DNA from: Bacillota bacterium | Lineage (GTDB): Bacteria > Bacillota_I > Bacilli_A > Erysipelotrichales > Erysipelotrichaceae | NCBI GenBank assembly: GCA_023249475.1 | Contig: JAHFCO010000012.1 | Location: 1 to 53,965, forward strand | Reading direction: 5' to 3' | Length of the DNA stretch: 53,965 bases | Shown here: in pieces, positions 1-53,965 of the stretch | Layout: each line of letters opens with the position of its first letter | How positions within the stretch are numbered: position 1 is the stretch's first letter | Notes under the pieces: generated by a model | What the model saw: only the letters and a program-made list of their open reading frames with translations | The model's database searches: none | What the model was told of the DNA's origin: nothing | Translations under genes and position numbers: made by a program

Positions 1-2
1 GG

Positions 3-1370
3 GGACCGCACGTCGAAACCGTCAAACAACTCAAGTTCTTCAAACTCTTGAAAGTCAGCGGCGCCTATTGGAAAGGCGATGCCTCCAACAAGATGCTTCA
101 GCGGGTCTACGGGATCTGCTTTGAAAACCAGGCCGACCTCGATGCGCATTTATTCATGCTGGAAGAAGCGAAAAAGCGCGACCACAAGAAACTCGGCCGC
201 GAACTCGACCTCTTCATGATGAGCGAATACGGTCCGGGCTTTCCGTTCTGGCTTCCCAAAGGCATGCTTCTACGCAAAACCTTGGAAAATTTCTGGTATG
301 AAGTCCACACCAAGGAAGGCTACGACTTCGTCCAGACCCCCATCATGCTGAACCAACAGTTATGGGAAGTCTCCGGCCACTGGTTCAACTACCGTGAAAA
401 CATGTACACCAGCGAAATCGACGACAAAATGTTCGCCATCAAACCGATGAACTGCCCGGGAGGGATGTTGGTCTATAAGAACGGACTCCATTCCTATAAA
501 GATCTACCGTGGCGCGTGGGTGAACTCGGCTTGGTCCATCGCCATGAAGCCTCGGGCGCCCTCAACGGCTTGTTCAGGGTACGCAACTTCACCCAGGACG
601 ACGCCCATATCTTCATGACCGAAGAGCAGATCGAGAGCGAAGTCGTCCGTTTGATCCAGTTCATCGACCGCGTCTATTCGATGTTCAACCTGAGCTATAC
701 CATCGAACTTTCGACCCGCCCCGAAGAGAAATACATCGGATCGATCGAAGTGTGGGATAAATCGGAAGCCGCCCTTGAAAAAGCCTGTGCGGCGGCCGGG
801 AAGAAATGCAAGATCAACCCGGGGGACGGGGCGTTCTACGGACCCAAACTCGACTTCCATATCCAGGATTCCTTGGGCAGGGTTTGGCAGTGTGGAACCA
901 TCCAACTCGATATGAACCTGCCGGAGCGCTTCGATCTGACCTATGTCGACCGCGACGGGGAAAAGAAGCGTCCCGTCATGTTGCACCGCGTCATCTTCGG
1001 ATCGGTCGAACGGTTCATCGGCATCCTGATCGAACACTTCGCCGGGGCGTTCCCCTTATGGTTGGCGCCGGTCCAAGTCAAAATCCTTCCTGTCAACGCC
1101 GAATTCCATCTGGAATACTGTGAAAACCTGAAGACCCGTTTGATGGAAGAGGGGATCCGCGTCGAAATCGACGATCGCAACGAAAAGCTCGGCTATCGTC
1201 TGCGTGAAGCGCAGATGCACAAGATCCCGGTCCAATGGGTCGTCGGGGACGGTGAAATCGCCAACAACGAAGTCAATGTCCGTCGTTACGGGAAGAATGA
1301 AAGCCGGACCGTGAAGGTGGATGAAGCCTTCTTTGAACTGGCAAAGGAAATCAAAAACAGAAGTCTCTAG
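3..1370 (+). CDS. thrS: Threonyl-tRNA synthetase (5' end outside window)
   Basis: Charges tRNA-Thr with threonine in the cytoplasm. The frame is open to the left edge and the codons before the first ATG (48) already read as ThrRS (GPHVET...LLKVSGAYW), so the gene is cut at its start: about 455 residues remain of an expected 600-650. Visible are the class II core with the zinc cysteine in MNCPGG, motif 2 around RHEASGAL...RNFTQDDAH (second zinc ligand), motif 3 GSVERFIGIL preceded by the LHR histidine, and the C-terminal anticodon-binding domain from about base 1060. The TGS and editing domains would lie upstream. Transcription probably ends at the hairpin at 1419-1443. Confidence 0.97.
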   Translation, partial: GPHVETVKQLKFFKLLKVSGAYWKGDASNKMLQRVYGICFENQADLDAHLFMLEEAKKRDHKKLGRELDLFMMSEYGPGFPFWLPKGMLLRKTLENFWYEVHTKEGYDFVQTPIMLNQQLWEVSGHWFNYRENMYTSEIDDKMFAIKPMNCPGGMLVYKNGLHSYKDLPWRVGELGLVHRHEASGALNGLFRVRNFTQDDAHIFMTEEQIESEVVRLIQFIDRVYSMFNLSYTIELSTRPEEKYIGSIEVWDKSEAALEKACAAAGKKCKINPGDGAFYGPKLDFHIQDSLGRVWQCGTIQLDMNLPERFDLTYVDRDGEKKRPVMLHRVIFGSVERFIGILIEHFAGAFPLWLAPVQVKILPVNAEFHLEYCENLKTRLMEEGIRVEIDDRNEKLGYRLREAQMHKIPVQWVVGDGEIANNEVNVRRYGKNESRTVKVDEAFFELAKEIKNRSL

Positions 1371-1384
1371 ACGCTTCATAAAAG

Positions 1385-1443
1385 TTAGTGAACCATTTCG
1401 CAAAGAGAGTGCTATAATGGGTACGTTATTCGTACCCATTTTT
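1385..1443 (+). promoter_or_regulatory. Extended -10 promoter fused to a 19-bp palindrome and T-run
   Basis: GTTAGTGAAC (1384-1393) is followed 16 bases later by TGCTATAAT (-10 at 1413-1418). It runs directly into the palindrome GGGTACG-TTATT-CGTACCC (1419-1437) and then ATTTTTCTTT. For RNA coming from thrS this is an intrinsic terminator. RNA started at this promoter (about 1425) would lack the 5' arm and so could escape it. The palindrome could instead be an operator. An almost identical element lies at 2408-2468. Confidence 0.6.
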
Positions 1444-1479
1444 CTTTACGGGTCGGTTAACGATAAAAGGGAGCAACAA

Positions 1480-2391
1480 ATGAAGAAAATCTTATCTGTC
1501 GTATTGGTTGGCTTACTTCTATTGAATGGTTGTACGAAAGTGAAATTAACCGACCTCAAGGTCCTTACCCCCGCGGGCGCTCCGGCGATCGCGTTGATCC
1601 CCTTGATGATCGAGAATTCCGAAGATGAAGTCGTCGTGGTCGACGGGACCGACGTGATCAGCGCCGAATTGGTGAAAGGGGACTACGACGCGATCGTGGC
1701 TCCGGTGAACCTCGGATTGACGTTGGCTTCCAAAGGGAATTCCGACTACATCCTATATGGCGTATTGACCTGGGGCAACCTCTATGTGGTCGCCGCTGAA
1801 GGGTCGGCCTTGGATCAGGCAGGGGATATGGCCCTGTTCGGACAGGCGGCGGTTCCGCAGAAAATCTGGAATACCGTGAAATCTTCCCTTGGCAGCGTAC
1901 GCAACGAAGTCTACTATAACGCGGTCGCCGATGTGCAGCTGCAACTCCTGACCAAAGCGATGAACATCGGTCTGATGGCCGAACCCGCTCTGAGCGCGAC
2001 CATCGCGAAGGCCAAGACGCAGGGGATCACCCTAAGCATCGTGGCGGACGTGCAGGAATCGTGGAAATCGGTCACCGGATCGGAAAACTACCCGCAAGCC
2101 GGCTTGTTTATCAAGAAAGACGCGGAAAGCGACGTGAAGAACTCCGTCAAGGCACGTTTCGTCGAAATCCAGGAATTCCTCGCGTCGATGAACTCCAACC
2201 CCGATTCGATCGTGTCTTCCGTGGAAGAAGTCGGTGCCGAACGTTTGGGCATCGCCTCGGCCGCGATCATCAAAACCGCCTGGGACCGCATGAATGTGGA
2301 AGCCGTTTTGGCGAAGGACGCGCAGGATGAAATCCAGGCGTTCATGGATCTCTTCGGACTATCGGATGTTAGTGAATATATTGACAAGTAA
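1480..2391 (+). CDS. ABC-importer substrate-binding lipoprotein, NMT1/SsuA-like
   Basis: A 303-residue extracytoplasmic solute-binding lipoprotein. ATG 1480 was chosen because AAAGGGAG lies just upstream and the product then opens with a basic-hydrophobic signal and the lipobox LLNGC; the longer frame from 1321 would bury it. The mature part (TPAGAPAIALIPLM, then VDGTDVISAELVKGDYDAIVAPVNLG) resembles the NMT1/SsuA type II binding fold, where a short-chain organic ligand is recognised; the ligand cannot be told. The permease follows at 2495 after its own promoter/hairpin. No ATPase gene lies in the cluster. Confidence 0.8.
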   Translation: MKKILSVVLVGLLLLNGCTKVKLTDLKVLTPAGAPAIALIPLMIENSEDEVVVVDGTDVISAELVKGDYDAIVAPVNLGLTLASKGNSDYILYGVLTWGNLYVVAAEGSALDQAGDMALFGQAAVPQKIWNTVKSSLGSVRNEVYYNAVADVQLQLLTKAMNIGLMAEPALSATIAKAKTQGITLSIVADVQESWKSVTGSENYPQAGLFIKKDAESDVKNSVKARFVEIQEFLASMNSNPDSIVSSVEEVGAERLGIASAAIIKTAWDRMNVEAVLAKDAQDEIQAFMDLFGLSDVSEYIDK

Positions 2392-2407
2392 AATCAAGTT
2401 AGGAAAA

Positions 2408-2468
2408 GTTAGTGAACTAGTTAGCAAGCTGGATGCTATAATGGGTACGTAAAACGTACCCGTTTTTT
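2408..2468 (+). promoter_or_regulatory. Second copy of the promoter/palindrome element
   Basis: GTTAGTGAAC (2408-2417), a 16-base spacer, TGCTATAAT (-10 at 2437-2442), then GGGTACGTAAAACGTACCC (2443-2461) and a T-run to 2468. Spacing and total length match the copy at 1385-1443, but the spacer and loop bases differ while pairing is kept. It separates the binding-protein gene from the permease and hydrogenase genes, so it can reset or tune their transcription. Confidence 0.6.
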
Positions 2469-2494
2469 ATTACGTGAAGAAAGGGAAGATGCCC

Positions 2495-3238
2495 GTGCGA
2501 CGACTTGTGAGTTGGCTGATGATCCTAACAATCTGGCAGCTTGGGTCGATGGCGATCGGCAACGATATCCTTCTTCCGTCGGTTTTCGAGGTCGTGAAAC
2601 GCATGGTCGGTCATGTTTCCGACGCCACGCTCTATCTAAGCCTCGGGGCGACCTTGTTGAGGGTGCTTGGCGGCTTCAGCGTCGCCTTCATCGCCGCGTT
2701 AATCACCGGGCTTCTCAGCGCCAACCACCGCAAGTTCCACGACTATTTCGAACCTTTGGTCACCTTGACCCATACCATCCCCAACATCACGTACATGTTC
2801 ATGGCGCTAATCTGGCTGGGGTCGGAAGGTAGCGTAACCGTCATTGTCTTCTTCATCCTTTATCCCGTCCTGTATCGATCGATCTATGGCGGTGTCCTCT
2901 CGTTTCATCCCGAACTCCTGGAAGTCGCACGACTTTATCCGGAGACGTTCTTCTATAAACTCTTCCATGTCACGCTGCCGATGTTGGGTCCTTCCCTGAA
3001 GGAAGGCGTGAGAGGTTCCCTCTCCCTCGGCTTGAAAGTCGGCGTCATGGCGGAAATCCTCGGGCAGGTCCAAACCGGAATCGGCCACCAACTCTACCTT
3101 GGACGGGTCAACCTTGAAATGGCGGACATCTTCGCCTGGACCGTCTGGATGATTCTTCTCTCACTTTTGATCGATTTGTTGTTTCATCAGGGTTTTGCGG
3201 CCGCGAATCGGGCCGTTACCGATAAAAAAGGAGAATAG
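2495..3238 (+). CDS. ABC-importer permease, SsuC/TauC-like
   Basis: Integral-membrane permease of the NitT/TauT class, about 247 residues. It has a start-proximal helix with WQLGSMAIGNDILLPS, several further hydrophobic segments, and an EAA-type cytoplasmic loop (around LLEVARLYPETFFYKLFHVTLP) that would dock an ATPase. GTG 2495 has AAAGGG nine bases upstream; GTG 2474 and ATG 2489 are alternatives. It ends three bases before the hydrogenase gene at 3242, so the two are almost surely co-transcribed. The partner ATPase is not encoded nearby and must come from elsewhere. Confidence 0.82.
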   Translation: MRRLVSWLMILTIWQLGSMAIGNDILLPSVFEVVKRMVGHVSDATLYLSLGATLLRVLGGFSVAFIAALITGLLSANHRKFHDYFEPLVTLTHTIPNITYMFMALIWLGSEGSVTVIVFFILYPVLYRSIYGGVLSFHPELLEVARLYPETFFYKLFHVTLPMLGPSLKEGVRGSLSLGLKVGVMAEILGQVQTGIGHQLYLGRVNLEMADIFAWTVWMILLSLLIDLLFHQGFAAANRAVTDKKGE

Positions 3239-3241
3239 GGT

Positions 3242-3739
3242 ATGGAAAAGTTGAATGGGAAAGCAATTGAAATCATCGACGAAATCGTCAAACGGCATTC
3301 CGACCGTCCGGGTCCCGTCAAATTGATGTTGCATGACGTGCAGCATGAGATTGGCTACATCCCGATGGAAGCGATGCTGAAGATCAGTGCGGCGACCGAA
3401 TCTTCCGTGGCGGAAGTCTACGGCGTCGTAACCTTTTACTCGCAATTTACGCTCGCGCCGAAAGGGAAGCATGTCATCAGCGTCTGCATGGGGACGGCTT
3501 GCTATGTCAAAAGCGCACAGGATCTGTTGGATAAGATCCAGAAACTGACCAATAGCCCCATCAACGGGACGAGCGCCGACGGATTGTTCTCACTGGATGC
3601 GACCCGTTGTTTAGGTGCGTGCGGTTTGGCTCCGGTCTGCGTCATCGACGGCGTCGTCATCGGCAACGCGGTGAAGAACCCCAAGGTCGACGAGTTGTTG
3701 AAGAACTGCAAAGCCCAAGCGGCCGTGACGTTGAACTAG
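3242..3739 (+). CDS. hydC: HydC/NuoE-like [2Fe-2S] subunit of bifurcating hydrogenase
   Basis: A 165-residue thioredoxin-fold ferredoxin subunit, the 24-kDa NuoE type. The four [2Fe-2S] cysteines are visible in VCMGTACYVKSA and in TRCLGACGLAPVC. In HydABC enzymes this subunit passes electrons between NAD(H) at HydB and the rest of the complex. The start has AAAAAGGAGA upstream. It is the first gene of a run in which all ten genes touch or overlap through 11195, which places it in the same enzyme as HydB (7638) and HydA (9444). Confidence 0.9.
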   Translation: MEKLNGKAIEIIDEIVKRHSDRPGPVKLMLHDVQHEIGYIPMEAMLKISAATESSVAEVYGVVTFYSQFTLAPKGKHVISVCMGTACYVKSAQDLLDKIQKLTNSPINGTSADGLFSLDATRCLGACGLAPVCVIDGVVIGNAVKNPKVDELLKNCKAQAAVTLN

Positions 3740-3740
3740 T

Positions 3741-4109
3741 ATGGATCTTCGGCCGCTGATCGAAGAATTGAACGCCGAAACCTTGATTCTCGGCCATCCC
3801 CGGGTTTTAGATCGCGACTACACCTGCGTGTTCGCCGCCGATCTCATGAGCGACGCGTTGGCGATGGTCAACTCCGACTGTAAGAAAACCTTGCTGGTCA
3901 CCGGCCTGCAGAACGCACAATCCCTGCGTACGGCCGAGATGCTCGACATCGACACGATCATCTATGTCCGCGGGAAACACCCGGCGCAAGAGGATCTGAA
4001 AATGGCCGCCGAGATGGAAATCAACGTGTTCTGCACGTCGAAGACCATGTATGAAACCTGCGGCATCCTCTACAAGCTGGGGCTTGTCTCAGCCGTCAAC
4101 AATGATTGA
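3741..4109 (+). CDS. DRTGG-domain protein (first copy)
   Basis: A 122-residue protein resembling the DRTGG domain (LILGHPRVLDRDYTCVFAADLMSDALAMV, then KTLLVTGLQNAQSLRTAEMLDIDTIIYVRGKHP). The domain is best known from phosphotransacetylase N-termini and as stand-alone proteins in Firmicute hydrogenase operons; its ligand is unknown. It starts one base after the hydC stop without a clear Shine-Dalgarno site, so translation is likely coupled. A second, shorter relative lies at 5693. A regulatory role for the hydrogenase is inferred from context only. Confidence 0.7.
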   Translation: MDLRPLIEELNAETLILGHPRVLDRDYTCVFAADLMSDALAMVNSDCKKTLLVTGLQNAQSLRTAEMLDIDTIIYVRGKHPAQEDLKMAAEMEINVFCTSKTMYETCGILYKLGLVSAVNND

Positions 4110-4518
4110 GCAGCGCTATGCGATCGGACATGCGGACTATGCCAACGCCGGCAAAGTCTCCAGTCAGATCAAATCGTTTCTGAAACAGATCGGACTGGAT
4201 CCGACCTTGTTGCGGCGGATCGCCGTCGCCTGTTATGAAGCCGAAATCAACATGATCATCCATTCCTACGGCGGTGAAATCACGCTGGCCATGGATGAGA
4301 ACAGTTTGGATCTGAATTTCAAAGATAACGGTCCGGGAATCCCGGACGTGGAAAAAGCCATGACGCCCGGTTGGTCGACCGCGAGCGAAAAAGCGCGCGA
4401 ATTCGGATTCGGCGCCGGCATGGGTCTTCCCAACATCAAACGGATGGCGGATACCTTCGAAATCCAATCGACGCAAAGCGGTACGCATGTACACATCGCT
4501 TTCAAGGTGAACGAATGA
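4102..4518 (+). CDS. RsbW/SpoIIAB-like ATP-binding protein (GHKL fold)
   Basis: A 138-residue single-domain GHKL ATPase. The N-box is CYEAEINMIIHS, the G1 box DNGPGIPD and the G2 box GAGMGLPN. Small proteins of this kind act as anti-sigma factors or serine kinases on STAS partners, but no sigma factor or STAS gene is seen here. Its start overlaps the preceding gene by eight bases and its stop overlaps the next start (ATGA), so it is translated as part of the hydrogenase operon. The partner is unknown; a role in hydrogenase control is inference. Confidence 0.8.
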   Translation: MIEQRYAIGHADYANAGKVSSQIKSFLKQIGLDPTLLRRIAVACYEAEINMIIHSYGGEITLAMDENSLDLNFKDNGPGIPDVEKAMTPGWSTASEKAREFGFGAGMGLPNIKRMADTFEIQSTQSGTHVHIAFKVNE

Positions 4519-5696
4519 GTGTGGTCACATACACATTGGCCAAGTGCCAGAAATGCATGAAATGCCTGCGCGTCTGTCCGGTGGAAGCCATCACCATGAA
4601 GGACGAGCGGGTAAGAATCAATAAGTCCCGTTGCATCAACTGCGGGAAATGCATCGATTCCTGCGTCCATCAAGGCCTGCAGGCGAAGGGGAGCACCCTC
4701 GCCGAACTGGAATATTACGACGTGAAGATCGCCTTGGTGCCCTCCGCCTTACTGGCGGCCGCTTCCACGGTCGATCAGATCGAAGAACTCTTCGGGACGA
4801 TCAAAAGCCTGGGCTTCGACGAAGTCGTCGACCTGTCGCCCTACGACGGGGCGGTCGCCAACGAACTCTACGGCATGATCTCAGACCAGAAGGAACCCTA
4901 CCTGATCTCCTCGTTCTGTCCGGTGGTCAATCGCTTGATCGAAGTGAAATACCCCATGTTGCTGGAATACATGGTGCCTCCGTATCGGTCGGCGGAACTC
5001 GCCAGCCGGAGAATCCGCGAAGAAACGGTGAAACTGAATCAGAAAGTCGGGATCTTCCTGCTTTGCGAATGCATCGCGAAGCTTCCGACCTCGAAATATC
5101 CCTACGGCGATACCTCGAGTGAAATCGACCATGCCTTATCGATCGTCGACCTCTTCCCCCGCATCAGTAAAGAAATGGGGAATCATCGGGAATCGGTCGA
5201 CCCGTCACCCGACGGATTGAAGTTGGCGAGCAGCGCCCACTTCACGACCAAAGGCCATGAATCCCACATCTTACGGGCCGACGGGTTGGAAAAAGTCCAG
5301 TTGGCGCTCGATTTGGCCGAATTCGGGCAGTTGAAAGGCAGGCATTACCTGCATCTCTCCAATTGCATCAACGGATGCGTCGGCGGGAACCTGCTTTGGG
5401 GCAACCCCTTCGAAGCCACCCAACATGTCAGCGAACATTTGAAGACGGTGCGCGGCACCAACGCGCAGGTCGTCTTCGAAGCCAGCGAAGAATCGTTGGA
5501 CGAAGTGAACGAACGAAAGTCCATCCAGGAAAGAATCCTGGAATACGCGCGGGTCAACGCGCAGCTGGAACAGTTGCCCGGGTATGACTGCGGGGCGTGC
5601 GGATTCGCTTCCTGCCGGATGATGGCGGAAGAAATCGCCGCCGGACGCGCGACCCTGGAAAACTGCCGGATCCGCAACCACGAGGTGAAATCATGA
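4515..5696 (+). CDS. [FeFe]-hydrogenase-like iron-sulfur protein with altered active-site loops
   Basis: A 393-residue protein with an N-terminal 2x[4Fe-4S] ferredoxin domain (cysteines from C11), an Fe-hydrogenase large-subunit domain, and a C-terminal four-cysteine Fe-S domain (C359, C362, C367, C384) of the kind found in RnfB. The three H-cluster loops are recognisable but not canonical. L1 reads SSFCP (C135) rather than TSCCP, L2 reads CECIAK (C184, C186) rather than MPCxxK, and L3 reads NCINGCVGGN (C284, C288). Cluster-binding cysteines therefore remain while residues used in catalysis or proton transfer are changed. It may sense H2 or redox state, or carry electrons. ATGA overlap with its upstream neighbour. 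Confidence 0.82.
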   Translation: MSVVTYTLAKCQKCMKCLRVCPVEAITMKDERVRINKSRCINCGKCIDSCVHQGLQAKGSTLAELEYYDVKIALVPSALLAAASTVDQIEELFGTIKSLGFDEVVDLSPYDGAVANELYGMISDQKEPYLISSFCPVVNRLIEVKYPMLLEYMVPPYRSAELASRRIREETVKLNQKVGIFLLCECIAKLPTSKYPYGDTSSEIDHALSIVDLFPRISKEMGNHRESVDPSPDGLKLASSAHFTTKGHESHILRADGLEKVQLALDLAEFGQLKGRHYLHLSNCINGCVGGNLLWGNPFEATQHVSEHLKTVRGTNAQVVFEASEESLDEVNERKSIQERILEYARVNAQLEQLPGYDCGACGFASCRMMAEEIAAGRATLENCRIRNHEVKS

Positions 5697-6022
5697 ACAT
5701 TCAAGAAGTCGCCGCCCATACCGGGTGGCAGATCGCAGTCGATTCGCAACTGGATCCGAAAGTCGAAGGCGTCTTCGTCGGAGACCTGCTGAGCTGGGTC
5801 ATGGGACATGCCCAACCCGGGGAACTCTGGGTCACGGTCCAGGCCCACGCCAACATCGTGGCGGTCGCGTCCTTGCGCGAACTCGCCGGCATCGTCATCG
5901 CCCATGGCAGCGAGATCGAAGAAGAAACGCTTCAATCGGCCAAGGACGAAGGGGTGATGATCCTGCGTACCCCGCAAAGCGCGGCGGACTGTGTCAAACT
6001 CCTCGCGACGCTTGGCATCTAG
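5693..6022 (+). CDS. DRTGG-domain protein (second copy)
   Basis: A 109-residue DRTGG-like protein (VEGVFVGDLLSWVMGHAQPG, then ELAGIVIAHGSEIEEETLQSAKDEGV). It is shorter than, and clearly different from, the copy at 3741, so the two are not a recent duplication. GAGGTG precedes ATG 5693, and the start overlaps the stop of the hydrogenase-like gene by four bases. Proteins of this kind sit next to iron-only hydrogenase genes in many anaerobes, but their biochemical role is unknown. Confidence 0.68.
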   Translation: MNIQEVAAHTGWQIAVDSQLDPKVEGVFVGDLLSWVMGHAQPGELWVTVQAHANIVAVASLRELAGIVIAHGSEIEEETLQSAKDEGVMILRTPQSAADCVKLLATLGI

Positions 6023-6023
6023 C

Positions 6024-6719
6024 ATGGATTACGACCTGCATATCCACTCCGCCCTCTCACCCTGCGGGGACGACGAGATGCGACCCACAAACATCGTACG
6101 CATGGCGCTCTTGAACGGGTTGTCCCTCATCTCGGTCACCGACCACAACAGCGTGTCCAACCAACAGGCGATGGCGCAAGCGGCGAAAACCTACGGGATC
6201 GCGTATTGGTACGGGGTGGAACTCCAAACCAAAGAAGAAGTGCATGTCCTGGGCTATTTCAGAAACGAAGCCGACGTCGAAGGTTTCGACACTTGGCTAA
6301 GGACGGTCCGCGACACCACCGTGAACCGGATCGACCATTTCGGGAACCAGTATCTGCTGGACGAAAACGACGAAGTGCTGGGACAGGAAACCGACAGTCT
6401 GATCCTGTCGCTCTCCGCCGGCCTCAACGAATGCGTCGCACAGATCAAGAAGGCGCACGGGAACGTCGTGTTGGCCCACGTGATGGACCGCAAGAACGGG
6501 ATCCTGCGCCAACTGGCCTTCATCCCGAAGAACCTGAACTTCGACGGGATCGAAATCACCCAAACGGACCAACGGGAAACCCTCATCGCGAGCTATCCCT
6601 GGCTAAGCAAAAAAACGTTCTTCCTGAATTCCGACGCCCATCGCCTGATCGACATCCACGATGCCGGCCAAACGATGAGCGAAGAAGAGATCGAAGCGTT
6701 TTGGAGGAATGAACCATGA
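6024..6719 (+). CDS. PHP-domain phosphoesterase-like protein
   Basis: A 231-residue PHP-fold protein. The metal-binding signatures are DYDLHIHSALSPCGDDEM at the N-terminus, SVTDHNS near residue 43, the histidine in VLAHVMD and a C-terminal NSDAHRL. PHP enzymes hydrolyse phosphoesters with two or three metals; the substrate here is unknown. It begins one base after the DRTGG gene and overlaps the next gene by four bases. A PHP gene in this exact setting is a recurring feature of hydrogenase-linked regulatory clusters. Confidence 0.85.
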   Translation: MDYDLHIHSALSPCGDDEMRPTNIVRMALLNGLSLISVTDHNSVSNQQAMAQAAKTYGIAYWYGVELQTKEEVHVLGYFRNEADVEGFDTWLRTVRDTTVNRIDHFGNQYLLDENDEVLGQETDSLILSLSAGLNECVAQIKKAHGNVVLAHVMDRKNGILRQLAFIPKNLNFDGIEITQTDQRETLIASYPWLSKKTFFLNSDAHRLIDIHDAGQTMSEEEIEAFWRNEP

Positions 6720-7276
6720 TGCAAGACTTCGCCATGCATCTCCTGGACCTGGCGCACAATTCGATCAGCGCGAAAGCGACGACCTTGCTCATCAAGGTCC
6801 ACGAGTCTCCCTCAAACGACCGCTTCGAGATCAGTTTGACGGACGATGGCTGCGGGATGGATGAGGAAACCGTCAAGAAAGCGCGCAACCCGTTCTACAC
6901 GTCGCGTACGACGCGCCGGGTGGGGTTGGGGATTCCGCTTTTGGAGGGAACGACCAAGCAATGCGCCGGTAAGTTCCATCTGAAGTCGACTCCGGGCAAA
7001 GGAACCACCATCGGTTCGATCGTCCCCTACGACTGCATCGACCGTCCGCCGTTGGGGGATGTGGGGCAATGCGTGGCGATGATCCTGCAAGCCTCGCCCA
7101 CGCTTCACCTGACGCTCGACTATGCCTATGAATCCGAGAAGTTTCGTTTGGACAGTGATGAAATCAAAGCGACCTTGGGCGATGTATCGATCGACGAGCC
7201 GGAAATCCTGCTCTTCATCCAATCCTATGTCCAAGAACATATCAAAGCGCTGCAACATGGAGGAAAAAGCCAATGA
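6716..7276 (+). CDS. Histidine-kinase-like ATPase without a kinase core
   Basis: A 186-residue GHKL ATP-binding protein. The N-box is LDLAHNSISA, the G1 box DDGCGMDEE, an F-box-like NPFYTSRTTRRVGLGIP, and the G2 region TPGKGTT. There is no dimerisation/histidine-phosphoacceptor domain, sensor or membrane segment. It resembles sensor-kinase catalytic domains more than the RsbW-like protein at 4102, so the operon holds two different ATP-binding modules. GGAGG lies eight bases before ATG 6716; ATG 6719 is also possible. Partner and phosphorylation target are unknown. Confidence 0.82.
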   Translation: MMQDFAMHLLDLAHNSISAKATTLLIKVHESPSNDRFEISLTDDGCGMDEETVKKARNPFYTSRTTRRVGLGIPLLEGTTKQCAGKFHLKSTPGKGTTIGSIVPYDCIDRPPLGDVGQCVAMILQASPTLHLTLDYAYESEKFRLDSDEIKATLGDVSIDEPEILLFIQSYVQEHIKALQHGGKSQ

Positions 7277-7626
7277 AAACATTGCAAGATCTACAAAAAC
7301 TACGGGATGAAGCCAAAAAACGGGTCAGTATGCGCGAAGGGGACGTACGTTACCGCGTGTTGGTCGGTATGGCGACCTGCGGCATCGCGGCCGGAGCACG
7401 TCCGGTGCTCAACGCCTTGGTCGAAGCGTGCGCCAAAGAACACTACGACTGCACCGTGACCCAAACGGGATGCATCGGAATGTGCACCTACGAACCGATC
7501 GTCGAAGTCCTCGACCAAGACGGCAAGAAGACCACCTACATCCATGTCGACGCCAAAAAAGCCGTCGAAATCTTGGAAAGCCATGTCAAGAACGGCATCC
7601 TCTTGGAAGCCTATAGCTTGCAGTAA
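7273..7626 (+). CDS. Thioredoxin-like [2Fe-2S] ferredoxin of hydrogenase operon
   Basis: A 117-residue protein with a cysteine pattern for a [2Fe-2S] cluster in a thioredoxin fold: MATCGIAAGA and TQTGCIGMCTYEP. It resembles the small ferredoxin subunit (HydD/HndB type) found next to NuoF-like subunits of NAD(P)-dependent iron-only hydrogenases. GGAGG precedes the start and it overlaps the upstream ATPase gene by four bases. The same fold is repeated at the N-terminus of the following HydB, suggesting parallel or alternative electron entry points. Confidence 0.83.
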   Translation: MKTLQDLQKLRDEAKKRVSMREGDVRYRVLVGMATCGIAAGARPVLNALVEACAKEHYDCTVTQTGCIGMCTYEPIVEVLDQDGKKTTYIHVDAKKAVEILESHVKNGILLEAYSLQ

Positions 7627-7637
7627 GGGGAACAACC

Positions 7638-9434
7638 ATGGAAAGAATGCATGTATTGGTGTGCGCCGGGACGGGATGTACTTCCTCGCTCTCCGCACAA
7701 GTCGTCGAACAGATCCAAAGCGAACTGGTCAAACTGAATCTGCAGACCGAAGTCAAAGTCATCAAGACCGGATGTTTCGGCTTGTGTCAAAAAGGACCGA
7801 TCGTGGCCATCCACCCCGACCGCGTCTTTTATTGCCATGTCACCCCCGCCGACGCGGTGGAGATCGTCGCCGAACACATCTATAAAGGCCGTCCTGTCAA
7901 ACGTTTGGAATTGACGGACATCGACGAAGTGACCAAGGAAAAAATCTTCAACATCGACGAGATCAAGTTCTATGCGAAACAACAACGGATCGCATTGAAG
8001 AACTGCGGCGTCATCAACCCGGAAGACATCGACGAATACATCGCGATGGAAGGCTACATGGCCTTGGGGAAAGCCCTCACCACCATGACGCCCCAGGAAG
8101 TCATCGACGAAGTCAAGAAATCCGGATTACGGGGCAGAGGCGGCGGCGGCTTCCCGACCGGCGCGAAATGGCAGTTCGCGGCCAACCAGCCCAAAGGTCA
8201 GAAATACGTCATCTGTAACGCCGACGAAGGGGATCCCGGGGCGTTCATGGATCGCTCCATCCTCGAAGGCGACCCGCATGTCGTTTTGGAATCCATGGCG
8301 ATCGCCGGCTATGCCATCGGCGCCAACCACGGTTACGTCTACATCCGTGCCGAATACCCGATCGCGGTCGAACGCTTGGAAATCGCCTTGAAGCAAGCCC
8401 GTGAACTCGGGTTGCTTGGCAACAACATCTTCTCTTCAGGCTTTGATTTCGACATCGAAATCCGACTTGGCGCCGGCGCCTTCGTCTGCGGTGAAGAAAC
8501 CGCATTGATCCAATCGATCGAAGGAAAGCGCGGGATGCCGCGCCCGAAGCCTCCGTTCCCGGCGGTTTCAGGGGTATGGGGCAAACCCACCATCATCAAC
8601 AACGTGGAGACCTTCGCCAACGTGGCGCCGATCCTGCGTAAAGGCAGCGAATGGTTCGCAAGCATCGGGACCGAGAAGTCCAAGGGAACCAAAGTCTTCG
8701 CATTGGGCGGTAAGATCAGCAACACCGGCTTGGTCGAAGTCCCGATGGGGACGACCCTGCGCGAAGTCATCTATGAAATCGGCGGCGGTTGCCCCGACAA
8801 CAAGAACTTCAAGGCGGTGCAGACCGGCGGTCCTTCCGGCGGTTGTCTCACCGAAGCCGACCTGGATACCGGGATCGACTTCGACAACCTGGTCGCGCTG
8901 GGATCCATGATGGGTTCGGGCGGGATGATCGTCCTTGACGAAGACAACTGCATGGTCGACGTCGCCCGTTTCTACATGGACTTCATCGTCGACGAATCCT
9001 GCGGGAAATGCAGCCCGTGCCGCATCGGCACCAAGCGCATGCTTGAAATGCTGACGGACATCTGCGAAGGCAGGGGCACCGCGGAAACCCTCTTTGAACT
9101 GGAACGATTGGCCCACAAAGTCAAGGATACTTCCTTATGCGGATTGGGACAAACCGCATCCAACCCCGTCCTTTCCACCCTGCGTCTCTTTAAATCCGAA
9201 TATGACGCCCACGTTTTCGATAAGAAATGCCCGGCCCATGTTTGTAAGAACCTGCTGACCTACAGTATCGTCGCGGAAGCGTGCCGCAAATGCGGACTCT
9301 GCGCCCGCAATTGCCCGACCAGCGCCATCACCGGCGTCTTGGGTAAGGAAGTCTATGTCATCGACCCTGCGAAGTGCATCCGTTGCGGTGCGTGTATGAC
9401 CGCTTGCCGCTTCGGCGCCGTCTTGCGCGGATAG
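7638..9434 (+). CDS. hydB: HydB/NuoF-like flavoprotein subunit of electron-bifurcating hydrogenase
   Basis: A 598-residue subunit that binds NAD(H) and FMN. Order of domains: a thioredoxin-like [2Fe-2S] domain (CAGTGC...GCFGLC, residues about 9-85), the NuoF Rossmann-like FMN/NAD domain (GRGGGGFPTGAKW, NADEGDPGAF, GAGAFVCGEETAL), an SLBB segment, a [4Fe-4S] motif ESCGKCSPCRIG, and two C-terminal [4Fe-4S] clusters (CRKCGLCARNCP, CIRCGACMTACR). This architecture is that of HydB in HydABC complexes, where NADH and reduced ferredoxin oxidation are coupled to H2 formation. AGGGGA precedes the start. Confidence 0.96.
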   Translation: MERMHVLVCAGTGCTSSLSAQVVEQIQSELVKLNLQTEVKVIKTGCFGLCQKGPIVAIHPDRVFYCHVTPADAVEIVAEHIYKGRPVKRLELTDIDEVTKEKIFNIDEIKFYAKQQRIALKNCGVINPEDIDEYIAMEGYMALGKALTTMTPQEVIDEVKKSGLRGRGGGGFPTGAKWQFAANQPKGQKYVICNADEGDPGAFMDRSILEGDPHVVLESMAIAGYAIGANHGYVYIRAEYPIAVERLEIALKQARELGLLGNNIFSSGFDFDIEIRLGAGAFVCGEETALIQSIEGKRGMPRPKPPFPAVSGVWGKPTIINNVETFANVAPILRKGSEWFASIGTEKSKGTKVFALGGKISNTGLVEVPMGTTLREVIYEIGGGCPDNKNFKAVQTGGPSGGCLTEADLDTGIDFDNLVALGSMMGSGGMIVLDEDNCMVDVARFYMDFIVDESCGKCSPCRIGTKRMLEMLTDICEGRGTAETLFELERLAHKVKDTSLCGLGQTASNPVLSTLRLFKSEYDAHVFDKKCPAHVCKNLLTYSIVAEACRKCGLCARNCPTSAITGVLGKEVYVIDPAKCIRCGACMTACRFGAVLRG

Positions 9435-9443
9435 GAGGAACCC

Positions 9444-11195
9444 ATGAGTAAAGTCCATTTAAAAATCAACGGTTTGAACGTCGAGGCCGAAGCCGGCTCG
9501 ACGATCTTGGAAGCCGCGAAAGCCGCCGGCATCCGTATCCCGACCCTCTGTTATCTCAAAGGAACGACCGCCAGCGGGGCATGCCGCGTCTGTACGGTCG
9601 AAATCAAGAACGTCCGTTCCTTGGGTGCCGCCTGCGTCTATCCGGTCGCGGAAAACATGGAAGTGTTCACCCACTCCCAACGCGCCATCGACGCACGCCG
9701 TAACACCGTCGAACTGATCCTCTCCAACCACTCCAAAGACTGCCTCTCCTGCATCCGCAACCAAAACTGCGAACTGCAAGCCTTGGCGCAGGAAGTCAAC
9801 GTCCGCGACCAAGCTTTCGCCGGTGAGAAATCGATTCCCACCTACGATGACGTCGCCCCGGGCATCGTCCGCGACACGACCAAATGCGTCCTGTGCGGCC
9901 GTTGCGTCGAAACCTGCAAGAATGTCCAAGGCCTGGGCATCCTGGATTTCCAGGAACGCGGCTTCAAGACGACCGTCGGCCCCGTCTTCAATAAATCCTT
10001 CAGCGAAGTCAACTGTATGCAATGCGGACAATGCATCAACGTCTGTCCGGTCGGCGCGCTGTGTGAAAAAGAAGAAATCCACGAAGTCATCCAAGCCCTC
10101 AACGACCCCACCAAACACGTCGTCGTGCAGACCGCGCCCGCGGTACGCGCTTCCTTGGGTGAAGAATTCGGGAACCCCATCGGAACCCGCGTCACCGGCA
10201 AGATGGTCGCCTCCTTGCGTCGTATCGGTTTCGACCGCGTCTATGATACCAACTATGCCGCCGACCTGACCATCATGGAAGAAGGGACGGAATTCCTGCA
10301 CCGTGTCGCCGAGAAGGGCACCTTGCCGATGATCACCTCCTGTTCGCCGGGTTGGGTCCGTTATCTCGAATTCGAATACCCCGACCTGATCCCCAATCTT
10401 TCCACCTGCAAGTCCCCCCACATGATGTTCGGGGCGATCTTGAAATCGTACTACGCAAAAACCAAAGGCATCGACCCCAAAGACGTCGTCGTCGTTTCGA
10501 TCATGCCCTGCATCGCGAAGAAATCCGAAAAAGTCCGTGAAGAAAACAAGGTCAACGGCCTACAGGATGTCGACCATGTCCTGACGACCCGAGAACTCGG
10601 ACGCCTGATCAAGATCTACGGGATCGATTTCAATAGCCTCCCCGATGAAGACTTCGACCATGACATGTTCGGCGAATATTCAGGCGCCGGTGTCATCTTC
10701 GGCGTTACCGGAGGGGTCATGGAAGCCGCTTTACGTACCGTCGCCGTCAAACTGACGGGTGAGGAACTCACCGATGTCAACTTCTACGGTGTCCGCGGTG
10801 TCGAAGGCGTCAAGGAAGCCACGTTGAATCTGGCCGGCATGGAAGTCAAAGTCGCCGTCGCCCACAGCATGTCCTTGGCCAAACCCTTGTTGGATGAAAT
10901 CCGTGCCGGCACATCGCCCTACGCCTTCATCGAAATCATGGGTTGTCCGGGCGGATGCATCAACGGCGGCGGTCAGTCGATCGTCAACGCCAGCGTACGC
11001 AACGCACTCGGCGTCAACTTCATGAAACTGCGTGCGAAGACGCTCTATGACGAGGATGTCATCATGCCGCATCGCCAATCGCACAAGAACACCCAGATCC
11101 AGGCGCTCTACGACAACTTCCTGCATGAACCGTGCGGACATCGTTCCCACGAACTCCTGCATACCCATTACACGCAGAAACCAAGATTCAAGTAA
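9444..11195 (+). CDS. hydA: HydA, catalytic [FeFe]-hydrogenase subunit
   Basis: A 583-residue catalytic subunit. It has an N-terminal plant-type [2Fe-2S] domain, a His-Cys [4Fe-4S] motif (HSKDCLSC), two further [4Fe-4S] clusters (CVLCGRCVETC, CMQCGQCINVC), the H-cluster domain and a C-terminal small-subunit-like tail. Loops are L1 TSCSPGW (298-304), L2 MPCIAKKSE (354-362) and L3 EIMGCPGGCINGGG (497-510). L1 has Ser where the TSCCP form has its second Cys; I recall this variant from multimeric hydrogenases but cannot verify it. AGGAGGAA precedes ATG. H-cluster maturases HydEFG are not in the window. Confidence 0.96.
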   Translation: MSKVHLKINGLNVEAEAGSTILEAAKAAGIRIPTLCYLKGTTASGACRVCTVEIKNVRSLGAACVYPVAENMEVFTHSQRAIDARRNTVELILSNHSKDCLSCIRNQNCELQALAQEVNVRDQAFAGEKSIPTYDDVAPGIVRDTTKCVLCGRCVETCKNVQGLGILDFQERGFKTTVGPVFNKSFSEVNCMQCGQCINVCPVGALCEKEEIHEVIQALNDPTKHVVVQTAPAVRASLGEEFGNPIGTRVTGKMVASLRRIGFDRVYDTNYAADLTIMEEGTEFLHRVAEKGTLPMITSCSPGWVRYLEFEYPDLIPNLSTCKSPHMMFGAILKSYYAKTKGIDPKDVVVVSIMPCIAKKSEKVREENKVNGLQDVDHVLTTRELGRLIKIYGIDFNSLPDEDFDHDMFGEYSGAGVIFGVTGGVMEAALRTVAVKLTGEELTDVNFYGVRGVEGVKEATLNLAGMEVKVAVAHSMSLAKPLLDEIRAGTSPYAFIEIMGCPGGCINGGGQSIVNASVRNALGVNFMKLRAKTLYDEDVIMPHRQSHKNTQIQALYDNFLHEPCGHRSHELLHTHYTQKPRFK

Positions 11196-11214
11196 TTCTT
11201 CATTCAACAGAAAC

Positions 11215-11244
11215 AAAGGGATATCCGAAGGGAATCCCTTTTTC
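11215..11244 (+). terminator. Terminator of the hydrogenase operon
   Basis: AAAGGGAT (11215-11222) pairs with ATCCCTTT (11234-11241) around an 11-base loop, followed by T's and then CTTTC. It lies 19 bases after the hydA stop. Confidence 0.8.
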
Positions 11245-11293
11245 TTTCGATCATAGGTTGAGTGTCAAATAGCGTGTCTATGCGTGAACAAGT

Positions 11294-11330
11294 AAAAAAC
11301 AGGGCGAGTCGAGTGACATGCCCTGTTTTT
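11294..11330. terminator. Terminator of proS, possibly bidirectional
   Basis: AAAAACAGGGC (11295-11305) and GCCCTGTTTTT (11320-11330) form a strong stem with A/T runs on both sides. It ends four bases from the proS stop on the minus strand, and would also stop any read-through from hydA. Confidence 0.8.
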
Positions 11331-11333
11331 AGG

Positions 11334-13031
11334 TTAACGTTGGAAGAATTCTTTGACGCTTTGGTAGACTTGGTCGACATCGACGATCTTGACTTCGGTG
11401 TCGCTGCGTCCTTTGATTTCGACTTGGTTGTTTTCGATCGTTTTCCCGACGGTGATCCGTAAGGGAATCCCGATGAGATCCATGTCGTTGAACTTGACCC
11501 CGGCGCGTTCGTCGCGGTCGTCCAGTAACACGTCGTAACCATGTTGTTTGAGTTGCGAATACAAGAGGTTGCCCGCATCGTTCTGCAGATCGACTTTCGA
11601 ATTGATGACGACGATCGCGACCTGGTACGGTGCGATTTCCTTCGGCCATAAAATCCCTTTGTCGTCATGGTTTTGTTCGACCAGAGCCGCCAGACAGCGT
11701 CCTGGACCGATTCCGTAGGAACCCATCACGACGGGATGGAGTTGGTTGTTGGCATCCAGGTATTCCAGACCCAAAGCCTTGGCGTATTTGTCCCCGAGTT
11801 TGAAGGTGTTTCCGATTTCGATGCCTTTCTTGAAGCCGACATGACCTTGTCGGCAGACCGGACAGACATCGCCTTCCTTGATCTGACGTACGTCGGATAC
11901 AAAAGAAGGGGTGAAATCGCGGAGGTTCGCGTTCTTGAAGTGGACGTCGGTTTCATTGGCTCCGACGATGAAGTTGCGCATGAGGGAAACCTGGGTATCG
12001 ACGATCACGCGGATTTTCAACCCGATCGGTCCGGCGAACCCGACTTTCGCGTTGGTCGCAGCGACCACGACGTCAGGTTCGGCCAAATTGATTTCATTGG
12101 CGCCCAACAGTTTACGTACTTTGGTTTCGTTGACTTCCGCATCGCCGCGCACACAGACGGCGACGACTTCCTTATCCGTCTTATAGAGTAATGTTTTAAC
12201 GAATTGGTTCGAGGATTCCCCCATGAAGTTCGACACTTCTTCGATCGTCTTCGCATTGGGCGTCGAGACCTTTTCATAGGGGAGTTCGTCCGCCCCGGAG
12301 GCTTCTTCGAGGGTGACGCATGCGGCGACTTCGATGTTGGACGCGAAGTCGCAGGTATCGCAAAGCACCAGGACATCTTCGCCGATCTCCGTCACCGCCT
12401 GGAATTCTTCCGACAACAAGCCGCCCATGACGCCGGTATCGGCCGTGACGATCTTGTAGTCGATGCCCATGCGGTCAAACGAATTCTTATAGGCGTCAAA
12501 CATCTTCTTGTAGGCGATGTCCAGACCCGCGAGATCCGCATCGAAGGAATAGGCATCCTTCATGATGAATTCGCGGACACGGATTAAACCGAAGCGCGGA
12601 CGGGGTTCGTCGCGGAACTTCGTTTGGAATTGATAGAGGTTGAAAGGGAAGTCCTTATAGGAGCGTACCCGTGACGCGGCGGCCAGGACGAAGAGTTCTT
12701 CGTGGGTCGGACCCAGGACGAACGGCTTGGCGAAGCGGTCTTTCAAGGAGAACATCGAGTTCCCGAACCCTTCGCGGCGTCCGCTCTGGATGTAGACGTC
12801 TTCGGGGATCAACGAGGGCATCAAAAGCTCCTGTGCGCCGGTTTTATCCATTTCGTCGCGGATGATCGCTTCGATCTTCTTGAGCACCTTATAGCCCATC
12901 GGCATGTACATATAGACGCCCGACGAGCTCTTTTTGATCATCCCGCTGCGGACCAGCAGGTTGCCGCTGCCCGAATCCTCATCCTTCACGCTTTCGCGTA
13001 ACGTGTAGAAAAAGCTGTTTTTTAGTTTCAT
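11334..13031 (-). CDS. proS: Prolyl-tRNA synthetase, bacterial type with editing domain
   Basis: Charges tRNA-Pro. The 565-residue length and domain order fit bacterial-type ProRS: class II motifs near the N-terminus (GVYMYMPMGYKVLKK; GPTHEELF; KFRDEPRPRFGLIRVREFIMKDAYSF), the inserted editing domain in the middle (TPNAKTIEEVSNFMG, then VCVRGDAEVNETKV), motif 3 SYGIGPGR, and the C-terminal anticodon-binding domain. A Shine-Dalgarno-like GAGGGATGG precedes the ATG at 13031. It is a single-gene unit with its own promoter (-10 at 13060-13065) and terminator, divergent from infC. Confidence 0.97.
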   Translation of the reverse strand: MKLKNSFFYTLRESVKDEDSGSGNLLVRSGMIKKSSSGVYMYMPMGYKVLKKIEAIIRDEMDKTGAQELLMPSLIPEDVYIQSGRREGFGNSMFSLKDRFAKPFVLGPTHEELFVLAAASRVRSYKDFPFNLYQFQTKFRDEPRPRFGLIRVREFIMKDAYSFDADLAGLDIAYKKMFDAYKNSFDRMGIDYKIVTADTGVMGGLLSEEFQAVTEIGEDVLVLCDTCDFASNIEVAACVTLEEASGADELPYEKVSTPNAKTIEEVSNFMGESSNQFVKTLLYKTDKEVVAVCVRGDAEVNETKVRKLLGANEINLAEPDVVVAATNAKVGFAGPIGLKIRVIVDTQVSLMRNFIVGANETDVHFKNANLRDFTPSFVSDVRQIKEGDVCPVCRQGHVGFKKGIEIGNTFKLGDKYAKALGLEYLDANNQLHPVVMGSYGIGPGRCLAALVEQNHDDKGILWPKEIAPYQVAIVVINSKVDLQNDAGNLLYSQLKQHGYDVLLDDRDERAGVKFNDMDLIGIPLRITVGKTIENNQVEIKGRSDTEVKIVDVDQVYQSVKEFFQR

Positions 13032-13059
13032 ATTCCATCCCTCATTTTGTTACTAGTGC

Positions 13060-13067
13060 ATTATAGC
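13060..13067 (-). promoter_or_regulatory. Extended -10 promoter of proS
   Basis: Read on the minus strand, TGCTATAAT gives a perfect -10 with the TG extension. No good -35 hexamer lies 16-18 bases upstream, only a T-rich stretch. The start codon is 29 bases downstream. Confidence 0.65.
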
Positions 13068-13094
13068 ATATTTTTACATTGAAAAAAGACGCAT

Positions 13095-13108
13095 GTTCTT
13101 GCAAGAAC
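13095..13108. repeat. 14-bp perfect palindrome between proS and infC
   Basis: GTTCTTGCAAGAAC is a perfect palindrome. It overlaps the -35 box of the distal infC promoter and lies just upstream of the proS promoter, so a bound dimer could affect both genes. No matching regulator is obvious in the window. Confidence 0.5.
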
Positions 13109-13127
13109 GCTGAAAGACGGCTATACT
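13099..13127 (+). promoter_or_regulatory. Distal promoter P1 of the infC operon
   Basis: TTGCAA (13099-13104), a 17-base spacer, TATACT (13122-13127). It overlaps the 14-bp palindrome at 13095-13108. Confidence 0.5.
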
Positions 13128-13163
13128 ATCACAGACGGAACAAAAGCCGTCAAGGAAGCGGAC

Positions 13164-13192
13164 TTGACACCATGGAGCGACTATGGTATCAT
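13164..13192 (+). promoter_or_regulatory. Main promoter P2 of the infC operon
   Basis: A perfect TTGACA (13164-13169), a 17-base spacer and TATCAT (13187-13192). Transcription would start near 13199, giving a leader of about 145 bases before infC. Confidence 0.8.
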
Positions 13193-13198
13193 AGCGAT

Positions 13199-13344
13199 GC
13201 TGTTAAAAATGAATGTGGAAAGCAGAAGTCACTCTTCTCACCCGATGGCTCAAGTCATGGGTAGACGCTACATGTACCGATTCTATGTACAAAGCACGGG
13301 TGCGCATCTGCGTACCCGTTTTTTATCACTCGGAGGTGAAAGTT
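13199..13344 (+). promoter_or_regulatory. infC leader with transcription attenuator (L20-leader type)
   Basis: The leader holds a hairpin AGAAG/CTTCT (13223-13237), a stem ACCCGATG/CATGGGT (13240-13262) and a strong terminator stem, ACGGGTGCGC paired with GCGTACCCGT, ending in TTTTTT (13296-13324). GGAGG follows at 13332. In Firmicutes the infC-rpmI-rplT leader is bound by ribosomal protein L20, which promotes termination; order and layout here fit that, though I could not match the Rfam model. Confidence 0.7.
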
Positions 13345-13875
13345 ATAAGCCACAAAAAACCGCAACAGGACGAACTGGTCAATGAGGTCATTCGTTTCAA
13401 AGAAGTCTTGGTCATCGGACCCAATGGAGAACAACTTGGGATTTTAATGCGTCGCGAAGCGCTTGAAAAAGCGTATGAGTACGGATTGGATCTCTATTGC
13501 GTCGCCCCGGCTGCCGTACCGCCTGTATGCAAGATTCTCGATTTCGGTAAATTCCGTTTCGAACAGCAGAAGAAGACCCGTGAAGCGAAGAAGAACCAGC
13601 ATGTCACGGAAATGAAACCGATGCGTTTATCGCCGGTCATCGACACCCACGACTTCGAAACCAAACTGCGTCAAGCACGCACGTGGATTTCGGAAGGGAT
13701 GAAGGTGAAGGTCGACATGCGCTTCAGAGGCCGTTTGATCACGCGTCTTGAAGTCGGTCAGAAAGTCATGAGAAGTTTCGTAGAACAGATTTCGGATATC
13801 GCGCAAGTGGAACGCGCACCCTTACTCGAAGGGAATACCATGAGTATGGTCCTTGCTCCCAAACGCGGTAAATAA
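13345..13875 (+). CDS. infC: Translation initiation factor IF-3 with ATA start
   Basis: IF-3 binds the 30S subunit, prevents early 50S joining and checks the start codon. The 176-residue product matches the two-domain family: N-terminal part with NEVIRFKEVLVIGPNGEQLGIL, linker rich in K/R, and C-terminal part with the GMKVKVDMRFRGR segment. GGAGG lies eight bases before ATA at 13345, and no ATG, GTG or TTG fits both the site and the homology. Rare starts (AUU, AUA, AUC) are a family hallmark that lets IF-3 limit its own synthesis. rpmI follows after 15 bases. Confidence 0.93.
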   Translation: MSHKKPQQDELVNEVIRFKEVLVIGPNGEQLGILMRREALEKAYEYGLDLYCVAPAAVPPVCKILDFGKFRFEQQKKTREAKKNQHVTEMKPMRLSPVIDTHDFETKLRQARTWISEGMKVKVDMRFRGRLITRLEVGQKVMRSFVEQISDIAQVERAPLLEGNTMSMVLAPKRGK

Positions 13876-13890
13876 CAGGAGGAACGAACA

Positions 13891-14085
13891 ATGCCTAAAA
13901 TGAAAACCAAAAAAGCGTTGGCGAAACGTGTCAAGGTGACCGGTAGCGGAAAACTGAAACGCTCCCACGCCTATGTTTCCCACTTCGCCGCCAACAAATC
14001 CCACAAACAAAAACGTAACCTAAGAAAATCCGCTCTCGTATCGAAGAGTGATTACAAGCGCATCAAACTGATGCTGCACAGTTAA
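13891..14085 (+). CDS. rpmI: 50S ribosomal protein L35
   Basis: A 64-residue very basic protein beginning [13 protein letters not shown], the normal L35 start, and of normal length. GGAGGAACGAACA precedes the ATG. It lies between infC and rplT in the usual order and shares their leader and promoter. It is a late-assembly protein of the large subunit. Confidence 0.97.
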
Positions 14086-14098
14086 GGAGGAATGAACA

Positions 14099-14458
14099 AT
14101 GGCAAGAGTTACAAGCTCGGTTACATCGCATAAGCGCCATAAGGCAATCCTGAAGCTGGCCAAAGGTTACTTCGGATCGAAACACACCATCTACCGTACG
14201 GCCCACGAACAAGTCATGCACTCCCTGCAATACGCGTTCCGCGACCGTAAGCAACTCAAACGCGAAATGCGTAAACTGTGGATCGCGCGTATCAACGCCG
14301 CGGCCCGCATGAACGACATCAGCTATTCGAAACTGATGCATGGCTTGAAGTTGGCGGAAATCACCGTCAACCGCAAGATGCTGTCGGAAATCGCCATCCA
14401 CGACCCCAAGGGTTTCACCACGGTCGTTGAAAAAGCGAAAAAAGCGCTCGAAAAGTAG
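14099..14458 (+). CDS. rplT: 50S ribosomal protein L20
   Basis: A 119-residue basic protein starting [15 protein letters not shown] and containing the conserved [23 protein letters not shown] stretch and the globular end with [21 protein letters not shown]. It binds 23S rRNA early in assembly and, in Firmicutes, represses this operon by binding the infC leader. GGAGGAATGAACA precedes the ATG, 13 bases after rpmI. Confidence 0.97.
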
Positions 14459-14476
14459 CCCTCGGGGAAACGTTCG

Positions 14477-14914
14477 ATGAAAGACACGAAGCGCACGCTC
14501 AACGAGCTGCTGGTCTATCTCTTTAACCACATCTTGTTTCTTGAAGAAAAGAATCTGAAAGACCAAGGCATCCGTCTGTCCATGACGGAAGTGCATACGC
14601 TGGAAAACATCGAAAAAAGTTCCTCGAAGACCATGTCCGATATCGCGAAACTCCAAATGGTCACGCAAGGGACCCTGACCGTGGCGGTCAACCGCCTGGT
14701 GAAGAAAGGCTTTGTGTGGCGCGAACGCGACAAGGAAGACAAGCGTGTCATCCGTTTGGAATTGACGCCCGTCGCCAAGGAAGTGCTGAAGGTCCACGAC
14801 CGTTTCCACGAGTCGATGATCGATTCTCTGATCGCCGATATGAAAGTGGATGACGACGTCAACCTGATGAATTCATTGGATAAGATTATGGAGTACTTTA
14901 AGAAATTAGGCTGA
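14477..14914 (+). CDS. MarR-family transcriptional regulator
   Basis: A 145-residue winged-helix protein of MarR type: N-terminal helix, then TLENIEKSSSKTMSDIAKLQMVTQGTLTVAVNRLVKKGFVWRERDKEDKRVIRLELTP covering the recognition helix and wing. It starts 18 bases after rplT with GGGGAAA upstream, and the first clear terminator comes after it, so it can be read from the ribosomal operon. Its target is unknown; in other Bacilli a MarR of this kind (FabT) controls fatty-acid synthesis genes, but none lie here. The DNA-binding class is certain, the role is not. Confidence 0.85.
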   Translation: MKDTKRTLNELLVYLFNHILFLEEKNLKDQGIRLSMTEVHTLENIEKSSSKTMSDIAKLQMVTQGTLTVAVNRLVKKGFVWRERDKEDKRVIRLELTPVAKEVLKVHDRFHESMIDSLIADMKVDDDVNLMNSLDKIMEYFKKLG

Positions 14915-14941
14915 ACCGTGACGAAAGTCGCGGTTTTTTTC
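14914..14941 (+). terminator. Terminator of the infC-rpmI-rplT-marR unit
   Basis: AACCGTGAC-GAAA-GTCGCGGTT (14914-14935) with one G-U pair and a stable GAAA loop, followed by a T-run to 14941. It begins at the last base of the marR stop codon. Confidence 0.88.
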
Positions 14942-14950
14942 TTGATCATA

Positions 14951-14972
14951 AGAAAAGCCGTCGTCGACGGCT
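14951..14972 (-). terminator. Terminator of the choline-kinase-like gene
   Basis: On the minus strand AGCCGTC-GAC-GACGGCT is followed by TTTCTT. The stem overlaps the stop codon of the gene. Confidence 0.65.
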
Positions 14973-15798
14973 AAAGGTTGACATTGCGTTTCAAAGCTTC
15001 GTATTTGTCTTTGGCGATTTCCGCGTAGATCGCATCGCCCCGCGATGCATGCATCATCATCGCCCAGGTGCACCATAGCAGATTATGGAATTTTTCATAA
15101 CACGCCAGCGCATGCTTCGTCTTTTCATCCGGCACTTCCCCGAAATATTCGCGATAGAAACGATCCCTCGAGGGTTGATCTTCAATCTGGTTCTCGGTCA
15201 AGAACGACATCACGTCGAACAACGGATCGTTGTCTCCGGCATATTCGTAATCGATCAGATAGTCTCTTTCATCGGTGAATCCGATGTTCCCCGCGACCCA
15301 GTCGTTGTGGCAAAGGGTCGGGGAGGATTCGAGTTCCAATAGCTCTTCGATCACGTTCTCCGCGAACTTCGTATCGTAGATCGGGTGGTCGACATGGCTT
15401 GCATATTGGCGATAACGCGCGACGGGGTCGAAGGCAAACCCGCAAGTCGCGTTCAGTTCATGCAGTTTCTTCATCAAGCGCGCGGTCCGTTCGATCTTGT
15501 CGTTCGCGTCGCATTCGTCGTAAGTCTTCATGGCATCGATGTACAGGGTGACTTTGATACCGGTGGCGGGGTCGAAATACAAGGTCGGGACATCCAGGTC
15601 CAGCGACGCGATCTTCTGCAGCGCTTTGGCTTCGTGGTGGAAGCGGACGATGCGGGACGCGTCGGGGTAGGGTTGACGCAGGACATACCAGGTTTGATCG
15701 AGCCGTACCAAGGTGTTTTTATTGGTATAGCCCTTGTTGAGAGGTTTGACATCGTCGTTTGACGCATTCAGGATGCGTTTGAGGAATTCTTCGTTCAC
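14971..15798 (-). CDS. Choline/ethanolamine kinase-like phosphotransferase (LicA/APH fold)
   Basis: A 275-residue kinase of the APH/choline-kinase fold. The Brenner motif is CHNDWVAGNIGF and the metal-binding motif LIDYEYAGDND; the N-terminal lobe has LVRLDQTWYVLRQP. LicA-like kinases phosphorylate choline, often for teichoic acid or glycolipid decoration; the amino-alcohol substrate is inferred. GTG at 15798 was chosen because AAGGAGGGG lies seven bases upstream; a longer frame from 15876 would run into the promoter region. A TATCAT -10 (15822-15827) precedes it. No licBCD partners are in the window. Confidence 0.8.
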   Translation of the reverse strand: MNEEFLKRILNASNDDVKPLNKGYTNKNTLVRLDQTWYVLRQPYPDASRIVRFHHEAKALQKIASLDLDVPTLYFDPATGIKVTLYIDAMKTYDECDANDKIERTARLMKKLHELNATCGFAFDPVARYRQYASHVDHPIYDTKFAENVIEELLELESSPTLCHNDWVAGNIGFTDERDYLIDYEYAGDNDPLFDVMSFLTENQIEDQPSRDRFYREYFGEVPDEKTKHALACYEKFHNLLWCTWAMMMHASRGDAIYAEIAKDKYEALKRNVNL

Positions 15799-15870
15799 GC
15801 TAGCCCCTCCTTTTCGTGTATATGATAGCATAAAACCCCCGGGTTTGTTAAAATGGATGAGGTGATGAAG

Positions 15871-17532
15871 ATGCATGTGGTCCTATCGGCGTTGAATGCG
15901 AAATACATCCATAAGAACCTGGCGCTTCGCTGGCTATACGTCAGCCGTCCGGCGTCTTTTGACGTGCAGATCGTCGAAGGGGTCATCCGCGACGACCCGA
16001 TGAACACGGCGCAACGCATTTTGGCGTATCGACCCGACGTGGTCGGCTTGAGCGTCTACATCTTCAACGCGGAAGAAACCAAGGCGCTGATCGCTTGTCT
16101 TTTGACCTTGATGCCCGATGTACGGATCATCCTCGGCGGACCCGAGGTCACCTATCACCCCCGACCCTGGCTAGAATTGGGCGTCGAAGCCGTCGTTTGC
16201 GGGGAAGGGGAGACGGTGTTCTGGGATTACCTGCAAGGGAAATCCTCACCGAGCATCCAATCCAAAAACCAAGCCTCCAGTGAAATCGCGCGGGTCGACT
16301 TGAATCTGCTTGAGTCCTTGGATAGCCCGTACTTTCTTGAACTCGACGAAGCGGACATGGATAAGCGCTACCTCTATATGGAAACCGCCCGCGGCTGTCC
16401 CTATGAATGCGCGTATTGCCTTTCCTCGCTTGAGAAGGGGATGCGTCGCTTCAGCGATGCCTATCTCGACCGAACCTTCGACCGGCTGGCGGATTCAGGC
16501 GTAAAACAGGTGAAATTCCTAGATCGGACGTTCAACGTCGATCCCGTGCGTGCGCTTCAGATCGCACGACGCTTGACGCAACTCCCTTCTTCAATCTCCT
16601 TTCATGTGGAACTGGTCGGCGATACGCTGGGTCCGGAAATCATCGGCTTCTTCACTTCTCAGGCAAAGTCGCGCTTCCGCGTCGAAATCGGCGTCCAATC
16701 GTTCAACCGGAAAACCTTGCTTGAAGTCGGCCGTTATTCACGTCTTGATCTGCTTAAAAACGTCATCCTTCAGTTCAGCGAAGCGGGTGTGCACCAGCAC
16801 ACCGACTTGATCGCCGGGCTTCCTTATGAAGACATTCATTCTTTCAAGCAATCGTTCAATACGCTGTTTTCCTTGAATCCGTTTGAAATCCAGGTCGGGA
16901 TCTTGAAACTCCTCCATGGGACGCGTCTACGACGTGACCATGAAAAGTATGGCTATACGTTCATCGACCGGGCGCCCTACCCGATCACGTCTTCCTCCTG
17001 GATGAGCGAAGAGGACATGAAATCGGTGGAAAGCGTGGCGAACGCGGTCGAAAAGTTGTATAATTCCCAAAAGTTACATGCAACGATGCAGGTCTGGGTC
17101 GATGAAGAAGGCTTGGATGCGTTCGAACTGTTCCGGAAGGTCGGCGAAGGGTTACGAGAACTCAAACGTCCGTATTCACAGCGCGATTTCTTCCAGTGCA
17201 TCGCAAACGCGCTCAAGGATGACGTAGCGGATCCGATGATTCGGCTGAAATCGGACTATTACCGGCTAAGCCCCATTTTCCCCCAACCTTTTTGGGAAGA
17301 AGGGGAGTTGGATGATAAAGGAAAAGAAGTGCGTAAAGAAATCAGGAATCGGTTGGATGCAAGCGAAATTCGAGTTAAACACATGAAAATCGTCGAACGG
17401 GCGGACGGGAAAGTCGGGTCCGATGTTTGGATATATCCTGCATTGGGCAAATCGCACTCCGTTTTGAGATTCGACGAGAAATACAACCTGGAAAGCGAGA
17501 CCGTCTATGAAAGTGCTCATCGCGACGCATAA
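15871..17532 (+). CDS. B12-binding-domain radical SAM protein, DUF4080 type
   Basis: A 553-residue protein. An N-terminal cobalamin-binding-like Rossmann domain (residues about 1-140, ending in LGGPEVTYHPR and VVCGEGE) is followed by a radical SAM core with CPYECAYC (the CxxxCxxC cluster motif) and a C-terminal DUF4080-like region. Members reductively cleave SAM; the substrate is unknown. The B12 domain may be degenerate, as no DxHxxG motif is obvious. ATG 15871 is eight bases from GAGG; ATG 15853 is possible. Its last 26 bases overlap rdgB. Confidence 0.85.
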   Translation: MHVVLSALNAKYIHKNLALRWLYVSRPASFDVQIVEGVIRDDPMNTAQRILAYRPDVVGLSVYIFNAEETKALIACLLTLMPDVRIILGGPEVTYHPRPWLELGVEAVVCGEGETVFWDYLQGKSSPSIQSKNQASSEIARVDLNLLESLDSPYFLELDEADMDKRYLYMETARGCPYECAYCLSSLEKGMRRFSDAYLDRTFDRLADSGVKQVKFLDRTFNVDPVRALQIARRLTQLPSSISFHVELVGDTLGPEIIGFFTSQAKSRFRVEIGVQSFNRKTLLEVGRYSRLDLLKNVILQFSEAGVHQHTDLIAGLPYEDIHSFKQSFNTLFSLNPFEIQVGILKLLHGTRLRRDHEKYGYTFIDRAPYPITSSSWMSEEDMKSVESVANAVEKLYNSQKLHATMQVWVDEEGLDAFELFRKVGEGLRELKRPYSQRDFFQCIANALKDDVADPMIRLKSDYYRLSPIFPQPFWEEGELDDKGKEVRKEIRNRLDASEIRVKHMKIVERADGKVGSDVWIYPALGKSHSVLRFDEKYNLESETVYESAHRDA

Positions 17533-18103
17533 CGAACACAAGAAAATCGAAATCAAGCATTTTTTGGATCAAATCGGAGGATACGAAGTGGTATCGCTCA
17601 GCGATCTTGGCATGCGCGACGAGCCGGAGGAAACCGGGGCGACGTTCCGCGAGAACGCGCTGATCAAAGCCAACGACGCGATGCATCGGTCGGGATTACT
17701 GACGATCGCCGACGATTCGGGCTTGGAGATCGACGCTTTCAATCGAGAACCGGGGGTCAATTCCGCCCGCTATCTCGGGAAAGACACGCCGTACCAAGAG
17801 AAAAACGAAATCATCCTGCAACGGCTTCAGGGCGTCAATGAACGCAGCGCGCGCTTCGTCTGCGCGATGGCGGTCGTGAGCCCCCTCTATCGTCCCGTCG
17901 TCTTCGAAGGCAGGATCGAAGGGGTCATCGGACATCGCCAACAAGGATCCAACGGATTCGGTTACGACCCGATCTTCTACCCCCTGGGGCAAGAGCGCTC
18001 GTTGGCGGAATATGATCTGGCGGAGAAGAACGAAGTCAGCCACCGGGCGATCGCCTTGAAACTGACGCTGCGCTATCTTGAAGAACTGAAAGGGCGTGAA
18101 TGA
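17507..18103 (+). CDS. rdgB: XTP/dITP diphosphatase (RdgB/HAM1)
   Basis: Hydrolyses dITP, XTP and ITP to monophosphates and keeps deaminated purines out of DNA and RNA. The 198-residue product has the family signatures: start MKVLIATHNEHKKIEIKHFL, TADDSGLEIDAFN-like ADDSGLEIDAFNREPGV, SARYLG, the FEGRIEGVI segment and the C-terminal GYDPIFYP followed by SHRAIAL. It overlaps the radical SAM gene by 26 bases and the next gene by eight, so this is a tightly packed operon. Confidence 0.95.
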   Translation: MKVLIATHNEHKKIEIKHFLDQIGGYEVVSLSDLGMRDEPEETGATFRENALIKANDAMHRSGLLTIADDSGLEIDAFNREPGVNSARYLGKDTPYQEKNEIILQRLQGVNERSARFVCAMAVVSPLYRPVVFEGRIEGVIGHRQQGSNGFGYDPIFYPLGQERSLAEYDLAEKNEVSHRAIALKLTLRYLEELKGRE

Positions 18104-18791
18104 CATGCTGAACTTTAAATCCTGGTTGTCGACCTTCTTCGGTTTCCTATTGATTCTGGTCCTCTTGCTGACCAGCGTCGACATCTTTAGTTTCGACCGC
18201 GGGTTCTATCAGGACCAATACGAAAAACTCGATGTCGCCCTGAATATCGGCGTGAGCGAACAAGACCTCACGAAAGCCACCGACGTCCTGTTGGATTACC
18301 TGCAGGGGAAGCGCGACGACATGGACGTGGTCGTGACGATCGACGGGGAACTTGAACCGATGTTCAACCAACGCGAGATCGACCATATGGTCGACGTGGT
18401 CGTCCTCTATGACAACGCCATGCTTGTCCGCAACCTATCCTTGATCCTTTCCCTGGCGATCGTACTGATGCTGGGTGTGATGTACCGTAGAAGAACGCTG
18501 CGACTTTTGGCGCGCGGCATCCAGAACGCTTCCGTCGTCTTCGGCGTCATCCTGGCCTTCCTGGCCACCTACGCCCTGGTCGATTTCTATGGTTTCTGGA
18601 CCCAGTTCCACCATGTCTTCTTCACCAACGACCTTTGGCTTTTGGACCCCAACACCGACAATCTGATCTTGATGGTCCCGGGCGAGTTCTTCTTCGCCCT
18701 GGTCTTCCGCATCGTCGGCGGATTCGCCGCCGCATTGGTTATGGTGAATGTGCTGGCGTTCTTCGCCCAACGTAAGAAGGAAAGCGTATGA
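18096..18791 (+). CDS. DUF1461 (TIGR01906-type) integral membrane protein
   Basis: A 231-residue protein with an N-terminal helix (WLSTFFGFLLILVLLLTSVDIF), an extracytoplasmic loop with ALNIGVSEQDL...LLDYLQGKRDD, and three more helices with FYGFWTQFHHVFFTNDLWLLDPNTDNLILMVP between them. This loop pattern is that of the TIGR01906/DUF1461 family, whose function is unknown. ATG 18096 or 18105 are both possible. It overlaps rdgB by eight bases and the TraX gene by four. Confidence 0.82.
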   Translation: MNDMLNFKSWLSTFFGFLLILVLLLTSVDIFSFDRGFYQDQYEKLDVALNIGVSEQDLTKATDVLLDYLQGKRDDMDVVVTIDGELEPMFNQREIDHMVDVVVLYDNAMLVRNLSLILSLAIVLMLGVMYRRRTLRLLARGIQNASVVFGVILAFLATYALVDFYGFWTQFHHVFFTNDLWLLDPNTDNLILMVPGEFFFALVFRIVGGFAAALVMVNVLAFFAQRKKESV

Positions 18792-19483
18792 ATCGCAACG
18801 TCTTGAAACTGATCGCCGTGGCGACCATGACGGTCGACCATATCGGTGCCTTCGTCTTGGTCGGCGACGAATTCTTCTGGATGCGCGTCGTCGGTCGGCT
18901 AGCCTTTCCGATCTTCATGTTCCTTTTCGCCGAAGGGGCGCGTCATTCCAAATCCGACCGCCGCGTCTGGTTTATAACGATTTTGGCCTTCGCGATCGTC
19001 ACCCAACTCATGTTCGAGTGGGTCGGGGCCGGTTTCGTCAACATCCTCTTCCTCTTCGCCCTGGGTTTGGTCGGATTCGAAGCGCAGGACCGCGGGCAGG
19101 GATGGCTGTTCATCCCCTTGGCCTTCACGGCCAGTTATTTCCATGTCGACTACGGCTGGTACGGGATCGCGGCGCTGTATTTCTTCTATGTCTTCGAAGG
19201 GAAACGCGGCCTGCAATTCCTATCCTTTGCGATGCTGACGCTGCTTTTCACCTTTTCACCCTTGATCGGCCATCCGCAATGGCTCTATATCCTACAAAAC
19301 CTGCACGTTTATTGGCGCTATTTCGTCCAGGCGTTCGCCATCGTCCCGTTGGCGATCATCGCTTTGTATGACCCGAAGAAAAACAAACGGATCGAAAACC
19401 CCGTCTTGTATCAGGCGTGGAAATATTTCTTCTACGTCTATTATCCCTTGCATATCGTCATCTTGTGCTTGATCGCGAAATAG
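18788..19483 (+). CDS. TraX-family membrane protein
   Basis: A 231-residue polytopic protein with the TraX pattern: LKLIAVATMTVDHIGAF at the start, RVVGRLAFPIFMFLFAEGARHS after it, and YYPLHIVILCLIAK at the end. TraX was first described as the F-pilin acetylase; chromosomal relatives resemble small membrane acyltransferases of unknown target. There is no conjugation gene nearby, so mobility should not be inferred. It starts within the ATGA overlap of the DUF1461 gene. Confidence 0.82.
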   Translation: MNRNVLKLIAVATMTVDHIGAFVLVGDEFFWMRVVGRLAFPIFMFLFAEGARHSKSDRRVWFITILAFAIVTQLMFEWVGAGFVNILFLFALGLVGFEAQDRGQGWLFIPLAFTASYFHVDYGWYGIAALYFFYVFEGKRGLQFLSFAMLTLLFTFSPLIGHPQWLYILQNLHVYWRYFVQAFAIVPLAIIALYDPKKNKRIENPVLYQAWKYFFYVYYPLHIVILCLIAK

Positions 19484-19498
19484 AACCGGAGGGTAACC

Positions 19499-20008
19499 AT
19501 GCTTCATATCGTATTATTCGAACCGGAAATCCCGCAGAACACCGGCAACATCATGCGGACCTGCGTGGCGTTCAAGATGAAACTGCATCTGATCCAACCG
19601 CTCGGGTTCTCGCTGGATGAAAAATCGGTGAAGCGCAGCGGGATGGACTACATCCGCGAACTGGACATGAGCGTCTATCGCGACTGGGAGGATTTCGTCG
19701 CGAAAAACCAAGGGGAATTCTACTTCATCACGCGCTACGGGCAGAAAAGCCCCGATCAGGAACGATTCGACGCTGCGAAAGAGATTTACCTGGTGTTCGG
19801 GAAAGAGAGCACCGGGATCCCCAAAGCGATCCTGCGGGATCATCTGGACCGTTGCCTGCGCTTGCCCATGGTCCCCGAAGCACGCAGTCTGAACCTGGCC
19901 AACACGGTCGCGATCCTTTCCTACGAAGTCCTGCGCCAACACGATTATCCCGGATTATCACGCCATGAAGTGATCAAAGGGGAAGACTGGCTGGTGCGCG
20001 ATGCATAG
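19499..20008 (+). CDS. trmL: tRNA (cytidine/uridine-34-2'-O)-methyltransferase
   Basis: SPOUT-class enzyme that methylates the ribose of the wobble base of tRNA-Leu. The 169-residue product has the family's opening HIVLFEPEIPQNTGNIMRTC, the GKESTGIP SAM-binding knot motif and the closing LNLANTVAILSYEVLRQ. CGGAGGGT lies just before the ATG. It overlaps the next gene by eight bases. Length is typical (150-170). Confidence 0.95.
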   Translation: MLHIVLFEPEIPQNTGNIMRTCVAFKMKLHLIQPLGFSLDEKSVKRSGMDYIRELDMSVYRDWEDFVAKNQGEFYFITRYGQKSPDQERFDAAKEIYLVFGKESTGIPKAILRDHLDRCLRLPMVPEARSLNLANTVAILSYEVLRQHDYPGLSRHEVIKGEDWLVRDA

Positions 20009-20567
20009 GCTCGACGGACTGTTGGCGACCTATTCCCGTCGCGTCGCTTTCTTCTGCGTCATGGTCGTCCTGACCGGCGCCCCGCTTTGGATCGGTCAGA
20101 TCCGGGTGGGGAACCTTTTGGTCTCGATGGGTTCGACTTCCGATCTTTTCAAGTTGGCGCAGGAATCGATCGCGTCTTCGATGTTCGCGACCCGGTTCCT
20201 CTTCACCTACCTGCAAGGCAGTTTTTCGCTACATTCACTGATCGTATCTTTTGTTTCCTCGTTTCGCCTCCATGAATTCCTGTTTCTGATGTTCATCGTC
20301 TATCTCGCCACGATGCATCCCATAGGCTATCGCCAAAAAGCGATCCGGTGGGCTGCCATGGGGGTTTTCGCCCTGCAGGGGATTCTTTATGTCCTGGCGG
20401 GATATTCGCTCTACAGCGCCTATTATGCAGGCAGCGGGGCACAAGCCGTCGCCTTGCTTCAAACCCTCGGTTATTTCTGCGTCGCCGTGTCCTGGACCGA
20501 GGCGTTCGCGATGACCCTGGCTTCGTTTGTGGCGCTTTCCCTGATCAAACGCGAAGAAATCGATTAA
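20001..20567 (+). CDS. Membrane protein of unknown function
   Basis: I do not recognise this 188-residue protein. It has about five hydrophobic segments (VAFFCVMVVLTGAPLWIG; the FLFTYLQG region; FLFLMFIVYLATMHPIGY; AAMGVFALQGILYVLAGY; LGYFCVAVSWTEAFAMTLAS), a basic N-terminus, and no motif I can name. The start overlaps trmL by eight bases, and codon use matches neighbours, so it is a real operon member. It is the last gene before a new promoter at 20573. Confidence 0.7.
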   Translation: MHRLDGLLATYSRRVAFFCVMVVLTGAPLWIGQIRVGNLLVSMGSTSDLFKLAQESIASSMFATRFLFTYLQGSFSLHSLIVSFVSSFRLHEFLFLMFIVYLATMHPIGYRQKAIRWAAMGVFALQGILYVLAGYSLYSAYYAGSGAQAVALLQTLGYFCVAVSWTEAFAMTLASFVALSLIKREEID

Positions 20568-20572
20568 TCCGT

Positions 20573-20601
20573 TTGAATTCTGACGCTACATTGCATATAA
20601 T
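20573..20601 (+). promoter_or_regulatory. Sigma-A-type promoter for the 48-residue ORF and ridA
   Basis: TTGAAT (20573-20578), a 17-base spacer, and a perfect TATAAT (20596-20601). The next start codon is 21 bases downstream. Confidence 0.8.
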
Positions 20602-20621
20602 ACACTTTGAGGTGATTTGAC

Positions 20622-20768
20622 ATGATCGAGAATATGAACGACCTGATTTCCCTGGCTTTGATGACGATCCTCTTCTTGGGCTTCGGGTATCTCAATCTGC
20701 GTAATTTTATCCATCACCGCCGTCGAAAAGTCATGGAAGAAGAGATCGAATATTATAAAGAGTGGTAA
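20622..20768 (+). CDS. 48-residue single-span membrane peptide
   Basis: A small gene with strong upstream signals: a near-consensus promoter and GAGGTG seven bases before ATG 20622. The product starts MIENMNDLISLALMTILFL, has one hydrophobic span followed by GFGYLNLRNF, then a basic HHRRRK patch and an acidic-aromatic end (EEEIEYYKEW). This predicts a single-pass protein with a short charged cytoplasmic tail. I do not recognise a family. ridA follows after 24 bases and may be co-transcribed. Confidence 0.7.
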   Translation: MIENMNDLISLALMTILFLGFGYLNLRNFIHHRRRKVMEEEIEYYKEW

Positions 20769-20792
20769 CTCTAGAAACATCGGAGGTAGAAC

Positions 20793-21371
20793 ATGTTCAC
20801 AAAATCCTTTAGCTCACCCAACGCCCCGAAGGCGCTCGGACCGTATTCCCCCGCATTGAAACTGGGCGATTTCGTCTATCTGTCGGGCCAATTGCCGATC
20901 GATCCGACGACCAACGAAATCACCGGTTCGGATATCCAGGAACAGACCTATCAAGTCCTGAAGAACATGGAAGCCGTCCTGGCCGAAATGAACCTTGAAA
21001 CCCGCCACATCGTCAAGACGACGGTGTTCATGACGGATTTGAGCGAATTCAGCGCGATGAACGAAATCTACGCGACGTATTTCGCCGACCCCTATCCGGC
21101 AAGATCGACCGTCCAGGTCTGTGCGTTGCCCAAGGGTGCGAAGATCGAAATCGAAGCGTTGGTCATCGACACCTTGGTCTATGAACAACAAGTGTCCAAC
21201 CAATCGGGTTGCGGATGCGGCGGATGTTCGGACGAAGGCTGTAGCGACGACAGTTGCGGATGCGGCGAAGAAGGCTGCGGCGAAGAAGGCTGCGCCGACG
21301 GATGCTGCAGCGGCGAAGAGAAGACGGAGACCCCCGACCAAGTTTGTGAAGACGGCTGCTGCTGCGGCTAG
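20793..21371 (+). CDS. ridA: RidA-family enamine/imine deaminase with cysteine-rich tail
   Basis: Residues 1-130 are a complete RidA/YjgF domain (SPNAPKALGPYSPALKLG, YLSGQLPIDP, the catalytic-site segment PARSTVQVCALPKGAKIEIEALV). RidA hydrolyses reactive 2-aminoacrylate made by PLP enzymes. Residues 140-192 add a tail with 14 cysteines, many as CxC, CC and CCC with Gly, Glu and Asp, and no aromatic residues, much like a metallothionein or metal-chelating tail. Ordinary RidA is about 125-130 residues. GGAGG precedes ATG. The tail is in frame with no stop, and the terminator stem overlaps its last codons. Confidence 0.93.
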   Translation: MFTKSFSSPNAPKALGPYSPALKLGDFVYLSGQLPIDPTTNEITGSDIQEQTYQVLKNMEAVLAEMNLETRHIVKTTVFMTDLSEFSAMNEIYATYFADPYPARSTVQVCALPKGAKIEIEALVIDTLVYEQQVSNQSGCGCGGCSDEGCSDDSCGCGEEGCGEEGCADGCCSGEEKTETPDQVCEDGCCCG

Positions 21372-21385
21372 CCGTCTTTTTTTTT
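21350..21385 (+). terminator. Terminator overlapping the ridA stop
   Basis: AGACGGCT (21350-21357) pairs with AGCCGTCT (21370-21377), followed by a long T-run. The 5' arm and loop are the last codons of the cysteine tail. Confidence 0.88.
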
Positions 21386-21413
21386 AGGAACCGCACGTTC
21401 ACTTCTAGGAAAA

Positions 21414-21429
21414 ACGCAATCGATTGCGT
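21414..21429. repeat. 16-bp perfect palindrome upstream of the comK-like gene
   Basis: ACGCAATCGATTGCGT is a perfect palindrome lying 22 bases before the start codon at 21452, in the 5' untranslated or promoter region. This position fits a dimer-binding operator. I see no clear -10/-35 pair next to it. Confidence 0.5.
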
Positions 21430-21451
21430 AAGAGTCTGATGAGGTGACCCC

Positions 21452-21907
21452 ATGAATCCAAACGAAGTGCTCTATCTCCGTCCCACATCGACCGGTACCT
21501 TGATGGTGACGGAGCAACAAACCCTGCATATCCAGGAAGCCGCGCAGGATTATCTTGCGGGCTGGTGCCTGGCGCTGGGCAGCAGCCTGCGCGGCAGCGC
21601 GGATGTCGTTCGACACCATCTCGACGTCAAGCAGAAGTTACCGGTCCTGGTGGACCCCACCGACCGGCTCCTGTTTTTCCCCACCTTGTCGAAAGAGCAT
21701 CCGGAATGCGTATGGATCAATTACGCGAAGATACGAAAACTGAAAGCGTTGACGACGGGGACCCTGGTGGTTTTCGGCCAGCGGGAACTTGAAGTCGACA
21801 TCGGCATCCGTTCGATACGGATGCAGGTGAAACGGTGCGAGAAACTGGTGAAAAGCATCGGTCAAACCCCGTATACGATGAAGAAAAAGAAGATCGGCGA
21901 AGAGTAG
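21452..21907 (+). CDS. comK: ComK-like competence transcription factor, short form
   Basis: A 151-residue protein that lines up with B. subtilis ComK along most of its length. Shared points are GSSLRGS (ComK GSSYAGR), LPVLVDPTDRLLFFPTLSKEHPECVWINY (ComK PIMVDPSNQIFLFPTLSSTRPQCGWIS), and a C-terminal TLVVF...QVKR segment. It lacks about 40 C-terminal residues of the 192-residue B. subtilis protein. ComK activates DNA-uptake genes; comEA and comEC lie at 49519-51890. GAGGTGACCCC precedes ATG. Whether it is functional is not shown by sequence. Confidence 0.8.
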   Translation: MNPNEVLYLRPTSTGTLMVTEQQTLHIQEAAQDYLAGWCLALGSSLRGSADVVRHHLDVKQKLPVLVDPTDRLLFFPTLSKEHPECVWINYAKIRKLKALTTGTLVVFGQRELEVDIGIRSIRMQVKRCEKLVKSIGQTPYTMKKKKIGEE

Positions 21908-21928
21908 ACCGATCATAGCGAGGTAGCG

Positions 21929-22789
21929 ATGGGTACGTTGAGAAAAAAAGATCTTAAGACCGGCTTGATGGTCGTCCTGTCCGCTTTGGTGTATTCCTTC
22001 GCGATCAAAGGGTTCGTCCGGGCAGGGGAGTTGTTCCCCGGCGGTTTCTCCGGCATATCCGTCCTGTTCACCCGCTCGATGTCCCAGTTCTTTTCCATCT
22101 CCATCCCGTTCGGGCTGGTTTACGGGCTTTTGAACATCGGTCCGACGCTTTTGGTGTACAAGGTCGTCGGCAAGCGTTTCGCCCTGTTCAGCGTCCTGCA
22201 TTACGTCCTGGTGTCGATCTTCACCTCGGTCTTCCCCGACATCGCGCTGACCGGCGACATCTTCTTGATTTCGGTCTTCGGCGGGATCCTGGGCGGACTG
22301 GGCGTCTCCTTGGCGCTCAACGCCAACGCCAGTACGGGCGGGACGGACTTCATCGCCATCTACGCCTCCAGTAAGGCCCGCGTCCCGGTCTGGACCTACA
22401 TCATGTACGCCAACACGTTGGTGCTGGTGTTGGCGGGATACCTGTTCGGATGGGAGAAAGCCCTCTATTCGATCATCTACCAATTCTGCTCGACCTACGT
22501 CGTCTCGCAGCGCCACATGCGCTTCAAGCTGAAGACGATCCATCTGGTCACCGAAATCCCCGACGAAGTGACCCGCAGCATCTATGCGTCGACCCGCCAC
22601 GGCATCACGCGGATCTGGGGCGAGGGGGGCTATAGCCATCAGGAGAAATGCATGCTTTATACGGTCGTCAACGCGTTTGAGGTCGACGATGTCATCGAAG
22701 CGGCCAAGAGCGCGGACCCCCGCGTTTTCATCAGTATTTCGGGCGCGGAGAGGGTCATCGGGAATTATTACCAGAAACCACTGGAATAG
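21929..22789 (+). CDS. YitT/DUF2179-family membrane protein
   Basis: A 286-residue protein with five to six transmembrane segments (LVYSFAIKGFVRAGELFPGGFSGISVL, the GGILGGLGVSLALNANASTGGTDFIA stretch) followed by the cytoplasmic DUF2179 domain from about residue 205 (EVTRSIYASTRHGITRIWGEGGYS). The family is widespread in Firmicutes and its transport substrate is unknown. GAGG precedes ATG 21929, 21 bases after the comK-like stop, so the two may be co-transcribed. Confidence 0.9.
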   Translation: MGTLRKKDLKTGLMVVLSALVYSFAIKGFVRAGELFPGGFSGISVLFTRSMSQFFSISIPFGLVYGLLNIGPTLLVYKVVGKRFALFSVLHYVLVSIFTSVFPDIALTGDIFLISVFGGILGGLGVSLALNANASTGGTDFIAIYASSKARVPVWTYIMYANTLVLVLAGYLFGWEKALYSIIYQFCSTYVVSQRHMRFKLKTIHLVTEIPDEVTRSIYASTRHGITRIWGEGGYSHQEKCMLYTVVNAFEVDDVIEAAKSADPRVFISISGAERVIGNYYQKPLE

Positions 22790-22791
22790 GC

Positions 22792-22819
22792 TTGCATTTT
22801 CCATAAAACAGTGTAAAAT
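22792..22819 (+). promoter_or_regulatory. Promoter of the SAM riboswitch-metK unit
   Basis: TTGCAT (22792-22797), a 16-base spacer and TAAAAT (22814-22819). Transcription from about 22826 would begin just before riboswitch stem P1. Confidence 0.65.
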
Positions 22820-22830
22820 ACAGATTGTCT

Positions 22831-22975
22831 TTTTATCAAGAGATGAGGTAGAGAGTTAGCTCGACGACCTCACGCCAACCTGCACTGCAAGGTGGTTCCG
22901 CTAACGACGATAAGGGAGAAACTTACGACACGTACACCTTCTCGTTTTTTAGCGGAAGGTGTTTTCTTTGATAAG
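22831..22975 (+). ncRNA. SAM-I-superfamily riboswitch and terminator
   Basis: The aptamer begins TTTATCAAGAG and ends GATAAG, forming P1 (22832-22837 with 22909-22914). P2 is TGAGGT/ACCTCA (22844-22849 with 22867-22872) with inner GAG/CTC. A pseudoknot joins GTTAG (22855-22859) to CTAAC (22901-22905). P3 lies around GCCAACCTGC...GCAAGGTGGTTCC. No separate P4 is seen, unlike usual SAM-I, closer to SAM-IV-type forms. The expression platform ACACCTTC...GAAGGTGT plus TTTTC (22935-22974) is a terminator. It sits directly before metK. Confidence 0.85.
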
Positions 22976-22995
22976 ACAACATAGGAGGAACCCCC

Positions 22996-24087
22996 ATGAG
23001 AGAATATCTGTTCACATCGGAAAGCGTCACCGACGGCCACCCCGATAAAATCTGCGACCAGATCGCCGATTCCATCCTGGACGCAGCCCTGTCGCAGGAC
23101 CCCTATTCCAAGATGGCGGTCGAAGCCACCATCAAGGATGATCTGATTTTGGTGTATGGCGAAGCCAACACGAAGGCGACGATCGATTTCGAGAAGATCG
23201 CGAAAGACGTCATCCGCAGCATCGGCTATGACGAAGAATACACCGTGATGGTGAAGGTCAACGGCCAATCCGCCGAGATTTTCAACGCGGTCACGGGACA
23301 TGACGAAATCGCCGCCGGCGACCAAGGGATCATGTTCGGCTATGCCAGCGACGAAACCGCAAACTACATGCCGTTGGCGATCGACACCGCCCACAAACTG
23401 TCCAAACGACTCAGCGATCTGAAATGGGAAGACAAGCGCATCCGTCCCGACGGAAAAACGCAGGTCACCGTCCTGTATCGCGACCATAAACCGGTATCGA
23501 TCGACACGATCGTCGTCTCGACCCAGCACAGCGCGGACATGACGCAGGAAGAACTCCACGAAGTCGTCAAGACGCAAGTCATCGACCGCGTGGTCGATCC
23601 GAAATGGATCACCCCGGATACCAAATACTTCATCAACCCCTCGGGTTCCTTCATCGTCGGCGGATCCTTCGGCGACAGCGGCACCACCGGACGTAAGATC
23701 GTCGTCGACACCTACGGCGGCATGGGACGGATCGGAGGCGGCTGTTTCAGTTCGAAAGACCCCTCCAAGGTCGACCGTTCGGCGGCTTACTATTCCCGTT
23801 ACGTCGCCAAGAACCTGGTCGCGGCCAAACTCGCGGAACGCTGCGAAATCCAACTTTCCTACGCGATCGGGCAAACCCATCCGATTTCGATCATGATCGA
23901 CACCTTCAACACGAATCTGGTCGAACTCGAGGAAATCTATGCCTGGGTCAAACGCAATTTCGACTTCAGCGTCGGCAACATCATCCGGGAACTCGACCTC
24001 CTGAAACCCATCTACCGCAAGACGGCCAACTTCGGCCACTTCGGACGCGACGGGTTCAGTTGGGAAACCATCAAAGCCACGAAGTAA
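22996..24087 (+). CDS. metK: S-adenosylmethionine synthetase, divergent short form
   Basis: Makes SAM from ATP and methionine. The 363-residue product has the start ESVTDGHPDKICDQIADSILDA, a GRKIVVDTYGG segment, the P-loop-like GGGCFSSKDPSKVDRSAAYY and the C-terminal SYAIGQTHPIS. It is shorter than the usual 380-400. Changes are seen at conserved points: AAGDQG for GAGDQG (residues 106-111), GSFGDSGTTGRK for the usual GPxGDxGLTGRK, and GRIGGG for ARHGGG. Catalytic regions are otherwise kept, so a functional but divergent enzyme is likely. AGGAGGAACC precedes ATG. Confidence 0.95.
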   Translation: MREYLFTSESVTDGHPDKICDQIADSILDAALSQDPYSKMAVEATIKDDLILVYGEANTKATIDFEKIAKDVIRSIGYDEEYTVMVKVNGQSAEIFNAVTGHDEIAAGDQGIMFGYASDETANYMPLAIDTAHKLSKRLSDLKWEDKRIRPDGKTQVTVLYRDHKPVSIDTIVVSTQHSADMTQEELHEVVKTQVIDRVVDPKWITPDTKYFINPSGSFIVGGSFGDSGTTGRKIVVDTYGGMGRIGGGCFSSKDPSKVDRSAAYYSRYVAKNLVAAKLAERCEIQLSYAIGQTHPISIMIDTFNTNLVELEEIYAWVKRNFDFSVGNIIRELDLLKPIYRKTANFGHFGRDGFSWETIKATK

Positions 24088-24108
24088 CGGGAAACCGTTG
24101 CTTTTTTT
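24086..24108 (+). terminator. Terminator of metK
   Basis: AACGG-GAAA-CCGTT (24086-24099) followed by GC and seven T's. It overlaps the metK stop. Confidence 0.85.
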
Positions 24109-24155
24109 ATGCATTCCGCTTTACAGGGAAGAACGGATATGTAATACTTAATTCA

Positions 24156-24176
24156 CTTAACTATTAAGCATCTTAA
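24156..24176. promoter_or_regulatory. Candidate MarR operator
   Basis: Overlapping palindromes CTTAA-CTA-TTAAG (24156-24168) and TTAAG-CAT-CTTAA (24164-24176) lie 15 bases before the marR start. The half TTAACTATTAA (24157-24167) recurs exactly at 32815-32825, upstream of another MarR-efflux operon. Confidence 0.6.
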
Positions 24177-24190
24177 GTAAAAGGAGGACT

Positions 24191-24661
24191 ATGGATAACA
24201 ACCTTAAACAAAAGAGGATCTGCGACTTGATCGCCTCGATGGAGAGGATGCGCAGGGCGCAGAAGACGATGCGCAGCAAGCATAGCCACGAAGGTCCGAT
24301 CTTTCCCTTGATCGAATTCGCCAACGCCTGCGGGGACGAGTCGGTCCCCATCAGCAAACTGGCGGAAGTCTTCGGCGTCTCCGCCGCGGCCGCGACCCAG
24401 TTCATCACGAAGATGTCGATGCACGGCTATGTGGTCAGGGAAGAGAACCCGCAGGACCGCCGCCAGGTCATGGTCCGGATTTCCGACAAAGGGAAGGCAA
24501 CCGTGAAGGAAGCGCAGGCCGAGTTCATGGAAACGATGAGCGGTCTTTTGGATTACCTGGGCGAAGAAGACAGTCTTAAAATGAATGCGATCATCGAGAA
24601 GGTCGCGGAATATTTCAACCAAGGAAAGCAAGAACAACATGAAAAAGAAAACAAAGCGTAG
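24191..24661 (+). CDS. MarR-family regulator of the MacAB-type exporter
   Basis: A 156-residue winged-helix regulator (SKLAEVFGVSAAAATQFITKMSMHGYVVREENPQDRRQVMVRISDKG covers the recognition helix and the RRQVMV wing). AAAGGAGG precedes ATG 24191. Its last 23 bases overlap the exporter's first gene, so it probably represses its own operon through the palindromes at 24156-24176. The ligand that releases it is unknown. Confidence 0.88.
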   Translation: MDNNLKQKRICDLIASMERMRRAQKTMRSKHSHEGPIFPLIEFANACGDESVPISKLAEVFGVSAAAATQFITKMSMHGYVVREENPQDRRQVMVRISDKGKATVKEAQAEFMETMSGLLDYLGEEDSLKMNAIIEKVAEYFNQGKQEQHEKENKA

Positions 24662-25523
24662 AGTAATTTGGTTCGTCGTCATCGCGGTCATCATCAGCGC
24701 GGGCTTTTTACTCCTGAACAATTTCCGCAACACTTCGATGAAAAAACTCGTCGAAGAAAGCACGATCGTGACCGTGGAAAAGGGCGAACTGATCCTTTAC
24801 AGCGTCGCGAAAGGGAAGATCACTTCGGCGGATACGTCGGAAGTGAAGTTCGAAGGCAGTCTCAAAGACAATTACGTCAAGGTCGGGGACGTGGTCACGA
24901 AGGATTTCAAGCTCGGCCAATACAAGAACGCGATGCAACAGGTGTATAACCTGCGCGCCAAGATCGACGGCATCGTCATCCAGGTCGCCAACAACGCGAT
25001 GCCTTCCTATGTCGTCGCCAATCCGGATAAACTCCAGATGGAAGTCCAGATTTCCGAAAAGGACATCGCGAAGATCAGCGTCGGGCAAAAGTCAAAAGTG
25101 TTCATCGACGCCTTGAACCTGACCGTTGAAGGCACCGTCAGCAAGATCAGCCTGATCGGCAACACCTCCACCGATTTCACCACGTACACGGTCACCGTCG
25201 CCTTCGCCAAAGGAGACAACCCGATTTTCCTGGGGATGACCGGCAGCGCCAAGATCGAAACCTTGGTTAAGAAAGACATTTATCTGGTACCGGTCGAAGC
25301 CTTGATCCAAAGCGGGGGGAAAATCAACCTCCTCAGCGCGGAATGGTTCGACAACATGAACAAACCTGAGAAAGACTACTATCTTGAAGTCACCGTCGGT
25401 AGTGCGGACATCGACGTCGCGGAAGTGAGCGCCGAAGGGTTGGAAGGCTTTGAAGCCGTCATCCTGCCGGAATCGACGTCCTTCACCGGTTTCGGGGGTC
25501 TCCGCAATGCTGACGCTGAGTAA
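24639..25523 (+). CDS. Membrane-fusion (HlyD/MacA-like) protein of the exporter
   Basis: A 294-residue adaptor with a basic start, one N-terminal transmembrane helix (VIWFVVIAVIISAGFLLLNNF), then a short lipoyl-like/beta-barrel extracytoplasmic part (VTVEKGELILYSVAKGKI...; AKIDGIVIQVANN; MEVQISEKDIAKISVGQKSKVFIDAL). It is small for MacA and lacks a long coiled coil, as in Gram-positive YknX-type proteins. It overlaps marR by 23 bases and its end overlaps the ATPase gene. Confidence 0.85.
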   Translation: MKKKTKRRVIWFVVIAVIISAGFLLLNNFRNTSMKKLVEESTIVTVEKGELILYSVAKGKITSADTSEVKFEGSLKDNYVKVGDVVTKDFKLGQYKNAMQQVYNLRAKIDGIVIQVANNAMPSYVVANPDKLQMEVQISEKDIAKISVGQKSKVFIDALNLTVEGTVSKISLIGNTSTDFTTYTVTVAFAKGDNPIFLGMTGSAKIETLVKKDIYLVPVEALIQSGGKINLLSAEWFDNMNKPEKDYYLEVTVGSADIDVAEVSAEGLEGFEAVILPESTSFTGFGGLRNADAE

Positions 25524-26196
25524 CGTCACCAAGCACTACAAGATGGGTGATTCCGTCGTCCGTGCCTTGGACGGGATCAGCCTGACCATCGACGAAGGGG
25601 ATTTCACCGCCATCGTCGGTCCCTCGGGAAGCGGGAAGTCCACCCTAATGAACATCATCGGGTGTTTGGACATCGTCACCGACGGGGAATACGTCCTCAA
25701 CCAGATCCCCATCAAAAAATACGAAGAAGACGAACTGGCGGAAATCCGCAACAAGCAGATCGGGTTCGTTTTCCAGCAGTTCAACCTGTTGCCTTCCTTC
25801 AGCGCCTTGGAGAACGTCATGATGCCCATGACCTATGCCCGGGTCCCCAAGAAACAACGCGAGAAGATCGCCGCCGAAATCCTGACGAAAGTCGGATTGG
25901 GCGACCGGATGGACCACAAGCCCACCGAGTTGTCGGGCGGACAGCAGCAACGCGTTTCCATCGCCCGGGCCTTGGCGAACAACCCGGCGATCATCCTGGC
26001 CGACGAACCGACCGGGGCGCTGGACCAGAAGACCGGCAAGGAAGTGCTCGACCTTCTGACCCAGCTCAACAAGCAGGGGAAGACCGTCATCGTCATCACC
26101 CACGACGTCGGGGTCGCCGCCTATGCCTCGCGCATCCTGACGATCCGCGACGGCAAGATCGTCGACGATTCGCGCAAGGAGGCCGACCATGTTTAA
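25507..26196 (+). CDS. MacB/LolD-like ABC ATPase
   Basis: A 229-residue ATPase. Walker A is GPSGSGKST, the signature [15 protein letters not shown], Walker B is [13 protein letters not shown], and a Q-loop segment [20 protein letters not shown] and H-loop VITHD are present. This is the MacB/LolD-type energising subunit, here split from its permease. ATG 25507 overlaps the adaptor gene by 17 bases. It overlaps the permease by eight. Confidence 0.95.
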
Positions 26197-27352
26197 GGAA
26201 TATTTCTCGATCGCCTGGCGTTCGGTGGTCGCCCACAAGATCCGTGCGCTTCTCACCACCTTGGGCGTCGTCATCGGTGTTTCTTCAGTCATCCTTCTAC
26301 TTTCGCTGGGCAACAGCGCCAAGGCGGAAGCGGCGAACCAGATCCGCGCCATCGGCAGCAACCTCATCATCGTCCGGGTCACCGACCGCAACGGGGTGCT
26401 TCCGACCATCTGGCTGGATGAACTCAAAGACAGCGGGAAACTGGCCGCCTACAGTGAAATCATCTCCGGGAACACCTCCTACGTCGTCAACGGGCAGAAC
26501 TTCGACGTTTCCGTCAGCGGCGTGAACCAGGACTACGGCTTCGTCTCCAGCCTCGAACTCACAAGCGGCCGGTTCTTATCCCAGATCGACCTCGACAACA
26601 ACCTGCCGGTCGTGGTCATCGGACCCAAGGTCGCGGAAAAACTCTTCCCCTTGACCGATGCGGTCGGGGAAACGATGGTCATCCAAGGCGTGCAGTTCCG
26701 CGTCATCGGGATCCTGACGGAGCGGGGGACCAACTTCAACGGCGATCTCGACGCGACCGCCTACATCCCCATCGATTTCGCCGGGACCCTGTTCCCGTAT
26801 CGTCTGAATTCGAAAACCTATTATCTCGCCAGCGAAACGGAAGACACGGTCGCGACGTCGATGCGCAAAATCGAGTCCTATCTGACCTCCGTCCTGCCTT
26901 CCGCCAACGAGTTCAACGTCTTCAGCCAATCGCAGATCCTGGGTGTCATGAACACCCTCATGGGTCTCCTCACGACCTTGTTGGCGGGAATCGCCTCCAT
27001 CTCGTTGATCGTCGGGGGCATCGGCATCATGAACATCATGTTGGTGACCGTCCGTGAACGGACCCGCGAAATCGGGGTGCGAAAAGCCCTCGGTGCCAAA
27101 CGTTCGCAGATCCTGATCCAGTTCCTCATCGAAGCGGTCATCATCACCACCCTGGGCGGCTTGATCGGCTTGGGCGTCAGCTATGTCGGCGCCGCCATCA
27201 TCCAATACCTCTCCGACTTCAAAGTCACGGTCGGTTTGGATTCGGTCTTCTTATCCCTGATTTTCTCGATCACCATCGGCGTCGTCTTCGGGATCTATCC
27301 CGCCAACAAGGCGTCGCAGTTGGAACCGGTCGACGCCCTACGCTACGAATAA
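26189..27352 (+). CDS. MacB/FtsX-type ABC permease
   Basis: A 387-residue permease with an N-terminal membrane helix (ALLTTLGVVIGVSSVILLLSL), a large extracytoplasmic MacB periplasmic-core-like domain (residues about 45-250) and three C-terminal helices around SLIVGGIGIMNIMLVTVRERTREIGVRKALGAK. This is the type VII exporter fold, which pushes substrates outward by mechanotransmission. GCAAGGAGG precedes ATG. With the adaptor and ATPase it forms a complete unit; peptides, toxins or drugs are possible substrates. Confidence 0.95.
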   Translation: MFKEYFSIAWRSVVAHKIRALLTTLGVVIGVSSVILLLSLGNSAKAEAANQIRAIGSNLIIVRVTDRNGVLPTIWLDELKDSGKLAAYSEIISGNTSYVVNGQNFDVSVSGVNQDYGFVSSLELTSGRFLSQIDLDNNLPVVVIGPKVAEKLFPLTDAVGETMVIQGVQFRVIGILTERGTNFNGDLDATAYIPIDFAGTLFPYRLNSKTYYLASETEDTVATSMRKIESYLTSVLPSANEFNVFSQSQILGVMNTLMGLLTTLLAGIASISLIVGGIGIMNIMLVTVRERTREIGVRKALGAKRSQILIQFLIEAVIITTLGGLIGLGVSYVGAAIIQYLSDFKVTVGLDSVFLSLIFSITIGVVFGIYPANKASQLEPVDALRYE

Positions 27353-27355
27353 AAG

Positions 27356-27383
27356 AAATCCGCAATTCACGTTGCGGATTTTT
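27356..27383. terminator. Terminator between exporter and deacetylase genes
   Basis: AAATCCGCAA (27356-27365) pairs with TTGCGGATTT (27372-27381) with T's after it. Both strands can use it: the plus-strand exporter operon and the minus-strand deacetylase converge here. Confidence 0.82.
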
Positions 27384-27385
27384 CT

Positions 27386-28729
27386 TTAGTTCTTCACCCC
27401 ATGGTGGGCGGGATGTGAGTTGACATTCAAGGCACTGAACGAATAACCCTCTTGTTTCGCATAAGACAGGATGTCCCGCAACGCTTCCAGCGTGCTTTCA
27501 TGCCCGCCGCTATCATGCATCAGCACGACATAGTTGGACCGCGACCCCAATTGTTTCAACACGTAGTTCGTGATGAACGCCGCGTCGTGTTTCCCGGCAT
27601 CCCCCGAAGAGAGGTTCCAGTCGAAATACTGGATCCCTTTCTCCCGGATCGAACGGGTCAAGAGGGTCATGATCCCGGGGTTGAACGAACTGACCGTATT
27701 GGAACTTCCGCCCGGGAAGCGATAGAGTCGCGTCGTTTCGCCGGTCAGATTCTTGATCCATGCCTGCTCGGCGTATAGATCCTGGAAGAACGCTTCTTCC
27801 GAAGCGTAGATTCTTGAATAGACATGGGAATAGGAATGCATCCCGATGCTGTGTCCTTCGCGATGCGCCCGTTGGATGACCTTGTCGTAGCCCGATTTCT
27901 TGTTGATGAAGAAGGTGGCTTTCACATCGAATTCCGCCAACAAATCGAGGAAATCGTCGGTGAGGTAACTGGGTCCGTCGTCGAAGGTCAGAAAGATCGT
28001 CGAGGCGCTATGCGATTTCTTCACATGGATCAACTGGGTGAACGTGGCTGCGTTGCCCTTGGAATCCACGATGGAATACGTGAGAATCTGGTCGCCGACC
28101 ACGGACGTGTCGATGATCTTATCCGTCGTGACCAAAGCGCTCAAATCGCCTTCGCATCGGTCGGTGGCCACGATGTTCGGAAGCTGACCGCCTTCAAGCA
28201 CCGACACTTCGCCGGGGGCGTCGAAGACCGGCGCGTCGATGTCGCGTACATGGATTTCACGAATCAGACTGGCGGAATTCCCCGCAAGATCCGCAACATG
28301 ATATGTGATTTTGACATCGTCGGAAGTGATCTCGATCGTCGATGTCAGGTCGCCGTCGACGAGGTCGATGGCGGTCGCCCCTTGTTCCTGATACGTTTGT
28401 CCGGGGCAGACGTCGGTGACGGCTTTTCCGATGAGGACCAACGCGGGCGGGGTGGTGTCGACGACCTTGATTTTCCGCGTGGTCTGCGCGACGACTTCCT
28501 TGCCGTCGACCAAGAGGTAGCGCATGCGGTAGGTCCCTGGTTTTTGCGGGTTCAAGTCGGAAGAAACCGCGAGTTTCGCCGTTTCGCCGGGGAGGAGCGT
28601 AACCCCGGGTTCGAGATAGGGTTGGCCGGCTTCCAATACGAAAACCGACGGACCGGCGATGCGGATCCGCTGCGATGCACACGATGTGAGAAGGGTGATC
28701 ATAAGGATGAACAAGATGGTTTTTCGCAT
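27386..28729 (-). CDS. Polysaccharide deacetylase lipoprotein with Ig-like repeats
   Basis: A 447-residue exported lipoprotein: signal peptide with lipobox LLTSC, about three DUF5011-type Ig-like repeats (residues about 25-250, e.g. VVDTTPPALVLIGKAVTDVCPGQTY and IHVRDIDAPVFDAPGEVSVL), then a NodB domain with TFDDGPS, HSYSH, RFPGGSSN, NLSSGD and VLMHDS. NodB enzymes deacetylate peptidoglycan or other amino sugars with a metal held by Asp-His-His. Ig repeats usually tether the enzyme to the wall. GGGGAG precedes ATG, and an extended -10 lies at 28747-28752. Confidence 0.92.
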   Translation of the reverse strand: MRKTILFILMITLLTSCASQRIRIAGPSVFVLEAGQPYLEPGVTLLPGETAKLAVSSDLNPQKPGTYRMRYLLVDGKEVVAQTTRKIKVVDTTPPALVLIGKAVTDVCPGQTYQEQGATAIDLVDGDLTSTIEITSDDVKITYHVADLAGNSASLIREIHVRDIDAPVFDAPGEVSVLEGGQLPNIVATDRCEGDLSALVTTDKIIDTSVVGDQILTYSIVDSKGNAATFTQLIHVKKSHSASTIFLTFDDGPSYLTDDFLDLLAEFDVKATFFINKKSGYDKVIQRAHREGHSIGMHSYSHVYSRIYASEEAFFQDLYAEQAWIKNLTGETTRLYRFPGGSSNTVSSFNPGIMTLLTRSIREKGIQYFDWNLSSGDAGKHDAAFITNYVLKQLGSRSNYVVLMHDSGGHESTLEALRDILSYAKQEGYSFSALNVNSHPAHHGVKN

Positions 28730-28746
28730 GGTATACTCCCCACCGA

Positions 28747-28755
28747 ATTATATCA
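28747..28755 (-). promoter_or_regulatory. Extended -10 promoter of the deacetylase gene
   Basis: TGATATAAT on the minus strand, 18 bases before the start codon. No clear -35 box. Confidence 0.6.
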
Positions 28756-28771
28756 TTTCAAGCCAAAGAAA

Positions 28772-28790
28772 AACACGTTTTGAACGTGTT
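28772..28790 (-). terminator. Terminator of the ABC exporter operon
   Basis: On the minus strand AACACGTT-CAA-AACGTGTT is followed by TTTCTTT. It overlaps the stop codon region of the gene ending at 28789. Confidence 0.8.
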
Positions 28791-30612
28791 ATTCTTCAGG
28801 GTCGAATTGGCTTTGGTAGAGTTTCGCATAGAACCCGTCGGCTTGGATGAGGGATTCGTGGTTGCCTTTTTCAACGATGGCGCCATGGTTCATGACCAGG
28901 ATCAAATCCGCATCGCGGATGGTGGAAAGACGGTGGGCGATGATGAAGCTGGTGCGTCCCCGCATGAGTTTCTCCATCGCTTTCTGGATGAGGACTTCGG
29001 TGCGGGTATCGACCGAACTGGTCGCTTCGTCCAGGATGAGGATCGAGGGGTTCGATAGGAAGGCGCGCGCGATCGTCAGGAGCTGTTTTTGGCCCTGGCT
29101 GATGTTGGAGCCTTCTTCGTTGATGACCATCTCGTAGCCGTCGGGAAGCGTCCGTACGAAGTGGTGCGCCTTGGCGGAGTCGGCGGCGTGGATGATTTCA
29201 TCCATCGTCGCACTCGGGCTGCCGAAGGCGATGTTGTCCTTGATGCTGCCGTTGAACAACCAGGTGTCCTGCAACACCATCCCGAAGGTGTCGCGCAGAT
29301 CGTTGCGTTTCATCTCGCGGATGTCGACGCCGTCGATCTTGATCGCCCCGCCCTTGACGTCGTAGAAACGCATCAAGAGGTTGATCAGGGTCGTCTTGCC
29401 GGCGCCGGTCGGACCGACGATGGCGATCTTCTGACCCGGCTTGACATCGATGTCGAGGTTCTGGATGAAGATGTTGTCGTCGCTGTAGCCGAAGTCCACG
29501 TTCTCAAACGTGACATGGCCTTGGACGCGGTCGAGTTTGACCGGGGCGTCGCTTTCATCCACTTCTTCTTCCTCGTCGAGGAATTCGAAGACGCGTTCGG
29601 CCGCGGCCACCGTCGATTGAAGCACGTTGGCGATCTGCGCCGTCTGGTTGATCGGCTGGGAGAAGTTGCGGGTGTACTGGATGAACGATTGGATGTCCCC
29701 GATGTTGATCTTGCCGTCGACGACCAGGTAGCCGCCCAATACGCAGACCGCGACATAGGAGAGGTTGCCGACGAAGGAGATGATCGGCATCATCATGCCC
29801 GAGATGAACTCGGCTTTCCATGTGATCTCCGTCAGTTCGTCGCTGCTCTTGTTGAAGGCTTCGATCGCCTGTTCTTCGCCGTTGAACACCTTGACGATGT
29901 TGTGGGCGCCGAAATTCTCCTCGATCATCCCGTTCAACGCGCCGAGTTTCGCGGAACGCTGACGGAAGAACTTCTGACCGAGTTTGACGATGTTCATGAT
30001 GAGGAAGAGGGATATCGGAAGGGAGACGATGGAGATCATCGTCATCTGGACGTTGATCGACAGCATCATGATCAAGATCCCGATGACCGAAGCCACGGAC
30101 GTCACGACCTGGGTGACGGATTGGTTGAGCGAGTTGGCGATGGTGTCGACATCGTTGGTGATGCGGCTCAGGATATCGCCAAACGGCTCGGTATCATAGT
30201 ATTTCAACGGAAGCGTATTGATCTTGTCCGTGATCTTCAGGCGCAGATTGAACGTGATTTTCTGTGAAACCCCCGACATGACGAAGGATTGGATGTAGGT
30301 GAAGGCCGAACTCAGGAAATAGAGTCCGAGCATCAACAGCAACATCCTCCGTACATAGTCCAGGTCGATGGCCGCCCCCGGGATTTTCATCATGATCGCG
30401 ATGAAGCCCTCGACGATCTTGTTTGTGATGTTCCCCAGGATTTTCGGGGAGACGATCGAGAAGATGGTGCCCAGGATGGCCATCACGATGATGACGATCA
30501 ACTGAGCCCAATAGTCTTTGGAGAAAACAACCAGTCTTTTCAGCGTACCTTTGAAGTCCTTGGCTTTCGCACCGCCGTGCATCGCAGCCATCGGGCCGCC
30601 TCTCATGCTCAT
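28789..30612 (-). CDS. ABC exporter half (membrane-ATPase fusion), second gene
   Basis: A 607-residue half-transporter: a glycine/methionine-rich N-terminal extension, six transmembrane helices (residues about 25-320), then a nucleotide-binding domain with Walker A GPTGAGKTT, signature NISQGQKQLLTIARAFL and Walker B ILILDEATSSVDTRTE. The signature opens NISQG, not LSGG, a common mark of the asymmetric heterodimeric exporters. It overlaps the upstream partner by four bases, and pairs with it as a heterodimer. Confidence 0.94.
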   Translation of the reverse strand: MSMRGGPMAAMHGGAKAKDFKGTLKRLVVFSKDYWAQLIVIIVMAILGTIFSIVSPKILGNITNKIVEGFIAIMMKIPGAAIDLDYVRRMLLLMLGLYFLSSAFTYIQSFVMSGVSQKITFNLRLKITDKINTLPLKYYDTEPFGDILSRITNDVDTIANSLNQSVTQVVTSVASVIGILIMMLSINVQMTMISIVSLPISLFLIMNIVKLGQKFFRQRSAKLGALNGMIEENFGAHNIVKVFNGEEQAIEAFNKSSDELTEITWKAEFISGMMMPIISFVGNLSYVAVCVLGGYLVVDGKINIGDIQSFIQYTRNFSQPINQTAQIANVLQSTVAAAERVFEFLDEEEEVDESDAPVKLDRVQGHVTFENVDFGYSDDNIFIQNLDIDVKPGQKIAIVGPTGAGKTTLINLLMRFYDVKGGAIKIDGVDIREMKRNDLRDTFGMVLQDTWLFNGSIKDNIAFGSPSATMDEIIHAADSAKAHHFVRTLPDGYEMVINEEGSNISQGQKQLLTIARAFLSNPSILILDEATSSVDTRTEVLIQKAMEKLMRGRTSFIIAHRLSTIRDADLILVMNHGAIVEKGNHESLIQADGFYAKLYQSQFDPEE

Positions 30613-32336
30613 GCCAATTCCTCCTTCGTCAACTGCGACGCCGCGATTTCATAGTAGACGGGGCAGTTTTTCAATAAATCCCGATGCGTGCCGATGCCGG
30701 CGATCGATCCGTTTTCAAGGACGACGATCTGATCGGCCGACATGATCGTACTGACGCGCTGACCGACGATCAAGACCGTCGCGTCGCTTAGTTTTTCATG
30801 GATCGCCTTACGTAGGGCGGAATCCGTCTTAAAGTCCAAGGCCGAGAAACTATCGTCGAAGATGTAGATCTCGGGTTTCTTCACCAACGCCCGTGCGATC
30901 GACAAGCGTTGCTTCTGACCGCCGGAAACATTGGTCGCGCCTTGCGCGATCAGATAATCATAGCCGCCTTCTTTTTCAAGGATGAAGTCTTTCGCCTGGG
31001 CGATCGACGCCGCTTCCTCGAGCTCTTCCTGACTCGCCTCGGGTCTGCCGTACGTCAGGTTCGATGCGATCGTCCCCGAGAAGAGGACGCCTTTCTGCGG
31101 GATATAGCCGATCTTGTCATGCAAGTCGCTCTGTTTCATATCGCGCAAATCGATGCCGTCGATCTTGATCGACCCGTCGCAAACATCGTAGAAACGCGGG
31201 ATGAGGTTGACCAAGGTCGATTTCCCGCTGCCCGTCGAACCGATGAACGCGGTGGTCTTACCCGGACGGGCGGTGAAGGTGATGTCGTGCAGCACATCCT
31301 CGTCGGCTTCCGGATAGCGGAAACAGACGTTTTCGAATTTGACTTCGCCGATGCCGCGCACGGCTTGCACCGGCTCTTCGGGATCGATGATCTGCGGTTT
31401 CGTATTCAGGACTTCGGCGATCCGCTTACCGGAAACCGCGGCGCGGGGATACATGATGAAGACCATCGACATCATGACGAAGGAGAACAGCATCTGGGTG
31501 GCGTACTGAAGGAACGCCATCATGTCGCCGATCAACAGGGAACCCGTGTTGATCTTCTCGGCGCCGACCCAGACGATCAAAATCGTCGTGAAACACATGA
31601 TCAGCATGATCCCCGGCATCATGAAGGACATGATGCGCTGCAGGATCGTATTGTTGTCGCGGACCTCGACGTTGACGCCGTTGAACTTGTCGGCTTGCGT
31701 CTCTTGCGCGTTGAACGCGCGGATGACGCGGATCCCGGTCAGGTTCTCGCGGGCGGTCAGGTTCAGTTTATCGGTCAGCTTCTGCACCCGTTCGAAACGC
31801 GGGGTGACGAAGGTGAAGATCGAAGCGATCATGAAGACCAGCAGGGGGATGACCACCGCGAAGATCCACGACATGCTTGAATTCAAAGCGTTGGCTTTCT
31901 GGAAGCCGATGATCGCATAGAGCGGGGCGGCGACGACCATCCGTAGCATCATCGTGATCATCATCTGGACTTGTTGGACGTCGTTGGTGTTGCGGGTGAT
32001 CAGGGAAGCCGTCGAGTACTTGTCGAACTCGATCAGCGAGAAATTCTCGATCTTCAGGTAGAGGTCCTTGCGGATCTTGTTGGACAGACCGGAGCCGACC
32101 CGCGCGGACAGGAAACTGGTGATGACGGAAATCGTCGCGACCGTCAAGGCGATCGCCAGCATCTGGAACCCCTTGGTGTAAATGAAGTCGATGTCCTGCT
32201 TGACGATCCCGGTATTGATGATGTCGCTCATGTAATCCGGAAGTTCGAGTTCAAGCATCGTCTGGGTGAAGACGAGCACGACGATGGCGATGACCTGCAT
32301 CCAGTAGAAACGCAGGTAGCTAAATACTTTTTTCAT
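30609..32336 (-). CDS. ABC exporter half (membrane-ATPase fusion), first gene
   Basis: A 575-residue half-transporter with six helices (first around MQVIAIVVLVFTQTMLELELP) and an ATPase domain with Walker A GSTGSGKST, signature VSGGQKQRLSIARAL and a Walker B of IYIFDDSFSALD. The Walker B ends in Asp (FDDS), not Glu, so its own site is likely degenerate for hydrolysis, as in BmrCD/LmrCD-type heterodimers. ATG 32336 was chosen for AAGGAGA upstream. It overlaps the marR gene by 17 bases. Confidence 0.94.
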   Translation of the reverse strand: MKKVFSYLRFYWMQVIAIVVLVFTQTMLELELPDYMSDIINTGIVKQDIDFIYTKGFQMLAIALTVATISVITSFLSARVGSGLSNKIRKDLYLKIENFSLIEFDKYSTASLITRNTNDVQQVQMMITMMLRMVVAAPLYAIIGFQKANALNSSMSWIFAVVIPLLVFMIASIFTFVTPRFERVQKLTDKLNLTARENLTGIRVIRAFNAQETQADKFNGVNVEVRDNNTILQRIMSFMMPGIMLIMCFTTILIVWVGAEKINTGSLLIGDMMAFLQYATQMLFSFVMMSMVFIMYPRAAVSGKRIAEVLNTKPQIIDPEEPVQAVRGIGEVKFENVCFRYPEADEDVLHDITFTARPGKTTAFIGSTGSGKSTLVNLIPRFYDVCDGSIKIDGIDLRDMKQSDLHDKIGYIPQKGVLFSGTIASNLTYGRPEASQEELEEAASIAQAKDFILEKEGGYDYLIAQGATNVSGGQKQRLSIARALVKKPEIYIFDDSFSALDFKTDSALRKAIHEKLSDATVLIVGQRVSTIMSADQIVVLENGSIAGIGTHRDLLKNCPVYYEIAASQLTKEELA

Positions 32337-32787
32337 CGGGATTCTCCTTGTTGTAGTCGGATAAGATGGCATTCGCCTTGGATAAAAGGGTAAACAGACT
32401 CAAGACTTCTTCCGGGCTGAACGCATCCATCAAACGTCGGACACGGTCGGAATAACAGCCGAATCCGTTTTTAAACTCGCGCACGGGCCCTTCCTGCAGG
32501 ACGATCTTCGTGCGACGACGGTCGCTGAAGTCGAACTCGCGCCGAATCAACCCCTTGCTTTCCAGTTCGTTGAGGATCGGCGTCAGGGCGGGACGCGAAA
32601 GGTTCAATTCCTTACTGAGCTCGGACGGGACCAAACTGGTCTCCCCCGACATGTGGCGATGGCCCAACACCATCAGCACCATCATTTCGCTGGGACGCAG
32701 TTTCGCATCCTTGGGTTTGGGCCGGTTGAGACGGGAGAAACGATGGATCTGGTCCATCAATTGGTCAAGCGTGATTTCTTGGGACAT
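32320..32787 (-). CDS. MarR-family regulator of the ABC exporter
   Basis: A 155-residue winged-helix protein (VPSELSKELNLSRPALTPILNELESKGLIRREFDFSDRRRTKIVL gives the recognition helix and wing). GGAGGTGTC precedes ATG. Just upstream is a near-consensus promoter with an inverted repeat between the promoter and the start codon, as expected for self-repression released by a drug-like ligand. The exporter genes overlap its end. Confidence 0.9.
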   Translation of the reverse strand: MSQEITLDQLMDQIHRFSRLNRPKPKDAKLRPSEMMVLMVLGHRHMSGETSLVPSELSKELNLSRPALTPILNELESKGLIRREFDFSDRRRTKIVLQEGPVREFKNGFGCYSDRVRRLMDAFSPEEVLSLFTLLSKANAILSDYNKENPDEKSI

Positions 32788-32799
32788 GACACCTCCATA

Positions 32800-32862
32800 A
32801 ATAGTTAACTAAAATTAACTATTAACATTACCGTATTATACGCCTCTATCCTTATCTGTCAA
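32800..32862 (-). promoter_or_regulatory. Promoter and MarR operator for marR-ABC operon
   Basis: On the minus strand, TTGACA (32857-32862), a 16-base spacer and TATAAT (32835-32840) make a near-perfect promoter. Downstream lies AATAGTTAA-N6-TTAACTATT (32800-32823, plus-strand reading), an inverted repeat placed over the early transcribed region. The half TTAACTATTAA (32815-32825) is identical to the one at 24157-24167. Confidence 0.75.
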
Positions 32863-32872
32863 CCCCGATGAT

Positions 32873-32896
32873 AAAAAAGGCTGACTTTCGTCAGCC
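32873..32896 (-). terminator. Terminator of the ABC-2-type transporter operon
   Basis: On the minus strand GGCTGAC-GAAA-GTCAGCC (32879-32896) with a following T-run. It overlaps the stop of the permease gene. Confidence 0.87.
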
Positions 32897-34540
32897 GAGC
32901 ATCCGGGGCATCGCTTTTTCAGCGACTCGTTTGGTGAGATAGACAAGCAGGAAGTCCGATCCGATGAGGATCAGGAAAATCAGGAGGGAGACCCAGCCTT
33001 CGGTGGGAAGCTTGCCGATCAGGAAGAAGATGCCGAAGGAGAGACCGGCCGCGGGGACCATCGTGAACACCGCGTTGAGGTTCTGCTTGACGGCCGAGGC
33101 TTCTTGTTCCCACACCAGTTTGGGGTGCAGGATGTCGACGATCATCCCCAGATAATTCATGAAGACGGACGTCAATACGGAGGCCGCGAACGCGATGATG
33201 GTCAGATTCAAGGGAAGCTTGATGAACCATGCGACCGGCAGGATGAAACAGACGATCCCCAACAGGCTGATCGCCATGCCGCTGAGGACTTTGGCGCTCA
33301 TCTGGGCGAAATAGGACATCGGGATGTACTTCATGAAGTAGGCGTTTTGCCCTTCCCTGGAAATCGCGGTCGGCGTGATCAGGTTCAGACTCGTGATCAC
33401 CCAACCGAAGGCGGCGCCGCCGGCCAGGATGTAGAGCGATAACTGCGGCGTCCCCCAGGGGATGCTGTCGATGATTTGCTGGAGTTCGCTTGTGTCGCCC
33501 AGTTGCATCGAGAAGGATGCGATCATGATGCCCGGGATCAACACCGCGGAAAGGACGCAGTTCATCAGGTAGATCGGCGTGCGGAACAAGAGTTTCAATT
33601 CTTTCAGCGTATAGGTCAGGATGACGTTGCCGGAAACGGTCGACTTCGAATAGGCTTTGCCCTTCAGGCGTTTCCGGTTGGCCGAGGTTTCGTTGACGCC
33701 GATCGCACCACGGAAGTACACGATCTGCGCAAGGGCGACAAACGCCACGGAAGCCAATATGACGATCCCCACATAAATCAGGGTATCCACCAGCGAAATC
33801 TTCACCAAGGCTTCGACCGCGAAGCGGATGTTGGGGATGAAGAGGTTGAAAACCGAGGTGAGCGAATTGTTGCCGCGCATCAGCAGGTCGATCAAGACAT
33901 CCTGTGAGACGGTCGCGGCGGAGCCGGCGAGGAAATTGATGCCCAGGGCCAGACCCAAGGCGAAGAAAGTGCTCAGGTAGTTGAAGAAGTCGCGGTTCTT
34001 CGCGAAAGGCACCAGCCACATGATCAACATGATCAGGATGCTCGCGAAGATCAAGGGGACCACCGGCAACAGGACCAAGACCACCAACAAGATCGGGTAG
34101 AAGGCGACCGGGGGTTGGACCTTGACGATGTAGGCGGCCAAGACGGGCAGGGCGAAGAAGAACAAGGTGAAATATTCGTAGATGACGGTGACGACGAACT
34201 TCGACGCCACGATCACCCAAGGTTGCAGGGGAAGGGCGAGCAGCGTTTCCACGTCCTTGGAGAAATAATAGACGGAGGGGACAAGGAAGATCGCGAAGAA
34301 GAAGACGGTCACCGAGACGCCCATCAGAAGCAGGGCGACGACGATGCCGGTCTGCTGGATGGGGGTGAGGATGCCGATCAGATCCTGGGTGAGGAAATAC
34401 ATGCTGGCGATGGAAGGCAGCAGCGCGATGAGGATGAAGACGGGGAGGAATCGGTTCAGCGCGCTTTTCTTTTGTTTTCCATCGGTCATGCTGAAGGTGT
34501 TCTTAAGGTTGACCTTCACCAAGGCGAGGAAGTTATGCAT
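32891..34540 (-). CDS. ABC-2-type exporter permease
   Basis: A 549-residue polytopic protein with around 12 hydrophobic segments and short loops; the helix-rich pattern, VTVFFFAIFLVPSVYYFSKDVETLLALPL near residue 75, and pairing with an ABC-2-type ATPase suggest a large ABC-2 permease. I cannot name a substrate. It overlaps the ATPase gene by eight bases. Confidence 0.82.
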   Translation of the reverse strand: MHNFLALVKVNLKNTFSMTDGKQKKSALNRFLPVFILIALLPSIASMYFLTQDLIGILTPIQQTGIVVALLLMGVSVTVFFFAIFLVPSVYYFSKDVETLLALPLQPWVIVASKFVVTVIYEYFTLFFFALPVLAAYIVKVQPPVAFYPILLVVLVLLPVVPLIFASILIMLIMWLVPFAKNRDFFNYLSTFFALGLALGINFLAGSAATVSQDVLIDLLMRGNNSLTSVFNLFIPNIRFAVEALVKISLVDTLIYVGIVILASVAFVALAQIVYFRGAIGVNETSANRKRLKGKAYSKSTVSGNVILTYTLKELKLLFRTPIYLMNCVLSAVLIPGIMIASFSMQLGDTSELQQIIDSIPWGTPQLSLYILAGGAAFGWVITSLNLITPTAISREGQNAYFMKYIPMSYFAQMSAKVLSGMAISLLGIVCFILPVAWFIKLPLNLTIIAFAASVLTSVFMNYLGMIVDILHPKLVWEQEASAVKQNLNAVFTMVPAAGLSFGIFFLIGKLPTEGWVSLLIFLILIGSDFLLVYLTKRVAEKAMPRMLG

Positions 34541-35255
34541 TGCGTGTAACCTCGAGGAAGATCTCCTCCAGACTCATGTCGACATAGTCCTTCTTCAGGT
34601 CTTCGAGGGTACCGAAATAAAAGATCTTCCCCTTGTTGATGATGGCGACTTTGCTGCACAGTTTTTCGGCGACTTCCAAGACATGGGTCGAAAAGAAGAC
34701 GGTCTTGCCTTCGTTGGCATGGGCGCGCATCATTTCCTTCAGTGCGAACGCGGATTGGGGATCCAATCCCGTCAAGGGTTCATCGAGGATCCAGATGTTG
34801 GGGCTATGCACCAACACCCCCATGACGACGATCTTCTGGCGCATCCCGTGCGAATAGGACAGGATCTTATCGTTCAGCGCAGCCGCCATTTCGAAGGTTT
34901 CGGCCAACCGTTGGATCCGTTCGCGGCGGTCCGCTTCGCTGACATCGTAGATGTCGGCCATGAAATTGAGGTATTCGATGCCTTTTAACCGCAGGAAAAC
35001 ATCGGGGTTGTCGGTGACCAGGCCGAACTGGCGTTTCGCTTCGATGGGTTGCTGGACGATGTCGATCCCGTTGAGAAGCACCCTCCCCGTATCGGGGGAA
35101 AGGATGCCGGTCATCATTTTGATGGTGGTGGTTTTCCCGGCGCCGTTGGGGCCGATGAACCCGATGATCTCCCCGTCCTGGACGGTCAGGGAAATGTTGT
35201 CGACCGCTTTGACTTTGCCGGAATAGACTTTGGTTACGTTTTCGATTTGAATCAT
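34533..35255 (-). CDS. ABC-2-type transporter ATPase
   Basis: A 240-residue ATPase. Walker A is GPNGAGKTT, the signature is the variant LSYSHGMRQKIVVMG and Walker B is IWILDEPLTGLD, followed by the STHVLEVAEKLC H-loop. The signature resembles the ABC-2 (CcmA/NatA) branch. AGGAGGAAACC precedes ATG. It starts nine bases after the SdpI-like gene and overlaps the permease by eight. Confidence 0.93.
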   Translation of the reverse strand: MIQIENVTKVYSGKVKAVDNISLTVQDGEIIGFIGPNGAGKTTTIKMMTGILSPDTGRVLLNGIDIVQQPIEAKRQFGLVTDNPDVFLRLKGIEYLNFMADIYDVSEADRRERIQRLAETFEMAAALNDKILSYSHGMRQKIVVMGVLVHSPNIWILDEPLTGLDPQSAFALKEMMRAHANEGKTVFFSTHVLEVAEKLCSKVAIINKGKIFYFGTLEDLKKDYVDMSLEEIFLEVTRNA

Positions 35256-35264
35256 GGTTTCCTC

Positions 35265-35573
35265 CTAGAAACGGATCAGCGTCATCGCCAAGATGACGGT
35301 GAAAACACCGAAGATGATGAACGACGTCATGAAATCACGCCAAGGGATGCGCTCCTCGTTGCGGTGCATGCGCGCCGAGTAGACGTTGTAGCCGAGGTTC
35401 GCGACAACCATCCCGATGACGACCGGGAGTTTCGGTAAGGAGTAGTTCACTTTCCCGTCCAAGCCCCATTGCATCGGCAGTTGTGCAGGGAGGCTGGGGT
35501 AGAGGAAGACGACCAGGGCGACGAAGCCGACCATCATCGCATACATGATTTTTAACTGAGTGGTTTTTTTCAT
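35265..35573 (-). CDS. SdpI/DUF1648-family small membrane protein
   Basis: A 102-residue protein with three hydrophobic segments. The first loop (YPSLPAQLPMQWGLDGKVNYSLPK) matches the DUF1648 pattern in which a P...W..G motif follows helix 1. DUF1648 forms the N-terminal part of SdpI, the immunity and signalling protein for the SdpC toxin; short forms exist without known function. It is the first gene of the operon with the ABC transporter, so immunity or signalling for an exported peptide is a possibility (inference). Confidence 0.75.
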   Translation of the reverse strand: MKKTTQLKIMYAMMVGFVALVVFLYPSLPAQLPMQWGLDGKVNYSLPKLPVVIGMVVANLGYNVYSARMHRNEERIPWRDFMTSFIIFGVFTVILAMTLIRF

Positions 35574-35592
35574 AATTTCACCTCATGAAATC

Positions 35593-35621
35593 ATTATAGA
35601 CCTCCGTTTTGGCGTTTTCAA
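35593..35621 (-). promoter_or_regulatory. Promoter of the SdpI-ABC operon
   Basis: On the minus strand TTGAAA, a 17-base spacer and a perfect TATAAT, 20 bases before the start codon. GAGGTG is the ribosome-binding site. Confidence 0.83.
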
Positions 35622-35644
35622 AGGATTGTTCAAGGATTAACAAG

Positions 35645-35676
35645 AAAAAACGCCTAATTTTCAAGAATCAGGCGTT
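35645..35676 (-). terminator. Terminator of the mnmA-CPBP-recD2 operon
   Basis: On the minus strand AACGCCT (35670-35676) pairs with AGGCGTT (35649-35655), followed by TTTTTTC. The stem overlaps the recD2 stop codon. Confidence 0.83.
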
Positions 35677-37831
35677 GGGTCAGGGTCGTGTCGCGGGGTT
35701 GTTTGTCTTGGGTGGCGACGCCTTTGGCGAAGGATTCGGGTTCGCCGATCAGGATCAATGCCTTGGATGCCCGAGTGACGGCCGTGTAGATCAGACGGCG
35801 CGTCAGCATGTTGCTGTACTCGCGGACACAGGGAAGCAGGACGATGGGGTATTCGCTGCCTTGCGATTTATGGACGGAGATGCAATAGGCCAAGGTGATG
35901 TTGATGAAGGTTTCGGAAGTGTATTCCACGATCCTTCCTTCGAAATCGACGATGATCCGGTTCTGCTTGTTCTCATCCAACGCCGACGGCACGATCTCGA
36001 TCAGCGTACCGATGTCCCCGTTGTAGACGTCGTCCGTCGGCTGGTTCTTCAGCTGCAGGATCTTGTCTTGTTCACGGTAGGTCACATAGCCGACCTTCAA
36101 TTCGCGTTTCGTATTGTCCGGCGGGTTGACCATCTTCTGCATCGCATGGTTTAGTCCGTCGATGCCCGCCACGCCGGAATACTTCGGTGCCAGGATCTGG
36201 ACATCGTTGACGTTGTATCCCTTGTTGAGGGCTTCGTTGACGACGTGGAGGATGACGTTCTTGACATCATGGACCTCGCAGGGGATCCAACGGATGTCCT
36301 TGGTGAAATCCGAAGCGTCCGAATGGCCTTGGCGGATCCGGTGGGCCAGTTCGATGACATCCGAGCCTTCTTTCTGGCGATAGATGTGCGAAAGGGCGAT
36401 GACAGGGAAGCGCGAACTCAGGATCAAGTCGCGCAAAGTGCTTCCCGGAGCGACCGGGGGCAACTGGTCGCGGTCGCCGACGATCAGGATCTTCTTGAAC
36501 TGCGCGCCCGCTTTCAGCAATTGGGCGAACAACCACGGGTCGACCATGGAGAATTCGTCGATGATGATCATGTCGATGCTTAAGGGGTCGGTTTCGTTCT
36601 TTCCGAAAGTGTTGGATTCGAGGTCCCATTTCAGAAGACTGTGGATCGTGAAGGAATCCGCGCCGGTCAACTCGCTCATCCGCTTCGCCGCCCGGCCCGT
36701 CGGGGCGCAGCACGCGACGCTGGCGGAAGGGTGGAGGTATTTGAAGAGGGCGATCATGGCACCGACGACCGTGGTCTTTCCTGTGCCGGGTCCCCCGGTC
36801 AGGATCGTACAGGGTTCATCGAAAAAGGTCTTGATCGCCGTGACCTGGCTTTCATCGTACAAAATGCCCTTGGCTTCCTGCAGGGCGGATAAGCCCGATT
36901 CCAAGGCATAGGGGTCATAGGGGTCCAGCAAGGCCAAAGGGAAGGTATCGAAGTAGCGCGCGATCGTCAGTTCGCTGTCGAACTGGGTGGGATGGTAGAT
37001 GCGGTTTTCTTCGCGGATCAGTTTTCCTTCTTCGACGCATCCTTCGATCGTCGCTTCCGGATCGAAGTCGATCCCGTAGAGTTGGCGCACCAACACGTCG
37101 ACCAAGCGGTCGAAGACGACATAACTATCCCCGCTGCGCATGCATTCTTCCATGACGCAGGAGGTCGCGGCGGCTTTGACGCGCCGCGGGTCATCGAGTT
37201 CGATCCCCATCGACAAGCCGAGCTTATCCGCCGTCTTGAATCCGATCCCGTCGACCTCGTCGACCAAACGGTACGGATTCTCCTGGATCAAGGTCAACAC
37301 TTTGGGACCGTAGATGCGGTCCAGCCGCATGATGTTTCGTATCCCGAGTCCATGGGTCGTGAAGAAGCGGATCGCTTCTTCCTGGTCGCCCGGAAGCACC
37401 AACCCCTCTCTGACCGCTTGTTTCTTTTTCGGCGTGGTGCCGGCGATCCCGTCAAGCAAGTCCGGGTCGTCGCGCAACAGATACAAGGCGCGATCCCCCA
37501 AGGTGTCCACGACGGTCTGAGCGTATTTGCGGCCGATCCCGGGAAAGAGCGGGGAACTCAAGTACGCGACGACGCTTTGCGCATCGGTCGGCAAGACCCT
37601 GCGCGCGGATTGGACCACGAACTGCATCCCGAAACGGGGATGTTCCTTGTATTCGCCGACCAACGTATAAAGGACATCCTTCACCAGTGCGGGGAAATAG
37701 CCGGTGATCGTGATGTCCTTTTCGGTCAATTCATAAAGACGGAATTTCGCCACGGTGAAAGAATTGCTTTCGCTGCGGAAGATGACCGTCCCGATTTTCC
37801 CTGTGATTTCATCGCCTTCGTACATAGCCAC
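35654..37831 (-). CDS. recD2: RecD2-like ATP-dependent DNA helicase
   Basis: A 725-residue superfamily 1B 5'-3' helicase. It has an N-terminal OB/RecD2 domain (VPT-like region), HhH-type segment, Walker A GGPGTGKTT, motif II IIIDEFSMVD and motifs GDRDQLPPV and C-terminal UvrD-like YTAVTRASKALILIG. It acts in DNA repair and recombination without RecB/RecC. The GTG at 37831 or ATG 37825 are both possible; GGGG lies upstream. Last gene of the operon started by mnmA. Confidence 0.95.
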   Translation of the reverse strand: MAMYEGDEITGKIGTVIFRSESNSFTVAKFRLYELTEKDITITGYFPALVKDVLYTLVGEYKEHPRFGMQFVVQSARRVLPTDAQSVVAYLSSPLFPGIGRKYAQTVVDTLGDRALYLLRDDPDLLDGIAGTTPKKKQAVREGLVLPGDQEEAIRFFTTHGLGIRNIMRLDRIYGPKVLTLIQENPYRLVDEVDGIGFKTADKLGLSMGIELDDPRRVKAAATSCVMEECMRSGDSYVVFDRLVDVLVRQLYGIDFDPEATIEGCVEEGKLIREENRIYHPTQFDSELTIARYFDTFPLALLDPYDPYALESGLSALQEAKGILYDESQVTAIKTFFDEPCTILTGGPGTGKTTVVGAMIALFKYLHPSASVACCAPTGRAAKRMSELTGADSFTIHSLLKWDLESNTFGKNETDPLSIDMIIIDEFSMVDPWLFAQLLKAGAQFKKILIVGDRDQLPPVAPGSTLRDLILSSRFPVIALSHIYRQKEGSDVIELAHRIRQGHSDASDFTKDIRWIPCEVHDVKNVILHVVNEALNKGYNVNDVQILAPKYSGVAGIDGLNHAMQKMVNPPDNTKRELKVGYVTYREQDKILQLKNQPTDDVYNGDIGTLIEIVPSALDENKQNRIIVDFEGRIVEYTSETFINITLAYCISVHKSQGSEYPIVLLPCVREYSNMLTRRLIYTAVTRASKALILIGEPESFAKGVATQDKQPRDTTLTQRLILEN

Positions 37832-37833
37832 CC

Positions 37834-38553
37834 CTACGCCAGCATCGCCAAGATCATACTGACGGAATTATAGATAAAGTGAAGCAGGATCGCCCCGTAG
37901 AGGTTCCCCGTTTTCTCATACGCGACGCAAAGGAAGACCCCTAACGTTCCATACAACGGGAGGAACCAAAGTTCGGTCCAATTCCCCATCGACAAGGCGA
38001 CGCTGATGTGGATCAGCGCAAACGATAGGGAACTAAGAAGGATGGGCAACCAAAAGTAACCCTTGGACCTGAAATAACGGTAGAACGCACCCCGGAAGAC
38101 CAATTCCTCGACGATCGGTGCGAAGACGATCGTCAACGCCAACGTGAACATCGGGGACTGGGTGAACAATTGGTCGATCGCGTTCTCGTTGCCCGGCATC
38201 GCTTGTCCGCTGACCCACATCGTCGCCATCGCGACCGCGATGGAAGTCAGATACATGAGCGGGAAGATGACCCAGGGGGTCAACAGCGTCTTGGTGAAGT
38301 TATGGCGTAGACCGACCAAGGATTCCTTCAGTAAAGGCAAGGCGATCCACACCGTGGTCACGAAAGTGACGGTGTGAAGTACGATCAAAGCCCAAAGCGG
38401 GAAGTCCACGGCTTCCGGTTGAAGCCCCAAGACCACAAACGAGAGCAGGAAAGGATAGACGAATTGGTGGCCGATGAAATAGTTCGCCGCCAAAAGGAAG
38501 GCGCGGCCGAGGCCGAAGCGCAAAGAAGGGAGATCGAGTTCGGGGTTACGCAT
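37834..38553 (-). CDS. CPBP-family intramembrane metalloprotease
   Basis: A 239-residue protein with about eight helices. The signatures are EELVFRGAFYRYFR (EExxxR), the histidine in FALIHISVAL, and HFIYNSVS (HxxxN). These are the zinc-binding residues of CAAX-type proteases (ABI/CPBP). Function can be bacteriocin self-protection or peptide maturation; no target is obvious. It lies between recD2 (3 bases) and mnmA (8-base overlap). Confidence 0.92.
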   Translation of the reverse strand: MRNPELDLPSLRFGLGRAFLLAANYFIGHQFVYPFLLSFVVLGLQPEAVDFPLWALIVLHTVTFVTTVWIALPLLKESLVGLRHNFTKTLLTPWVIFPLMYLTSIAVAMATMWVSGQAMPGNENAIDQLFTQSPMFTLALTIVFAPIVEELVFRGAFYRYFRSKGYFWLPILLSSLSFALIHISVALSMGNWTELWFLPLYGTLGVFLCVAYEKTGNLYGAILLHFIYNSVSMILAMLA

Positions 38554-39691
38554 GCATGGCCTCCGTGATCCGAAGATCCAGTGTTTTTTCGTTTAGATAG
38601 ACGTCTTCGATCACGCCTCCGCCCAGACAAACTTCACCTTGGTAGAAAACCGCTTCCTGACCCGGGGTGACGGAGGAAATAGGATGGTCGAAGCGGACTT
38701 CAAGCAAGCCGTCTTCACGGGTATGGATCGTGACGGGATGGTCGCTCTGTCGGTAGCGGAACTTCGCCGTGACGTGAACCGGCAAGTTTAACTCAAGATC
38801 GTTGAACCAATTCAGCTTCGAAACCGTGCACTGGTCGGAAAACAACCAGGGGTTGTCCTCCTTGCGCGCCACGTAGAGTTCATTCTGATGGATGTCTTTC
38901 CCGACCACGAACCAGGGTCCCAAGTCCCCGCCGATCCCCAAGCCCTTGCGCTGTCCGATCGTATAGTAGAGAACGCCTTGGTGTTGCCCCAACGGCTGTT
39001 TGGTTTGGATATCGATGATCTTCCCGCTTTTGGCAGGTAAATAGTTTTTCAGGAATTCACGGAAGTTACGCTCCCCGATGAAGCAGATCCCGGTCGAATC
39101 TTTCTTGGTCGCGACATCCAGCCCCAAATGCAAGGCGATCTTGCGCACTTCTTCCTTCTTCATCTCCCCGATCGGAAACAAGGTATGACGTAGCGCCTCT
39201 TTGGGCATCTGGCATAGGAAATACGTTTGATCCTTATTCGTATCGACGGCCCGCAACAATTCGCTGTGGTCGTCAAAATGCGCGACCCGTGCGTAATGCC
39301 CGGTCGCCAGCCAATCGAAGCCCATCTTCTTCGCGAAATCATAGAAGGCGGCGAACTTGATGTGTTGGTTGCATAGGATGTCGGGATTGGGTGTCCTTCC
39401 ACGCCGGTATTCGTCCAAGAACACGGTGAAAACATCGTCCCAGTATTCCTTGACGAAATCGACACGATGGAGTTTCAATCCCAATTTATCCGCGACGGCC
39501 TTCGCATCGTCGTAGTCTTTTTCCTGCGAGCAGACATCGTCGGCGATCGTCGGGTTTCCAAGAATATCGTTGTTGGTGAGGGAATCCCAGTTCCGCATGA
39601 ACGCGCACTCGACCTCGTGGCCTTGCTGTTTCAGCACATACGCGGCGACGGCGGAATCCACGCCTCCCGACAACCCAAGTAGTATTTTCAT
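38546..39691 (-). CDS. mnmA: tRNA-specific 2-thiouridylase
   Basis: Thiolates U34 in tRNA-Lys, -Glu and -Gln using sulfur from a persulfide. The 381-residue product has the PP-loop LLGLSGGVDSAVAA at the start, the catalytic cysteine pair region LCNQHIKF and STGICFIGERNF, and the C-terminal beta domains. GAGGTG precedes ATG 39691. The -10 TGATATAAT is nearby. It heads the operon with the CPBP and recD2 genes. Confidence 0.96.
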   Translation of the reverse strand: MKILLGLSGGVDSAVAAYVLKQQGHEVECAFMRNWDSLTNNDILGNPTIADDVCSQEKDYDDAKAVADKLGLKLHRVDFVKEYWDDVFTVFLDEYRRGRTPNPDILCNQHIKFAAFYDFAKKMGFDWLATGHYARVAHFDDHSELLRAVDTNKDQTYFLCQMPKEALRHTLFPIGEMKKEEVRKIALHLGLDVATKKDSTGICFIGERNFREFLKNYLPAKSGKIIDIQTKQPLGQHQGVLYYTIGQRKGLGIGGDLGPWFVVGKDIHQNELYVARKEDNPWLFSDQCTVSKLNWFNDLELNLPVHVTAKFRYRQSDHPVTIHTREDGLLEVRFDHPISSVTPGQEAVFYQGEVCLGGGVIEDVYLNEKTLDLRITEAMHA

Positions 39692-39734
39692 CGCTTCACC
39701 TCAAATCTTGTTTATTATATCATAAAGACGGGAA

Positions 39735-39758
39735 GAAAAAAGCGACCGCTGGGATCGC
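39735..39758 (-). terminator. Terminator of the spx-like gene
   Basis: On the minus strand GCGATC-CCAGC-GGTCGC, with one G-U pair, is followed by TTTTTTC. It lies between spx and mnmA. Confidence 0.75.
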
Positions 39759-39769
39759 CGTTTCATGAC

Positions 39770-40237
39770 TTATTTGGAAAGGCCGAGGGAACCGGCGACA
39801 CCGGGTCCGTCACCTTTGCGGACATGCCCGCAGGTGGGGTAGTTGGGACAGTTGGCATCGCAGGAGCTGATGGCGATGTTGCGCAGTTCGGCAGGGATGA
39901 ACGCACCGATTTCTTCTTCATCGTAACCGACCAGGAAATTCCGTTCATTCAAGATGATGGGGCGCTTCAATACGGAAGGGTTCTGTTGGATGAAACGGAC
40001 AAGTTCCTTGATGGAAAGTTCGTCCAGGTCGATCTTGCTTTCCTGGATGATCTTCGAACGTTTCGAGATGATGTCTTCCGTACCGTTTTCGCTACGCATC
40101 AATAAGTGCTTGATTTCGTTCTCGTTGAGCAGGGTAGAGAAAATGTTTTTTTCGATGAATTTCAAATTCCGGTCTTTCAGCCACTGTTTGACTTTGCGGC
40201 ATGAGGCGCAACCGGGCGAGGTGTAGACAACGATCAT
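39770..40237 (-). CDS. spx: Spx/ArsC-family regulator with C-terminal cysteine tail
   Basis: A 155-residue protein matching Spx: CASC redox switch at C10-C13, NIFSTLLNENEIKHLLMRSENGTEDIIS, KRPIILNERNFLVGYDEEEIGAF. Spx binds the alpha-C-terminal domain of RNA polymerase and changes transcription under thiol stress. Residues 121-155 extend past the usual 131-residue end and carry C126, C130, C136 and H138, a pattern fit for zinc or a redox switch. AAAGGAGG lies nine bases before ATG. It has an extended -10 promoter (40261-40266 on minus) and a Fur-box match about 60 bases upstream. Confidence 0.9.
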   Translation of the reverse strand: MIVVYTSPGCASCRKVKQWLKDRNLKFIEKNIFSTLLNENEIKHLLMRSENGTEDIISKRSKIIQESKIDLDELSIKELVRFIQQNPSVLKRPIILNERNFLVGYDEEEIGAFIPAELRNIAISSCDANCPNYPTCGHVRKGDGPGVAGSLGLSK

Positions 40238-40303
40238 TGGGAGGGACCTCCTTTTGCATTATTATATCATGTACCTTACATTTTGAAAGTGGTATTTGGT
40301 CAA

Positions 40304-40322
40304 AATAATGAAAATCATTCTC
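40304..40322. promoter_or_regulatory. Fur-box-like site
   Basis: AATAATGAAAATCATTCTC matches the classic 19-base Fur box GATAATGATAATCATTATC at 16 of 19 positions, and 7-1-7 spacing TGAAAAT-C-ATTCTCA (40309-40323) is also clear. It lies about 60 bases upstream of the spx start of transcription and about 230 bases upstream of the trpS leader. PerR or Zur sites look similar. Confidence 0.55.
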
Positions 40323-40370
40323 ATTTTCACAGCGCTTTCATCCTAATAACGCAGAAATATGTGAAGGGAG

Positions 40371-40391
40371 GAAGAATCAAGCATATTCTTC
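40371..40391 (+). other. Gene-free stretch 40323-40510 with one hairpin
   Basis: Between the Fur box and the trpS promoter no open reading frame with a ribosome-binding site is seen. The one clear structure is GAAGAAT-N7-ATTCTTC (40371-40391). It is not followed by a real T-run. A small RNA under the Fur site is possible, but no promoter is convincing. Confidence 0.35.
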
Positions 40392-40513
40392 AGTGTTTCG
40401 TTTGATTTTGCCATTCATTCATTCCAATAACGATGGTTCGAGCCAATCCAATCGGGTGGATTCTCAGGAAAAACTTGGTTCAACAACCGATTCCATCGAT
40501 GCAGGGTTGCGGC

Positions 40514-40542
40514 TTGCATTAATCGTCCGTTCATGGTTAAAT
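40514..40542 (+). promoter_or_regulatory. Promoter of the trpS T-box leader
   Basis: TTGCAT (40514-40519), a 17-base spacer and TTAAAT (40537-40542). Confidence 0.65.
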
Positions 40543-40548
40543 ATCCTA

Positions 40549-40751
40549 AAGACAACGAATGGATCGAAGTAGCATGTTTTCCGGTCATCAGAGAGGTTTC
40601 GGTCGGTGCGAGAAACCCAAGGGGACGGTGCGAAGTGGGGTCCGGGAGTCGAAGAAGGCAAGAGTCTTTTTCCGGGAGACCGTTATCGAAAAGCGGCCGA
40701 AAGGCAATCCGGGTGGTACCGCGCGAAAAGCGCCCCTATGCGGACTTTTTT
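40549..40751 (+). ncRNA. T-box leader for trpS
   Basis: Stem I base GGATC/GGTCC (40561-40565 with 40639-40643) encloses a specifier loop with AAGTAGC on the 5' side and GAAGTGG on the 3' side; the specifier is TGG (40636-40638), tryptophan. The apical part CGGTCGGTGCGAGAAACC is T-box-like. The T-box sequence GGGTGGTACCGCG is at 40711-40723, followed by a GC stem and T-run to 40751 that act as terminator. Uncharged tRNA-Trp is expected to switch on trpS. Confidence 0.9.
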
Positions 40752-40771
40752 TATTTTAAGGAGGAAAAACC

Positions 40772-41755
40772 ATGAAACGGATGTTAAGCGGAATCAAACC
40801 CAGCGGTCAGCTGACCCTTGGAAACTACATCGGAGCACTCAAAGAATTCGTCAAGTACCAGGAAGACTACGACATGATCGTGTTCATCGCGAACCTGCAC
40901 TGCCTTACGGTCTACCAGGACCCCGAGGAACTTCGCACCAACCTGCGCGACACCATCGCGCTTTATCTCGCCTGTGGATTGGATCCGAAGCGATCGACGA
41001 TCTTCATGCAGTCGGATGTGATGGAACATGCCCAACTCGGGTTCATTTTGAGCTGCAACACCTACCTAGGCGAACTGAACCGGATGACCCAATACAAAGA
41101 CAAGGTCGCCAAAGGGGAAAACGCCTTGACGGCAGGGTTCTATTCCTACCCGACCTTGATGGCTTCCGACATCCTGATGTACGATCCGGATTTCGTGCCG
41201 GTCGGCGAAGACCAGAAACAGCATGTCGAACTGACCCGCGACATCGCGGAGCGCTTCAACAATAAATACGGGGAAACCTTCAAGGTCCCGGCACCGCTGA
41301 TCCCCAAGATCGGCGCCCGGATCATGAGTCTGAGCGACCCGACCAAGAAAATGTCGAAATCCGAGGAATCCAACAAGGGATGCATCTATCTCTTGGACGA
41401 TCCGAAGGTCGCAAGCAAGAAAATCATGTCGGCGGTGACGGACATGGTCAACCAGATCAACTACGACCCCGAGAACCAACCCGGCGTCAGCAACCTGTTG
41501 ACGATCCTGTCCACGTTAAGCGGTCGCTCCATCGAAAGCCTCGTGGTCGAATTCGAAGGCCAAGGCTATGGAACCCTGAAGAAGGCGGTCGCCCACGAGG
41601 TGTCCGTTTTGTTGGGAGACCTTCAGGTGAAATACAAGGAAATCCTGGCATCCGGGATCATCGACGACGTGTTGAAAGAAGGAAAAGAAAAGGCGAGTCG
41701 CCTCGCCGCTGTGAAACTGAAGGAAGTCCAAAAGAAAATCGGTGCCGACTTGTAA
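40772..41755 (+). CDS. trpS: Tryptophanyl-tRNA synthetase
   Basis: Charges tRNA-Trp. A 327-residue class I enzyme with the HIGH-equivalent TLGNYIG motif (PSGQLTLGNYIGAL), the KMSKS loop (TKKMSKSEESNKG) and GEDQKQHVELTRDIAERFN between them. TTAAGGAGGAAAAACC precedes ATG. Controlled by the T-box leader just upstream. No unusual features. Confidence 0.97.
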   Translation: MKRMLSGIKPSGQLTLGNYIGALKEFVKYQEDYDMIVFIANLHCLTVYQDPEELRTNLRDTIALYLACGLDPKRSTIFMQSDVMEHAQLGFILSCNTYLGELNRMTQYKDKVAKGENALTAGFYSYPTLMASDILMYDPDFVPVGEDQKQHVELTRDIAERFNNKYGETFKVPAPLIPKIGARIMSLSDPTKKMSKSEESNKGCIYLLDDPKVASKKIMSAVTDMVNQINYDPENQPGVSNLLTILSTLSGRSIESLVVEFEGQGYGTLKKAVAHEVSVLLGDLQVKYKEILASGIIDDVLKEGKEKASRLAAVKLKEVQKKIGADL

Positions 41756-41756
41756 G

Positions 41757-41785
41757 AACCATCCGTGAAAACGGATGGTTTTTTT
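41757..41785. terminator. Terminator of trpS, shared with the zinc-ribbon gene
   Basis: AACCATCCGT-GAAA-ACGGATGGTT (41757-41780) plus a T-run for trpS. On the minus strand it is only a weak terminator, as the other flank has no strong A-run. Confidence 0.85.
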
Positions 41786-42110
41786 AGCCGATGAGTCCGA
41801 GGAAGATTAGGAAAGGAAAGGCAATCACCAAACAGATCAACAGGATCTTGATGGTGTGGAGGTCTTCGGAAATCAGGCGCAGATAATACTCCTGGGACAG
41901 AAGACGGGCTTCTGCCGGTTTTTCCGCGATCAACTTGAAGGTTTCGTTCTTTCTCGATTCTTTCTCTTCGTCGCTCAACCGGTCCCAGGTATCCTTATCC
42001 AGATGAAGAGGCACCAACACGGTGGCGCATTCCGGACAGTTCACGGTCCCCGACGGATGACCGCTCCAGGCGGCATGGCAATTCGGACAAGCATGGATGG
42101 TCGATTTCAT
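41784..42110 (-). CDS. Zinc-ribbon membrane protein of unknown function
   Basis: A 108-residue protein starting at ATG 42110 (GGGGGGAAGTT upstream). It opens with a zinc ribbon, CPNCHAAWSGHPSGTVNCPECA, followed by an acidic charged region (DTWDRLSDEEKESRKNETFKLIAEK) and one C-terminal hydrophobic helix (IKILLICLVIAFPFLIFLGLIG). This predicts a tail-anchored or C-terminal-helix protein with a cytoplasmic zinc ribbon. I do not recognise a family with known function. Promoter at 42133-42161. Confidence 0.75.
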   Translation of the reverse strand: MKSTIHACPNCHAAWSGHPSGTVNCPECATVLVPLHLDKDTWDRLSDEEKESRKNETFKLIAEKPAEARLLSQEYYLRLISEDLHTIKILLICLVIAFPFLIFLGLIG

Positions 42111-42132
42111 AACTTCCCCCCGATCTACCTTG

Positions 42133-42161
42133 ATTATAGGATGTCGTTTGTCCAACTTCAA
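42133..42161 (-). promoter_or_regulatory. Promoter of the zinc-ribbon gene
   Basis: On the minus strand TTGAAG (rc of 42156-42161), a 17-base spacer and TATAAT (rc of 42133-42138), 22 bases before the start codon. Confidence 0.75.
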
Positions 42162-42180
42162 GCCTCGCGGATACGATTCG

Positions 42181-42239
42181 TTGACAGGAGGTAACGCGAC
42201 CGGTATAATTCAATTGAATCAAATACAATTGAATCAAAT
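42181..42239 (+). promoter_or_regulatory. ohrR promoter with tandem operator-like repeats
   Basis: Perfect TTGACA (42181-42186), a 17-base spacer and perfect TATAAT (42204-42209). From base 42211 the 14-mer CAATTGAATCAAAT appears twice (42211-42224 and 42226-42239), with ATTCAATTGAAT palindromic at 42208-42219. The half TACAATTGAAT resembles the known OhrR operator TACAATT-AATTGTA. Autoregulation of ohrR and gpx is the best reading. Confidence 0.8.
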
Positions 42240-42254
42240 GGAAAGGGGTGCAGG

Positions 42255-42704
42255 ATGGATTCGTACGATGCACTGAAGTTGGAGAATCAGATTTGTTTCC
42301 CGCTCTACGCCCTATCGCGTGAAGTCATCAAGCTCTATACGCCGATCCTCGATCGACTCGGACTGACCTACACCCAATACATCGTGATGCTGGTGATGTG
42401 GGAGAAAGAAACGATCTTGTTTAAGGATCTTGCGACGACCCTCCACCTGGATTCGGGGACACTGACCGCGGTCGTGAAGAAACTGGAAGGATCGGGATGG
42501 ATTTCCAAACGACGTACCCCGAACGATGATCGAAGCGTCGAGGTGAAACTGACGCAACAAGGAGTTGAGGCGAAGAAGGAAGCGGTTGAAATTCCCCTGC
42601 GTCTCGCCGAGAATTTCAAGGGAGACATCGAGGATCTCATCCAGCTCAAGAAACTGTTGGATGTGACGTTGGAAAGATTGAATCAGGATAAAACGGGTCG
42701 CTGA
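42255..42704 (+). CDS. ohrR: OhrR, organic-peroxide-sensing MarR-family repressor
   Basis: A 149-residue repressor that matches B. subtilis OhrR closely at its start: [16 protein letters not shown] has the reactive cysteine at C14 (C15 in B. subtilis). The wing-helix region is YLDSGTLT-like [36 protein letters not shown]. Peroxide oxidation of the cysteine releases DNA. Its neighbour is a peroxidase gene, a usual target type. GGGGTGCAGG precedes ATG. Tandem operator-like repeats overlap the start of transcription. Confidence 0.93.
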
Positions 42705-42720
42705 CCGGAAAGAGGAAAAA

Positions 42721-43209
42721 ATGGGCTTCTATGATTATTCCGCACGTAAAATGAACGGCAAGGAAGTGAAGATGGAAGAATACAAAGGCAAAGTCGTGAT
42801 CGTGGTGAACACCGCCAGCAAATGCGGTTTGACACCGCAGTTTAAAGGCTTGGAAGAGTTGTATCAGGAATACAAAGGGCAAGGACTGGAAATCCTCGGA
42901 TTTCCCTGCAACCAGTTCTCCCAGCAAGATCCCGGCAGCAACCATGAGATCGAGGAATTCTGTCAACTGAACTACGGGGTGACCTTCACGATGTTCGAGA
43001 AAATCGATGTGAACGGCGAGGGTGCGCATCCGTTGTACAAGTATCTCAAGGCGCAGAAGAAGACGATCGTCGGATCGGAAATCGGGTGGAATTTCGCCAA
43101 GTTCTTGATCGACGCCCAAGGGAACGTGGTGAAGCGCTATCTGCCGACGACCGCGCCGAAGGACATGAAAAAAGACATCGAGAAGTATCTCGCGGATATC
43201 AAGGCGTAG
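42721..43209 (+). CDS. Glutathione/thioredoxin peroxidase (GPx family)
   Basis: A 162-residue peroxidase. Family motifs are [11 protein letters not shown] (peroxidatic Cys), [10 protein letters not shown] (Gln and second Cys) and the WNFAKFLI tryptophan motif. It reduces organic hydroperoxides with thioredoxin, as bacterial forms rarely use glutathione. The start is 16 bases after ohrR and preceded by GGAAAGAGGAAAAA, so it is co-transcribed and controlled by OhrR. Confidence 0.95.
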
Positions 43210-43224
43210 GAACACGCTTCGCAC

Positions 43225-43253
43225 TTGGCAAAACGTTGCGGTTATGCTATAAT
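43225..43253 (+). promoter_or_regulatory. Promoter of the alaS T-box leader
   Basis: TTGGCA (43225-43230), a 17-base spacer ending TGC, and perfect TATAAT (43248-43253). Confidence 0.83.
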
Positions 43254-43259
43254 CCGAGC

Positions 43260-43458
43260 GTAAATCGTAACGAAGAAGAGTAGACGAAAGTTTGGGAATC
43301 AGAGAGGGAACGGTCGGTGCGAGTTCCCCGAAAACGATCGTCGAAGCCGCTTCGCAGAGGACTAAACCCCCCGTTCGCCGCGTTAAGGCCTTGAGTTGCA
43401 CGAAAGTGAAACAGGATGGTACCGCGTATCAAACGTTCCTGTACGGGAACGTTTTTTT
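43260..43458 (+). ncRNA. T-box leader for alaS
   Basis: Stem I base CGAAG/CTTCG (43271-43275 with 43350-43354) encloses AGAGTAGA on the 5' side and GAAGCCG on the 3' side, with inner GACGA/TCGTC. The specifier reads GCC (alanine; GCT one codon on is the alternative). CGGTCGGTGCGAG is the apical T-box element. The T-box AGGATGGTACCGCG lies at 43413-43426, followed by the terminator AAACGTTCC...GGGAACGTTT plus T-run. Confidence 0.92.
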
Positions 43459-43480
43459 ATGCAATAAAGGAGAAACGAAC

Positions 43481-46099
43481 ATGAAGTATCGCAACAGTTG
43501 GGAAATCCGACAATTATTCCTGGACTATTTCGCCTCCAAAGGGCACATGGTCGAACCCGGGGCCTCGCTTGTCCCGATCAACGATCCGACGCTGTTATGG
43601 ATCAATTCCGGCGTCGCCGCCTTGAAGAAGTACTTCGACGGTTCCGTCAAACCTTCCAGCAACCGGATCGTCAACGCACAGAAATCGATCCGCACCAACG
43701 ACATCGAAAACGTCGGGAAAACCGCACGCCACCACACGTTCTTCGAGATGCTGGGGAACTTTTCGATCGGCGACTACTTCAAGGAAGACGCGATCCAGTA
43801 TGCCTGGGAGTTTTTGACCAGCGAAGACTACATCGGGTTCGACAAAAACCGGATGTATGTCACGGTCCATCCCTTGGATACGGAAGCGTATCGGATCTGG
43901 ACGGAAATCGTGAAACTCGACCCCAAGCGGATTCTGAAATCCGAAGAGAATTATTGGCAGATCGGGGAAGGTCCTTGCGGCCCCAACACCGAAATCTACT
44001 ACGACCGCGGCGAATCGTTCGACCCCAACCATGAAGGCGAGGAACTTTTCTTCAACGAAAGGGAAAACGACCGCTACATCGAAGTATGGAACGTCGTCTT
44101 CAGCCAATACGACGGGAAAGAAGGCGTGGCGCGCAGCGAATACAAGGAACTGCCCCAACGCAACATCGATACGGGGATGGGTTTCGAACGCTTGGTCTGC
44201 ATCGTCCAGGGCGGAGAAACCAACTACGACACCGATTTGTTCCTCCCGGTCATCCGGGTGTGCGAAACCTTGGCGAAACATCCCTACCAAGGCGAATACA
44301 AGATGGCGTACCGCGTCATCGCCGACCATATCCGCACCGTGACCTTCGCATTGGCCGACGGGGCGTTGTTTTCCAATGAAGGGCGCGGCTACGTCTTACG
44401 CCGTATCCTGCGCAGGGCGGTCCGTTACGGCATCAAACTCGGGATCCGCGAAGCCTTCATGTACCGGTTGGTCCAGATCGTATCGGAGAACATGAAATCG
44501 TTCTATCCTTATTTGTTGGAGAAAATCCCCCTGATCGAACGCTTGGTGAAATCGGAAGAACAACGTTTCCACCAAACCCTCAACGGCGGGGAAACGTTAT
44601 TGATGAACTTGATCGAACAGGCGTCGTCCAAGGAATTGGACGGGGAGAGCGTGTTTAAATTGTACGATACCTTCGGGTTCCCGGTCGAACTGACCAAGGA
44701 AATCGCCGAGGAAAAAGGTTATGCCATCGACATGGCGGGATTCAAACGCTGCATGCAGGAACAACGCGAACGGGCCCGCAACGCCCGTGAAGAAGTCGAA
44801 TCGATGGCGTCGCAGTCCAAAGACTTGATGGAGTTCACGCATCCGAGCGAATTCGTCGGGTATGATACGTTCAGCGCGAGCGCGACCGTCCTCGGATTGT
44901 TCGTCAAAGGCGTGCAAGTCGACACCTTGGACGGCAGCGGGGAAGCAATCTTCGACAAGACGCCGTTCTACGCCGAAAGCGGCGGACAGGTGGCGGACAT
45001 CGGAACGTTGACGTTCGAAGGCGGAAGCGGTTCGATCAACGACGTGCGCAAAGCGCCGCATAAGCAAGCCTTGCATGCGATCACCCTCCATGAAGGGATC
45101 CTGAATGTCGGCGACGTGGTCGAACTGAAGATCGACGTGAAACGGCGCAAAGCCATCACCGCCAACCATTCTTCCGCGCATCTTCTGCAAAGCGCGCTGA
45201 AACAAGTGGTCGGGACGCACATCCAGCAGGCCGGTTCGTTTGTCGGACCGGACTACATGCGCTTCGACTTCACCCATTTCGAAAAGGTATCCGAAGCGCA
45301 ACTTGTCGAAATCGAAGCGTTGGTCAACTCGTTCATCTTCTCCGGCAGTCCGGTCGACATCAAGTATATGGACATCGAAGAGGCGAAACAGAACGGGGCG
45401 ACCGCCTTGTTCGACGAGAAGTACGATAAAGTCGTCCGCGTCGTGACCATGGGGGAAATCTCCATGGAACTCTGCGGGGGGTGCCATGTTGCCAACACCC
45501 AGGAAGTCGGCGTGTTCAAGATCGATTCCGAAGAGTCGATCGGTTCAGGGATCCGCCGGATCAATGCGAAAACGGGAATGGCCGCCTACCATGATTTCGT
45601 CGGCTACAAGAACCAACTCAAGACCATCGCCGACCTGTATAAGGCGGGTTCGACGCAAGAAATCGAAGAACGCGTGAAACTGAGTGTCGAAGAGAATGCC
45701 AATGTACGCAAAGAACTGGTCCTTTCCAACCAGAGACTCGCCGTGTTGGAAGCCGAAGACCAACTCAAGAACATCGTCGTGATGAACGGGATGGACGTGT
45801 TGATCATCCGACGCGACGGCGATGGCGACCGCTTGAAGACGATGGCCGAACATCTCAAGAAGAAAGTGGCCGACGGGTTGGTGGTCGTCGCCGGGGTGTG
45901 CGATGAAAAAGCCATGTTCGTCGTCGCATCCGGAAAGAAGGCGCAGGAGCGCGGTTTCAAAGCCGGCGACGTTGCCAAGCAACTCGCCCTGCATACCCAG
46001 GGGAACGGGGGCGGTCGTCCCGATTTCGCCCAATCCGGCGGGAAAGACATCGCGAAACTCCCCGAAGCCTTGGACATCCTACGCGCAAAACTCGCTTGA
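43481..46099 (+). CDS. alaS: Alanyl-tRNA synthetase
   Basis: Charges tRNA-Ala. The 872-residue length is normal. Visible are the class II core with motif 2 in VNAQKSIRTNDIENVGKTARHHTFFEMLGNFS-like region, FERL motif 3, the editing domain with HSSAHLLQSALK (HxxxH) and CGGCHVANTQE (CxxxH zinc site), and the C-terminal C-Ala glycine-rich domain (GNGGGRPDFAQ). ATG 43481 has AAAGGAGAAACG upstream; an earlier in-frame ATG at 43292 would be inside the leader and is rejected. Confidence 0.97.
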   Translation: MKYRNSWEIRQLFLDYFASKGHMVEPGASLVPINDPTLLWINSGVAALKKYFDGSVKPSSNRIVNAQKSIRTNDIENVGKTARHHTFFEMLGNFSIGDYFKEDAIQYAWEFLTSEDYIGFDKNRMYVTVHPLDTEAYRIWTEIVKLDPKRILKSEENYWQIGEGPCGPNTEIYYDRGESFDPNHEGEELFFNERENDRYIEVWNVVFSQYDGKEGVARSEYKELPQRNIDTGMGFERLVCIVQGGETNYDTDLFLPVIRVCETLAKHPYQGEYKMAYRVIADHIRTVTFALADGALFSNEGRGYVLRRILRRAVRYGIKLGIREAFMYRLVQIVSENMKSFYPYLLEKIPLIERLVKSEEQRFHQTLNGGETLLMNLIEQASSKELDGESVFKLYDTFGFPVELTKEIAEEKGYAIDMAGFKRCMQEQRERARNAREEVESMASQSKDLMEFTHPSEFVGYDTFSASATVLGLFVKGVQVDTLDGSGEAIFDKTPFYAESGGQVADIGTLTFEGGSGSINDVRKAPHKQALHAITLHEGILNVGDVVELKIDVKRRKAITANHSSAHLLQSALKQVVGTHIQQAGSFVGPDYMRFDFTHFEKVSEAQLVEIEALVNSFIFSGSPVDIKYMDIEEAKQNGATALFDEKYDKVVRVVTMGEISMELCGGCHVANTQEVGVFKIDSEESIGSGIRRINAKTGMAAYHDFVGYKNQLKTIADLYKAGSTQEIEERVKLSVEENANVRKELVLSNQRLAVLEAEDQLKNIVVMNGMDVLIIRRDGDGDRLKTMAEHLKKKVADGLVVVAGVCDEKAMFVVASGKKAQERGFKAGDVAKQLALHTQGNGGGRPDFAQSGGKDIAKLPEALDILRAKLA

Positions 46100-46157
46100 T
46101 GCTTTCAATTTCAATCAAAGTAAAGTAAAATAGAACCATGAGAAGGAGGGAATGTGT

Positions 46158-46418
46158 ATGAGTAAACAAGCGACCGAGACGATGTCGTTCAAATCCGACG
46201 AACTCCGCCGATCCAACATCAAGGAAATCCTGAAAACCGTGAAGGAAGCGTTGGAAGAGCGCGGTTACAACTCGGTGAACCAGTTGTCGGGATACTTGAT
46301 TTCCAACGACCCGGCCTATATCTCCAGTTATCATAATGCACGTTCCATCATCCAATCGGTCGAACGTTATGAAATCATTGAAGAATTGGTTCGATCCTAT
46401 TTGGACGAGAAAGAATAA
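46158..46418 (+). CDS. ireB: IreB-family (UPF0297) phosphoprotein
   Basis: An 86-residue acidic-basic small protein with the family body ([38 protein letters not shown]) and a threonine-rich N-terminus (ATETMSF) where IreB is phosphorylated by the kinase IreK in Enterococcus. Located just after alaS and before ruvX as in other Bacilli. ATG 46158 was chosen because GGAGG lies eight bases upstream; ATG 46152 is too close. Confidence 0.92.
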
Positions 46419-46831
46419 TGCGCGTCCTTGGATTGGATCTGGGGACGGTGACCCTGGGGGTCGCGGTTTCCGATGCCTTGGGCATGATCGCCCGGCCTTT
46501 GGTCACCCTTCGCTTCGAACATGAGGATTTCCAGCATGCGATATCGCAGCTGCTGCCCATCATCAAGGAACAGGGTGCGAAGACGCTCGTGCTGGGCTTA
46601 CCGAAGCATATGAACGGATCCCTCGGGGTTTCGGCGCTCCGTTCGCAGGAATTCAAGCGTTTGGTGGAAGAAGCCGCGGACGTGGAAGTCGTCCTGGTGG
46701 ATGAGCGTTTATCGACCGTCGCCGCGCAGCGGATGATGATCGAATCGGATTTAAGCCGGAAGAAAAGAAAACAGGTCATCGACCAGATGGCCGCGGTACA
46801 GATCCTTCAGGGATACCTGGACCGGAAATAA
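46418..46831 (+). CDS. ruvX: RuvX/YqgF Holliday-junction resolvase-like nuclease
   Basis: A 137-residue RNase H-fold protein. The conserved acidic positions lie in VLGLDLGTVTLGVAVSD, in GLPKHMNGS and in VDERLSTVAAQRM (the last two family signatures). It processes 16S rRNA and may act on branched DNA. It overlaps the ireB stop by one base, in the conserved run of small genes. Confidence 0.95.
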   Translation: MRVLGLDLGTVTLGVAVSDALGMIARPLVTLRFEHEDFQHAISQLLPIIKEQGAKTLVLGLPKHMNGSLGVSALRSQEFKRLVEEAADVEVVLVDERLSTVAAQRMMIESDLSRKKRKQVIDQMAAVQILQGYLDRK

Positions 46832-46844
46832 TCTTGGAGGAACC

Positions 46845-47117
46845 ATGGAAGAAAACACGATCATTGTGACGGACGAATCAGGCAAAGAACTGACGATGGA
46901 GATACTATTCACCTTCGAGGACGATCGCAACCATAAGAATTACGTTTTGTATTACGACCCGACCGATGAAAGCGGGGAAGTGTTCGCTTCCGCTTACGAC
47001 GAAGAGGGCAATCTGATTCCGGTGACAAGCGAGGAAGAATGGGCGATGATCGAAGAAGTCTTCGAAGCGTTCAACGATGAGCACACCGATGAAGAAGATG
47101 AAACCGAAGAAGCGTAG
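46845..47117 (+). CDS. yrzB: DUF1292 (UPF0473) small protein
   Basis: A 90-residue very acidic protein starting MEENTIIVTDESGKELTMEIL and with ending DEEDETEEA. DUF1292 proteins, YrzB in B. subtilis, follow ruvX in many Firmicutes; function unknown. TTGGAGGAACC precedes ATG. Its 3' end overlaps the mltG reading frame by about 20-40 bases. Confidence 0.9.
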   Translation: MEENTIIVTDESGKELTMEILFTFEDDRNHKNYVLYYDPTDESGEVFASAYDEEGNLIPVTSEEEWAMIEEVFEAFNDEHTDEEDETEEA

Positions 47118-48177
47118 ACAAACCAAACAAGTACTGACCTTTTCGGTACTTGTTTTTCTTGCGTTCCTCCTTGTCGGCGCAGGACTGGGGTATAACTACG
47201 TTACCGATGCCATTTCACCCGTGAGCGAGGTCAGCGAAGTCGTGACGATCGAGATCGTCGCCGGTTCATCGGCGGATGCGGCGATGAACGTCCTGCATCA
47301 GGCGGACCTGATCAAGGACGAGACGGTTGCGAAGTATTACGCTCGCTACTTGAAATTGACTTCCGTCAAGGCCGGGATCTATCGATTGGACCGATCCTGG
47401 ACCCTGAAGGCGATTCTGGAGAAAATCAACGACCCCGCCGGGGCGGTCTCAAAGGACGTCCTCTTGACGATCGTGCCGGGCGATTGGGCGCGCGATGTGG
47501 CCGGCAAGATCGAAGCGAAACTCGGCATCGATGCGGATGAGTTGATCGCGCTGTGGAACGACGACGCCTACCTGGATGAATTGGACGCCATGTTCGACGT
47601 CATCACGCCGGCGATCAAGAAGAACGGCACCCGGATCAAACTCGAAGGCTATCTGTTTCCCGAAACCTATTTCATCAACCCGGACTGGAGCGCGAAGAAA
47701 ATCACCGAACGTTTCATCGCCCAGGCCGAGAAAATCTACGATCAACACCAAGCCGAATTCAGCGCCTCGGGTTTGACGACCCACCAGGTCATAATCTTGG
47801 CCTCGGTGGTCCAGTTCGAAGCGTCCAAACCCGAAGACATGAAGAATGTCGCCCAGGTCTTTCTGAACCGGATGGACATCGGGATGATGCTTCAATCGTC
47901 GGTGACCATCTGTTACGCCCTGTATGAATACGACAGTTGGAAGGACTGCGAAGCCGAATCCAACCGCCTGATCGATTCACGTTACAACACCTACAAGTAT
48001 GCCGGCTTGCCGATCGGACCGATCACCAACCCGTCCGAGAACGCCATCGACGCCGTGTTGAACCCGACCCCCAACGATTATTATTATTTCATCGCGGATG
48101 TCTACGGGGACGGAACGGTCTATTATGCGAAAACCTATGCCCAGCATTTGGCCAACATCGAAAAATATCTAAAGTGA
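47077..48177 (+). CDS. mltG: MltG-like endolytic murein transglycosylase, altered catalytic motif
   Basis: A membrane-anchored lytic transglycosylase that trims newly made glycan strands. It has a basic N-terminus, one helix (VLTFSVLVFLAFLLVGAGLGY), the LysM-like subdomain (VTIEIVAGSSADAAMNVL...) and the MltG domain up to the end (TKTPYLY-like NDYYYFIADVYGDGTVYYAKTYAQHLANIEKYLK). The catalytic helix reads LASVVQFEAS where the usual motif is LASIVEKEA, so the first Glu is Gln. Start uncertain: ATG 47077, 47089 or 47098, none with a strong ribosome-binding site. Confidence 0.9.
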   Translation: MSTPMKKMKPKKRRQTKQVLTFSVLVFLAFLLVGAGLGYNYVTDAISPVSEVSEVVTIEIVAGSSADAAMNVLHQADLIKDETVAKYYARYLKLTSVKAGIYRLDRSWTLKAILEKINDPAGAVSKDVLLTIVPGDWARDVAGKIEAKLGIDADELIALWNDDAYLDELDAMFDVITPAIKKNGTRIKLEGYLFPETYFINPDWSAKKITERFIAQAEKIYDQHQAEFSASGLTTHQVIILASVVQFEASKPEDMKNVAQVFLNRMDIGMMLQSSVTICYALYEYDSWKDCEAESNRLIDSRYNTYKYAGLPIGPITNPSENAIDAVLNPTPNDYYYFIADVYGDGTVYYAKTYAQHLANIEKYLK

Positions 48178-48187
48178 GGTACGTTTT

Positions 48188-48820
48188 ATGCGAAGAAGCG
48201 TGATCATCGGTATCGCGGGAGGAAGTGCCTCCGGCAAGACATCGATCGCCAAACGGCTCAAGAAGTCGTTTGAAGAAACCAATTCCGTCCTGATCATCCG
48301 GCAGGACGACTATTACAAGGACCAAAGCCATATGCCGATGGAAGAGCGCGTGAAAACCAACTACGACCATCCCTTCGCGTTCGACAACGATCTTCTGACC
48401 GGCCATCTTCAACGCCTCCTCAACGGGGAAGTCGTCGAAAAACCGACCTATGATTTCGTCAACCATACCCGCAGCGACGTGACGGAGTTCATCTCCCCCA
48501 GCGACGTCATCGTGTTGGAAGGCTTGTTCGTCCTGGAAGACGAACCGCTGCGCCATTGCCTCGACATCAAGATTTTCGTCGACACGCCGGCGGATGTCCG
48601 CTTCATCCGACGTCTGACCCGCGACGTGCGCGACCGCGGACGGACGCTCGAATCCGTCGTCAACCAATACATGAACACGGTCCGCCTGATGCATGAGACC
48701 TTCGTCGAACCGTCCAAACGCTTCGCCGATGTCATCATCCCCGAAGGCGGGAGAAACGAAGTCGCCGTCGACTTGCTGGTGACGAAAATCGGAAGCATCA
48801 TCAACCATAACGCCATCTAG
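48188..48820 (+). CDS. udk: Uridine kinase
   Basis: Phosphorylates uridine and cytidine for pyrimidine salvage. 210 residues. Walker A is GIAGGSASGKTS, followed by the VLIIRQDDYYKDQSHM and NYDHPFAFDNDLL substrate segments and the FVDTPADVRFIRRLTRDVRDRGR lid. GTGAGGTACG precedes ATG 48188. It ends the conserved run with the terminator at 48829. Confidence 0.96.
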   Translation: MRRSVIIGIAGGSASGKTSIAKRLKKSFEETNSVLIIRQDDYYKDQSHMPMEERVKTNYDHPFAFDNDLLTGHLQRLLNGEVVEKPTYDFVNHTRSDVTEFISPSDVIVLEGLFVLEDEPLRHCLDIKIFVDTPADVRFIRRLTRDVRDRGRTLESVVNQYMNTVRLMHETFVEPSKRFADVIIPEGGRNEVAVDLLVTKIGSIINHNAI

Positions 48821-48828
48821 GATCAACG

Positions 48829-48862
48829 AAGAAGCGCCGACGGGAATGTCGCCGCTTCTTTT
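48829..48862 (+). terminator. Terminator of the alaS-udk operon
   Basis: AAGAAGCG (48829-48836) pairs with CGCTTCTT (48853-48860); inner CGAC/GTCG adds pairs. TTCC follows, and the T-run is short. Confidence 0.75.
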
Positions 48863-48864
48863 CC

Positions 48865-48909
48865 AAACGATCGGGAAGAAGCATTCGACCATGCATGTCC
48901 CGATCGTTT
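48865..48909. repeat. 11-bp perfect inverted repeat with 23-base loop
   Basis: AAACGATCGGG (48865-48875) and CCCGATCGTTT (48899-48909) are perfect inverse complements; inside, GCAT/ATGC can add four pairs. It lies between the udk terminator and the greA promoter. No T-run follows on the plus strand, so it does not look like a simple terminator. Confidence 0.6.
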
Positions 48910-48948
48910 CCCTTCCGGTCGACGAGCGTTGCGATTTTGCGATACCGC

Positions 48949-48977
48949 TTTAACATTCAATCGGAATATGCTATAAT
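48949..48977 (+). promoter_or_regulatory. Promoter of greA
   Basis: TTTAAC (48949-48954), a 17-base spacer ending TGC and a perfect TATAAT (48972-48977). Confidence 0.72.
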
Positions 48978-49004
48978 TCACAACAGTTAAAAGGAGTCGT
49001 AACC

Positions 49005-49475
49005 ATGCCCCAAGAAAAAGTGCTGGTAACCCAAGAGGGTTATCAAGAGCTACTGAAAGAACAAGCCAACCTGATCCATGTCATCCGTAAGGAAGTCATC
49101 GAAGACCTGCAGGCTGCGCGCGCCCAAGGCGATTTGTCGGAAAACGCCGACTATGATGCCGCCCGGGATCGTCAAGCCCGAGTCGAAGCGAGAATCCGTG
49201 AATTGGAAATGATGTTGAACAACATCGAAATCATCGACGATAAGATGAGAGGGTCGAAAGTCGTCAAACTCGGCGCGAAGATCGTCATCCTCGATTTGGA
49301 GACCAATGAAGAGGAATCCTACATCATCGTCGGTTCCGTCGAATCGGATCCCCTCAACGGAAAACTGTCCAACGTCACGCCGTTGGCCGTCGCCTTGATG
49401 GAGCACCGTGTCGGGGACGAAGTCACGGTCGCCGTCGAAAACCCGTACCGCGTCCGCATTCTTTCCATCGATTAA
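49005..49475 (+). CDS. greA: Transcription elongation factor GreA
   Basis: Rescues backtracked RNA polymerase by stimulating RNA cleavage. The 156-residue product has the N-terminal coiled coil (EGYQELLKEQANL, GDLSENADYDAARDRQARVEARIRELE), in which the tip acidic pair DAARD-region ENADYD is present, and the C-terminal globular domain ending in NPYRVRILSID. AAAAGGAG precedes ATG, own promoter upstream. Confidence 0.96.
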   Translation: MPQEKVLVTQEGYQELLKEQANLIHVIRKEVIEDLQAARAQGDLSENADYDAARDRQARVEARIRELEMMLNNIEIIDDKMRGSKVVKLGAKIVILDLETNEEESYIIVGSVESDPLNGKLSNVTPLAVALMEHRVGDEVTVAVENPYRVRILSID

Positions 49476-49518
49476 GGGAAGTCAATCGAATCTACGTAAC
49501 AATGAGCAGGAGGTGTCT

Positions 49519-49971
49519 ATGAAACCGATCCTGCTCTTTGTTTTGTTTCTGCTTAGCGCCTGTACATCAGATTTCCTTCCCGTAGAGAAAGAATCGATCC
49601 GGGTATCGGTCAGAGGGGAAGTGAAGAACCCCGGGAATTTCGAACTGAAACCCTATTCGACCATCGAAGATCTGCTGAAGTACCTCAAACTGAACGAAAA
49701 CAGCGACCTAAGCGCATTGAACCCCCATATCGTGCTCAAAGACGGGGATGTCTTGATCATCGAAGGGAAACAGTCGCTCGCCAAGGTTTCCATCAACACC
49801 TCTCGCCGTGAGGAACTTGAAACCTTGCCGGGCATCGGTCCGTCGATGGCGCAGAAGATCATCGATTACCGAAACTCGTACGGGTTGTTTCAGCGGATCG
49901 AAGACATCATGAAGGTGAAGGGGATCAAGGAAAAACTGTTCGAGAAAATCAAAGACTTGATCCGGATATGA
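49519..49971 (+). CDS. comEA: ComEA-like DNA-binding competence lipoprotein
   Basis: A 150-residue exported protein: signal and lipobox (LLFVLFLLSAC), an SLBB-type segment (VSVRGEVKNPGNFELKPYSTIEDLLKYL) and two helix-hairpin-helix motifs (INTSRREELETLPGIGPSMAQKIIDYR, FQRIEDIMKVKGI). ComEA binds incoming DNA outside the membrane; here a lipid anchor replaces the usual transmembrane helix. AGGAGGTGTCT precedes ATG 49519. ComEC overlaps its stop. Confidence 0.93.
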   Translation: MKPILLFVLFLLSACTSDFLPVEKESIRVSVRGEVKNPGNFELKPYSTIEDLLKYLKLNENSDLSALNPHIVLKDGDVLIIEGKQSLAKVSINTSRREELETLPGIGPSMAQKIIDYRNSYGLFQRIEDIMKVKGIKEKLFEKIKDLIRI

Positions 49972-51890
49972 GACAGCGGATCCTGGCGGTTTCGCTATTG
50001 ACCCTTGTCGCGATGCAGGTAAAGCAACCGGCGTTGATACTCTTGGCGACAGGATCGATCGTGGGTTTTCAGACGGACTCGCGCAAGAGAATCGTCGTTT
50101 TCATCTTGCTTTCCCTTATCGTCCTCCGACTTAACCTGCCCGTAAGTTCAACAGGCTTTCGCGAAGGGGTCGTCGTGGAAATCAATCCATCGTCCATCGT
50201 CGTCCAACATCATCTGGACCGCGTGCTGATCCGCGTCGAGGACCCCTCGATCTATCATGCCTTCGACCGGGTGGTCATCGATGAAGAATTCAAGCCCATC
50301 GTGTCGAGGGTCGGCGACTTCGGCTTCGATGCGCAAGTGTGGGCACGCGCCAACCGGATCCAAGGGACCGTCGACGAATCGAGCATCGTCAGGTTCTGTC
50401 GGCAGTCGATCCTGCATGATCTTTTCTCCGGAGGCGTCGCGCATCATGACACGGTCTTCGTATCCGCATGGCGCGATTTGATCTACGATACGACGCAAGA
50501 CCCCTCGATCACGGGTTTCATTTCACTCGGGCTTCAATTCTCGCTCTTCTTGTCACTGATGCATCGGTTGACACAACGCATCCGGCAGAAAGAAGTCGCG
50601 GAACTCGTCACTTTCGGGTCGTTGTGCCTGTTCTCGTCGCTTTTCGCCTTTCCGCTGACAGCGCTCCGTTTCATCTTTTTCCATCTTTCATCCCGACTCT
50701 GCAAAGACCGCCACCTTTCGTTCAGTATGAACGTCTTGTTCTTTTTCTTCTATGAACCCGCGACGCTCACCCAGTGGACGTTACTGATCCCCTTGGTCTA
50801 TCAAGCCACGACGCTTCTGGTCCATAAACAACGGCGCCTGCTTGTCCGTACTGCGGTCATCGCCTTGGTTTTCCTGCGCTCCAACGCGGTCGTCGATCCG
50901 TTCGCCTTGCTTCTTTTCCCGATATTCCGCGCTCTGTTCATGCTGGTTTCCTGTTTGTTTTGGGCTTCGCTTCTTTTACCCAACCTAAGTTACATCAGTA
51001 CCTTCGTATATCGGAGCGTCGAATCCCTTCTGATCCGACTTCCGATCGAAGCGGTTTCGATCACCGGCACCATCCCCGATTTTTTCCTTTTTGCATCGTT
51101 GTTCCTCTTGATCACCCTGTCTTTCCATCGCCGATTCCGCTATCTGTTTATCCCGATCCTTCTGATCGCCCCGTTTCGGATGTATTTTAACCCTTTCCCC
51201 AGCGTGGTCTTTCTGAATGCGGCTCAGGGCGACGCGATGTTGGTTCGAAGTTCGTTCGCCCGATGCACGGTCATCCTCGATACCGGTCCCCCGTACGAAG
51301 AACGGACCCTGCTCGCCACGCTTCGCTCCAAGTCGGTATCCGTCGTGGATGCGATGATCATCACCCATGCGGATGCGGATCATCGCGGAAACATGAACCG
51401 GTTTAGCCAGGCATTCAAGATCAAAGACATTGTGACTAAGAGAAAGGATGTGGAATGCGACGGTTTATCGCTGAAGAATCTGGATCCGGGGGTGGTGTTC
51501 GACGATGAGAACGCGGATTCCTTGGTTTATGCGACATCGCTGAACGGTGTCCGCTTTCTGTTTATGGCGGATGCGGACACGCGGAGTGAAGAAAGGATCC
51601 TCAACCGCTACGACTTGACCACCGACGTCGTGAAGTTGGGGCATCACGGCAGTCAGACATCGAGTTCAGAGGTTTTCATCGGACGAATCAAGGCGAAATT
51701 CGCGATCATCAGTGTCGGCAAGAACAACTACGGGCATCCCAGCCAGACCATCCTGCAACGCCTCGACGCCTTCCGGCTGGATTTTTCGACGACCCGCGAG
51801 GAAGGGGACATCACCTTCACCCTGATCGGCGGATATGCGCTGATCACAAGCAGCGACGGAATGATCCAAATCCGCAAGTTCATTGAATAA
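49968..51890 (+). CDS. comEC: ComEC/Rec2-family DNA uptake channel
   Basis: A 640-residue polytopic protein with the Competence domain (helices around residues 170-400) and a C-terminal metallo-beta-lactamase-like domain that holds the ITHADADHRGN motif, HHGSQTSSSE and GHPSQ. The N-terminal OB-like part is present (VVVEINPSSIVVQHHLDRVLIRVEDPS). The channel brings in one DNA strand. It shares an ATGA overlap with comEA and runs up to holA. Confidence 0.94.
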   Translation: MRQRILAVSLLTLVAMQVKQPALILLATGSIVGFQTDSRKRIVVFILLSLIVLRLNLPVSSTGFREGVVVEINPSSIVVQHHLDRVLIRVEDPSIYHAFDRVVIDEEFKPIVSRVGDFGFDAQVWARANRIQGTVDESSIVRFCRQSILHDLFSGGVAHHDTVFVSAWRDLIYDTTQDPSITGFISLGLQFSLFLSLMHRLTQRIRQKEVAELVTFGSLCLFSSLFAFPLTALRFIFFHLSSRLCKDRHLSFSMNVLFFFFYEPATLTQWTLLIPLVYQATTLLVHKQRRLLVRTAVIALVFLRSNAVVDPFALLLFPIFRALFMLVSCLFWASLLLPNLSYISTFVYRSVESLLIRLPIEAVSITGTIPDFFLFASLFLLITLSFHRRFRYLFIPILLIAPFRMYFNPFPSVVFLNAAQGDAMLVRSSFARCTVILDTGPPYEERTLLATLRSKSVSVVDAMIITHADADHRGNMNRFSQAFKIKDIVTKRKDVECDGLSLKNLDPGVVFDDENADSLVYATSLNGVRFLFMADADTRSEERILNRYDLTTDVVKLGHHGSQTSSSEVFIGRIKAKFAIISVGKNNYGHPSQTILQRLDAFRLDFSTTREEGDITFTLIGGYALITSSDGMIQIRKFIE

Positions 51891-51948
51891 AATCCAAATC
51901 CGGGCGGTAAAAGGGGACTTCATTTGGTATAATGTCAATGGTGATAAC

Positions 51949-52923
51949 GTGAACTATTTGCTTTATGGAAGCGAGGCGTATCTTGTCCAAAAGAAACTTG
52001 ATCTCTTGATCAAGGATCATGTGAAGGTGCAGGATACCATGAATACCATCGTCTATGATGCGTCGGAAAATGATTTCTCGATCCGTAAGGTCATCGAGGA
52101 AGCGTCCACTTTCGCTTTTTTCAGCGAACACAAAGTCATCATCGTCAACAACAGCATCTTTCTTACCCGGGGGACCACGTTGAGCGAACCGGAGTTGAAG
52201 GAACTGGAAGCCTATCTATCGAAACCCAGCGATTTTTGTTCGATCGTTTTCATCCATCATGAAGAAAACATCGACACCAATAAAAAAGTCTACAAGATCA
52301 TCAAGAAATACTGCCGTGAAATCCATGAGAAGAAACTGGACGCCAACGAATTCAAATCGTTTTTGCGCGACCAGGCTAAACAGCGGGGGCTTCAGTTCGA
52401 TAACGAAGCGTTCAACGAGTTGGCCGCCCGGTTGGATAACCAAATGGTCAACGCGATCCGGGAATTGGATAAACTGAAACTCTACGGGGACAAGATCAAG
52501 ACGGAGGATGTCCGGGCCTTGGTTTCCAGACCCTTGGATAGCGAAACCTTCCATTTGATCAACGCTTTGATGGATAAAGACTTGACCCGCAGCCTTCATA
52601 TCTGGAACGACATGGTCGTATTGAACGTCGAACCGCTCTCGTTCATGGGGCTGATCGCCAGTCAGATCCGTCTGATGTATCAGGTACTTTCTTTGCACCA
52701 ACAAGGCTATCATCGTCAAGACATCGTGAATACCTTGCTGAACGCCAACACGAAAGTGGATGTCTACCGGGTCAGTCGGTTGTTGAACCTCGCCCAGGCG
52801 GCGGACAGCGCACGGCTTCTTTATATCCTGAATGTTTTGGCGCAACTCGACCAAAAGAGCAAATCGGGTTTGGTGGATAAAAAATTCGGCTTCGAACTCT
52901 TCTTGATCGAAGCGACGAGGTGA
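51949..52923 (+). CDS. holA: DNA polymerase III, delta subunit
   Basis: Clamp-loader delta subunit; opens the sliding clamp ring. Product has LYGSEAYLVQKKLDLLIKDH at the start, AAA+-like core and C-terminal part with DIVNTLLNANTKVDVYRVSRLLNLAQAADSARLLY. GTG 51949 (324 residues) fits the family's beginning, with GGTG upstream; TTG 51883 would add 22 residues that do not fit, and overlap comEC. A TATAAT with TGG extension lies at 51928-51933. Confidence 0.9.
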   Translation: MNYLLYGSEAYLVQKKLDLLIKDHVKVQDTMNTIVYDASENDFSIRKVIEEASTFAFFSEHKVIIVNNSIFLTRGTTLSEPELKELEAYLSKPSDFCSIVFIHHEENIDTNKKVYKIIKKYCREIHEKKLDANEFKSFLRDQAKQRGLQFDNEAFNELAARLDNQMVNAIRELDKLKLYGDKIKTEDVRALVSRPLDSETFHLINALMDKDLTRSLHIWNDMVVLNVEPLSFMGLIASQIRLMYQVLSLHQQGYHRQDIVNTLLNANTKVDVYRVSRLLNLAQAADSARLLYILNVLAQLDQKSKSGLVDKKFGFELFLIEATR

Positions 52924-52925
52924 GT

Positions 52926-53965
52926 ATGGAATCACTGAAAGAACTCTATAAAACCGGACCCGGTCCTTCAAGCAGCCATACCGTCGCGCCTTGGCGCGCG
53001 GCGATCCTGTTTAAGGATCGTTTCCCCGACGCCGTCAGCTACGATGCCGAACTTTATGGATCGCTGTCCTTGACCGGCAGGGGACACTTCACCGATCGGA
53101 TCATCATCGATACGTTCAAACCGAAACTCTGCAAAGTGAGTTTCAAGTTGCATTGGGAGTACGATTTCGACAGCGGCGTCCGCTATCGGGCTTACAATTG
53201 GAAAAACGAAGTCATCGGCGAATGGAACGTCTTTTCGCTGGGCGGAGGAAGCATCAAGGTGGTCGAAGAGGATTTCGATTTCCAACGGACCGTCTATCCT
53301 TTCAAAAGCATGAAGGAAATCCTTACCTACTGCGAGGAAAGGAATCTTTCGATCCCGATGTTGGTCAAGGAATACGAACCCGACATCGAGAATCATATGA
53401 TGGTCGTCCTTGCGAACATGCTGAAGGCGGTCGACCGGGGGTTGAATACGACCGGTGTCCTGCCTGGCAAACTCAACATGCCACGGGTCGCCAAGTCGCT
53501 GAACCTCAGTGCCGAACGAATGGACGACCCCGGTGAGAAAGACCGGATGCGCTTGGTTTCCTACGCCTATGCCAACAACGAAGAAAACGCTTCGTGCGGG
53601 ATGGTCGTCACGGCGCCGACCTTGGGTGCCAGCGGGATCATGGCTTCGATCATGTACCACTACTACCATAACATCGGGGTTTCCAAAGCGAAACTGATGC
53701 AAGCGTTGATGGTCGGCGGGATGTTCGGCAACATCATCAAGAAAAACGCGACGATTTCCGGCGCGCAGGGGGGCTGTCAGGCGGAAATCGGGGCGGCCTG
53801 CTGCATGGCGGCGGCCGCGGTCGCATACTTGGATGACTTGGGTCTGAAACAGATCGAGTACGCCGCCGAAATCGCGATGGAACACCATTTGGGGCTGACC
53901 TGCGACCCGGTCGGAGGCTATGTCATCATCCCGTGCATCGAACGCAACGGCGCCGCGGTGCTTCG
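52926..53965 (+). CDS. sdaA: L-serine dehydratase (iron-sulfur), cut at window end
   Basis: Turns L-serine into pyruvate and ammonia with a [4Fe-4S] cluster. 346 codons are visible and the frame runs off the window. It opens with the beta-domain motif TGPGPSSSHTVAPWRAA, and the alpha domain has CGMVVTAPTLGASGI, ATISGAQGGCQAEIGAACCM, AAEIAMEHHLGLTCDPVGG and the IPCIERN end. Both domains lie in one chain. The start is two bases after holA, with GTGAGT before ATG (overlap-like coupling). Serine deamination fits a fermentative lifestyle. Confidence 0.95.
   Translation, partial: MESLKELYKTGPGPSSSHTVAPWRAAILFKDRFPDAVSYDAELYGSLSLTGRGHFTDRIIIDTFKPKLCKVSFKLHWEYDFDSGVRYRAYNWKNEVIGEWNVFSLGGGSIKVVEEDFDFQRTVYPFKSMKEILTYCEERNLSIPMLVKEYEPDIENHMMVVLANMLKAVDRGLNTTGVLPGKLNMPRVAKSLNLSAERMDDPGEKDRMRLVSYAYANNEENASCGMVVTAPTLGASGIMASIMYHYYHNIGVSKAKLMQALMVGGMFGNIIKKNATISGAQGGCQAEIGAACCMAAAAVAYLDDLGLKQIEYAAEIAMEHHLGLTCDPVGGYVIIPCIERNGAAVL

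Follow-up and report, generated by a model that had tools for sequence, protein, structure and literature searches.

A HydS-like [FeFe]-hydrogenase homologue with a putatively disabled H2 pocket in a hydABC operon of an Erysipelotrichaceae bacterium

The window analyzed here, a stretch of 53,965 nucleotides from a Bacillota bacterium of the Erysipelotrichaceae (contig JAHFCO010000012.1), carries a cluster of hydrogenase-related genes on the + strand. It begins with a HydC/NuoE-like [2Fe-2S] thioredoxin-like subunit (3242–3739, Pfam), a first DRTGG-domain protein (3741–4109; below the Pfam cut-off, but a conserved neighbor) and an RsbW/SpoIIAB-like ATPase (4102–4518). A HydS-like [FeFe]-hydrogenase homologue follows (4515–5696), and then a second DRTGG-domain protein (5693–6022), a PHP-domain protein (6024–6719, Pfam), a second histidine-kinase-like ATPase (6716–7276, Pfam), a [2Fe-2S] ferredoxin-like subunit (7273–7626, Pfam and NCBIfam), the NuoF-like HydB (7638–9434, Pfam and NCBIfam) and the catalytic subunit HydA (9444–11195). 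The RsbW-like gene overlaps the HydS-like gene by four bases (ATGA), and the ATG of the second DRTGG gene overlaps the HydS-like stop by four bases. Given these overlaps at both start and stop, the HydS-like gene is probably part of one operon.

Translation, Pfam and a structural model were used to describe the HydS-like product, a protein of 393 amino acids read from ATG to TGA. Its N-terminal ferredoxin domain (4515–4685, +) contains cysteines 11, 14, 17, 21, 40, 43, 46 and 50, all eight of which map one to one onto C14–C53 of the TamHydS-type reference. Pfam matched N-terminal Fer4 domains, Fe_hyd_lg_C (5.2e-15) and the FeS domain PF04060 (8.2e-12, residues 354–385; 5574–5669, +), the last with the cysteines C359-x2-C362-x4-C367-x16-C384. 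The protein ends eight residues past PF04060 and lacks the PAS domain of group C HydS. The Fe_hyd_lg_C score was only 56 bits, against 319 bits for HydA of the same operon. TIGR02512 scored 39.8 bits against a cut-off of 406, and the group A motifs TSCxP, MPCxxK and ExMxCxxGC were absent.

The original prediction, made from the DNA letters, described three altered H-cluster loops with cysteines C135, C184, C186, C284 and C288, and translation of 4515–5696 gave exactly these. L1 is S132-S133-F134-C135-P136 (SSFCP, 4908–4922, +), L2 is C184-E185-C186-I-A-K189 (CECIAK, 5064–5081, +) and L3 is N283-C284-I-N-G-C288-V-G-G-N292 (NCINGCVGGN, 5361–5390, +). In CpI the cubane is bound by C300, C355, C499 and C503. 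The window protein has C135, C186, C284 and C288 at [4Fe-4S]H ligand positions, C184 at the position of CpI M353 and TamHydS S191, E185 at TamHydS P192, K189 at TamHydS K196, and H280, just upstream of L3, in place of E289. F134 falls at the relay-Cys position (CpI C299, TamHydS A137; numbering from PMC11803613). Pfam also agreed with the predicted N-terminal ferredoxin domain and C-terminal RnfB-type Fe-S domain. RnfB-type is right as a family match, and this domain has already been described as the C-terminal cluster domain of group C and D HydS (PMC8163306, PMC13104023).

At least 49 near-full-length homologues were found at E ≤ 3.7e-76 in the 145 genomes searched, the source genome included. 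A contig scan gave 80 named loci, among them L090 of Thermoanaerobacter wiegelii, in which 24/24 residues fit the numbering published for TamHydS. L090 was taken as the group D reference, and columns were compared in TamHydS numbering; the window protein shares 28% identity with it. Structure alignments covered 47 of the 80 scanned loci. Four sets were counted: P (34 proteins of the window type), S (10 rows, 8 distinct since L048 = L073 and L053 = L074, Haloplasma contractile included), D (80 group D rows) and C (13 group C rows). Exact duplicates and the longer protein L071 were removed before counting, and P was kept free of the fragment L067 and of L020, which has an in-frame TAG and, against the motif, SKCS in L1 and CECAAH in L2. 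The Parabacteroides distasonis HydS (L072) comes from a plasmid-collection record that looks chromosomal (gyrA present). The P type occurs in two families of the window's order.

Among 20 longer regions (17 P and 3 S), all ten genes from hydC-like to hydA were found together in 19, L153 ending at a contig end before hydA; the hydC-like gene lay downstream of the ATPase in two S regions. T. wiegelii has the same gene set with hydC after PHP. In P. distasonis the cassette comprises six genes, and the 15-kb stretch examined carries no hydABC annotation. All four immediate neighbors (both DRTGG genes, the RsbW-like gene and PHP) were present in 62/80 D loci, and hydA or hydB was visible in 42/80, many of these stretches being short. 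A split cassette was seen at L091, L093, L101, L112, L121, L138 and L151, with DRTGG-RsbW-HydS-DRTGG-PHP on one strand and hydC-ATPase-Fd-hydB-hydA pointing away from it on the opposite one. Judged by the neighborhoods of P, S, D and Parabacteroides, the window gene sits where HydS does in a conserved cassette and corresponds by position to group D (M2e) HydS, for which TamHydS of Thermoanaerobacter mathranii is the model. The sensor role first proposed for the protein would fit this cassette; for an electron carrier, the other role then proposed, the evidence points neither way. Its constant presence in the hydABC operon across the 20 regions could also suggest a structural or electron-transfer subunit of HydABC and not a regulator, which we think very improbable, as the group D cassette often lies on the opposite strand to hydABC or in a stretch with no hydB or hydA. 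We also know of no solved HydABC complex that contains a HydS-like protein.

Comparison of columns showed that the P type keeps all 16 cluster cysteines. The four H-cluster cysteines and the C-terminal cysteines were invariant in P, S and D, and the N-terminal cysteines were invariant in P and D at 95% or more. Cluster binding, which the original prediction held to be kept, is thus probably retained, the [4Fe-4S]H ligand cysteines being present in 34/34 P proteins. The L2 Lys of [FeFe] hydrogenases contacts a CN ligand; it was kept in 34/34 P and replaced by Asn in 10/10 S. At L2 position 192, Pro was found in 77/80 D and 13/13 C, and Glu in 34/34 P and 10/10 S. Position 191 (CpI M353) was Cys in 32/34 P (with one Ser and one Ala) and Ser/Thr in 79/80 D and 10/10 S, so that C-E-C-x-x-K is the typical L2 of the P type. 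The S set (L047–L054, L073 and L074) has S/T-E-C-L-S/A-N as its L2 and keeps E289.

Position 137, that of the group A relay Cys, was Ala in 66/80 D and Phe in 31/34 P, and L072 also has SSFCP in L1. Among HydDB sensory hydrogenases, Gly, Ser or Thr is reported at the M353 position, and Cys at the C299 position in only 17% (PMC10055695). Given these frequencies and the SSFCP of L072, F134 is unremarkable by itself, unlike C184-E185. The original prediction had argued for weakened catalysis from the missing L1 relay Cys and Met. This reasoning fails because active TamHydS and TmHydS are described as lacking the L1 relay Cys and both Met too (PMC11803613, PMC10055695), and loss of the L1 Cys was dropped as proof of lost activity.

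The evidence on catalysis came instead from the proton path. In group D this path runs E252-E289-S249-D265, and it is broken in the window protein: both E252 and E289 are missing, D265 is kept as D256, and the Ser that the alignment places at 249 sits in a rebuilt loop. That loop (residues 237–256; 5223–5282, +) is the site of group D W246, G250, G251 and E252, which the window protein has lost. Glu at 252 was found in 70/80 D (7 others have Gln), 0/34 P and 0/10 S, and Glu at 289 in 80/80 D, 10/10 S and 1/34 P. P80, Q85, F86, W246, G250 and G251, 94–100% conserved in group D, were lost in P, and the GGE/GGQ loop motif was absent from 34/34 P and from all S rows. Although 21/34 P rows have some Glu in the relay loop, no single column has Glu in more than three, and no other acid is conserved there. 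In protein P0001 a Glu lies six residues on in the loop (E249) and is not conserved in the family; an individual relay replacement is possible in this protein. The inter-domain contacts R30 and D393 were absent from most P rows. These contacts between the N- and C-terminal domains are thought to be important in group D (PMC13104023), so domain coupling or signalling may differ in the P type.

Published variants of TamHydS show what such losses can do. E252V and E252D are reported to retain less than 0.01% of H2 oxidation and 10–20% of H2 evolution, and E289A/D no more than 3% of oxidation and 30–70% of evolution (PMC10407848). Since both residues are gone in P and their TamHydS mutants are nearly without H2 oxidation, lost H2 chemistry is suggested in the P type. 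Loss of E252 alone would prove nothing, because group A and C enzymes without it are active by other routes. The weakening of catalysis that was originally predicted, or its loss, is thus very probable on the strength of E252 and E289, even though the Cys and Met argument offered for it does not hold. Some group D proteins (Alkaliphilus-type and others: L081, L109, L127, L080 and L135) have E252Q together with K196R and/or Thr/Gln at P192, and the HydS cassette is absent at L081, L109 and L127. These E252Q proteins may mark a second departure from H2 turnover.

AlphaFold2 gave a mean pLDDT of 87.4 for the window protein and 94.3 for the T. wiegelii control. In the relay loop, pLDDT averaged 61 in block 241–250 against 93–96 in control blocks 241–260. 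By Foldseek and VIA-align, the model matched solved [FeFe] hydrogenases (8a6t at 1.2e-14; CbA5H 9f46 with Z 29.9 and rmsd 2.7 over 324; CpI 4xdc with Z 27.3 and rmsd 3.0 over 332). With at least 49 homologues at the E value given above and Z scores up to 29.9, our reading of the protein as a hydrogenase homologue is far from chance. In the model a strand ends at L2, which should place E185 on the opposite side from C184 and C186. This bears on whether H2 might still be turned over slowly by way of a new relay, such as E185 or an acid of the loop that is not conserved. E185 is invariant, P and S share both its gain and the loss of E252, and active TmHydS is reported to use a route that differs from group A (PMC10055695). 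However, E185 should point away from the C184/C186 side, its single origin allows no statistical test, and the loop offers no other conserved acid; we regard a new relay as improbable.

A tree was built from 76 rows (22/34 P, 38/80 D, 6/13 C and 10/10 S) with nine trait columns excluded. Clade support was 100/100 for P, 99/97 for S and 100/99 for P+S. The P+S clade was nested in D beside L075 and L105 (92/92), both of which have Gln at 252, and was split from group C with 100/100. The alternative topology, in which D forms a separate clade without P+S, was not rejected (p-AU 0.287), and P+S may instead be the sister of D. On this tree the L2 Glu required one change and the states at 252 required six. 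The protein had been described as a hydrogenase-like paralogue, but it does not derive from the operon's HydA: it groups with HydS. A recent HydA paralogue was rejected on this ground and on the HydS cassette, and identity as a group C HydS was rejected by the lack of PAS and the separate clade. The placement named beforehand as refuting the original prediction, within an active group whose motifs it shares, applies by half: the protein lies in or beside group D, but its motifs differ.

The window protein has the domains by which group D is defined, namely an N-terminal 2x[4Fe-4S] domain, an H-domain and a C-terminal four-Cys motif (PMC8163306), here Cx2Cx4Cx16C, with no PAS. At the CpI M353 position, where group D is expected to have Ser/Thr, it has Cys. 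Because the proton path and position 191 both depart from group D, we would call it a HydS related to group D, with a putatively disabled pocket, and not file it as a group D hydrogenase.

The gene appears to be under strong purifying selection, as dN/dS was 0.044–0.110 in 6/7 pairs, the seventh pair being saturated. Broken P-type copies were seen in L020 (G069:C95), which carries the in-frame TAG, and in the single-contig genome G117 (G117:C1:1961298-1962436), where the gene is split in two frames; these could be decay or assembly error. They are what might be said for a decaying pseudogene at the window locus. The low dN/dS, 34 intact rows with invariant Cys and the intact operon leave that explanation scarcely credible, and constraint rules it out for the window gene.

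HydA of the same operon, read from 9444–11195, has the usual loops, as predicted (ITSCSPGW, IMPCIAK and MGCPGGC), and passes the NCBIfam group A6 hydrogenase cut-off. It is a group A bifurcating enzyme that shares the fold and the L1–L3 frame with the window protein; unlike that protein, it has canonical MPCxxK and CPGGC and TSCSP in L1. The retained L1 Cys, C135, aligned with the Ser of this TSCSP, in line with the original prediction. TSCSPGW was found in 54/54 partner HydAs (one genome counted twice) and in solved A. woodii HydA1 (7q4v), so that the partner HydAs (L073–L172) and the window HydA have Ser at the CpI cubane-ligand Cys position. Elsewhere the genome has genes for a group C-type HydS, extended at its C-terminus (L003, G000:C11:12314; STCCP, ISPCVAK and SACVGSC), and for a group B-like monomeric hydrogenase (L002, G000:C25:40552; TSCCP and GPCSAK). 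Among the matches listed, a group C-like match was present in most of 21 same-family P-type genomes and in 1 (G128) of 28 same-order genomes. The idea that a group C HydS has taken over H2 sensing and freed the P type is weakened by G128 standing alone among the same-order matches listed.

Homology, synteny, residue losses and constraint can be read directly from the sequences. On this basis we somewhat favor a HydS in which H2 chemistry has been switched off and whose Fe-S clusters provide the signal; the protein probably reports the redox state of the cell rather than acting as an enzyme. In this lineage, the H2-activating side of the pocket (E252 with the W/G-G loop, E289 and Q85) appears to have been dismantled, while all four [4Fe-4S] sites, the H-cluster cubane included, are retained. 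H2 oxidation would be abolished or negligible, and the [2Fe] subsite either not inserted or inert. The redox state may then be read out by the remaining [4Fe-4S] centers, with ferredoxin or a partner as the probable link, and may be passed to the RsbW-like ATPase, DRTGG and PHP partners, by which the hydrogenase or its expression would be adjusted. The 10–20% H2 evolution of TamHydS E252V and the E249 of P0001 count against this reading, as does K189 in 34/34 P, which would fit retained [2Fe] binding.

The [2Fe] subsite might still be received, with H2 or CO sensed when it binds or through a redox change in one direction, without multiple turnover. Besides the invariant L2 Lys of P, the hydrogenase fold is well modelled, the maturase HydG is encoded in the genome, so that maturases for [2Fe] are probably present, and TamHydS E252V under H2 is reported still to reduce its F-clusters (PMC10407848). 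However, S, with the same L2 Glu, has Asn for this Lys, and P has lost six residues that group D conserves almost throughout; we consider such a sensor unlikely. The S set, with the L2 Glu and without the L2 Lys, favors loss of the [2Fe] subsite in the P+S clade; the Lys that P retains argues against it. That the whole clade has dropped [2Fe]H, leaving a plain or differently ligated [4Fe-4S] at the H-cluster site with C184 as a possible extra ligand, is a tentative proposal that we consider less likely than not.

The window protein resembles TamHydS in domain order, in all 16 cluster Cys, in Cx2Cx4Cx16C, in its gene cassette upstream of hydABC and in the missing L1 relay Cys. It differs in having C-E-C for S-P-C in L2 and in the loss of E252, E289, W246, G250/G251, Q85 and the R30/D393 pair. 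The C-terminal cluster of TamHydS was reported in a 2026 study to be unresponsive to H2 (PMC13104023). Like group C (M2f) HydS such as TmHydS, the window protein has a ferredoxin, an H-domain and a C-terminal FeS domain without the prototypical Met pair; unlike them, it has no PAS domain. In our literature searches, with subscription papers mostly outside their scope, no group D variant described as non-catalytic came up.

The nearest published idea to a HydS with a disabled pocket is eukaryotic Nar1/CIAO3, which is hydrogenase-like and keeps its [4Fe-4S] sites without hydrogenase activity. Unlike the window protein, Nar1/CIAO3 is a cytosolic Fe-S assembly factor without a bacterial operon and, to our knowledge, without the C-terminal PF04060 domain. 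The cavity of its lost [2Fe] has been proposed to hold a [2Fe-2S] cluster (PMC12621388). If the P+S clade is indeed without [2Fe]H, it would be a bacterial parallel of Nar1 kept in a HydS signalling cassette, and such a cassette could sense redox state without any H2 chemistry. In the P type, nature has seemingly removed the H2 relay residues in many species while keeping every Fe-S site and the regulatory cassette. The type thus bears on what HydS proteins sense and on whether H2 turnover is needed for the signal, and some of the proteins that family models count as 'sensory [FeFe] hydrogenases' may not handle H2.

Follow-up and report, generated by a model that had tools for sequence, protein, structure and literature searches.

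The window, meaning the whole stretch of 53,965 nucleotides that was analysed, carries at 20793..21371 (+) a gene for RidA, a common detoxifying enzyme, here with 192 amino acids and a cysteine-rich C-terminal tail. The gene begins with ATG, is preceded by GGAGG at 20782-20786, and runs as a single open frame to a TAG stop codon. PF01042 matched residues 10-124 (20820..21164, +; E = 1.8e-40, 138.1 bits), while TIGR00004 matched residues 6-125 at 160.7 bits, well above its cut-off of 106.25, which places the protein within the curated RidA subfamily of the Rid (YjgF/YER057c/UK114) proteins. The window protein agreed with TIGR00004 in its domain, its motifs and its fold as predicted, but the cysteine tail is an addition outside the curated family. 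The active-site motifs GPY, SGQ, N, PARS and E were all intact, and the alignment placed Tyr17, Arg105 and Glu120 in the window protein; Arg105, together with Tyr17 and Glu120, provides the catalytic residues of RidA (PMC4433059). Since these residues are intact, the domain is very probably an active 2-aminoacrylate/imine deaminase. No second RidA was found in the genome that the window comes from. The AlphaFold2 model showed a confident RidA monomer fold for residues 1-126, with pLDDT >90 over most of the domain, followed by an extra C-terminal helix ahead of the tail (residues 128-137, TLVYEQQVSN; 21174..21203, +), whose DTLxYE-type motif was conserved among tailed proteins. Related solved structures included 1xrg and YabJ (1qd9), and no solved relative matched the window protein beyond residue 126.

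The tail occupies residues 140-192 (21210..21368, +) and is predicted to be disordered throughout (pLDDT <50). Reading of the frame bore out the initial annotation that 14 cysteines are present here, in frame and without a stop codon; they are arranged in at least two modules, GCGCGGCSDEGC... and CEDGCCCG. Cysteine makes up 0.8% of the products of 12 neighbouring genes, and at that frequency at least 14 in 53 residues would arise by chance with a probability of 5e-18. The remaining residues had been described as exclusively small and acidic, but K, T, P, Q and V also occur (EEKTETPDQV). The description 'metallothionein-like' was correct as to composition, the cysteine fraction (14/53) and the CxC and CC grouping being similar to those of bacterial and eukaryotic metallothioneins, which likewise combine a high cysteine content with CxC motifs, but it did not extend to family membership. 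No Pfam or NCBIfam family, metallothionein models included, matched the tail over its cut-off, and the tail is part of a larger protein, not a small one standing by itself. A search of the window genome with the tail sequence found no other cysteine tail; the CCG-stop pattern occurred in one other place only, where there was no cysteine-rich ORF. No curated family includes a cysteine tail on RidA, and no paper describing one was found in the literature.

Upstream of ridA by 24 bp lies a gene for a conserved microprotein of 48 amino acids with a single transmembrane segment (MIENMNDLISLAL...EEEIEYYKEW; 20622..20768, +), and downstream lies a gene for a ComK-like protein (21452..21907, +; PF06338, E = 5e-20), which is a conserved neighbour of tailed ridA. 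A sigma-70-like promoter, TTGAAT-17-TATAAT, precedes the microprotein and ridA (20573..20601, +), identified by consensus match only, where one such pattern was found against 1.2 expected in shuffled sequences. An intrinsic terminator followed by a T run spans 21348..21386 (+; MFE = -19.9 kcal/mol, z = -4.0), and the last cysteine codons of ridA supply its 5' stem, an arrangement that recurred in genera g8 and g26. In the window lineage the CC(C)G codons at the end serve as terminator stem too, so the very end of the gene is doubly constrained, and its conservation there is not purely protein-driven; Holdemania and similar lineages keep the end cysteines without such a terminator. Elsewhere in the window, a MarR-type regulator was followed by what appear to be a membrane-fusion protein and a MacB-like ABC ATPase (24191-26196, +), probably a regulated efflux operon.

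A search of 98 related genomes, followed by reading of the orthologous frames, showed that nearly all orthologues from the family of the window have a cysteine-rich tail at the same position. The named loci, taken from the best 80 matches, identified this family as the Erysipelotrichaceae, a family of mostly gut bacteria, and included Holdemania filiformis DSM 12042, Traorella, Candidatus Merdibacter and many Erysipelotrichaceae MAGs. The initial annotation had proposed conservation in relatives as a check on function, and this was confirmed: RidA orthologues from about 40 genera of the Erysipelotrichaceae had the tail, with between 2 and 22 cysteines. The orthologue of a congener was 96% identical and also had 14 tail cysteines. 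Short tails included CEDC, the smallest, CGGCKGC and CEGCCCD, while the largest, with 22 cysteines, belonged to locus L011, where a RidA of 264 amino acids (1501-2292) ends in repeated GCGCDGKGKHDGSGHGKHK-type blocks. Assembly error and repeat slippage were rejected as sources of the tail, because its presence in the congener and in so many other genera argues against both. In the sister family, in other families sampled from the class and in a sample of the phylum, RidA frames stopped at about residue 125. A match in Prevotella with an apparent extension was rejected, as the match ended before the tail, and no tail outside the Erysipelotrichaceae was found in the class and phylum samples (phylum limit E <= 1e-45) or among the best 80 named loci. 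In the samples searched, cysteine-tailed RidA is a form specific to the Erysipelotrichaceae. A mobile or viral origin was also rejected: no relative was found among viral contigs, and no plasmid record matched at least 80% of the query.

The tail cysteines are under selection. Within genera, 87% of the compared tail cysteines were kept, while for the other residues of the tail the figure was 62%. Both values come from overlapping pairs and an alignment that favours cysteine matches, and because of the overlap the Fisher p-value for the difference should not be read at face value; 232 of 645 kept cysteine columns differed only by TGC/TGT. Several lineages (genera g8, g26 and g36, and locus L011) also possess histidine-rich tails, for example HHHHHDHEGCGCGGHHH in L216, HDHDHDHEHEC in L210 and HEHTHG in genus g8. 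Such variants bear the mark of metal ligands and not of thiols alone. Tails in genus g36 (L214-L216) carry histidine runs between GCGCGG units together with a CxCGKPMxxCxC motif, a combination that suggests a defined metal site.

The position of the tailed proteins was examined with a tree built from the RidA domain alone, leaving out the tail, and the alignment was scored at landmark residues of E. coli RidA, using as a ruler what we take to be the E. coli sequence. Most proteins fell into one of three classes. Class A, which includes the window protein, is tailed and has GPY, SGQ, N, R and E intact. Class B, from 11 sampled genera, is tailed but has lost GPY (Tyr17); Asn88 is replaced, mostly by Leu, and Arg105 has become Cys, Met, Ala, Val or Ser. 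Class C is untailed with mostly intact active-site residues, and the landmark motifs were conserved in every untailed copy read except L171, L172 and the short, partial L180. A few divergent tailed proteins (L151, L160) fitted none of the classes well. Nearly all tailed proteins formed one branch (SH-aLRT 96), inside which class B was a single clade (99). The tailed proteins of genus g77 fell outside the main tailed clade, on poorly resolved branches, although they share the class A neighbourhood.

Class B proteins still matched PF01042 and superposed on solved RidA structures. Their tails contain only 2-5 cysteines, and the C-x3-C-x2-C-x2-C core of these tails also occurs in active forms (CSHNCDTCDGC beside CSGSCDGCSGC). 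As Arg105 is held to be necessary for deaminase activity (PMC4433059, PMC5619798), class B is predicted to be inactive. A separate, untailed and intact RidA of class C was present in 7 of 11 class B genomes and in 5 of 29 class A genomes (Fisher p = 0.008, phylogeny ignored). The essential arginine is likewise absent from the arginine-less Rid4-Rid7 groups (PMC4433059), but class B differs from these in also lacking Tyr17/GPY and Asn88 and in having a cysteine tail; because it branches from within the tailed clade, the loss looks independent of that in Rid4-Rid7. The members of class B (L182-L194) are active-site-lost proteins of RidA fold with short cysteine tails, which adjoin a convergent ComK-like gene, and they are a candidate new Rid subfamily.

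Tailed RidA occurs in two gene orders, where neighbour names outside the window were read from sequence and profile-scanned in part. The class A order is RdgB, membrane protein, TrmL-like, membrane protein, microprotein, tailed RidA, ComK-like, YitT and MetK; the class B order is MiaB, RNase J, FtsK, tailed RidA, ComK-like (convergent), PlsY and ParE. Genes for metal transport or metalloregulation were not found next to the locus, where RdgB, a TrmL-like methylase, ComK, YitT and MetK are encoded. In about 35 loci read, from at least 20 genera and including g77, the microprotein gene immediately preceded tailed ridA of class A; it was absent beside class B loci. In relatives it has 46-61 amino acids, a single transmembrane segment and the consensus MIENxNDxLS...EYYxEW; no Pfam or NCBIfam family matched it over cut-offs, and it appears to be undescribed. 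In two genomes (G019 and G057), a weak microprotein match was seen beside ComK where tailed RidA was not found. A ComK match lay within 0.5 kb of tailed RidA in 29 of the 35 genomes that hold both, and the pairing occurred in both neighbourhoods and in both relative orientations. Within the family, tailed RidA and ComK tended to occur together (35/42 against 5/16; p = 3e-4, phylogeny ignored). Microprotein, tailed RidA and ComK-like gene constitute a conserved locus unit. Untailed RidA also had a ComK match beside it in three cases from the sister family, one of these matches falling below the Pfam cut-off, so the pairing may predate the tail or be independent of it. A literature search on Erysipelotrichaceae and ComK returned nothing relevant.

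The initial annotation proposed that the tail binds metal, and this is the best-supported reading because lineages add histidine as well as cysteine; binding itself is what we infer from richness in both residues, from disorder and from the precedent of SlyD. The trimer, the identity of the metal and the physiological role are likewise inferred. SlyD has a variable, unstructured tail rich in His, Cys, Asp and Glu that binds Ni and Zn (PMC7055735). In SlyD as in tailed RidA, a variable and unstructured tail of Cys, His and acidic residues is joined to a housekeeping domain, but the peptidyl-prolyl isomerase domain of SlyD is unrelated, and metal binding was measured in SlyD whereas it is predicted for RidA. 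A weaker resemblance concerned FeoB_associated (PF12669), where one class B tail matched the cysteine-rich end (E = 0.0075) and one upstream microprotein matched the membrane part (E = 0.0053), at 16.9 and 17.4 bits against a Pfam gathering cut-off of 27; this likeness is split over two genes and may reflect composition only.

The last 53 residues would then act as a flexible, thiol-rich ligand arm, which in relatives would be histidine-rich also. In the reducing cytosol of these bacteria, clustered CxC, CC and CCC thiolates would bind soft or borderline transition-metal ions such as Zn(II), Cu(I), Ni(II) or Fe(II). RidA proteins are trimers with a chorismate-mutase-like fold; if the window protein follows this pattern, one particle would present 3 x 14 cysteines. 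Like the tail of SlyD, the arm would most likely buffer, store or deliver metal. Since class B keeps a short cysteine tail after the catalytic residues have gone, the function of the tail would be at least partly separable from deamination, and its survival in that branch indicates that the tail probably has a job of its own. We give about an even chance to this reading of the tail as a metal-ligand (Zn/Cu/Ni/Fe-type) arm on trimeric RidA. Counting against it are the range of cysteine number, from 2 to 22, with room for no more than one ion per chain in tails as small as CEDC; the neighbourhood, in which no gene for metal transport or metalloregulation was found; the limits of the conservation statistics; the overlap of the last codons with the terminator stem; and the place of the g77 proteins outside the main clade.

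A possible but unlikely alternative is that the cysteine cluster, through disulfides, persulfides or reaction with oxidants (chloramine, HOCl), protects or switches RidA, for instance between deaminase and holdase, or quenches 2-aminoacrylate by thiol addition. The dense vicinal and CxC/CxxC cysteines are in keeping with this, as are the reactive enamines and oxidants that RidA proteins encounter and the activation of E. coli RidA by oxidants. The suggestion that thiol oxidation alters RidA activity in some bacteria nevertheless found little support, since the oxidant-driven chaperone switch of E. coli RidA operates by N-chlorination and needs no cysteine (PMC4284807); for this reason the redox switch is a weaker proposal than metal binding. 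The single Cys107 of E. coli RidA can be oxidised by peroxynitrite (PMC4284807), and the alignment placed Thr at this position in the window protein. Thiol chemistry would also leave the histidine-rich variants unexplained, and proteins that have lost the deaminase residues still keep the tail.

It is quite unlikely, though consistent with the recurrent microprotein upstream and with the close ComK pairing across two neighbourhoods and both orientations, that the tail instead brings RidA to one of these partners, any metal serving only to fold the joint. Adjacency alone is not interaction, the microprotein is missing beside class B, and ComK in the sister family adjoins RidA without a tail. 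Neutral drift has a slim chance at best: a single ancestral C-terminal extension would have been resized by GGCTGYGGNGAA repeat slippage, without function. The strong variation in length and repeat number (2-22 cysteines; the repeat blocks of L011) fits such a history, and overlap with the terminator could preserve the final codons. However, cysteines are kept far better than neighbouring residues and with synonymous codon changes, histidine is enriched in several lineages, and the tail is retained across about 40 genera and in members without an active site.

A bolder form of the metal-ligand reading is very doubtful: tailed RidA might be a trimeric scaffold that senses or stores metal, its fold being secondary, within an undescribed module with the microprotein and the ComK-like regulator, and class B a dead metal or thiol carrier. 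One bacterial family holds a natural series, from ordinary RidA, through an active site combined with a cysteine tail, to fold and tail without the active site. This series makes the possible recruitment of Rid proteins for metal or thiol handling directly testable, and such a test is practical because a cultured species, Holdemania filiformis, carries the tail.
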